From positions 1-28,847 of the IMG/VR virus record IMGVR_UViG_3300025413_000097: DNA of 28,847 nucleotides. One strand, 5' to 3'. Under the pieces are notes generated by a model, which ran no database searches, was not told the DNA's origin, and worked only from the letters and a program-made list of their open reading frames with translations. A program made the translations under genes and the position numbers. This document shows, piece by piece, positions 1-28,847 of the stretch (position 1 is the stretch's first letter; the number at the start of each line of letters is the position of its first letter). This stretch comes from a virus.

Positions 1-8
1 TTTGCCAT
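1..8 (-). CDS. Start of next gene, cut by window edge
   Basis: An ATG on the minus strand begins two bases after the stop of the preceding gene, in the tight head-to-tail style of this operon. Only two codons (Met-Ala) and part of a third are inside the window, so nothing can be said about the product. The call rests only on position. Confidence 0.35.
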
Positions 9-10
9 GT

Positions 11-277
11 TTATGTTTTTGCTTTTCTGGGTTTGTCGTCATCTTCGTCATCCTCGTAAGTATCAGGAAGAAACTCCCCGTCAACCCATTTATCAATGTG
101 ATTTTCTAACGCAAATCCGTTTCCATTCAGGATTTCACAATGCTGGGTCTCGCCTTCATCATCAACCCAGTTCACGAACAACGCAATGTTCTCATAATGT
201 TCCGTAACTAATGCAATGGCTTTGTTAATTGCCTCCCACCCCGCTGGGGAAACATTGTATGGCTTGGGGTGTTTCAC
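11..277 (-). CDS. Small acidic hypothetical protein after the endolysin
   Basis: This 88-residue protein is not recognised. It starts at a GTG that overlaps the TGA stop of the endolysin (GTGA), which suggests translational coupling. The body is globular-looking with Trp residues near positions 14, 37 and 65. It ends in a strongly acidic stretch (EDDEDDD, about residues 75-81) followed by a short basic tail (KPRKAKT). No signal peptide or membrane segment is visible, so it should stay in the cytoplasm or be packaged. It is the last complete gene of the lysis cluster. An acidic tail could serve in binding a basic partner, but that is a guess. Confidence 0.6.
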   Translation of the reverse strand: MKHPKPYNVSPAGWEAINKAIALVTEHYENIALFVNWVDDEGETQHCEILNGNGFALENHIDKWVDGEFLPDTYEDDEDDDKPRKAKT

Positions 278-765
278 GCATTTTGGATATGCAGATATTT
301 ACTTAAATCGTCAAGCCTCGCATTCCATCCATTCAAAAACTTGGCGTCGGATGGATGTGCTTTGACAATCAGAGAGTTCACATTCTTTTGGTCGGCTATA
401 AATTTTGCGGCGTTGTTGCCTGTCCTGTAAAGGATCTTGTACGCCTGATTTGCTCCACTGACTACCTTGCAGTTGAACCAGACTTCTCCAACTTTCTCTG
501 GCATTTGATCAACATGGTATTTATCCCAGTTGTACCAGTATAGTTTAGTTGCGCCTTCCTTTGTTAGGTTTCGGATGTCGTCTTTGGTTAAGTTAAATGG
601 CTTCTCGCTGAATTCACGATAGTCGCAACCCCACTTGGTTACGCCGCCATCATCACCTGCTACCTCTTCTGCGATGACATAGTTGTAGTCGCCGTAGTGA
701 CCTTTGGCGAATTCGCATTCATGCTGGAAGATGAACGGAAGGAAGTTGCTAAAACGCTGTGTCAT
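274..765 (-). CDS. GH108-type endolysin (N-acetylmuramidase)
   Basis: The 163-residue product matches the glycoside hydrolase family 108 layout. An N-terminal helix carries the catalytic-type glutamate in FIFQHECEF (E16, where family members usually read HEGG). It is followed by DDGGVTKWG near residues 38-46, equivalent to the family's DPGG-T-G motif. Then come a Tyr/Trp-rich stretch (TKLYWYNWDKYHVDQMP) and a C-terminal half resembling the family's peptidoglycan-binding part. Family members cleave the glycan strand of peptidoglycan to release progeny. There is no signal peptide, so export should need a holin. It overlaps the upstream two-TM gene by 17 bases, and such holin-like genes precede it. 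The replacement of the usual GG after the catalytic Glu by CE is a small oddity. Confidence 0.85.
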   Translation of the reverse strand: MTQRFSNFLPFIFQHECEFAKGHYGDYNYVIAEEVAGDDGGVTKWGCDYREFSEKPFNLTKDDIRNLTKEGATKLYWYNWDKYHVDQMPEKVGEVWFNCKVVSGANQAYKILYRTGNNAAKFIADQKNVNSLIVKAHPSDAKFLNGWNARLDDLSKYLHIQNA

Positions 766-1138
766 GCGCTAACAGGTAGTCTTTTGGATCACGCCGAAGT
801 TCAGTTGTATGTGATTCGTATTCAGGTAATGCCTGATTGCTTTCTATTCTTTCATTAGAATCCTGATCCATGTGTTGAAGTGCCGATATTGCCTTCCAAT
901 CCATTGCTGCTTGTCCTGTGATTAGGGTTGTTGTTATCGCTCCGAAAAAAAGAACTACAAGATTCGCCAATTCCACAATATCTTTTGCCACCTCTGCGTG
1001 GGTTAGGATCAAAAACGCAGAACCAATGAAAACAATCAGGACAGAAACCGAGGCAAAGATTGCATAGATCGCTTTCTTTGAGCCAAGTGGCTTTTGCTCT
1101 AGCTTGTTCTTGACTACAGATGACCTAGAAGGCTCCAT
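749..1138 (-). CDS. Two-TM membrane protein, holin candidate
   Basis: The 129-residue protein has a basic N-terminus (about residues 1-22), two hydrophobic segments (about 23-46 and 57-76) and a polar, charged C-terminal tail. No family is recognised by name. Size, topology and position directly before the endolysin, which it overlaps by 17 bases, fit a holin or antiholin acting in the inner membrane. The start lies 25 bases inside the upstream gene and has a purine-rich AGGAGGGG sequence a few bases upstream, one of the few Shine-Dalgarno-like sites in the window. A second small two-TM protein lies at 1736-1897, so which one forms the lethal pore cannot be decided here. Confidence 0.65.
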   Translation of the reverse strand: MEPSRSSVVKNKLEQKPLGSKKAIYAIFASVSVLIVFIGSAFLILTHAEVAKDIVELANLVVLFFGAITTTLITGQAAMDWKAISALQHMDQDSNERIESNQALPEYESHTTELRRDPKDYLLAHDTAF

Positions 1139-1551
1139 GCCGCCCCTCCTGCTACAATTCCAGCACCGATAGAGATAAACCAGTCAGAGGCTAGTGCAGG
1201 AGGATAGAAGGCAAGGAGAATTGAAGAAAACCTCTGAATGCTAGCGAATACAATGAACCCAATGCAACTAGAGCAGATCAATAGCAATAGGTGGAAATGA
1301 TGACGAACATCTGACAACTCTTTACGAGTGATGTCTAGTTGGTTTTCTGCTTCATTCAACTTTGCCGTCTGTGCGTTTACTGCATTTTGAACTACTCCTA
1401 GTTCTTGCTTTGCGGCAGACGCTTCATCTTGAGCTTGGTGGACTAGTTGACGCTGATGTTCAATCGTCTTGATAATGTCATTTTTAGTTATCGTTGTAGC
1501 TTGAACACCGACTGCCATGACAAATAAAATTGCTAATGCTATTCTTTTCAT
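1114..1551 (-). CDS. Coiled-coil membrane protein, possible spanin component
   Basis: The 145-residue product starts with a signal-like segment (MKRIALAILFVMAVGVQA, residues 1-18). An Ala/Gln/Glu-rich coiled coil follows (about 28-85), then two hydrophobic segments (about 87-106 and 118-140). It overlaps the upstream lipoprotein gene by ATGA. Inner-membrane spanins combine a membrane anchor with a periplasmic coiled coil and are encoded next to a small lipoprotein, which is the arrangement here. However, classical i-spanins have one N-terminal TM and no C-terminal TM pair. The spanin assignment is therefore inference; a simple membrane-anchored lysis accessory protein is the alternative. Confidence 0.55.
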   Translation of the reverse strand: MKRIALAILFVMAVGVQATTITKNDIIKTIEHQRQLVHQAQDEASAAKQELGVVQNAVNAQTAKLNEAENQLDITRKELSDVRHHFHLLLLICSSCIGFIVFASIQRFSSILLAFYPPALASDWFISIGAGIVAGGAAWSLLGHL

Positions 1552-1739
1552 TTCTGTGTTTTAAGCCATTGTTCGATCACGACTGACTTGCTGTCAACCG
1601 CAGAAAGATTTCCTTGAACCGCAGAAATGTTGTCTACTGCTGGAGCTACTGAAATTGAAGATGGGGCGTGCGTACATCCTCCTAGAATCATTAGTATTGT
1701 TCCTAGAAATGGAAGTAATGCTTCCCAAGTCTTTTTCAT
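1548..1739 (-). CDS. Small lipoprotein, o-spanin candidate
   Basis: The 63-residue protein has a hydrophobic N-terminal signal ending in a lipobox (LGGC, Cys22). After processing, a mature peptide of about 42 residues would remain, rich in Ser, Val and Ala. Lipobox proteins of this size in phage lysis cassettes are usually outer-membrane spanins, and the next gene downstream encodes a coiled-coil membrane protein that could be its partner. The ATG overlaps the stop of the preceding gene (ATGA). An outer-membrane lipoprotein would imply a Gram-negative host. The mature part is not Pro-rich as in lambda Rz1, so family membership is unproven. Confidence 0.6.
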   Translation of the reverse strand: MKKTWEALLPFLGTILMILGGCTHAPSSISVAPAVDNISAVQGNLSAVDSKSVVIEQWLKTQK

Positions 1740-1897
1740 TTGTGTGACTGCTTAATGATCGTAAGGACAGATGCCGTTGCTGATAGCAGGAGGCAGATCC
1801 ATTGAGCAAGAGGAGGAACTTCAGGAACAAACGAAAACAATAAAAAGCTAGCACTTGTTGCGGCTCCAAGTAGAGGCGTTTGTCCTGAAGAATGCAT
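1736..1897 (-). CDS. 53-residue two-TM protein, small holin candidate
   Basis: This short gene starts at ATG 1897 inside a TAATG overlap with the sulfotransferase gene and ends in an ATGA overlap with the lipoprotein gene. Such precise coupling at both ends supports it being real. The product has two hydrophobic stretches, about residues 8-27 (LLGAATSASFLLFSF) and 31-48 (AQWICLLLSATASVLTI), separated by a Pro-containing turn (VPEVPP). It ends with a short polar tail (KQSHK). This resembles small class II-type holins, which form hairpins in the inner membrane. No sequence family is recognised, so holin is a position-and-topology call. Confidence 0.6.
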   Translation of the reverse strand: MHSSGQTPLLGAATSASFLLFSFVPEVPPLAQWICLLLSATASVLTIIKQSHK

Positions 1898-2805
1898 TAT
1901 GGTGTAGTTGTTGTATCAGGATTAGCTGAATTATCAACTGGGTTTGCAGTCGCATCCGTTGTCGTTGAATCCGTAGTAGGAGCAGGAGCAACTATGGTAG
2001 GTTGTGCAGATACTTGGGCATATAATGCAACATCGTCAGCATAAATGGTGCGTAATATTGCTATTTGATCGTCAGTAAGAACTGGTTTTTTATCTGTGCT
2101 GGTTTCATTAATAACTGGAACTGGCGTTGGAAGCCCAAAGATTGCGGCTAATTCATTAAAATCAGATTTGAAATCGTGATACACGATTCCCTGTGGAGGC
2201 GTGAGTCCAAGAAGAAGCGTTTGCTTGCGGAAGTGCTTGTTAATTGTTGTTTGATCTTGCTGACCAAGCCAATCAATAAATTCATCAACACCAAGCCAGC
2301 ATGGAACACCGCCAGTTCTCAAAGCATAAGCGGAAACAAACCTTTCAATAGGGTCACGAATAATTGCGTGAGGAGTTCCAGATGGAATTATTAATGTTTT
2401 AATTCCAGAAAGATTTTGAACAGATTGTCCAATATCAAAATAAGGATCGTAAAATGTTTTTCTTATGAGACCAGTGAACAATGAAGAAGCATTTCGATAA
2501 ATAACACAATAAGAAGTTCCGTTTGGAAGGTCTATATAAGTAGACTTTATTGGATTTTCTGTCCTTACTTGCGGATAAAAACCATCTGTATTTTTATCGT
2601 AATAAAATCCTATCCTAGCCTCACGCCTTCTTTTCCCACTTCCAGCAGGAAATGATTGAACAAGTTTTCCTTCTTCTATATTTCCATTTCCGTAGTTGTT
2701 TTTAACAAAAGTTATTCCATCTGCTTCTGTAGGAACATTTTGGTCATCTACTAAAATTAAAGTAGAAACAATATTGTTTGAGTCAAGTAAAGCGAATGTA
2801 GCCAT
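1897..2805 (-). CDS. Phage-type N-terminal domain fused to a sulfotransferase domain
   Basis: The 302-residue protein has three parts. Residues 1-80 (MATFALLDSNN, then ARIGFYYDKNTDGFYPQ) look like a small domain known from marine phage virion-associated proteins that contain AGIGFTYD-type strings. Residues about 97-265 match the Sulfotransfer_2 pattern: VIYRNASSLF as a candidate phosphate-binding start, RDPIERFVSAY (150-160) as the 3'-phosphate-binding RDPxxRxxSxY motif, NKHFRKQ, and a C-terminal GLP...NET...YADDVALYAQ block. Residues 267-302 are a Pro/Thr/Asp-rich tail. Sulfotransferases move sulfate from PAPS to sugars or proteins. It lies among fibre-like genes, so sulfation of a virion or host glycan is inferred. 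The motif call is good; the substrate is unknown. Confidence 0.75.
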   Translation of the reverse strand: MATFALLDSNNIVSTLILVDDQNVPTEADGITFVKNNYGNGNIEEGKLVQSFPAGSGKRRREARIGFYYDKNTDGFYPQVRTENPIKSTYIDLPNGTSYCVIYRNASSLFTGLIRKTFYDPYFDIGQSVQNLSGIKTLIIPSGTPHAIIRDPIERFVSAYALRTGGVPCWLGVDEFIDWLGQQDQTTINKHFRKQTLLLGLTPPQGIVYHDFKSDFNELAAIFGLPTPVPVINETSTDKKPVLTDDQIAILRTIYADDVALYAQVSAQPTIVAPAPTTDSTTTDATANPVDNSANPDTTTTP

Positions 2806-2810
2806 ATATT

Positions 2811-3602
2811 TTAGATAGTAAATTGTCCCTGTGTTGTAAATGTTAAAATTGTATTTGATCCTACTACATCTCTTTGTGCAGTTGGTGTAAATGTTCCTAA
2901 TTGACCAAATTGAGAACTTGATCCCATGATTTTTACTACTCCTTGTTTTCCTTTTTCTGCGTTAGAAGTATTTCCAACGGAACCTGCATTTCCTCCGCTT
3001 CCATAATTGTCATATCCATTTCCTCCTGTTGTGGCATCGTCACCATTCCCATAAGTACCACCACCTCCAGCCGCATAATAAATTGGAAGATTAGTTACAA
3101 AATCAATAATAGGGATACCATCACCACCAAAAAGTTGCGTGTAATTTCCGTTAAATCCGTATCTATCATTATGAGGAAGTGTGATTCCATTTCCTCCAGA
3201 TCCACCTATGTTATTTCCAAGAAGCGTTCCTTGATATTGTGCTGTAACTCCAGAATTACCACCGATAGCAGTAATATTTGTATATGGAGATGAATATATT
3301 TGTGAATTTCCACCATCCGTTGGATCAGCTACTTCTGTATTAGAAGTAGCACTATTACCATCTCCATATCTTGCACTAGCACCAGCACTTCCAACATAAA
3401 TATAATATGTATATCCTTTCCTAAAATTATTAGATCCTAGCAAAACTTGGCCTCCATTTCCTCCAGTTCCGTATTGAACTCTTTGGGTGTCTTGCCCACC
3501 ACCACCTCCTCCTACAAGTAAATATTGAAGAGTAACTCCAGCAAAAGCAGGATATCTATAAAGCCAAGCATCAGGAGTTAGCTTTAGACCAAGGTATGGC
3601 AT
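2811..3602 (-). CDS. Gly-rich fibre/adhesin-like protein
   Basis: The 263-residue product begins with a short non-repetitive part, then LQYLLVGGGGGG. A long Gly/Asn/Ser-rich region follows, with many GGNGG, GGGG and GSGG clusters interrupted by short variable strings, ending in GVVKIMGSSS and a beta-rich C-terminus. This is the pattern of Gly-rich domains that close many phage and bacterial surface proteins, where polyglycine helices pack as in the T-even gp38 adhesin. In virions such domains bind host surface receptors, and the variable strings between Gly runs set specificity. It lies between the sulfotransferase fusion and small virion-type proteins with near-zero gaps. Receptor binding is inferred from composition and context. 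Confidence 0.65.
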   Translation of the reverse strand: MPYLGLKLTPDAWLYRYPAFAGVTLQYLLVGGGGGGQDTQRVQYGTGGNGGQVLLGSNNFRKGYTYYIYVGSAGASARYGDGNSATSNTEVADPTDGGNSQIYSSPYTNITAIGGNSGVTAQYQGTLLGNNIGGSGGNGITLPHNDRYGFNGNYTQLFGGDGIPIIDFVTNLPIYYAAGGGGTYGNGDDATTGGNGYDNYGSGGNAGSVGNTSNAEKGKQGVVKIMGSSSQFGQLGTFTPTAQRDVVGSNTILTFTTQGQFTI

Positions 3603-3605
3603 GGT

Positions 3606-3959
3606 TTAAGCGTTGTATGCGATAATCGTTCCGCTTGCCAGCGTGATAGCAGAGAAGTTACCAAAGAAAATAGTTCCAGCAGGGAAGCTGAATGTGCTAA
3701 TGGCAGTACCTGTGCGAGTAGAATCAGTAAGCGTTGTAAACACTGCTGTAGCTAGCACCTGAATGGCATACCAGTTTCCTGTGCGAGCAGTTGTGTCGTT
3801 AAAAAATGTTGATCCTGAAATTGCCGCATTGTGATCTTTTACAGCCAGTGGGCCACCAGTGGTATTGTCTACTTCAATTCCATTTTTAAGGAAAGTGAGT
3901 ACGCTTGCTCTAAAGTTGGCAGTTGAGAGATTGGATGAGATTTCAGGGAATTGCGACAT
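3606..3959 (-). CDS. Small beta-rich virion-type protein
   Basis: The 117-residue protein has a short helical start (MSQFPEISSNLSTANFRASVLTFLKNG) followed by a beta-rich part. The C-terminal end (STFSFPAGTIFFGNF then ITLASGTIIAYNA) resembles a repeated type of small phage structural protein in which a treated surface value reads PAGT-...-ITLASGT-IAY. The precise role is not known; decoration or fibre-base proteins of this size lie just after capsid genes in several phages. It sits between the Gly-rich protein and the jelly-roll-like protein with 3-4 base gaps, so the three are co-expressed. No signal peptide or TM segment is seen. Confidence 0.6.
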   Translation of the reverse strand: MSQFPEISSNLSTANFRASVLTFLKNGIEVDNTTGGPLAVKDHNAAISGSTFFNDTTARTGNWYAIQVLATAVFTTLTDSTRTGTAISTFSFPAGTIFFGNFSAITLASGTIIAYNA

Positions 3960-3963
3960 GGTT

Positions 3964-4503
3964 TTAGTTTAATTGTGCGATTGTTATGTTAACTGATCTG
4001 GTTGCAGGTATAAAACCAGAAGCTGGTGATGAAGATAATTGCATTCCAGTTCCACTAGAAGACCAATACCATTGCAATGTATCTCCAGCATTAAAATTTC
4101 TTACATTCTCAACATTAGCCAACACTTGATTATTGTTTGTGTAAAACGAGTATGCGGAATTGGTAATGGTAACTCCATTGACCGCAAGCCAAACATAAAC
4201 AAGTGCAGAAGAACCTCCACCACTAAAAGCACCAAGAAAGTTTATTAGATAAGCACCAGAGTTTGAAAATGTAATTTGATTTCCTTTTGCTACGGAAATA
4301 CCATTTGAATATTCTGTTTGTCCAATAGCTACAACATTTGGAGAATTTGGAACAACATTTGTTTGAGTGGTCTGATCGTAAAGACCTGCGAAGTTTGAAA
4401 TATTTACGATTTGAGGATTCGTAATCAGTGTCTTGGAGTAATTGTTCCAAGATGCACATCCAGAAACTAGTCGAGTGAGTAGGGAGTATTCTTGCGGTGT
4501 CAT
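3964..4503 (-). CDS. Jelly-roll (C1q/TNF-like) virion protein
   Basis: The 179-residue product has a short variable N-terminus, then a typical C1q/TNF-like strand succession. It reads GISVAKGNQITFSNSGAYLI, a sandwich strand YVWLAVNGV, then NVENVRNFNAGDTLQWYWSS, and finally FIPATRSVNITIAQL. Phage proteins with this pattern form trimeric heads of fibres or decoration spikes. It is the first gene after the major capsid protein and is separated from it by a stem-loop (4528-4563), so it may be expressed at a different level from the capsid gene. Its own start (CTGAAAAATG) has no Shine-Dalgarno sequence. The structural fold call is moderately firm; whether it decorates the head or a fibre is unknown. 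Confidence 0.65.
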   Translation of the reverse strand: MTPQEYSLLTRLVSGCASWNNYSKTLITNPQIVNISNFAGLYDQTTQTNVVPNSPNVVAIGQTEYSNGISVAKGNQITFSNSGAYLINFLGAFSGGGSSALVYVWLAVNGVTITNSAYSFYTNNNQVLANVENVRNFNAGDTLQWYWSSSGTGMQLSSSPASGFIPATRSVNITIAQLN

Positions 4504-4527
4504 TTTTCAGTAATTGTGAGTAGTTGA

Positions 4528-4563
4528 GGTGACCGATGCAAGTTTTATCCTGCATCGATCACC
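4528..4563 (-). promoter_or_regulatory. Intercistronic stem-loop after the capsid gene
   Basis: GGTGA (4528-4532) pairs with TCACC (4559-4563), and CGATGCA (4534-4540) pairs with TGCATCG (4551-4557). One C/A mismatch lies between the two helices and the loop has 10 bases. No T-run follows on either strand, so it is not a normal intrinsic terminator. Its place between the capsid stop and the next start fits an mRNA-stabilising, processing or attenuating hairpin that separates high capsid expression from the downstream genes. Confidence 0.7.
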
Positions 4564-4579
4564 GATAACTAACTACCTA

Positions 4580-5812
4580 TTACAGACCTGTCGAAGAGGT
4601 CGAGCAAGGAAGAGGCGCACCATCAAATGGGCAACGCTTGAACAGGATCGGAACCACATTCTGTGGGCGGATCGGTTGGATCGCACGCTGAATCTGGTAG
4701 ATATGCTGACCGAAGTCACCATACAGGTTGCAATCGTTATCACGGAAGTATGTCCACTCAAGTTCGCCCATAGCGAGTTGGGGAGCGAAACGGAACGTAC
4801 CCTCGCCAACGTAGGTTTCAGGCACAAGACGCTTGAAGGCGTCTCCGGCGATCACGAAACCGACCTCGTAAGGAGCGGAAACCCATGATGGGTTACGGCG
4901 TTGAGCAAAGCCGTTGGTAACGGCAGAGCTGACGATAGGATTGACAAGCAAGAGATTGCCGTCGGATCCAAATGGAAGGCCGTTAGCTCCGGCGATAGCG
5001 CGAAGAGGCTGTTGGTCGATACCAAAAGCGAAACCGCGATAGCCTTGGAACTGGTAGCCACTGATGCTGTCCTCACCCAGCTTGAACGAACCAGCGGTCA
5101 AATAAAGGAGATCCTCTTTGACATCTGCGTCGTTGCGGATGTTTTCGATGGCGTCAGCGGAGAGCATGACTTGGAAGAACTCACCCTCTTTGGAGGCAAA
5201 AGGCTCTGCAAGCATCTCTTCACGAAGGAAGGTTCCGATGCGATAGAGTGTCTTGAAGTTCAGAGCAGAGTCAGGAGCGATCTGCGCGAACTTGGTGTTG
5301 ATCTGTTGCATATCACCAGTGAGGTTGGCGGTGAAAGCCTGTGTCGAGTTGACAACATACTTCACGCCGGACTGGATGAGATACTGGTAACGGATGTCAG
5401 CGTTGATGATCTGAAGGATCGTCTTCTCAAGCGAGACTTGAGCTTGGAGATACGAACCTTTGAACGCTGTACGAGCCTGCTTGACGCAGACGCGAGGCCC
5501 AGCACCGCGGAGGGTCTGGAGGTTGAACTGATACTCCGTTGAGCCAACAACATCGGGAGTAGCACCGACTCCGCAAAGAGTCGTGTCATCCACGAATTGT
5601 GGGCTAGCCAACGAAGCGGCAGGAACCGCCATTTCCTCGACAACGGAACGGACAACATCAGAGACGTTGGGAATCGTTCCACCATCAATGGAGTTGATGT
5701 AGGGAGACTTGCGAGCCAGAACCTTTGCGATTTGTCCGATGATGCGGTTAACATCCTTGGAAGCAAAGTTCTGAATCGTAGCCAAAGGGATACAATTAGA
5801 ATAAGAAGCCAT
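4580..5812 (-). CDS. Major capsid protein (probable)
   Basis: The 410-residue product is of ordinary size and composition for a coat protein: no signal or TM segment, an even mixture of helices and strands, and few charged runs. The N-terminus (MASYSNCIPLATIQNFASKD) is followed by an E-loop-like region and a long central domain. It ends with a Cys/Pro-containing tail (FKRCPFDGAPLPC). It lies downstream of portal and scaffold-like genes as coat genes do, and has its own promoter candidate and long leader, which fits a very highly expressed gene. GC is higher (57% in one sampled line) than in the glycan genes just upstream. No motif proves the fold, so the call rests on size, position and general resemblance to phage coat proteins. 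Confidence 0.75.
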   Translation of the reverse strand: MASYSNCIPLATIQNFASKDVNRIIGQIAKVLARKSPYINSIDGGTIPNVSDVVRSVVEEMAVPAASLASPQFVDDTTLCGVGATPDVVGSTEYQFNLQTLRGAGPRVCVKQARTAFKGSYLQAQVSLEKTILQIINADIRYQYLIQSGVKYVVNSTQAFTANLTGDMQQINTKFAQIAPDSALNFKTLYRIGTFLREEMLAEPFASKEGEFFQVMLSADAIENIRNDADVKEDLLYLTAGSFKLGEDSISGYQFQGYRGFAFGIDQQPLRAIAGANGLPFGSDGNLLLVNPIVSSAVTNGFAQRRNPSWVSAPYEVGFVIAGDAFKRLVPETYVGEGTFRFAPQLAMGELEWTYFRDNDCNLYGDFGQHIYQIQRAIQPIRPQNVVPILFKRCPFDGAPLPCSTSSTGL

Positions 5813-6025
5813 TTTGTTTTGTTTGGTTGACTTGAAGTGGTCACAACCAATTTTGGTAGCGACAACCCCAAGGGTGTACGGCGACTGCGTGCAGTCACGA
5901 TACGAAGTTTGGTTTGGTTTGTCGCTAGCGGCACGCTCTAGCTTTTGTTTGCGGCCAGATTTGGTAAGTTTTTGCGACCCTTACCGAGTCACCTTCATAC
6001 GGAGAAGGCACACCGAGTTGTTTTG
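5813..6025 (-). promoter_or_regulatory. Structured 5' leader of the capsid gene
   Basis: No gene is seen in this stretch. Several hairpins can form. CCTTC (5992-5996) pairs with GAAGG (6004-6008), and GGTAAG (5963-5968) with CTTACC (5980-5985). A long arm, TAGCGACAACC (5857-5867) against GGTTTGTCGCTA (5916-5927), gives 11 pairs with one bulge and encloses GACTGC/GCAGTC (5883-5896). ACTCGGT occurs twice. The capsid start itself (CAAAACAAAATG) lacks a Shine-Dalgarno sequence. The leader probably controls stability or translation of capsid mRNA. Confidence 0.6.
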
Positions 6026-6054
6026 CTTTTACTAAAAATTTTATAGATGGTCAA
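6026..6054 (-). promoter_or_regulatory. Candidate promoter for the capsid operon
   Basis: On the minus strand TTGACC (complement of 6049-6054) is followed after 17 bases by TAAAAG (complement of 6026-6031). This is a five-of-six match to the -35 box and four-of-six to the -10 box of a sigma-70-type promoter. It lies just after the stop of the methyltransferase gene and before the structured leader, where a capsid promoter would be expected. Confidence 0.4.
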
Positions 6055-6056
6055 TA

Positions 6057-6719
6057 TTATTTTTTGCAAATTCCTACAACTTGTTCATGACCTACTTGGA
6101 ATCTGCTAAACCCTGTGACTTCAAATCCTGTTTCTTCCATCAATTTTTGAAGGTGTAGGTAATCATAAATCCAAATATGTTCTCTCGCGAAAAACATCCT
6201 ATCTACCATTTCTTTATCTTCCAAAATAATTGGTGATTGAATGATGAGTTTTCCATTGTTTGCTAGCAACCTGTGGCACTCTTTTAGGAATCCTATCCCA
6301 TCTTCCACATGCTCTAAAACATCCAAAGCAATAATGTTGCAGACAAAGTTATTAGGCCAATCGTTTGTAACCTTTGGGAAAAACCCAAAATGCAAAGTGC
6401 TATTAGGGCAATATTTTTGCATTTCATCTTTGTATGTAGGATCAATTTCAATTCCATGACATTCAAAATCTTTTTCAAGTTCTCCTAGTAGGTATGCCGG
6501 AGCGCAGGCAATCTCCAGTATCCTTTTGGGATTTCCATAGCATATTTCTGCTTTTACCAACTCATTTTTTCCTATGACATTGGTTACTTGCTCATCAATC
6601 GTTGAATGATTCTGATGTGCTGACCAATATTGATCATTGTATATCTCGTTTGGATCATCAAACGCTATGCTTTTATAGCTTTTTTCAGGAGTGATTATGT
6701 AGTTTGGGTATTCTTTCAT
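6057..6719 (-). CDS. Class I SAM-dependent methyltransferase
   Basis: The 220-residue protein has the Rossmann methyltransferase order. Motif I is KRILEIACAPAY (about 66-77), the acidic ribose-binding residue is in GIEIDP (89-94), and ALDVLEHVEDG (about 131-141) is followed by FLKECHRLLANNGKLIIQSP, as in Methyltransf_11/23 enzymes. It transfers a methyl group from S-adenosylmethionine. The target is not given by the fold, but its position at the end of a glycosyltransferase run suggests a sugar or a glycan end. Motif I is unusual: CAPAY replaces the common GCGxG, removing two glycines. AT-richness is far above that of the adjacent capsid gene. Confidence 0.8.
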   Translation of the reverse strand: MKEYPNYIITPEKSYKSIAFDDPNEIYNDQYWSAHQNHSTIDEQVTNVIGKNELVKAEICYGNPKRILEIACAPAYLLGELEKDFECHGIEIDPTYKDEMQKYCPNSTLHFGFFPKVTNDWPNNFVCNIIALDVLEHVEDGIGFLKECHRLLANNGKLIIQSPIILEDKEMVDRMFFAREHIWIYDYLHLQKLMEETGFEVTGFSRFQVGHEQVVGICKK

Positions 6720-6723
6720 GGTT

Positions 6724-7422
6724 TCACTTTTTTGCGTGTATGTCTTTCCATCCTAGCTTTTCTGAAACTAATACATTTATGAAATTGTTTTGATCTAACC
6801 ATTCTCCTTTGATGTCATCACCGAACGGGCCTGCCGCATGATGAGGAAATGTAATTTTTTCTATTAGTCCATCATTATTCTTAATCAAATGGTTTTTGTA
6901 AGCGTCACTCATAGATTGTCCGTCTATTAGTTTGAAATTATTGTAGTTTCCAAGTGCAACTAGAATGCAGAACACTTCAATGTTATGAGACTCCGCGGAT
7001 ATGTAATCTGGATAAATTTCATTTTTAAATAGATCCCTTAAAATTGCTTGATCGTAAAATTCTACATCGATTTTAATGTAATGAGGATCTCCGTATTTCT
7101 TTATTACTGATGAGGCAGTCTTTGCAGGGAGATATATTTTTTCATATTCACCAATTTTGTCCTGACTTGGTTCTGGAAACTGATTCAATATATTTGCTTG
7201 AAGATGCCTATAAAAGGGAACTCTTTCTGATTCTATCCCTTCAGAGATTACAAAGTTTTCTATTATCAACCTTCCGTCAGCAACTTCTTTTTGGAACTTT
7301 TCTCCCATGAAATTGCATAAATTCGGATCTGCTTCACAAGCAACGACCACATCTGCTTTTTTTAAGTAATACGCAAGATCATCACCATTATTTGCCCCGA
7401 TGTCATATATAATTTTTTCCAT
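6724..7422 (-). CDS. FkbM-family methyltransferase
   Basis: The 232-residue product shows the FkbM layout: DIGANNGDD (7-15) as SAM-binding motif I, ACEADPN (28-34) as the acidic post-motif, a linker with ISEG, and HYIKIDVEFYD (about 114-124), the family's IKIDVEG-like signature. PDYISAESH follows. FkbM enzymes O-methylate hydroxyls of sugars or polyketides and are common in glycan biosynthesis clusters. Here it follows four glycosyltransferase-like genes, which supports methylation of the glycan they make. The standard VEG is VEF here. The sampled start of the gene is about 32% GC, very different from the capsid gene, which suggests a different origin. Confidence 0.85.
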   Translation of the reverse strand: MEKIIYDIGANNGDDLAYYLKKADVVVACEADPNLCNFMGEKFQKEVADGRLIIENFVISEGIESERVPFYRHLQANILNQFPEPSQDKIGEYEKIYLPAKTASSVIKKYGDPHYIKIDVEFYDQAILRDLFKNEIYPDYISAESHNIEVFCILVALGNYNNFKLIDGQSMSDAYKNHLIKNNDGLIEKITFPHHAAGPFGDDIKGEWLDQNNFINVLVSEKLGWKDIHAKK

Positions 7423-7430
7423 TTGTTTTA

Positions 7431-8420
7431 TTAAGATGCAGAAATGATGGACAGGATTTGGTTTGCGTAATTCTCTTTTCTATATTTGTTATTTGTTCTG
7501 ACGCAATTCAAATATCTCATATACAATTCTTCTTTGTTTTTAAGAGAGTTGATAATCTTTTCTACGGATGCCTTTGCGTCTATTTCACCATTGGTTTTGT
7601 TTGGCAAAATGATTGCGTTTTCATCTGTCCATTCGTGAGTCCACTTCAAAGAGTTTTCTTGTAAAGCCATTAAAGAATTAGCAGGTGATTCGGCATGCCT
7701 AAAACATTTTACTCCGCATCCATTAAGGCTAACGCTTATTCTGGACGATCTCTGAAGATGTAAAACCTCATCCATGTGTAATCTTGAGTGATGAGGTATG
7801 AATTGTGTGAATATCAATGGCAATCCCCTTGAATCTTTGATCTGACCTTCAAGATGACTTCTTTGACTAACGACTGAATAATTCAACAGATGTGCTGAAT
7901 TGTAAAATTCTGCGTGTAGCTTTGGACGAGAGGGATTGCTCCATCCCCAATTAAAGAATACATCCGTCGACCTTCCCCAAAATGATTCATAGTTGTTTTC
8001 TGGTTCTTCTCTATGCAAACAAGGATATTCTATCGGGTAAATAGTGAATTCAGCTTTTGCGTGGTTACTAGGCAACTCTCTTTTGAAGTAACACTTTATT
8101 TTGCGTTTCTTCAGTGCTTCATCTAGCTTTAGATACTCTGTGTTTGGAAATTTTCCAGCATGTTCTGATGTATTTACTCCGTAAAAATGATCAACATCAG
8201 TGTTGTCATATCCATATTCTGTAAAATCAATTACAACGAATTCTTTTCCTTGCGTCGAATTAAATTCTATTTCATCAAATATGAAAGAGTCTCGTTTGGT
8301 TATTTCCAAGCAGACTAGATCCGCTTCATTCAGTGAAGTTTTGTGAAAATGTTTTGTTATCTCCGTGCTGTCGTATGCGATTACTTTGTCTTTGCTTAAA
8401 GATGTGCAGTAAAAATTCAT
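7431..8420 (-). CDS. GT-B-type glycosyltransferase-like protein
   Basis: The 329-residue protein has an N-terminal half with alternating strands (ADLVCLEIT, FVVIDFTEYG) and a C-terminal half with a string typical of GT-B transferases that read a nucleotide-sugar from the C-terminal domain. That string is RISVSLNGCGVKCFRHAESP (about 228-247), followed by NSLMALQ and a helical tail. Similar GVKCFRHxE strings occur in uncharacterised glycosyltransferase-like proteins. The gene starts in a TAATG overlap with the GT9-like gene. Donor and acceptor are unknown, and the fold call is weaker than for its neighbours because no family signature is complete. It is strongly AT-rich. Confidence 0.55.
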   Translation of the reverse strand: MNFYCTSLSKDKVIAYDSTEITKHFHKTSLNEADLVCLEITKRDSFIFDEIEFNSTQGKEFVVIDFTEYGYDNTDVDHFYGVNTSEHAGKFPNTEYLKLDEALKKRKIKCYFKRELPSNHAKAEFTIYPIEYPCLHREEPENNYESFWGRSTDVFFNWGWSNPSRPKLHAEFYNSAHLLNYSVVSQRSHLEGQIKDSRGLPLIFTQFIPHHSRLHMDEVLHLQRSSRISVSLNGCGVKCFRHAESPANSLMALQENSLKWTHEWTDENAIILPNKTNGEIDAKASVEKIINSLKNKEELYMRYLNCVRTNNKYRKENYANQILSIISAS

Positions 8421-9148
8421 TACGCTAACTTATCAAAATCTATTTTACCATCCAAGCAATACCAAGCACCTTGGTATTCTACAATGCTGTTTGGTGCTGG
8501 AGCAAATGTTTCCTGAAGCAAATGCTTTCGTAATCCTGCCGCTATCCAGAAAGAACTTGATTGATTGCCGACAAAAAAATCTGATGCTGAAATAACTTTT
8601 GCAACATCAAGGCAATTTTCTGTTGGATAGTAATCAACATCACCTATTTCATTGCAAAAATCTTCATGCTCTTCTTTTCTTCCTACAAAGAGTGCCTTTT
8701 TGCCGAAATGTTTGAGGACTTTCTTCCAATTAAATTCAGGATTCCTGTATCTTGGTGTTCTGTTAAAGATTACCCTATCTTTGCCGTTAGGATCATCTTC
8801 TACTCTGATCCAAGGTTGATTTATGGTAAGTTTTCCGTTCCTTGGCACAAGATTGACATATCTAGCTTGAGAATCGGTCAAAGAAATGTGGTCGCTATAA
8901 CACTCACGCCATCCTGACATATCATAGTCGATAGATGTCGCATAATTAAATGAAACCTCAATTCCTTGGCTTTCTAAAAGTGGCTTTAATGAATCATATT
9001 TGAATCCTGACATTGGCTCCATCCAATGCTCATCACGAATCATTAGGTTGGTTCCTCCAATTTTTTGAAATACAGGAAGAAATGCTATAATGTCACCAAT
9101 GTGTCCTGTGTGAACACAAGTTATTCGTTTTGCAAATGGGCTTCTCAT
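8420..9148 (-). CDS. GT9/heptosyltransferase-like protein
   Basis: The 242-residue protein begins with ITCVHTGHIGDIIAFLPVFQ (about 9-28), the N-terminal signature of ADP-heptose:LPS heptosyltransferases (GHIGD, then LP). Its C-terminal part has KKALFVGRKEEHEDF and ASDFFVGNQSSSFWIAAGL (about 188-206), equivalent to the donor-binding GNDSG-xH-A loop of GT9. At 242 residues it is shorter than the roughly 320-350 of bacterial GT9 enzymes, so it is a minimal or diverged form. ATGA and TAATG overlaps tie it to genes on both sides. It probably adds a sugar to a glycan or to LPS. Confidence 0.65.
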   Translation of the reverse strand: MRSPFAKRITCVHTGHIGDIIAFLPVFQKIGGTNLMIRDEHWMEPMSGFKYDSLKPLLESQGIEVSFNYATSIDYDMSGWRECYSDHISLTDSQARYVNLVPRNGKLTINQPWIRVEDDPNGKDRVIFNRTPRYRNPEFNWKKVLKHFGKKALFVGRKEEHEDFCNEIGDVDYYPTENCLDVAKVISASDFFVGNQSSSFWIAAGLRKHLLQETFAPAPNSIVEYQGAWYCLDGKIDFDKLA

Positions 9149-9738
9149 TCTTCAGGTGATGCAATATTTTTCATTGCCGCAGACCTCGGTAGTTCCGGCG
9201 TTGATTTTGCATGATGCAAATTTGGTAAAATAGAATACAATCCACCTAGCACTTCCAGAACATTTGCCTCCTCAATCATTTTACTATTTTCAAACAACGG
9301 CTCTATGAGGAACTTTTTAATAGCATTCGCGCAATGATCTTGAGTCGCATAAAAGATATAGGCCGGACTTCCAGCGTTTATTTGCAGAGTCGAATCAACT
9401 TCATATCCTTCTGCGAGTTCTGGCTTGAAAGCCTTATTCAGGACATCGTAGTCAGACATCCACCCTCCTCCGGCGGCGTGCAGGGCGCACCATCGGATGT
9501 AACGAGCGACAATCCAATCGAATCTGGCGACTAATTCGGCAGGTAATCCCATAGATGTCTGCATCAACTTTTGTTGTAGCTTATTGTAAAATGGGCTTGC
9601 CTGTGCATGGCTCCTATTGAGCATGACGGGTTCCCATCCGTTGTGAGTCCAGCTAGCCTTCCACCAGTTCGCGCACGCGAATTCCTCCTGCTGATTTGAA
9701 AGAACGATGCTTTGGTAATAAGAATAGATTTTTTTCAT
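9145..9738 (-). CDS. GT32-like glycosyltransferase with a DYD motif
   Basis: The 197-residue product starts MKKIYSYYQS and contains a region typical of DXD sugar-transferase proteins: RFDWIVARYIRW, then HAAGGGWMSDYDV (about 87-99). The DYD corresponds to the metal and nucleotide-sugar binding motif of GT32/Gly_transf_sug enzymes (GGxYxDxD). The remaining C-terminal part is helical and ends KNIASPEE. I chose ATG 9738, in a TGATG overlap with the upstream gene, rather than a TTG one codon earlier. It forms a chain of overlapping genes with transferases on both sides. Substrates are unknown. Confidence 0.65.
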   Translation of the reverse strand: MKKIYSYYQSIVLSNQQEEFACANWWKASWTHNGWEPVMLNRSHAQASPFYNKLQQKLMQTSMGLPAELVARFDWIVARYIRWCALHAAGGGWMSDYDVLNKAFKPELAEGYEVDSTLQINAGSPAYIFYATQDHCANAIKKFLIEPLFENSKMIEEANVLEVLGGLYSILPNLHHAKSTPELPRSAAMKNIASPEE

Positions 9739-10805
9739 CAATAGGTTTTGTAGCCAACATGAAACACTGGCAAGCCAAGATCCACATGAGGTTGGTGTCC
9801 GGCTTCCTTGGCGCGGATGCAGAACGAGACATCCTCGCCGCGTGCGCTATCAAATGGTCGGAAATAATCGTAGTCATAGTCTGGAACATCGATTTTAAGC
9901 GAGTCCCCAAACTTTTCCTTAATGTCGTTAAATACTTTTCTGTGGATCAACATACACCCTGTTCCAACCCAATCGACTGGAACGATGGCATCCTCATAGG
10001 CTTTCGCCCGCGGTGCTAGCAGGTGATCGGCGCACATAATAGCTCCTCCTTCCTGACGCCCGAAGTAAGCCGCTCCAACAAGGTTCTTACCTGCTCCAAT
10101 CAATCGGTGAAGTACATGACGCTGGAGAGGTAGATCGCCAAGATTGCGCGCTCCGGCTACCCAATACTTAAACCATGCAGGCCGTCCGATTGATGGGATG
10201 ATGTCGTCGTCGATCATCAGCATCCATTTTGCATCAGTTTCAAGGAACTTGTGAGCAAGTCGGTTGCGAGAGTGTTCAATCTTCGCGTCGCCAATACTCA
10301 TATCGAAGCGGATCTTGTCACGACCAAAGTCTAGTGCAAGTGCCACATTGACCGCGGCAGTGACAGGATTGCTAGACTTGTACCAAGGCCAGCCAACAAA
10401 GATGTCGCGACCAGCGAACTCACAGCGGTACGAAGGCAACCCTTCTTGGGTTCTTGATTCGATAATTGGATTAGAAACTCTGGGTGCTTCAACTTTTTCT
10501 AGTGCCTGCTTTGGCTTGCGTCCTCGTTTAACTGCTGTTTTTGGGATTCCAAGAATCTCATGCTCTAGTCTGATTTCATCTGGAACTACAGGCCCATCTG
10601 CTAGCGTTTCTCCAGTTGGATATTCTGGTTCAGGTTCAGGTTCTGGTTCAGGTTCAGGCTGTATAACAACAGGAACAACTGGATCTACTGGTCTCCCGTC
10701 CAACCTGCGCGGAGGTGGGATCGGCGTATTGAATGGGTCGGATGACTCAAGAGCGCGGTTTGTCCTCTCCTGCATCGGAGTGCTAACGGGATCGCGTATT
10801 TCCAT
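9738..10805 (-). CDS. GT-A glycosyltransferase with long low-complexity N-terminus
   Basis: The 355-residue protein has a disordered N-terminal 125 residues: a Pro-rich part, six Glu-Pro repeats (about 50-61) and a basic RGRKPK (94-99). A GT2-like catalytic domain follows. WMLMIDDDIIP (194-204) carries the DDD metal/nucleotide-sugar motif, VDWVGTGCMLIHR is the typical GT2 acceptor-side strand, and GEDVSFCIRAKEAG is the ED-containing motif before the C-terminus. It starts two bases after the scaffold-like gene. The tail could tether the enzyme to a capsid protein or DNA, but this is speculation. Composition is closer to head genes than to the later AT-rich transferases, so it may be older in this genome. 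Confidence 0.8.
   Translation of the reverse strand: MEIRDPVSTPMQERTNRALESSDPFNTPIPPPRRLDGRPVDPVVPVVIQPEPEPEPEPEPEYPTGETLADGPVVPDEIRLEHEILGIPKTAVKRGRKPKQALEKVEAPRVSNPIIESRTQEGLPSYRCEFAGRDIFVGWPWYKSSNPVTAAVNVALALDFGRDKIRFDMSIGDAKIEHSRNRLAHKFLETDAKWMLMIDDDIIPSIGRPAWFKYWVAGARNLGDLPLQRHVLHRLIGAGKNLVGAAYFGRQEGGAIMCADHLLAPRAKAYEDAIVPVDWVGTGCMLIHRKVFNDIKEKFGDSLKIDVPDYDYDYFRPFDSARGEDVSFCIRAKEAGHQPHVDLGLPVFHVGYKTY
10623..10658 (-). repeat. In-frame Glu-Pro codon repeat
   Basis: Six Pro-Glu dipeptide units arise from two tandem identical 18-base blocks in the N-terminal linker of the GT-A glycosyltransferase. Perfect duplication suggests recent slippage, so repeat number may vary between strains. Confidence 0.85.
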
Positions 10806-10807
10806 AA

Positions 10808-12130
10808 TTATGCTCCGGCTTCGTCAAGTCCCAGATCGATTGCATCGGATGCAGACATCTTGATGCGCGAGTTGAGATCGTTGTTCTTGATAGTGGATGG
10901 CGTGTTCACGCTTTGCTTTGGCATCTTGCCGGAAGACTTCAGTTTGCTATTCTCATCTGTCAGCTTCTTGACTTGTGCCTCAAGCGCGGCTTTCGCGTTC
11001 TGTTCGATTTGTAGCTGGTTTGTTAGCACATGGCTGTAGACAGCCGCCGCGGCGACAGAAGCTCTTTCATTGGCGTTTTGAGGCCATAGCGCACTATTAA
11101 ACTTGGTCTCCAAGCTCTGCACTACTTGATTGTGCTTCTGGATCTTCTCGATCTGCTCCTGTGTAGCATTTTCAGGAGTTGCTTGATACCTAGCCCAAGG
11201 AATTTCCTTTGTCAGCTCCTCGACATGGTTACGAATGTTTGTCGTCTCGTTCTCGTACCACTCATTGGACTGATTTTGACGCTGTTCAAGGATTTTCTCC
11301 GCGTTCTCGGCGGCGTAAGCGATCTCGCCTTCCTGTTTTTCTTTCAGGTCGGCAACATCAATCAGGTTCCTCTTTAGTTTTTCAGCGTCGGTAAGTCCCA
11401 GCTTCGACAGGGCGTTCTGTTGCCACCACTTGTCGTCAATCTTATCCGGCCCACCTGCCTTCTCAATACTGGCAATGACATCATCGCTAGCACCATTCTT
11501 ACGCATGATGGCATAGATGTTCTCCTTCGCCGCATTGATAGGCTGGGTGTACTTGCTTTGGAATTCAGGATCATTCTTGATGTCGAATATTTGCCTGAAC
11601 TTCTTTAACTCCTCGTAGTCTTCGGGAGTCTGTGCCGGACGCTTCTCGGCCTCGGCTAGTCTTTCGCGGAGGACTTGGGCTTCCGCCGCTTGCTTTTTGT
11701 ATTCGCTAGCGGTTTCTTGGAGCTTCCTCCAATTGTTTTGATTCTTTTCGGAGAGATTCCGCGGCTGTTCGATGGCGAGAATTTCTGGATCGATTTCGGT
11801 TTTTTGTTCTTGAACGGAACTGGCTTGAACTTCGACTCCAGCCTTTGGTTCGGATACTTCTGTACCTGATTGAAAAGGCTCTGGAGTAATTTCGTTATTC
11901 TGTTTGTTCTCTGTTCCAGAGATGCTATCAAGTGTTGTAGTGTCTTCATTCGATGTTGTGGGTTGGTGTTCAGTTTCTGGAATTACTCCAGTCTCTCTTT
12001 CCGCTTCATCTAGAAGCGAATCGATAGATTCGTGTGTCGCCGGACTGATAGGGTCGGCGTTGAGGTTCTCGGCTCCACCATCGGGATTAGCCGCGGTGAT
12101 TTCGGGTACTAGGTTTTCGTTTTCTTCCAT
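10808..12130 (-). CDS. Head scaffold-like protein
   Basis: The 440-residue protein is highly charged and mostly predicted helical: an acidic, disordered first 130 residues, then long Glu/Lys/Gln-rich coiled coil (LREENA-type heptads, about 140-260 and 300-410). It has no TM or signal segment. Its C-terminal end is a short basic/hydrophobic region (NSRIKMSASDAIDLGLDEAG). Scaffold proteins have this composition, with a C-terminal coat-binding helix, and lie between portal and coat genes, as here apart from the inserted glycan genes. No sequence motif defines the family, so the call is by composition and synteny. A minor head protein is the main alternative. Confidence 0.65.
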   Translation of the reverse strand: MEENENLVPEITAANPDGGAENLNADPISPATHESIDSLLDEAERETGVIPETEHQPTTSNEDTTTLDSISGTENKQNNEITPEPFQSGTEVSEPKAGVEVQASSVQEQKTEIDPEILAIEQPRNLSEKNQNNWRKLQETASEYKKQAAEAQVLRERLAEAEKRPAQTPEDYEELKKFRQIFDIKNDPEFQSKYTQPINAAKENIYAIMRKNGASDDVIASIEKAGGPDKIDDKWWQQNALSKLGLTDAEKLKRNLIDVADLKEKQEGEIAYAAENAEKILEQRQNQSNEWYENETTNIRNHVEELTKEIPWARYQATPENATQEQIEKIQKHNQVVQSLETKFNSALWPQNANERASVAAAAVYSHVLTNQLQIEQNAKAALEAQVKKLTDENSKLKSSGKMPKQSVNTPSTIKNNDLNSRIKMSASDAIDLGLDEAGA

Positions 12131-12148
12131 AATTTATAACACCAATTA

Positions 12149-12388
12149 TTACATTGATGTGAACGACGCCGACGAAGCATCATCCTGTTTGTTTTCGTCT
12201 AAAAGTATATCGTTGAGTTGGCGAATAATAAACTCCGCGCCTTCCTTATATTTTGCCTCCAGAGCTACCTGCTCAATAGTGTTGCCAGTGGTAATGGGGA
12301 CTACTGATTGCAAGAAAGTGATCAGCTTCCCACCAGTTTTAGAATTGTATTCACGAAAGCGCGCAGAATCAGATGTTTCCCATTTCAT
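12149..12388 (-). CDS. Small head-region hypothetical protein
   Basis: The 79-residue protein starts MKWETSDSARFREYN, has a helical core (NTIEQVALEAKYKEGAEFIIRQLNDIL) and an acidic/Ser-rich end. It is not recognised. Similar short helical proteins lie between portal and coat genes in podovirus-like genomes. The ATG follows AATAAATT with no Shine-Dalgarno sequence, and a pair of hairpins lies just upstream (12403-12450). Confidence 0.55.
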   Translation of the reverse strand: MKWETSDSARFREYNSKTGGKLITFLQSVVPITTGNTIEQVALEAKYKEGAEFIIRQLNDILLDENKQDDASSASFTSM

Positions 12389-12402
12389 AATTTATTTGTT
12401 GT

Positions 12403-12450
12403 GTCAGAAGACGCATAGGTTTTCTGACTATTGGATTAATATGTCAATAG
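12403..12450 (-). promoter_or_regulatory. Two adjacent hairpins before the small head gene
   Basis: GTCAGAA (12403-12409) pairs with TTCTGAC (12422-12428) over a 12-base loop, and CTATTG (12428-12433) pairs with CAATAG (12445-12450). The second contains a perfect minus-strand TTGACA, but no good -10 box lies at normal distance. There is no T-run, so a processing or translational control site is likelier than a terminator. Confidence 0.45.
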
Positions 12451-12454
12451 TTAT

Positions 12455-12832
12455 TTATTGCAATGGTCTGCGAATCAATACTGCATTTGGTTCTCTTTCT
12501 TTCATATAAACTTGCAGATCAGCCATTCTTTTAGGATCTGATTCCATCCATTTAGAAGGTTCGTATGCGTCTCTTCCTTGGGCGTTGCTCCATTCTCCGC
12601 CCATGTGTTGCGGCGTGGAGTATTTAGATCCTGTGGAAAATGTTGGATGATTTGGCATCTTAAATTCGTCTGTCATGTGATGACGAATAGGATCTGGTTT
12701 CACATCAGCTAAAAATGCGCCGCGTAAATCATAATCAGAGCCGCTGTCATTGGGAGCGTTCACAGACTTCCATTGCTGGAATTGAGATTCCTGCGATGGA
12801 TTTAAGTGCGTTGCTTGAACGGCTCCGCCCAT
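12455..12832 (-). CDS. Conserved phage head-region protein
   Basis: The 125-residue protein has a pattern seen in many phage genomes: LNPSQESQFQQWKS, then YDLRGAFLADVKPDPIRHH, then FKMPNHPTFSTGSKYST, then GGEWS and a C-terminal NAVLIRRP. In other phages this block occurs alone or inside larger head or internal proteins; its function is not established. It starts MGGAVQ with GAAATAACTATG upstream and no Shine-Dalgarno sequence, and lies two bases after the previous gene. That gene also starts MGGA, which may be coincidence or a shared signal. Confidence 0.65.
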   Translation of the reverse strand: MGGAVQATHLNPSQESQFQQWKSVNAPNDSGSDYDLRGAFLADVKPDPIRHHMTDEFKMPNHPTFSTGSKYSTPQHMGGEWSNAQGRDAYEPSKWMESDPKRMADLQVYMKEREPNAVLIRRPLQ

Positions 12833-12834
12833 AG

Positions 12835-13299
12835 TTATTTCAACCCTTCGGTGATGTCGCTAATCGAAGCCTTCGTCTGGGATGTTCCCTTGAATGCCCC
12901 TTGGGTAGCGTCCCTGCCAAGTCCGTTTTGACTTCCACCCATCATCTTTGCAAGTTTTTGCATGGCTGGGTTGATCAATTTGGTTTGCACGCCTTGTTTT
13001 AGGTCAGAGCCAAGGCTGGCTAGTTCTTTGTCCAGCTCTTCAGGAGAAACAATTCCCTGATCGCTCATGCCCTGTTTTTCAATGCGCTCATAATTAGCCT
13101 GCAACTTTTCATCATCTGAAAGATTGGGTTCAACCATTTTTTCGGCTTCCATTTTTTCATACTTGCGAAGTGGCATCTCTTCTTTAAGTGGCATTGCTCT
13201 CATAAGAGAGACATCCTGTTGAATGCCGCTCGGATCGATCATGCCTTTGATCTCTGTGCCGGATTGAGGTGTTTGTTGAATTGGATTTGCGCCGCCCAT
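12835..13299 (-). CDS. Hypothetical protein between portal and scaffold genes
   Basis: The 154-residue protein (MGGANPIQQTPQSG...) is not recognised. It is Gln/Lys/Met-rich with a charged middle (LRKYEKMEAEKMVEPNLSDDEKLQ) and a Gly/Ser-rich end. It is likely flexible, with no TM or signal segment. By position it could be a minor head or internal protein. Its first residues are nearly the same as those of the following gene (MGGA). The start context CTAAAACTATG is of the non-Shine-Dalgarno type common in this window. Confidence 0.55.
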   Translation of the reverse strand: MGGANPIQQTPQSGTEIKGMIDPSGIQQDVSLMRAMPLKEEMPLRKYEKMEAEKMVEPNLSDDEKLQANYERIEKQGMSDQGIVSPEELDKELASLGSDLKQGVQTKLINPAMQKLAKMMGGSQNGLGRDATQGAFKGTSQTKASISDITEGLK

Positions 13300-13324
13300 A
13301 GTTTTAGTTGGTTTGTTGTTGAAG

Positions 13325-15733
13325 TTATGCCGCGGTTGGCGGTCTTGGTGGATTTGCTATGCTGTTCACTGATCCGACTTGGTCGGGAGTCTTTGACTGA
13401 TACTGGTTTTGGAGCATGGTTTCTTTCGCTACACTAGTTGGTCGCTGACCTCCACCGCGGTGATGTGCGGCGGCAGGTGCAACCTCTGGAGGCGGAGGAG
13501 TTCCATGTCCGGCAGTCAAATGCTTGTGAGCCTCTTTCAGTGCCTGCTTGTATTTTTCAATGGCCTGCTTTGGTGCGCCCTTGGCCTGTGCCGCCTCAAC
13601 ATGGCCTGCAAAGTGTTGCATGGCTTTAGCAAGCGGTACTGATCCCTCTGGAGTTAACCCTCCGGCAGGGATGTTGGCAATGACTGGAATCAGCTTTTGC
13701 ATCATCGTGTCGAGGTGAACGATGTCGTTATCCCTCGGAGATACTGGTATCTCCTGACCCGCAATGATTGACTGAAGCTCAAGGATTTGTTGGCGAGTTG
13801 CCTCGATGGCAAGTGCCTCAACCTGATCCTTCGGCAGAATGACTGCGTTGGCAACATTTTCGCCCAGCTTTCGGCTCCAATCCAGCTTGAGTAATTCATC
13901 CTGATTGACGTTCGGATTGCCCGTGTAGCGTTGGATGAGTGAGTCCAGAACGACGTTGTCTTGAGGAGTCGTGTCCTGAAGAAGCTGGCTGGCAGGTGAG
14001 TAAGCGATCAAAAGGATGTCGGACGGAGGTAGGTTGCGCTCCAGCATATTCAAGCAAGTGTGAATTGCGTCTTCGTCCAAGTGTTCAGGAACCTCAAAGG
14101 GAACTAGGAACTTTGGCATCTCCATCATCGAACGATCAAAGGCGTCCACAACTTCACGGCGCGCCCAAACGGCGTTAGGCTCTGTCTGGCGAGCCATGTC
14201 CAGCATCGCCTTGAGATCAGCCGCCGCCTTAATGTGTTCAGGATGGCAAATACCGCGTTGCATCCTCTCAACTGCCTGTGAGAATTGGCGGGAGAATCGC
14301 ATCAGGATTCCCTCGCGCAGTTGGTTCTCAATAGCGGCTGTCCTATTGACTTCCGACGCCGTTTTCTTTTGTCCCTGCGTATCCGCGGGAGTTGATGGCA
14401 AGAATGTGCCGACTTGGATTTCTGCTAGGCCGGAAATGAATTGATCCAACTTCAGGAAGTTTTCCACATCAGAGGCGAATGATTGAGGGATGACCTCGTA
14501 ACCCTCTGCAACATATGCAACAGGGTGCATGACCGATAGAGGAGCAACTCCAGTCTTGGCGTTTGGCCCCTTCTTCAATAGCAACAGACCCTTGAGGTAT
14601 GCGTCATCCACGGCAAGGTTGCGAGCTTTCTCGACGGCGACATGGGTATTGTAAAGATCACGGCCTGCTCCGCGGCTAGACATCAGATTGCCGGATCCAA
14701 TCTCTACGCTGAATAGCGCGAGACACTCACTCATCTTGTTGTAGCGATCTACCTGCGTGCAGATTTCCTGACCGCTCTTGTCATCAAATAGGTATCGGCT
14801 GATCTTGCCGTGAGGTTCACGAACGAGGATCTCGCCCAGTTCGACGTACTTCGCGTCGTTCTCATAACTCGCGCCGTAGGAACCTTCGCGGATCCAATCC
14901 TCATACCTACGAGCGTCGTCGTCAGCATCAAGTGTCCTGCCAGCAGGGATCGCGTTGTTGATACTCTGGACAAGGTGATGAATGTGCCATCCAGCGGATG
15001 CCGAAAGCTCTGGGTTTTCCAACACAGGAAGCAATTCAGCGATCTGATAGCGTCTCTTTCGCGCCCAGATCGGCGTCTGGTCAGTTTGTTGGGGAGTCTC
15101 AATGGAGAAGAAGGTGTAATCTTGTCGAAGGAATTCAGGCTTCCAGTCGCGCAGATCGTCCCAGCACATACCGCAGAATCCGAATGTCGTATTCTCATGG
15201 ACAACCTGTGCCACAAGATCGTCGAATCCCTTCCACCCGCGGATGCACTTCGTAATCTCCTCGCGGAATACTTTAGTCTTATTCTCGGCGTCGATACTCT
15301 CAATCGGATACTCGGCAAAGGTAAGCGTAGCCGCCGTCTCAATTACCTGCCGGAATGGAGGCTGGATCCGGCTGATCATCGTCGAAATGAATCCCGTCGG
15401 CCTATTCGATCTCCAGTTCTGACCCATCGACTCCAATTTCTTGGCGTTGTATGGAGGCTCGTTATTGAGTTTTTTCTGAATCAGTTGATTCTTCTTGTTA
15501 CGCTCGACATTCTGTTGCTTTAGCCGCCTGTAGGCACTATGCGCCTGTGTGGCGTCCTTGAATGTCCGGCGTACCTGAAGGGTATCTGGATCTATTGTGT
15601 CAAGATTCCCAATATCTGGGTCAACCACATCGAGGTCAAGAATGCGTGGTTTATCATGCGCGTCAGCAATTCTTGCGGATTTATTTGCAAATGCATCTGT
15701 AATTTTCGGAGGAAGTGGTTTTAGGTTTGCCAT
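13325..15733 (-). CDS. Portal protein (probable)
   Basis: The 802-residue product is the size of podovirus-type portals. I start it at ATG 15733 (MANLKPLPPKITDAF) after TATCTAATT; an earlier in-frame start would run 19 bases into the preceding gene. Visible features are a mixed N-terminal domain, a central part with YTFFSIETPQQTDQTPIWARK and DDKSGQEICTQVDRYNK strands, and long C-terminal helices. The end is a disordered Pro/Gln-rich tail (GHGTPPPPEVAPAAAHH). The order TerL, portal, scaffold, coat is classical. Portals form the dodecameric DNA gate of the capsid. Lack of a short diagnostic motif keeps the call below certain. Confidence 0.75.
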   Translation of the reverse strand: MANLKPLPPKITDAFANKSARIADAHDKPRILDLDVVDPDIGNLDTIDPDTLQVRRTFKDATQAHSAYRRLKQQNVERNKKNQLIQKKLNNEPPYNAKKLESMGQNWRSNRPTGFISTMISRIQPPFRQVIETAATLTFAEYPIESIDAENKTKVFREEITKCIRGWKGFDDLVAQVVHENTTFGFCGMCWDDLRDWKPEFLRQDYTFFSIETPQQTDQTPIWARKRRYQIAELLPVLENPELSASAGWHIHHLVQSINNAIPAGRTLDADDDARRYEDWIREGSYGASYENDAKYVELGEILVREPHGKISRYLFDDKSGQEICTQVDRYNKMSECLALFSVEIGSGNLMSSRGAGRDLYNTHVAVEKARNLAVDDAYLKGLLLLKKGPNAKTGVAPLSVMHPVAYVAEGYEVIPQSFASDVENFLKLDQFISGLAEIQVGTFLPSTPADTQGQKKTASEVNRTAAIENQLREGILMRFSRQFSQAVERMQRGICHPEHIKAAADLKAMLDMARQTEPNAVWARREVVDAFDRSMMEMPKFLVPFEVPEHLDEDAIHTCLNMLERNLPPSDILLIAYSPASQLLQDTTPQDNVVLDSLIQRYTGNPNVNQDELLKLDWSRKLGENVANAVILPKDQVEALAIEATRQQILELQSIIAGQEIPVSPRDNDIVHLDTMMQKLIPVIANIPAGGLTPEGSVPLAKAMQHFAGHVEAAQAKGAPKQAIEKYKQALKEAHKHLTAGHGTPPPPEVAPAAAHHRGGGQRPTSVAKETMLQNQYQSKTPDQVGSVNSIANPPRPPTAA

Positions 15734-15735
15734 AA

Positions 15736-16314
15736 TTAGATATTTACCCAGCAATTCGATGGCAGATCAGATGGCTTGTGAAGCTCTGACCTGTCAAAGA
15801 AAATAGCCGTCCTGTTGTCATGCCTCATGCTACTGCAACCGCCAAGCATTGGGCTTGTAATCGTGTCTCGACCTTGCCGGACACTTGCAACAAGTCGCTC
15901 GGTTGTTGAGACACAGGAAGAACACCCGCCCCTCCAATTTACATTGTTCGGACAGACATTACAGATTTTTGCGCGAGCCTCTGCCAGCTCGTCTGTAACA
16001 AGCAGGTGCTGTCGATTACTATTTAAGATGTTCTTTCCCCATGCTTGGATGTCATTCCGAAGCTCTGTGGACGCCGTATCAGGGTTGACGCTAGTAATTG
16101 ATACCATGTCAACGCCATGACAGAATGTAGGCCAATTGGAGCAAATGAAGCTATTGATGTCGCCCTCAACATCGCCTGATGGAAGTCCGTTCTCGGCACG
16201 ATAGTTCTCAACAACGCTCTTCAGGTTGTCGTAGCTATGCCCATCCAGCCGTACATCACCATCAATGTAATGCCAGCCGGAAGGCGGAATCATCCCGATT
16301 ATCGGTTTTGCCAT
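15736..16314 (-). CDS. Conserved Cys-rich phage protein next to the portal
   Basis: The 192-residue protein has an N-terminal PPSGWHYIDGDVRLDGHSYD and YRAENGLPSGDVEGDIN, a combination seen in uncharacterised phage proteins near head genes. The C-terminal half holds a Cys cluster, CNVCPNNVNWRGGCSSC (about 118-134), with a further Cys near 159, so it likely binds zinc or a metal cluster. It ends two bases before the portal start, so the two are co-translated. Function is unknown; a head-assembly or DNA-contact role is possible. Confidence 0.65.
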   Translation of the reverse strand: MAKPIIGMIPPSGWHYIDGDVRLDGHSYDNLKSVVENYRAENGLPSGDVEGDINSFICSNWPTFCHGVDMVSITSVNPDTASTELRNDIQAWGKNILNSNRQHLLVTDELAEARAKICNVCPNNVNWRGGCSSCVSTTERLVASVRQGRDTITSPMLGGCSSMRHDNRTAIFFDRSELHKPSDLPSNCWVNI

Positions 16315-16356
16315 TAGGGTGTGATATGTTATTTAGAAGCCAAGGGCAAGTAATAA

Positions 16357-16863
16357 CTACTTTACAAATTCATGATGACATTTGGGACAAATGCACGTTT
16401 CTCTCTCCTTTTCATCCGCTTTCAGGCCATTATCTACTGGTTCTTCAGGAGATCCGATCATTTCTGCCAGTTGTTCGTTGGTGAAGGAAAGTAGCGACAC
16501 ATCAAACTTGGCGTCATTTAACTCGTCAATTTCAACAGAAAGCATATCAAAACTCCATGTTGAGTTGAGTGCCAGTTGATTGTCGGCAATGATGTAGGCT
16601 CGCCGCTGGGTCTCTGTCAGGTGATCCAGCTTGATGCAGGGTACTGAATCCAGTCCTAGCTTCTTGGCGGCAAGTACGCGACCATGACCTGCGATGATGT
16701 CGCACTCGTCCGTAATCAGCACAGGGTTCGTAAATCCAAACTCCTTGATGCTGGCGGCGATCTGACTCACCTGAATGTCGCTGTGAGCGCGGCTGTTCCT
16801 AGCGTATGGTATCAGTTTTTTGACTGCTACCTGCTCAATGTGGGTGGGTGTTTTGATTTCCAT
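16357..16863 (-). CDS. ParB/Srx-fold domain protein with CPKC tail
   Basis: The 168-residue protein (ATG 16863) has a ParB-like N-terminal domain: KKLIPYARNSRAHSDIQVSQ (about 15-34), IKEFGFTNPVLI (39-50), GHGRVLAAKKLG (59-70) and ETQRRAYIIADNQLAL (about 84-99). CTP-hydrolysing ParBs have GERR where this has GHGR, as in phage ParB-like proteins found with methyltransferases or terminases. The C-terminus carries CICPKCHHEF, a possible zinc knuckle. No HTH/KorB-type DNA-binding domain and no partner ParA or methyltransferase is seen in the window. It precedes the portal block and may act in DNA handling or packaging. Confidence 0.75.
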   Translation of the reverse strand: MEIKTPTHIEQVAVKKLIPYARNSRAHSDIQVSQIAASIKEFGFTNPVLITDECDIIAGHGRVLAAKKLGLDSVPCIKLDHLTETQRRAYIIADNQLALNSTWSFDMLSVEIDELNDAKFDVSLLSFTNEQLAEMIGSPEEPVDNGLKADEKERETCICPKCHHEFVK

Positions 16864-16864
16864 A

Positions 16865-17116
16865 TTATAGCCAGACATAGATTGGGGTGAATTCACCGAC
16901 ATACGCGCCTGCGATGTTGTAGTAAAAATGATCTATGGCGTCATTGTATTCCATGCCTTCAGTTACCATTTGATCGACCATCTTGCCAGCCTCGTAGACT
17001 ACGCATCCATCAGTTGTTGCGCCGATCACGCATTCGTCGAAGCCGTCCGCCGTCAGGGCGTCTTCGTTTATCATTCCTGAATCCAGTAGCTCATCTAATT
17101 TATTTGTAGTTGTCAT
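16865..17116 (-). CDS. Conserved phage protein of unknown function
   Basis: The 83-residue protein carries FDECVIGATTDGCVVYEAGKM and VTEGMEYNDAIDHFYYNIAG, then AYVGEFTPIYVW. This is a widely seen small phage protein pattern with no known function. It begins after the long pyrimidine-rich leader that starts at the candidate promoter near 17440, so it is the first gene of the head operon. Its stop is one base from the ParB-like start. Confidence 0.7.
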   Translation of the reverse strand: MTTTNKLDELLDSGMINEDALTADGFDECVIGATTDGCVVYEAGKMVDQMVTEGMEYNDAIDHFYYNIAGAYVGEFTPIYVWL

Positions 17117-17120
17117 AGAA

Positions 17121-17160
17121 GGTTAGAATTGATCACCCAGCGTTAAAAAGAAAAGATAAA
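17121..17160 (-). repeat. Leader block shared with the 19514 leader
   Basis: Just upstream of the gene starting at 17116, the minus strand reads TCTTTTCTTTTTA, then an ACGCTGGGT-like string and AATT. The same succession, with a few differences (ACCAGCTTGGGT), precedes the gene that starts at 19513. The 13-base pyrimidine part is identical. It may be a common leader of two operons. Confidence 0.55.
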
Positions 17161-17198
17161 AAGAAACCCCCCAAAGAAAATAGAAAAGATAAAAGTGA

Positions 17199-17214
17199 GA
17201 TCTGAAATCAGATC
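17199..17214 (-). promoter_or_regulatory. 16-base palindrome in the head-operon leader
   Basis: GATCTGA and TCAGATC are separated by two A bases. On the minus strand a pyrimidine tract (CACTTTTATCTTTTC) follows after two bases, so the structure could be a weak terminator or attenuator before the head operon, or a protein-binding palindrome. Confidence 0.45.
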
Positions 17215-17276
17215 AATATCACATATGACGAAAAGCGTCTCTCATGCCACAGCCCAAGGATTAGCCTGCTCTCAAA

Positions 17277-17339
17277 TCGGAGCGCAATGAGGTTGGAGTG
17301 TGTGTCCTCCGAATTAAGCCGCGAGGGTTATGCGCGGCT
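17277..17339 (-). ncRNA. Hairpins in the head-operon leader RNA
   Basis: Two stems lie in the predicted transcript. AGCCGCG (17317-17323) pairs with CGCGGCT (17333-17339) over a 9-base loop, and TCGGAG (17277-17282) pairs with CTCCGA (17307-17312). The second has counterparts at the outer stem of the RNA near 19557-19646 (also TCGGAG/CTCCGA followed by TTT on the minus strand). Strand is taken from the promoter at 17419-17445, but a plus-strand RNA ending at 17598 would contain the same stems. Confidence 0.45.
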
Positions 17340-17397
17340 CCTGCCTTCGCCAGTGGCTCGACACAATCTCGATTTCCAGTGGTTACGATATCTACTT

Positions 17398-17411
17398 TTG
17401 TGCTGTAGATT
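17398..17411. repeat. 14-base direct repeat, start-proximal copy
   Basis: TTGTGCTGTAGATT here and at 17473-17486 are identical and in the same orientation. This copy covers the expected transcription start of the minus-strand promoter. Repeat starts are 75 bases apart, about seven helical turns, which suits a pair of operators for one protein. Confidence 0.65.
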
Positions 17412-17418
17412 TATTACG

Positions 17419-17445
17419 ATTATCCTTGCGCCACATCATTGTCAA
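17419..17445 (-). promoter_or_regulatory. Candidate promoter bracketed by direct repeats
   Basis: On the minus strand a perfect TTGACA (complement of 17440-17445) is followed after 15 bases by GATAAT (complement of 17419-17424, five of six to TATAAT). The spacing is short of the usual 17, so it may need an activator. A 14-base direct repeat occurs on each side. It would drive the leader and the head operon starting at 17116. Confidence 0.5.
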
Positions 17446-17472
17446 CGGCATATTTTCATCGTTGCGATTCTC

Positions 17473-17486
17473 TTGTGCTGTAGATT
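17473..17486. repeat. 14-base direct repeat, upstream copy
   Basis: Second identical TTGTGCTGTAGATT, upstream of the -35 box of the minus-strand promoter candidate. Together with 17398-17411 it brackets the promoter. Confidence 0.65.
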
Positions 17487-17554
17487 CTCAACTGCTCTCT
17501 CGTCTTTGGGTTGAAGGCGAGAGGGCGTCCATTTTGTTAGTGTGTGCTAGTGCT

Positions 17555-17598
17555 AGACCCTCACTCGTTGTCATGTGCGAGTGAGGGTCTTTTCTTTT
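17555..17598 (+). terminator. Strong intrinsic terminator on the plus strand
   Basis: A perfect 13-pair stem (AGACCCTCACTCG against CGAGTGAGGGTCT, loop TTGTCATGTG) is followed on the plus strand by TTTTCTTTT. No run of T follows on the minus strand, so it works only against plus-strand transcripts, although neighbouring genes are all on the minus strand. Confidence 0.85.
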
Positions 17599-18064
17599 GT
17601 GTAAAGCGCACTTTACTTAAATCGTCGTTGTGTAAAGTAAATGTCGATATCGTGTACATATCAACGCTCTCATGTACAGAAAACGCGGATTCATCGACAT
17701 GACAATATACCCTTGCGGTGATAATTGTGATTTATAACTTATGAATCATACCCAATCAGGTATAATTCGGTGAGCAATCAGGTGTCTACGATCATCAACA
17801 TTTGAGAGATGTCTACGATCTGCTACACAAGTGCAAAGTATGTAGTGTGATCACTACACTTTCTTTATGTAACATGCACAAATTGGTGTAGTGTTTGGTA
17901 TTGCTGACTTATTCTTATTGAATTTGAACCACTAAATACTATTGAATGTGTACTACCAATTGGTAATAAATCGTTTATACTACTTTTGAATAATAAATTT
18001 TGTCAGAAATAGTGTATGCTTTTTCGTCATAGTGTTAAAAATATGTAGCGTTTTTTTTAACAGA
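17599..18064. promoter_or_regulatory. AT-rich non-coding region with many short repeats
   Basis: No credible gene is seen. It holds GTAAAG-CGCA-CTTTAC (17601-17616), two TGTGTAAAG (17598 and 17629), two CAATCAGGT (17753 and 17775), two TGTCTACGATC (17783 and 17810), an inverted repeat TGTAGTG-N4-CACTACA (17841-17858) with an extra TGTAGTG at 17887, and the palindrome TACCAATTGGTA (17954-17965). This density fits an operator array or replication origin; it does not tell which. Confidence 0.5.
17841..17858. promoter_or_regulatory. Operator-like inverted repeat TGTAGTG-N4-CACTACA
   Basis: Perfect 7-base arms with a four-base spacer (TGAT) have the size of a dimeric regulator site. A third TGTAGTG half-site lies at 17887-17893, and TAGTGT recurs at 18010 and 18030. 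No regulator gene that would bind it is present in the window. Confidence 0.5.
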
Positions 18065-18244
18065 TTACTCTGTTAGTTCCGTGCTTAAGATCTTTGCAAA
18101 CCCTCTATACCATTCGTCCATCGTTACCCCATCTAGGGTTTCTATCTGATCATACACTGGCAATTTTGGATCAACCTCATGAGTTGCAGTTGCGTAGTTT
18201 GGGTTAGGAATCCATTTTTGCTTTGGCTTATTTTTAGTTTCCAT
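18065..18244 (-). CDS. 59-residue hypothetical protein
   Basis: This gene opens at ATG 18244, overlapping the end of the coiled-coil gene before it by 11 bases. The product begins METKNKPKQKWIPNPNYATA, then VDPKLPVYDQIETLDGV and DEWYRGFAKILSTELTE. It is not recognised; it is likely cytoplasmic, with a helical C-terminus. Coding sense is supported by the tight overlap, a stop directly before the non-coding region, and ordinary codons. Its stop lies in a TAACAG/CTGTTA inverted repeat. It is the last gene of the coiled-coil cluster. Confidence 0.6.
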   Translation of the reverse strand: METKNKPKQKWIPNPNYATATHEVDPKLPVYDQIETLDGVTMDEWYRGFAKILSTELTE

Positions 18245-18518
18245 ATTCTCGGAGTCCTGCTTGGCAAAGTTCTTCGTGAGCTTTTGCTAATTGGGCTTCT
18301 AGGCTGTAGATCCACTTGGGATCAACAAAGACCTTTCCTTGTTTTAGTTCGGCATTCTCCTCACGGAGTCTTATCAACTCATCATCTTGCTTGTTTATGA
18401 TGTCCTCGTATCGGTCTAGGGACTCACGGAGTCTTGCGACCTCGTTGGTTTTCTCGTCAAGTTGCTTTCTGTACTCAACGCAAGCGTCTAATGCTTTGTT
18501 AAAGGTGTCGGTGTTCAT
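18234..18518 (-). CDS. Coiled-coil protein D of a four-gene cluster
   Basis: The 94-residue protein (ATG 18518, in a TAATG overlap with the previous gene; the longer frame from 18719 only shadows that gene) is almost all coiled coil: LDEKTNEVARLRESLDRYED, then ELIRLREENAELKQG, then SLEAQLAKAHEEL. It shares NEVARLR and the underlying 18-base DNA string with the next three genes upstream. Within the gene, CTCACGGAGTCTT appears twice. No function is known. Coiled coils of this type may oligomerise with each other. Confidence 0.6.
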   Translation of the reverse strand: MNTDTFNKALDACVEYRKQLDEKTNEVARLRESLDRYEDIINKQDDELIRLREENAELKQGKVFVDPKWIYSLEAQLAKAHEELCQAGLREYGN

Positions 18519-18904
18519 TAGGATTGGGTGTCCTTTTGAGAAGGACAGGTTTCGGTGGATGTGTCCTTTTCTGAAGGTTGCTTGCAATCGCAATGGCTGA
18601 ACTTGTGCGTGGTGTTGTGGCAAGCAGGTTTTGCTGGTTCCTCTGGCGTGGGGGCGAGTTCTTCGGAGATTTGTCTCGCGGCTTCTACACCTAAAAAGCC
18701 TCCATAAACCTTTAAGCATTCCAAAGCTCGGTTCAGAAGCTCGCGGAGCCTTGCGACCTCGTTCTCTGCTTCTAGCTTCTGGAACATTTGGTCGTCGGCA
18801 GACTTGTTGGCAATTTCAAGAGCCTCTTGAAGTCTGCTTATCGTAAAGTCTGCAAGAGAATGGTTTCCATTTCCAGTTTCGGAGTGTGTGGTGTTTTGGT
18901 TCAT
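18518..18904 (-). CDS. Coiled-coil protein C of a four-gene cluster
   Basis: The 128-residue protein has a polar start (MNQNTTHSETGNGNHSLADF), a coiled coil including EAENEVARLRELLNRALECL, then a short segment with GFLGVEAAR. The Thr/Ser/Cys/His-rich tail (ACHNTTHKFSHCDCKQPS) could bind a metal. It overlaps its upstream neighbour by ATGA. It is a probable relative of genes A, B and D through the shared heptad. Phage early regions often carry such small coiled-coil proteins with unknown roles. Confidence 0.6.
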   Translation of the reverse strand: MNQNTTHSETGNGNHSLADFTISRLQEALEIANKSADDQMFQKLEAENEVARLRELLNRALECLKVYGGFLGVEAARQISEELAPTPEEPAKPACHNTTHKFSHCDCKQPSEKDTSTETCPSQKDTQS

Positions 18905-19200
18905 TTGTCTGTGTTTTGGAATCCTTCAATGATCCCTGCGTAATGGTTGAGTTGTTTGATGATCGCCTCGGCTTTCTCGGCTCGCTCTTTCCAATGAGCG
19001 GCGAGTTCGTCGCCACGCTTTGCGGCATCCATGACCATTTCTTTGAGCCTCTCGACCTCGTTGTCGAGTGTCTGTGGTTCCTTCCCAGCAAAGAATGTTG
19101 TAGTAGAATTGACGGGTTGTAATGGTTTCATGGATTGATTCTTGCGAATGGTTTCTGCCCCTCGCAGGATTTGGTTAATCTTATCTTGGATTCCGTACAT
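18901..19200 (-). CDS. Coiled-coil protein B of a four-gene cluster
   Basis: The 99-residue protein starts MYGIQDKINQILRGAE one base after the previous stop. It has a central coiled coil (LDNEVERLKEMVMDAAKRGDEL, about 45-66, then AEKAEAIIKQLNHYAG) and no membrane segment. Ala- and Glu-rich heptads and the shared DNA repeat link it to A, C and D. Function is unknown. Confidence 0.6.
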   Translation of the reverse strand: MYGIQDKINQILRGAETIRKNQSMKPLQPVNSTTTFFAGKEPQTLDNEVERLKEMVMDAAKRGDELAAHWKERAEKAEAIIKQLNHYAGIIEGFQNTDK

Positions 19201-19201
19201 A

Positions 19202-19513
19202 TTAGTTGATGTCCTCTGGTTTCACTTCTCGCTTCATGGCGTTGAGTAGATCGCAATGGCGTTGCGCTGTAGTTTCGTCATCAAATGCCGCTTCCATAGG
19301 CCAATCGGCAGTTGTTCCAAGGTTCTCATCCATAAAGTCGATATATTCTCGCATGACTTTGCGGAGCCTCTCGACCTCGTTGGTTTTTTGGGCGAGTTCT
19401 CGCTCTAGCTGGCGGGAGGTTTCTACTGGCACTACAAAGGCCTTTAGGCCCATTGCCTCGCAAGCCTCATCCGTCCTAGGCGTTTGTGTGGTGTCGGTGG
19501 TTGATGTATTCAT
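19202..19513 (-). CDS. Coiled-coil protein A (TPRTDE start) of a four-gene cluster
   Basis: I start this 103-residue protein at ATG 19513 (MNTSTTDTTQTPRTDEACEA). TPRTD followed by ARxLERELAxxxxEVERLR is a common layout of small phage proteins found in accessory regions of many phages. Here it reads TPRTDEAC, then SRQLERELAQKTNEVERLRK, then an acidic part and C-terminal TTAQRHCDLLNAMKRE. It is the first gene after the structured RNA and pyrimidine-rich leader. Function is unknown. Confidence 0.65.
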   Translation of the reverse strand: MNTSTTDTTQTPRTDEACEAMGLKAFVVPVETSRQLERELAQKTNEVERLRKVMREYIDFMDENLGTTADWPMEAAFDDETTAQRHCDLLNAMKREVKPEDIN

Positions 19514-19557
19514 GAAGCTCAATTAAAAACCCAAGCTGGTAAAAAGAAAAGAAAAAA
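19514..19557 (-). repeat. Pyrimidine-rich leader block shared with 17121-17160
   Basis: The minus strand reads TCTTTTCTTTTTA, then ACCAGCTTGGGT and TTTTTAATT before the ATG. The parallel block before 17116 has the identical 13-base pyrimidine string, then AACGCTGGGT and AATT. The match suggests that the two operons have a copied or commonly recognised 5' leader. Confidence 0.55.
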
Positions 19558-19646
19558 ATCGGAGGAGGTTCAGGTCGCTATCTCCTCTGGTTCGCAACAA
19601 TTGGTTGACATCCCCCAGACTTGACCCCTCAATGCCTCCTCCGATT
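19549..19646 (-). terminator. Long-stem terminator-like RNA structure
   Basis: AATCGGAGGAGG (19557-19568) and CCTCCTCCGATT (19635-19646) form a perfect 12-pair stem enclosing 66 bases. On the minus strand it runs straight into TTTTTTTCTTTTC. Inside, TCTGG/CCAGA and CAAC/GTTG can form further helices. It works as a terminator on the minus strand, and the large folded interior suggests a small RNA or an attenuator before the gene at 19513. Confidence 0.65.
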
Positions 19647-19720
19647 ATGATGATTCAACCTAATAAACAGCATCCACTAGGGAACGCCGTTACAGGGTCA
19701 ATCAACCCTAGCAGATACAA

Positions 19721-19748
19721 ATCCTATTCATTTATCAAAAAGTGTCAA
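19721..19748 (-). promoter_or_regulatory. Candidate promoter for the structured RNA
   Basis: A perfect minus-strand TTGACA (complement of 19743-19748) is followed after 16 bases by TAGGAT (complement of 19721-19726, four of six to TATAAT). It lies just downstream of the tRNA gene. A transcript starting near 19714 would end at the long-stem terminator after about 165 bases. It would include AGGGT-TGATTG-ACCCT and an outer CTAGGG/CCCTAG pair. Confidence 0.5.
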
Positions 19749-19789
19749 GCCTTTGTAAACTCGCTAAACTTCCTAAACTCCCTATAAAT

Positions 19790-19863
19790 TGGCTACCCCT
19801 CATGGACTTGAACCATGAATTTCTCCTCCAAAGGGAGATGTGTTCCCATTACACCAAAGGGTA
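19790..19863 (-). tRNA. tRNA-Gln (anticodon UUG), CCA encoded
   Basis: The 74-base gene folds as a full cloverleaf. Acceptor TACCCTT pairs with AGGGGTA, D stem GTGT/ACAC, anticodon stem TCTCC/GGAGA with loop CTTTGGA, and T stem CATGG/CCATG with loop TTCAAGT. The discriminator is G and the CCA end is encoded. Anticodon TTG reads CAA (Gln). The weak U1-A72 pair and G73 agree with known GlnRS identity signals. It lies after the packaging genes and probably supplies CAA decoding during phage growth. Confidence 0.93.
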
Positions 19864-19925
19864 ATATGAAATTTTTTTACCGATTATAGCACATTTTACA
19901 GAGTAAATACGATTCTATAATGAGG

Positions 19926-20042
19926 TTATGGCCTATTTTTACCCATGCGTTTGTAGACTATAGCCGCTTTTTCCTGACACGCCTTGCACTGGTGTTGCTT
20001 GCATTCCGTACCGCAGGCTGGGCATTTATGTTTCGGCTTCAT
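19926..20042 (-). CDS. 38-residue zinc-ribbon microprotein
   Basis: The gene starts in an ATGA overlap with the previous stop. The product (MKPKHKCPACGTECKQHQCK...) has CPAC and CKAC knuckles (C7, C10, C19, C22) plus C14, followed by a basic helix ending KNRP. This is a minimal zinc ribbon, possibly nucleic-acid- or protein-binding. Coupling to the preceding gene and good Cys spacing support it as real. It closes the packaging gene block just before the tRNA. Confidence 0.65.
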   Translation of the reverse strand: MKPKHKCPACGTECKQHQCKACQEKAAIVYKRMGKNRP

Positions 20043-20260
20043 GAATCCTTCAACCTCCTGAAGTAGCCACTTTCAGGCTGGTGATCCAACACCTCATAGT
20101 ATGGCGCGCTCACCCAGTCAGGGTTTACCTTCCATGCGACATTATCCTCAATGGTCACCTCATGGTACGGAAGGATCGGCTTGTCATCCAAGAACGCCTC
20201 GGTGCTAGTAAACCGCCGTCCTGTGTACGGAAACTTTGGTAATGGGTTGTCTGTATTCAT
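20039..20260 (-). CDS. 73-residue hypothetical protein after terminase
   Basis: The protein begins MNTDNPLPKFPYTGRRFTST and contains ILPYHEVTIEDNVAWKVNPD and APYYEVLDHQPESGYFRRL. It is not recognised, with no signal, TM or metal motif. It starts two bases after the large terminase stop and overlaps the zinc microprotein by ATGA, so it is co-translated with both. Small accessory proteins downstream of terminases are frequent, but no function can be given. Confidence 0.55.
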   Translation of the reverse strand: MNTDNPLPKFPYTGRRFTSTEAFLDDKPILPYHEVTIEDNVAWKVNPDWVSAPYYEVLDHQPESGYFRRLKDS

Positions 20261-20262
20261 AG

Positions 20263-22161
20263 CTAGTCAGACATATCAACAAACTCCATCTTGTCAACAA
20301 GGCTCTGCAATTCACGCTGGCGCGAGTTGCCCTCCGGCTTCGTCTCGGTCATCGTAGCCACATTCCCACCCCGCTGGCGCATCAGGAACACCAACATCGA
20401 CAGCGAATCCAGTTCGTCCGGCGACTTGCTCCTCGTCCGCTTGCAATACTCACCCTTGCTCTCCACCCTCACCAGACCCTTGCCCTTCTGCTTATACCTG
20501 CGCGCCGTTGCCTGCCGGATCAGCGTCTCATTCCTAAAGCTAGGACTGATCTTCAGGTACTCAAACTCCAGATACTTTGCCAACCCAAAGATCAACTCGG
20601 TCACGACGCCGTTGTACAACTCCGACGCCTTCTGACTATCGTCGCCCAGAATGTGAGTGTCAGTCGCCGCCCATGAGTAATTCACTCCCATTACCTCGCG
20701 CCCAAATAACGAACACAACGAGTCGTGAATGCCCGCGCCGTTGCCAGTACGATCCACACACAGCCAGTTGGGACTAATCTTCATCGTCTTCGCAAACTTG
20801 ATGATCGCCTGCGTCTGCTCCAACGTCGCCTTTTTTGGGAAGGGTATCTGCGAGTCCAGTTGCAATACAACCTTCGGAGCCTTGAACGGGATAAACTGAC
20901 CGCTCTGCGGTGTCCACCCATCAGACAGCCCAAAACGCCCGAAAGAACACATGACTTGGTCATTACCCTCCAGTGCCAAGTCGAACGCCGCCAGAGCCAC
21001 CACAGGCCCAGTAAATCGTACCACACCAATGGCGTTGTCCATCATGGCAGGCGTGATGATCCCCATCGCCTGTCCTTCCTCTGGGAACCACCCGCGGGCC
21101 ATCGTCATCGCCTCCGCAGTCCGGCCTCGCGAGATGTACGACATGAATCCCTGATACGTCTGTAAGCCTGCGTAGACAATCCGTTTCTCGATCACATTCT
21201 CACAGCGCGCCGCGTCCAGCCTCAACACATGGTAACCTTCCCGCGACTCCCACTCAAAGTCATCCTCGCAGTCCACCGATCCCCAGCCATCCTTCGGCTC
21301 GCATCTCTGCGCGAAGTCACTCGTCCTATCCCGCGGGTTCGACGCACCAAAGATTTTGATGTGACCCTTGTAGCTGTCAGAATCCGCCGTAGACAGGATG
21401 TTGTTGATACCTTCCCAAACGCCCACAGGGACTTCCTCGGCCTCGTCCAACACCACATGGGTGCGCGACAGACGCCCCCACTTGTGATGCTCCTTGCCTG
21501 ACCGCGGTATCGGATGGAATCCACGCAGGGTTCCATGACCGCTCTCGCCCTTGGGGATCGCCACCAGATGGATCCCCTGCTTGCTGTCGTTGGTCACCTG
21601 AATGCTCGTCGCCTTCTCCTCCTGATCGGTCACAGGCTTCACCAGCGCAGTCCGATGGAAGGTCTTGATGTTCGCAAAGATGTTCCTCTCCGCGTGTTCC
21701 TTCGTCAGAGAGATCACCTTGATGCAGGTGTACTCTGGGTCACGCCACCAGTCCAAATAGAACCATGCCGCCGCGCCGAATGACTTGCCCATAGCTCCGG
21801 CTCCCTGAACCATCAACTTGTCACCCGCAAATAGACACCGCCATGTGTCACGAGATGACCGCGGCCTCCAGTCGTACACATCCGGCCCCCATAGGATCGT
21901 CGCCGCCGCCTCAAACTGATCGAAGTCCAACAGGTGCTGGACATACTGCCGGACGATATGCTCCGACATCTTGGCGTCTATCTCACTGACAGCCACCGCG
22001 TTCCTAGTCGTGTTCATCAGGATGTACTGCGCCGCGTACATCATGCCCATCTCCTCATCCCTGTCGGCCTCCTGCCGGATCTTCAGCGCGTGTCCATGAT
22101 AGACCTTGATTGAGTGAGGTGGAGTTAGTCGATATCCCGTGTCTTGTTTTTCTTCATTCAT
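20263..22161 (-). CDS. terL: Terminase large subunit
   Basis: The 632-residue protein has both terminase domains. ATPase: MVQGAGAMGKSFGAA (Walker A, G120-S127), THVVLDEAEEVP (Walker B, DE at 239-240) and KIFGASNP (motif III, about 269-276). RNase H-like nuclease: D394 in ALAAFDLALEGND, D470 in NWLCVDRTGNG, and D582/D585 in KSPDELDSLS. It cuts concatemeric DNA and pumps it through the portal. The N-terminal 110 residues precede the ATPase and may bind the small subunit. High GC (about 63% in one sampled line) contrasts with the rest. The first of two staggered ATGs (22161) is the in-frame start. Confidence 0.95.
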   Translation of the reverse strand: MNEEKQDTGYRLTPPHSIKVYHGHALKIRQEADRDEEMGMMYAAQYILMNTTRNAVAVSEIDAKMSEHIVRQYVQHLLDFDQFEAAATILWGPDVYDWRPRSSRDTWRCLFAGDKLMVQGAGAMGKSFGAAAWFYLDWWRDPEYTCIKVISLTKEHAERNIFANIKTFHRTALVKPVTDQEEKATSIQVTNDSKQGIHLVAIPKGESGHGTLRGFHPIPRSGKEHHKWGRLSRTHVVLDEAEEVPVGVWEGINNILSTADSDSYKGHIKIFGASNPRDRTSDFAQRCEPKDGWGSVDCEDDFEWESREGYHVLRLDAARCENVIEKRIVYAGLQTYQGFMSYISRGRTAEAMTMARGWFPEEGQAMGIITPAMMDNAIGVVRFTGPVVALAAFDLALEGNDQVMCSFGRFGLSDGWTPQSGQFIPFKAPKVVLQLDSQIPFPKKATLEQTQAIIKFAKTMKISPNWLCVDRTGNGAGIHDSLCSLFGREVMGVNYSWAATDTHILGDDSQKASELYNGVVTELIFGLAKYLEFEYLKISPSFRNETLIRQATARRYKQKGKGLVRVESKGEYCKRTRSKSPDELDSLSMLVFLMRQRGGNVATMTETKPEGNSRQRELQSLVDKMEFVDMSD

Positions 22162-22201
22162 GCGTTGAATTAGTTAGGGCATATGATACAAGTTGGCAAC
22201 T

Positions 22202-22423
22202 ATGAAGAGCCAGTACGACCAGCTACAGATACACACATACACAGAGGCGACCAAGTTAGCCGCCGCGGGCGAGGAGTTCTCACACCTGATCAGCCTGATG
22301 AATCCAGACTACGCCTTGCGGATGAGGATCTTCGTCCAGAACCTGCCGGACGCCACCCGCGAGAAGACGATCTACGGGCGCGCAGTCGTGAAGACTCCAG
22401 CCAAGACCAGCAAGAAACGCTGA
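22202..22423 (+). CDS. Lone plus-strand hypothetical protein
   Basis: The only gene I support on the plus strand gives a 73-residue protein from ATG 22202. It has a helical look (MKSQYDQLQIHTYTEATKLA, then SHLISLMNPDYALRMRIFVQ, then NLPDATREKTIYGRAV) and a basic tail KTPAKTSKKR. It is not recognised. Codons are G/C-rich at the third position, as in the terminase, which supports coding. Its start is 40 bases from the divergent terminase start, and its stop abuts the stop of the next minus-strand gene exactly. It may be a separately controlled accessory gene (moron). Confidence 0.6.
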   Translation: MKSQYDQLQIHTYTEATKLAAAGEEFSHLISLMNPDYALRMRIFVQNLPDATREKTIYGRAVVKTPAKTSKKR

Positions 22424-22729
22424 TTACTGCTGACCGCTGTTGGTGTCCTTACCAAGCGTGTATTCGGCTCGGAGGACAGGGCATCCGGCGAAACGACCGA
22501 ATGGGTACACGAAGTTACCAAGGAGGTCGGCGCGCTTGCGAAGCCTCCTGATAGTGTTCTCATGATCAAGGAAAGTAACAAAGGTCTTGCTGACCTTCTT
22601 GCATGACCAGATGACCTGTGGCTCGTTAGCAGACTGCGTGTTAGTCGTAGTCGTAGACTTGTTCGTCCCGTACTGGAGAGCGGGAGTCGCATTGGTTGCG
22701 TAAAGATTGCCTTCAATAAAATTAGCCAT
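22424..22729 (-). CDS. 101-residue hypothetical protein
   Basis: The protein starts MANFIEGNLYATNATPALQY, has a Thr-rich linker, then WSCKKVSKTFVTFLDHENTI and RRLRKRADLLGNFVYPFGRF, ending near DTNSGQQ. It is not recognised. No TM or signal segment is visible. Codon use is normal for the genome. It lies between the 22776 membrane protein and the divergent gene. Confidence 0.6.
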   Translation of the reverse strand: MANFIEGNLYATNATPALQYGTNKSTTTTNTQSANEPQVIWSCKKVSKTFVTFLDHENTIRRLRKRADLLGNFVYPFGRFAGCPVLRAEYTLGKDTNSGQQ

Positions 22730-22775
22730 AGTGAGGATCTTTTAACATCCCGCGGATGGCGCGTCAAGCGGGTAA

Positions 22776-22931
22776 TTAAAAGCCTGCTTTCTTCCGGCGT
22801 CTGACGGCTTTATTGCCGCGGCGGACTACCTTGCGGGTCTTTTTAGCTATAATACATATAAAGAAAGCAAATCCTATGAGGAAAAGTATCGATGTAACAT
22901 GGGCTATGATAGGCATATCGGAGGCGGTCAT
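22776..22931 (-). CDS. 51-residue single-TM protein with basic tail
   Basis: This short gene encodes MTASDMPIIAHVTS, one hydrophobic segment (ILFLIGFAFFICIIA, about 15-29) and a very basic C-terminal tail (KKTRKVVRRGNKAVRRRKK, about 30-48). The positive-inside rule puts the tail in the cytoplasm. It is well suited to bind nucleic acid or an acidic partner at the membrane. No family is known. It lies between TerS and TerL genes, an unusual place for a membrane protein. Confidence 0.55.
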   Translation of the reverse strand: MTASDMPIIAHVTSILFLIGFAFFICIIAKKTRKVVRRGNKAVRRRKKAGF

Positions 22932-22981
22932 CAGAGTAGATAATCAATAACTACAGATAATAGCACTCATAAATAATGGAA

Positions 22982-23584
22982 TTAGGTCTCCAGCTCATCG
23001 ATTATCTCTGTAACAGCCTTCAGGGACGGCGGATCCTGATCGATCTCCATATCCTGATACCGCTCAAACTCCGCCTCAATCGTCACTGGCTCGTTATAGG
23101 TGCGTACCTCCGGAGGCGCGTTCAGGCGTTTCCACTCCTCCTCTAGCTCCGGCGTCAGATTCGTGTTGCGACCCACCATATTGAACTCCAGCTTCAGGGT
23201 AGGCCCAGTGGTCACGATGTGTTGTTCAGGCGCATATTCACCGCCCAGCTTGGCATCGGCCTGTAATGCCGCCAACCTATCGAAGGTAGCCTCGACCTGA
23301 CCATTAGACTTCTTGGTGATCTTGGTCGGTAGTTCTCCCAAGGCCATGCGCCGGAGTAGATCACGTTTCTCACCGATCTGCATCGCGAACTGGCTGTCGA
23401 TTACCTCCTTGATTTCGGCAAGGCGGGTCTTCACCTCCGGCCTAGCCGCCCAATGGCAGGCGGTAACAGGAGCCGACTTCTTTTGGACATCGGGGCGGAT
23501 CTTGAGGAACGCCTCGGTCTGGTTGAGACCCTGCGAGATCAGGCGGCAGAATCGTTCGTGTTCAGGGTTTTTGAGAATCGGCAT
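22982..23584 (-). CDS. Terminase small subunit-like protein
   Basis: The 200-residue protein has a Terminase_2-like N-terminal DNA-binding part: HERFCRLISQGLNQTEAFLK (about 9-28), then SAPVTACHWAARPEVKTRL, a helix-turn-helix of the type used to recognise pac/cos DNA. A central helical oligomerisation region (IDSQFAMQIGEKRDLLRRMA) follows, and then an acidic C-terminal tail that could contact the large subunit. It lies upstream of TerL, though separated by three small genes. Identity is good by motif and synteny. Confidence 0.75.
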   Translation of the reverse strand: MPILKNPEHERFCRLISQGLNQTEAFLKIRPDVQKKSAPVTACHWAARPEVKTRLAEIKEVIDSQFAMQIGEKRDLLRRMALGELPTKITKKSNGQVEATFDRLAALQADAKLGGEYAPEQHIVTTGPTLKLEFNMVGRNTNLTPELEEEWKRLNAPPEVRTYNEPVTIEAEFERYQDMEIDQDPPSLKAVTEIIDELET

Positions 23585-23649
23585 AGAAGTGGGTGGGAGA
23601 ATTTCTCTTATGTAACAACATTAATGATTAACGACCTTAACTAATTATC

Positions 23650-24261
23650 TTACTCTGTAAAGAGATTATATGCTTGACGATTAGTGACAGAAGATGTGTA
23701 TTTTTGAGCCAGCGCATAGTCTTTTATTTGCATAAGCAAATCCTGAATGCTTTTAGCCGTGTAGTTGATCTGGCTGTTTTCGATCTCATATGTGTTTGCC
23801 TTCATTGCGAATTGAGTGCCGTTCTCGCGAGTCCTGACTTCGCCTTTTTTGTATAGGTTGCCGGATAGCATGGCTTGTTCTTTTGGCATCCACCCGCAGA
23901 TGGTTAGTCGCAGGTTTCTTTTGTTTAGGCTTGTAAAGATGTAGGCATCGCATTCAAGGGATGTCTGTGAGGCGATTAGGTTGTTGATGTAGTCGAGCTT
24001 TGGTGTGCAGGTTCGACCCATTGTCTTGATATCGAATAGGATGCCATAGATGGACAGGTCGCTTCCGCCGTCGTGTTGGGTTGATTCCTGCATGAGTTCG
24101 CGATCTAGGGTATGGAGGATGGTGTTTTGGCCTATGATGCCCACAAGTTGTTCGGTTTCGGAGCCGTCTGATCCATCGTTGCGGTTGCCTAGTTTGGAGG
24201 CGAAGGATAGCTTGATGCTTTCGATGATGACATGGTCTGGTACTGGGATTGTGAATGCCAT
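23650..24261 (-). CDS. PD-(D/E)XK nuclease-like protein
   Basis: The 203-residue protein contains GIIGQNTI (about 41-48), then STQHDGGSDLSIYGILFDIKTMGRTC (catalytic-type D in GGSD, and FDIK as the D-x-K element), YINNLIA and TSLECDAYIFTSLNKR. LTICGWMPKEQ and YEIENSQIN follow. This arrangement is known from uncharacterised phage proteins assigned to the PD-(D/E)XK nuclease fold. Such enzymes can act as recombination, junction or restriction-type nucleases. The order and spacing fit an active fold, but the target is not predicted. It sits between replication and packaging genes. Confidence 0.7.
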   Translation of the reverse strand: MAFTIPVPDHVIIESIKLSFASKLGNRNDGSDGSETEQLVGIIGQNTILHTLDRELMQESTQHDGGSDLSIYGILFDIKTMGRTCTPKLDYINNLIASQTSLECDAYIFTSLNKRNLRLTICGWMPKEQAMLSGNLYKKGEVRTRENGTQFAMKANTYEIENSQINYTAKSIQDLLMQIKDYALAQKYTSSVTNRQAYNLFTE

Positions 24262-24262
24262 G

Positions 24263-24661
24263 CTATTGTTGTTTTGCTTTGATTTCGTTGATGAGGTCGT
24301 CGTACTTATCTCCTAGTATCTTGAATGCTAGCTTTGCTTCATCGCGTTCTTTCTTGTTTTGTAGGTTTGATTTATGGAGTGATCTGACTTCCTTGCGGCG
24401 CGCTTTTTTCTCTTGAGCGAGGCATTTACGAAGCGACCTGATCATGTCTTTGTAAAATTCAACATCTGAAGCTAATACTTCACAAATTTGTTCGTCGTGA
24501 TCGGTGATTTCAGGGAAAGGGATGCCTTTCATCTTTTGTGATGAATCGCAGACTTCGCAGAGGCGCGTGTCGCTGTAGATGTCTGTTGGATGATTGCAAA
24601 GTACGCACCTTGGTTTTTCAGGTTGATTGTTTTCAGTTGTGAGGATGATTTTGGGTCTCAT
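24263..24661 (-). CDS. Zinc-knuckle plus coiled-coil protein
   Basis: The 132-residue protein has four Cys in two pairs, CVLCNHPTDIYSDTRLCEVC (about 19-38), which would hold a zinc ion. A charged middle follows, then a Lys/Glu-rich coiled coil (about 70-130, CLAQEKKARRKEVRSLHKS). It is not recognised. It starts in a region where a second reading frame ends in ATATGA, so its start may be coupled to translation of an upstream frame. Function could be nucleic-acid- or protein-binding. Confidence 0.6.
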   Translation of the reverse strand: MRPKIILTTENNQPEKPRCVLCNHPTDIYSDTRLCEVCDSSQKMKGIPFPEITDHDEQICEVLASDVEFYKDMIRSLRKCLAQEKKARRKEVRSLHKSNLQNKKERDEAKLAFKILGDKYDDLINEIKAKQQ

Positions 24662-24689
24662 ATATCGTCTGGATCTGGTTCAGGGTGGA

Positions 24690-24854
24690 TTACCATTTCA
24701 TCTTCATAATTAGGACAGCCTTCTCCATTCGCTCTGGGGTGACCCACATCTCGCGTCCTGATGGGTGCATAGCCCAGAACTGCTTGGTCTTTGTTTTGTT
24801 CCAGTCTCCGCGCTTGAGTTTGGGTGCTGGCTTTGTTTTTGTGTTTGTTTTCAT
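24690..24854 (-). CDS. 54-residue basic hypothetical protein
   Basis: This frame begins in an ATGA overlap with the DnaC-like gene and encodes a Lys-rich start (MKTNTKTKPAPKLKRGDWNK), then QFWAMHPSGREMWVTPERME and AVLIMKMKW. The end of the frame is 28 bases before the next gene. A different frame in the same DNA, without an early ATG, continues to the next start and ends in ATATGA. No function is known; the protein is a likely nucleic-acid binder by charge only. Confidence 0.55.
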   Translation of the reverse strand: MKTNTKTKPAPKLKRGDWNKTKTKQFWAMHPSGREMWVTPERMEKAVLIMKMKW

Positions 24855-25540
24855 AGGGTTACGATGGATGAGAATTCAACGAGTCGGCGGATGATTGCCT
24901 CACCGCGGTCTTTTGATAGCATGGAGTTGAGGTCATCGGCGTTGGCGTTGGATGTCCAGATTATAGGTAGTCCGCGCTCTGATCTTTCATCGATCAGGTC
25001 GTATAGGAGTTCCTCTGCTGACGCTGGTAGGCGTCCCTTGCCAAGGTCGTCGAGGAGTAACAGCTTACAGGTGTAGGCTTTGCGTAGCCGGACTTCCGCG
25101 GTGTGCTTGATCTGGTCGTCGTGATTGAACCTGTCCTGCGCGTGCTGGGTTAACTTGGTGGATTTGAGGAAGCAGATGCTCCGACCCATTTCGTGTTCCC
25201 TGTAGAGGATCTCGACGGCGGCGCGTGTCTTTCCCAGTCCTGACTCTCCGATCATGCCAAGTCCCTTTGGGCTGTACTCCCAGCTATCGATTGCACGCGC
25301 TAGGTTGGCGTGTAAGCGCGCTTTATCAGTTTCTGCGTACAATCTAGGCACTTCGCTCCAAAACGCATTCCTGCGGCTTTCTAGGACTTCGCGCTGGCGA
25401 TTGCGCTCCGACTCCTCTACTCGCTTGTCGAGGCAGGTGGGGCAGATGGAGTTACTGAACAGGGTTCGTCCGTTGAAGGTTATGTTTTCGGCATCAAAGA
25501 TGCTGTTACAATCTATGCAATTCGTTGAAATCGTTTCCAT
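24851..25540 (-). CDS. DnaC/IstB-like helicase loader ATPase
   Basis: The 229-residue AAA+ protein has an N-terminal zinc pair (CIDC at 8-11 and CPTC at 33-36), GMIGESGLGKTRAA (Walker A, K104/T105), KLLLLDDLGKG (Walker B, about 159-169), PIIWTSNAN (sensor I) and a C-terminal arginine-containing RGEAIIRRLVEF. This is the layout of DnaC/phage lambda P-like loaders and IstB-type ATPases, which place the replicative helicase on DNA. The AGGAG sequence 10 bases before the ATG is a good Shine-Dalgarno site, rare here. It lies immediately after the DUF1376 protein, as is common in phages. Confidence 0.85.
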   Translation of the reverse strand: METISTNCIDCNSIFDAENITFNGRTLFSNSICPTCLDKRVEESERNRQREVLESRRNAFWSEVPRLYAETDKARLHANLARAIDSWEYSPKGLGMIGESGLGKTRAAVEILYREHEMGRSICFLKSTKLTQHAQDRFNHDDQIKHTAEVRLRKAYTCKLLLLDDLGKGRLPASAEELLYDLIDERSERGLPIIWTSNANADDLNSMLSKDRGEAIIRRLVEFSSIVTL

Positions 25541-25542
25541 GA

Positions 25543-26235
25543 CTAGAATACTCCTGAATATTTGCTGGGTTTATATGTTTGTGTTGGGTTCTTTACTGAA
25601 ACGGCAGGGTTGTTAGGCTCAAAGAGTCCCTGCCATCCGTTGCTGATGCTGTTACCGATTGATCTGATCGCCGCCTGATGACCCCATCCTGCCATCTCTT
25701 GGAGCTTGGTGGCAATGGATGACGCCTTGAGGGTGGCGAGCTTGCGCTCCTTTCGATAGTTGAGGTACTGCTCCCAATTCCGCTTGAACTCATCCGTATC
25801 AAGTTCCGTAGGAAAAACAACAGGAGCTTCAGCGACCTTTTCCTTTTTTATGATAGGCTTATTGGTTCTTGGTTCTTGGTTGGGAACTGATTTCGTTCTG
25901 ATATCAGATTTCTTCTCTGTAGCGTTCGCCCAGCGCGAGAGGTTTGCGGCTGTTGCGCGTGATGCCTTGGCCTTGTACTTTGCGATCTCCTCATCGGCAC
26001 GCTTGTTCGTCCAACCATCATCTGATTTCACAAAATATTCAGATAAGATTTCAGATACCATAGCTGACTGATCCCTCATGCCGATTAGGCGTGCTACCTT
26101 CTCTGGATCCGCTGGTAGCGGCGACTCGGATAGGTAATACTGGTCGAGCATCCGGCGGTATGCCAGCTCTTCCATCGGGTACAGGTGTGATGTGTGGGCG
26201 GAAAAGTCACCCACATGGAATGAGTAGTAGTTCAT
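25543..26235 (-). CDS. DUF1376-domain replication protein
   Basis: The 230-residue protein starts MNYYSFHVGDFSAHTSHLYP and continues MEELAYRRMLDQYYLSESPL (about 21-40), the DUF1376 (YdaU-like) signature. A charged linker with KKEK and a C-terminal helical domain (WEQYLNYRKERKLATLKASS, then MAGWGHQAAIRSIGNSISNG) follow, which resembles the part of phage initiator proteins that binds origin DNA. It is expected to act at the phage origin with the helicase loader encoded directly downstream. The start overlaps the stop of the preceding gene by ATGA. Confidence 0.8.
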   Translation of the reverse strand: MNYYSFHVGDFSAHTSHLYPMEELAYRRMLDQYYLSESPLPADPEKVARLIGMRDQSAMVSEILSEYFVKSDDGWTNKRADEEIAKYKAKASRATAANLSRWANATEKKSDIRTKSVPNQEPRTNKPIIKKEKVAEAPVVFPTELDTDEFKRNWEQYLNYRKERKLATLKASSIATKLQEMAGWGHQAAIRSIGNSISNGWQGLFEPNNPAVSVKNPTQTYKPSKYSGVF

Positions 26236-26414
26236 TTCTTTTTCAGGCGAGCTTCTACTTCGTCAATGATGTTCACGCAATGCTTCATCGCGGCTTGAAC
26301 TCCGGCTTCATAGGCGATGCGCTGATAATACTCATGGTGATGCTCTCCGGCTGGTACTGGTGTCCTGATGCCTTCGGTCTTATACCAATTGTTGAATGAT
26401 TCGATGATGTCCAT
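26232..26414 (-). CDS. 60-residue hypothetical protein
   Basis: The protein (MDIIESFNNWYKTEGIRTPV, then HHHEYYQRIAYEAGVQAAMK and a Lys-rich end) is helical and not recognised. It is placed between a conserved phage protein and the DUF1376 protein with 1-4 base contacts, which supports it being a real gene in the replication operon. No motif or membrane segment is visible. Confidence 0.55.
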   Translation of the reverse strand: MDIIESFNNWYKTEGIRTPVPAGEHHHEYYQRIAYEAGVQAAMKHCVNIIDEVEARLKKK

Positions 26415-26415
26415 T

Positions 26416-26763
26416 TTAGTCTACGACTGATGTCTTGATGTTGAATGCGTCTGACAGGTCAGGCTCGTCCGCCATGATCTTGCGAGCGTATGGGGCGCGG
26501 AAGTCATTGGATAGCTTGAACTCCTCCTCGCCCTGATCCACCTCGATGAAGTAATTCCATCGAAGGACTTCAAAGAGCATGGCAATGCCCATCTTCCTGT
26601 TGTGATTCTGTGCCTTGCGCCGGAAAGCGCGGGCAAGGGAAACTAGGTTGCTATAAACATGAGGGTTGGCCTCATGGAACTTGAGGAAGCGGCTGTAGAT
26701 GCCAGCCTCGCGTGACTCTGGTACGATTGGAGCGAACTCCAGCTCAATCTGGTTTGATGTCAT
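26416..26763 (-). CDS. Conserved phage protein of unknown function
   Basis: I start this 115-residue protein at ATG 26763 (MTSNQIELEFAPIV); a longer frame would overlap the HNH gene by 46 bases. It contains FLKFHEANPHVYSNLVSLAR (about 26-45), then RKMGIAMLFEVLRWN and a C-terminal YARKIMADEPDLSDAFNIK. This is a recurrent uncharacterised phage family. Its place in the replication region suggests a regulatory or DNA-related role, without proof. Confidence 0.65.
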   Translation of the reverse strand: MTSNQIELEFAPIVPESREAGIYSRFLKFHEANPHVYSNLVSLARAFRRKAQNHNRKMGIAMLFEVLRWNYFIEVDQGEEEFKLSNDFRAPYARKIMADEPDLSDAFNIKTSVVD

Positions 26764-26785
26764 GTGATGTATTGATGGATTGGGG

Positions 26786-27421
26786 TTATACCGACATTTG
26801 CAGTTGTATTGTCTGCCTCTTGCCTTTGGCAAGATTTTCTTTCGCCCATAACGGACGAAAATTCGTGTAATGATTCAGCTTGATGATTTCATGTTCTGTT
26901 TTACCAAGCGATACTGGAACTATGTGGTCAAGATGCCATTCGGATCTATTATCCCATGTCATTCCTTCTTGAAATCTTTGTTCAATGTATGACTTAAACT
27001 TTTCAAAAGAGCATCCAAGTATTTCTGCCGTCTTGGATTTCATTGAAAAACCAGACTTCTTAAAAGAAACATACAACAATGCCCTGATCCCTTCTCTTAT
27101 TTTGTATAAATCATCTTTATGATATTTTTCATACTTATATTTTCTTTTGCGAGTTTTTCCTTTTTCTGAATATCTATATTTTTTGCTTTGAGATTTACAT
27201 AAGTCAGTCTGCCTGTGTCTTTTGCAAACATCTTTTCTTAATTTAGACCTATTATATAGGTAAACAGATTCTTTATATTTAATATATTGATCTGGAGTTA
27301 CCCAATGTTGCCCATTTTTGCAACCTTTTTTGTAATCCCAAAAAATTTTCCCATCATCGCGCACATCTCCGCGCTTGTAACGATGCACAACGGCATCTAC
27401 ATTTTGAACAGCTTCAGTCAT
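26786..27421 (-). CDS. HNH endonuclease, probable homing type
   Basis: The 211-residue protein (ATG 27421; a TTG start at 27463 would add 14 residues) ends with a typical phage HNH domain: EWHLDHIVPVSLGKTEHEII, then LNHYTNFRPLWAKENLAKGK. The DH and two Asn residues are the expected metal and structural positions. The N-terminal part (RGDVRDDGKIFWDYKKGCKN) and a Lys/Tyr-rich middle likely bind DNA. AT-rich composition compared with its downstream neighbours and insertion between short operon genes suggest a free-standing homing endonuclease. Confidence 0.75.
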   Translation of the reverse strand: MTEAVQNVDAVVHRYKRGDVRDDGKIFWDYKKGCKNGQHWVTPDQYIKYKESVYLYNRSKLRKDVCKRHRQTDLCKSQSKKYRYSEKGKTRKRKYKYEKYHKDDLYKIREGIRALLYVSFKKSGFSMKSKTAEILGCSFEKFKSYIEQRFQEGMTWDNRSEWHLDHIVPVSLGKTEHEIIKLNHYTNFRPLWAKENLAKGKRQTIQLQMSV

Positions 27422-27479
27422 AGTAAAAGTATGGTTGAGGTAAGAGGCCACTCGGAGCGTCAACTCCCTGTGGCTTCGT

Positions 27480-27914
27480 TCATTTAATACACTCTATTGG
27501 CTCTATAGCAATCTCAATTTTTGGAGTTTCGTCAATAGCGGCAAACCACTTTGATGCGGCAATTTGAACCACAAGCGAGTCATCTTCCCAAAACTCGTTT
27601 AGGCAATCCTGTACGCTGAACTTGATTAAGTTGTCCAGATCAGGACGCTTGGTAGCAGGAAGCCTGCCTTGATAAATTTTTTTGCCATTAAGTGAAACAG
27701 GACGCTTTAACACAAAGGCAATAGTCAACTTTACAGGATCACAGAATTTTTTATTTGGAATGTGTGGTTGAGCATAAAATCTGATTACAGATTCATAGTC
27801 TTTAGCTCGTTTTTCTTTGAAAAAAATTACTCGTCCCCCCATGCACATAGCCCTTTTGCCAGCCCCCTGCATGGAGGCTGGCACTACAGGAACTATGAAT
27901 GAGACTTTTTCCAT
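27480..27914 (-). CDS. rusA: RusA-like Holliday junction resolvase
   Basis: The 144-residue protein matches RusA family structure: an N-terminal strand (SFIVPVVPASMQG), a central YESVIRFYAQ helix, and the family core ATKRPDLDNLIKFSVQDCL (88-106; D92 and D94 equal RusA active-site acids). NEFWEDDSLVV follows with D111/D112. RusA resolves four-way junctions made during replication and recombination. Its start overlaps the stop of the preceding zinc protein by one base. Normal length for the family (about 120-145). Confidence 0.9.
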   Translation of the reverse strand: MEKVSFIVPVVPASMQGAGKRAMCMGGRVIFFKEKRAKDYESVIRFYAQPHIPNKKFCDPVKLTIAFVLKRPVSLNGKKIYQGRLPATKRPDLDNLIKFSVQDCLNEFWEDDSLVVQIAASKWFAAIDETPKIEIAIEPIECIK

Positions 27915-28108
27915 CAGTAGTTATTCCAGAGATCGTCTTGGCAGTCGGCACAGCGGTAGCGGTTATTATGCGGATTGGATAAATCCTGTTTCACATAATA
28001 GACCATCTCGCCTGCGAGTATGCGGCTTCCCATGATCGGGTCACCGCAGTCGTCGCAGATGTATGTATCGCCGTCCTTGACGTTCTTCTTGGAAACTACT
28101 GCGCTCAT
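27914..28108 (-). CDS. Small zinc-finger-like protein
   Basis: The 64-residue protein has CDDC (about 18-21) and CADC (about 53-56) with a beta-rich middle (GEMVYYVKQDLSN), the layout of a two-pair zinc finger. No specific family is identified. It abuts the SSB-like gene and RusA in the recombination/replication operon, which makes nucleic-acid binding plausible but not shown. Confidence 0.65.
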   Translation of the reverse strand: MSAVVSKKNVKDGDTYICDDCGDPIMGSRILAGEMVYYVKQDLSNPHNNRYRCADCQDDLWNNY

Positions 28109-28110
28109 TT

Positions 28111-28389
28111 TTAGAACGGGATGTCGTCTTCGCGTTCAGGCGCGGCAGGCTTCTTATAAGACTGCGCGTTCTGCTTGATGAAGCCTTGAGGCTTGTCCTT
28201 CGGTGCGCGAGGCTCGCTGATCTGGACGTTGAACTTCTTCACGCCATTCGATGTTTCGCCTTCCCAAAGGCTAATCTCGATCAACTCGCCCTTCCACATT
28301 GCCTTGCCCTTGAAGTCAGGGTGCTTTTCTTCCTGCTTGTAGTCGTTGGGGAAAATTGTCCCGCGACCCTCTTTGTGTTCGTATGCCAT
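28111..28389 (-). CDS. SSB-like protein with DDIPF tail
   Basis: The 92-residue protein is read from ATG 28389 (MAYEHKEGRGTIFPNDYKQE); an earlier in-frame start would lie inside the previous gene. It has a beta-rich body with MWKGELIEISLWEGET and KKFNVQISEP, a Lys/Pro-rich linker and the C-terminal string EDDIPF, the acidic-hydrophobic tip by which single-strand binding proteins recruit partners. Size is smaller than classical SSB (about 150+), so it may be a shortened OB-fold or DUF736-type protein. The location in a replication operon is consistent. Confidence 0.6.
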   Translation of the reverse strand: MAYEHKEGRGTIFPNDYKQEEKHPDFKGKAMWKGELIEISLWEGETSNGVKKFNVQISEPRAPKDKPQGFIKQNAQSYKKPAAPEREDDIPF

Positions 28390-28390
28390 T

Positions 28391-28666
28391 TTAGTATGCC
28401 CTTTCTGTTTCTTTGTTAGAGCCGGATAACTCCTGCTCGATTTCTTCATCCTCCTTATCTAGGAGAAAGTCTACTGCTAGGTGTAATGCCTTGCACTTGT
28501 ACCAGTCAGCTTCTTCGCAATCGATGATCTTTGCATCTGCCAATAACTGGAGCTTGGAGTTGAGTTCGATGAGTATCATTTTGAAATGATCATCAAGTTG
28601 CTCTGATACATCTGAACCAAGAGCGGTTATGATATTTATTTCTTTCTGTGTCGGTTTGTTTTGCAT
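28391..28666 (-). CDS. 91-residue hypothetical protein
   Basis: The protein (MQNKPTQKEINIITALGSDV, then helices with KMILIELNSKLQLLADAKII and an acidic end) is not recognised. It is mostly helical with a Lys-poor, Glu-rich C-terminus. It has no signal or TM segment. Its start follows CAAAACAATG without Shine-Dalgarno, and its stop is one base before the SSB-like start. Confidence 0.55.
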   Translation of the reverse strand: MQNKPTQKEINIITALGSDVSEQLDDHFKMILIELNSKLQLLADAKIIDCEEADWYKCKALHLAVDFLLDKEDEEIEQELSGSNKETERAY

Positions 28667-28674
28667 TGTTTTGT

Positions 28675-28847
28675 TTATTTTGCACGCACCATGATGGGCG
28701 CGCTGGTTTTGGTTGTGAGAACATCCGCGAGGATGGACTCAAGTTCTACTTTCGCTTCCTTTGCCTTCAACCCTGTGGCGACGGCAAATTGTTTCTCCAG
28801 CGTTGGGAGTGAAATCTTGGAACAGCACATGATGGCAGATACGGATA
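28675..28847 (-). CDS. C-terminal part of a gene cut by the window edge
   Basis: An open frame enters from the right edge and ends at TAA 28675-28677. The visible residues include ISLPTLEKQFAVATGLKAKE and VELESILADVLTTKTSAPIM. It is helical with no diagnostic motif. An internal ATG near the edge could be its start, but the frame is also open upstream, so the true start is unknown. Function is not predictable. Confidence 0.5.
   Translation of the reverse strand, partial: SVSAIMCCSKISLPTLEKQFAVATGLKAKEAKVELESILADVLTTKTSAPIMVRAK

Follow-up and report, generated by a model that had tools for sequence, protein, structure and literature searches.

A previously uncatalogued family of structured RNAs next to a tRNA gene in an uncultivated freshwater phage and in its relatives

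Phage tRNA clusters carry stable RNAs that are not tRNAs, RNA C and RNA D of T4 being examples. GOLLD and ROOL (PMC12286853) are likewise untranslated stable RNAs found in or near phage tRNA clusters. The abiF RNA has been reported from bacteria and phages, e.g. cyanophage S-CREM1 (PMC9964418), and in C. difficile it binds AbiF directly and neutralises this toxin, also in trans (PMC12373285). We analysed an uncultivated freshwater phage represented by an IMG/VR record of 28,847 bases (the window, by which we mean the whole stretch of DNA), in which an RNA gene adjoins a tRNA gene. In a scan of the window against Rfam 15 the tRNA(-Gln) alone reaches the gathering score, and we found no published description of the neighbouring RNA in the open-access literature. 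This RNA family is previously uncatalogued and absent from Rfam 15. The member in the window is probably an independent phage-encoded structured ncRNA of approximately 165-170 nt with its own promoter and terminator.

All features of the window discussed here lie on the minus strand. Downstream of tRNA-Gln (TTG; 19790..19863) is a sigma-70-like promoter (19721..19748), the TTGACA/TAGGAT pair singled out by the earlier note, which consists of TTGACA at 19748-19743, a 16-nt spacer and TAGGAT at 19726-19721. With a 10/12 match it is the joint best in the 9 kb scanned, where the total of 13 matches against 9.8 expected by chance is statistically not exceptional; the same TTGACA-16-TAGGAT arrangement is found upstream of the RNA in relatives, and little else in the region is as well conserved. 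Transcription would be expected to start near 19714, the point from which the predicted length is counted, and to enter a variable 5′ module (19647..19716) folding as an extended hairpin (z -1.96). This module is present in near-identical contigs only, and in other phages unrelated structured modules occupy its place.

The 5′ module is followed by the conserved structured domain (19553..19648), which is matched by both covariance models (R1 and R2) and shows covariation. It is closed by stem P1, whose arms AATCGGAGGAGG (19635..19646) and CCTCCTCCGATT (19557..19568) form 12 pairs that covary and enclose exactly 66 nt; the U-tract after it (19541..19558; T7CT4CT5, ending at 19541) would make P1 an intrinsic terminator. 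Read on this strand, the 12-pair stem, 66-base interior and U-tract are precisely as first described, and the element goes well beyond a chance arrangement. Inside P1 lie an invariant CA bulge (19633..19634, between P1 and the H-D pair) and the 5′ side of the core, UUGAGG (19627..19632), in which H (19632) pairs with D (19569), followed by a U-A pair, a G-G mismatch and AGG paired with CCU. The 3′ side, AGCGACCUGAA (19569..19579), consists of unpaired AGCGA and then CCU, G, A and D, and is invariant or nearly so. Between the two is an apical domain (19580..19626) of one G and a stem-loop, highly variable in sequence among phages; the type seen in the window is common to L193, L206 and L077. 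A promoter and a terminator of its own, both recognised from sequence only, are what one would expect of an independent ncRNA.

The minimum-energy fold of the window RNA is the same as the fold obtained by comparison. A 95-nt domain gives a z of -2.77, with 2/200 shuffles equally good, and the 101-nt and 186-nt versions give -1.85 and -1.28, respectively. Taken alone the folding energy is only moderate and would not carry conviction; the real evidence is comparative.

Relatives were collected through homologues of the large terminase, which gave 139 viral-contig stretches, of which 80 loci were kept. We assign this function to the window ORF at 20263-22161 (632 aa, minus strand) from its position, its length and a nearby match to a terminase small subunit, and regard it as the probable large terminase; the protein is encoded by more than 100 viral-contig stretches and has no match in Pfam, PHROG or named phages. 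BLAST of the RNA region against the terminase-homologue contigs revealed conservation of the promoter, the P1 arms and two short blocks, the rest between them being variable. A pattern made from the two blocks and run on viral contigs recovered many more copies, 57 of them distinct once seven chance matches had been removed, and nearly all on viral contigs. The exact stem pattern CGGAGGAGG...CCTCCTCCG, which occurs in 43 viral-contig stretches, was also tried as a family marker and was dropped, the stem sequence not being the conserved part. The earlier note had called for a comparative search with a covariance model. R1, a model from whose construction the window was left out, gives the window 64.6 bits (E 6e-14) and separates true copies (≥34 bits) from chance pattern matches (≤20 bits). 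Among 64 matches from a pattern scan of genome contigs only that at locus L266 is strong (77.7 bits with R2), the next best reaching 23.6 bits, and BLAST against named phages returned matches to the tRNA region only. The genome-scale model searches were run under strict filters, and the phage contigs are uncultivated and mostly fragments.

The consensus reads, in its 5′ half, P1 (7-10 pairs of variable sequence), the CA bulge, H-U-G-A-G-G-G and the variable stem-loop, and in its 3′ half A-G-C-G-A-C-C-U-G-A-D and P1′. H and D are complementary in 56/57 copies (U-A in 31, A-U in 22, C-G in 3). In an alignment of 22 copies two-sided changes occur at 10 pairs, and RNAalifold recovers the same fold unaided. 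An alignment of 64 copies, one diverged host copy included, shows two-sided changes at 13/19 pairs and a covariation score of 0.485 versus 0.143 after shuffling and 0.06-0.105 in slid controls; because this larger alignment was fitted to the model, the 22 copies are the cleaner test of covariation. In copies L304 and L318 of Verrucomicrobiota the near-invariant U-A pair is replaced by C-G. It had also been suggested that an SD-like GGAGGAGG hidden in the stem might pair with another RNA. This finds no support among the relatives, which have GGGGGAGG, GGGCGGGG, CTAGGAGG, GATGGAGG or GTCGGTGG in the same place, mostly with compensation in the 3′ arm, so that only the pairing is kept. Judged from the alignments, the fold is preserved across dozens of related phages and the stem sequence is not, which marks a real RNA family, and the compensatory base changes supporting one fold are those of an independent structured ncRNA.

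At two positions G-U outnumbers every other pair type (30/63 and 44/64), which points to selection on the RNA of this strand. The same observation, as G-T pairs, speaks against a single-stranded DNA recombination hairpin of the integron attC kind, a reading invited by the constant bulged stem, the variable tip and the location on the 3′ side of exchangeable cassettes. The promoters placed 4-5 nt ahead of the stem in five copies, the T-run that mostly comes after the stem and the usual count of a single copy per phage also speak against such a hairpin, which we regard as scarcely credible. A kink-turn, proposed from CAUUGA/CUGA, was considered separately and is rejected on the H-D covariation. 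With H, the third base of the loop, paired to D in 56/57 copies, what is left is a CA bulge of 2 nt and a G-G mismatch, where a kink-turn would require a bulge of 3 nt and then tandem sheared G-A pairs.

Comparison of the copies shows, then, one fold with invariant internal loops (CA bulge, G-G mismatch and AGCGA). Protein-bound RNAs typically combine a helix that is free to diverge with fixed bases in the internal loops and an exchangeable tip, and from this combination we infer a protein partner, which the RNA probably binds via its invariant internal loops.

The RNA was found in 32/40 records searched whole, with one match reported in each, and tandem copies occur in L012, L027 and L169. 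It usually stands at the end of a mosaic array whose other structured RNAs are tRNAs, abiF RNA and at least 10 recurrent unnamed modules. The modules upstream of the 57 copies occur in 25 different orders, according to a census by short regular expressions that recognises modules by short conserved words only; a tRNA is present in 20/57 extracts. In the 600 nt upstream of the RNA in L209, L211, L024, L027, L061 and L224 the modules have variable closing stems and conserved cores, for instance CTTCGGTGAACCACTGC..., GTGATCGAAAGG...GGACG and GGAATCATTGCTGG...ATGATTCC, and Rfam reported none of these further modules in the loci scanned.

The sequence downstream is equally varied. ParB-like genes follow the RNA in L024, L025, L026 and L212, a homologue of ORF-15736 in L061 and unrelated genes in L167; elsewhere there are tRNA-like elements or no recognised gene. 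The tRNA-like elements of L210, L219 and L215 (e.g. GCTGGATCTTCTAACGCAAAAG...GGGTTCAAATCCCACTCCAAC) are either rejected by ARAGORN or called without a proper anticodon. In the window the RNA is followed by a coiled-coil gene (19202..19513; ATG at 19513, without SD), and the earlier note had left the choice between an ncRNA and a riboswitch or attenuator governing that operon by read-through. The terminator lies 40-45 nt before the ATG, and a homologue of the same gene directly follows the RNA in L009 and L121, as would suit a cis-acting leader. The link is inconsistent in the other relatives: what follows the RNA changes from phage to phage, as listed above, the RNA also sits inside Verrucomicrobiota tRNA operons, and the covariation holds P1 closed, with no alternative anti-terminator pairing seen. 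Since the downstream genes differ there is no fixed cis-regulatory link to the coiled-coil gene, and we consider the leader improbable. What stands of the earlier proposal is the ncRNA, favoured by the covariation, the varied downstream genes and promoters that seem to serve the hairpin alone. In these five relatives (L183, on the plus strand, L187, L193, L199 and L201) only 4-5 nt separate the end of the -10 box from P1, and the hairpin alone would therefore be the transcript. Comparison thus shows both independence from the downstream gene and a swappable apical stem-loop and upstream modules.

The position at the end of the arrays bears on a further reading, in which the element has no trans function and is mainly an elaborate terminator and a cap that stabilises the 3′ ends of tRNA/ncRNA array transcripts. 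In most arrays it is the final module, and a T-run of at least four follows the stem in 43/57 copies. An ordinary terminator would have no need of the invariant CAHUGAGGG/AGCGACCUGAD loops, however, and to judge from promoter position five copies are transcribed alone. The GC-rich relatives L182, L203 and L208 keep the core and lack the U-run, so that termination is not universal. We hold the cap to be possible and somewhat doubtful.

Copies outside the viral contigs bear on the hosts. The contig that carries the strong copy, L266, is phage-like and was binned into a Spartobacteria MAG. Diverged copies were found after tRNA-Lys in genome G119, in G221 with tRNA-Lys on one side and, on the other, a gene that by eye resembles tRNA-Cys, before tRNA-Cys in G127, and amid phage-like sequence in G798 and G833; two of the Verrucomicrobiota copies run straight into tRNA-Cys without a terminator. 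In L317 (G798 C56, approximately 1520-1590, minus strand) the RNA core overlaps the end of an ORF for a coiled-coil-like protein. A Bacteroidota control gave 0/395 genomes, a weak negative given the strict filters and a search without a positive control in that phylum. The occurrence of diverged copies in a few Verrucomicrobiota genomes suggests that the phage hosts are probably members of this phylum.

Two of these genomes raise the question of a bacterial Y RNA binding Ro60/Rsr (TROVE). G119 and G221 are among only 4/241 genomes with TROVE, their copies lie 0.6-2.4 kb from the TROVE gene, and the architecture, with paired ends, a variable apex and a U tail, is Y-like. The TROVE-bearing genomes have separate YrlA-like RNAs near TROVE, though (model matches in G221, G230 and G257, by eye in G119), whose terminal stem GGCGAAUGC/CUUGUCGCC is unlike the core of the new RNA. 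G127, G798 and G833 carry the RNA without TROVE, TROVE was detected in 0/39 phage records, and none of the Rfam Y families matches the window; the YrlA model RF02553, which finds YrlA next to TROVE, gives no hit there with E allowed up to 10. A Y RNA is accordingly very improbable, and we read the proximity to TROVE as a sign that the two RNA types both reside in tRNA islands. The tRNA arrays at L304:1698-4110 (G221) and L296:9250-10250 (G119) lie upstream of TROVE and RtcB-like genes and contain several YrlA-like elements with the common sequence GRCAGTGARG...ACTTCG.

The abiF RNA (RF03085) was detected in 6/39 phage records (28-44 bits). Five of these have it immediately 5′ of the new RNA and in the same orientation (L025:5915-5951(+), L024:6150-6186, L009, L022 and L120). 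The Abi_2 toxin (PF07751) was found in no phage record, these being mostly fragments whose missing parts could carry the toxin. That phages in which Abi_2 could not be detected carry abiF RNA suggests that counter-defence decoys are among the array members. Extended to the new RNA, this becomes a decoy or antitoxin-type RNA neutralising a host RNA-dependent defence protein, the array then being a set of exchangeable RNA counter-defences, with which the interchangeable modules would agree. Against this, the host copies lie in tRNA operons and have no recognised defence or toxin gene next to them, and the array of the window itself is without abiF RNA. We rate the decoy as tentative, giving it the same weight as the protective or terminating role, and as the most interesting open possibility for this RNA. 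Rather less likely is a general scheme in which the exchangeable small RNAs of Verrucomicrobiota phage arrays each disarm a different host defence, the window RNA, as the constant member, inhibiting a widespread RNA-dependent defence or RNA-processing protein.

Under the preferred reading as an independent ncRNA, the sigma-70-type promoter at 19748-19721 would start an RNA made of the variable 5′ module and then the constant 3′ domain (19648-19553). P1 and the U-tract would end transcription before the coiled-coil gene and leave a stable hairpin as the 3′ end, the invariant loops presumably binding a host or phage protein. The RNA may act in trans as part of a stable-RNA cargo that the phage carries with tRNAs and abiF-type RNAs. 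This well-supported family is missing from Rfam and belongs to a freshwater phage lineage whose large terminase itself lacks a Pfam or PHROG match. A covariance model for it is at hand, its invariant loops lend themselves to mutation, and its context is testable. The surrounding arrays, including an abiF antitoxin RNA that appears without its toxin, offer a direct route to RNA counter-defences and their protein targets.

Set beside known systems, the new RNA is akin to T4 RNA C and D and to GOLLD/ROOL in being an untranslated stable RNA in or near phage tRNA clusters; the Rfam scan, with tRNA as its only match in the window, would set it apart from them. With YrlA and other bacterial Y RNAs (RF02553) it shares paired 5′ and 3′ ends, a variable apical domain and, in two genomes, a place near tRNA arrays and TROVE. 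It differs in its invariant nucleotides, lacks both a tRNA-like domain and an Rfam match, and occurs in phages that have no TROVE. Intrinsic terminators also have a GC-rich stem and then a U-tract, whereas the new RNA is approximately 65-105 nt long, has invariant internal loops, evolves by compensatory changes and does not always keep the U-run. The abiF RNA resembles it as a small structured RNA of the same phage arrays, directly upstream in five phages, but is a 37-nt motif, AAGCCUC/GCUCAAACC, with neither sequence nor fold in common with the family described here.
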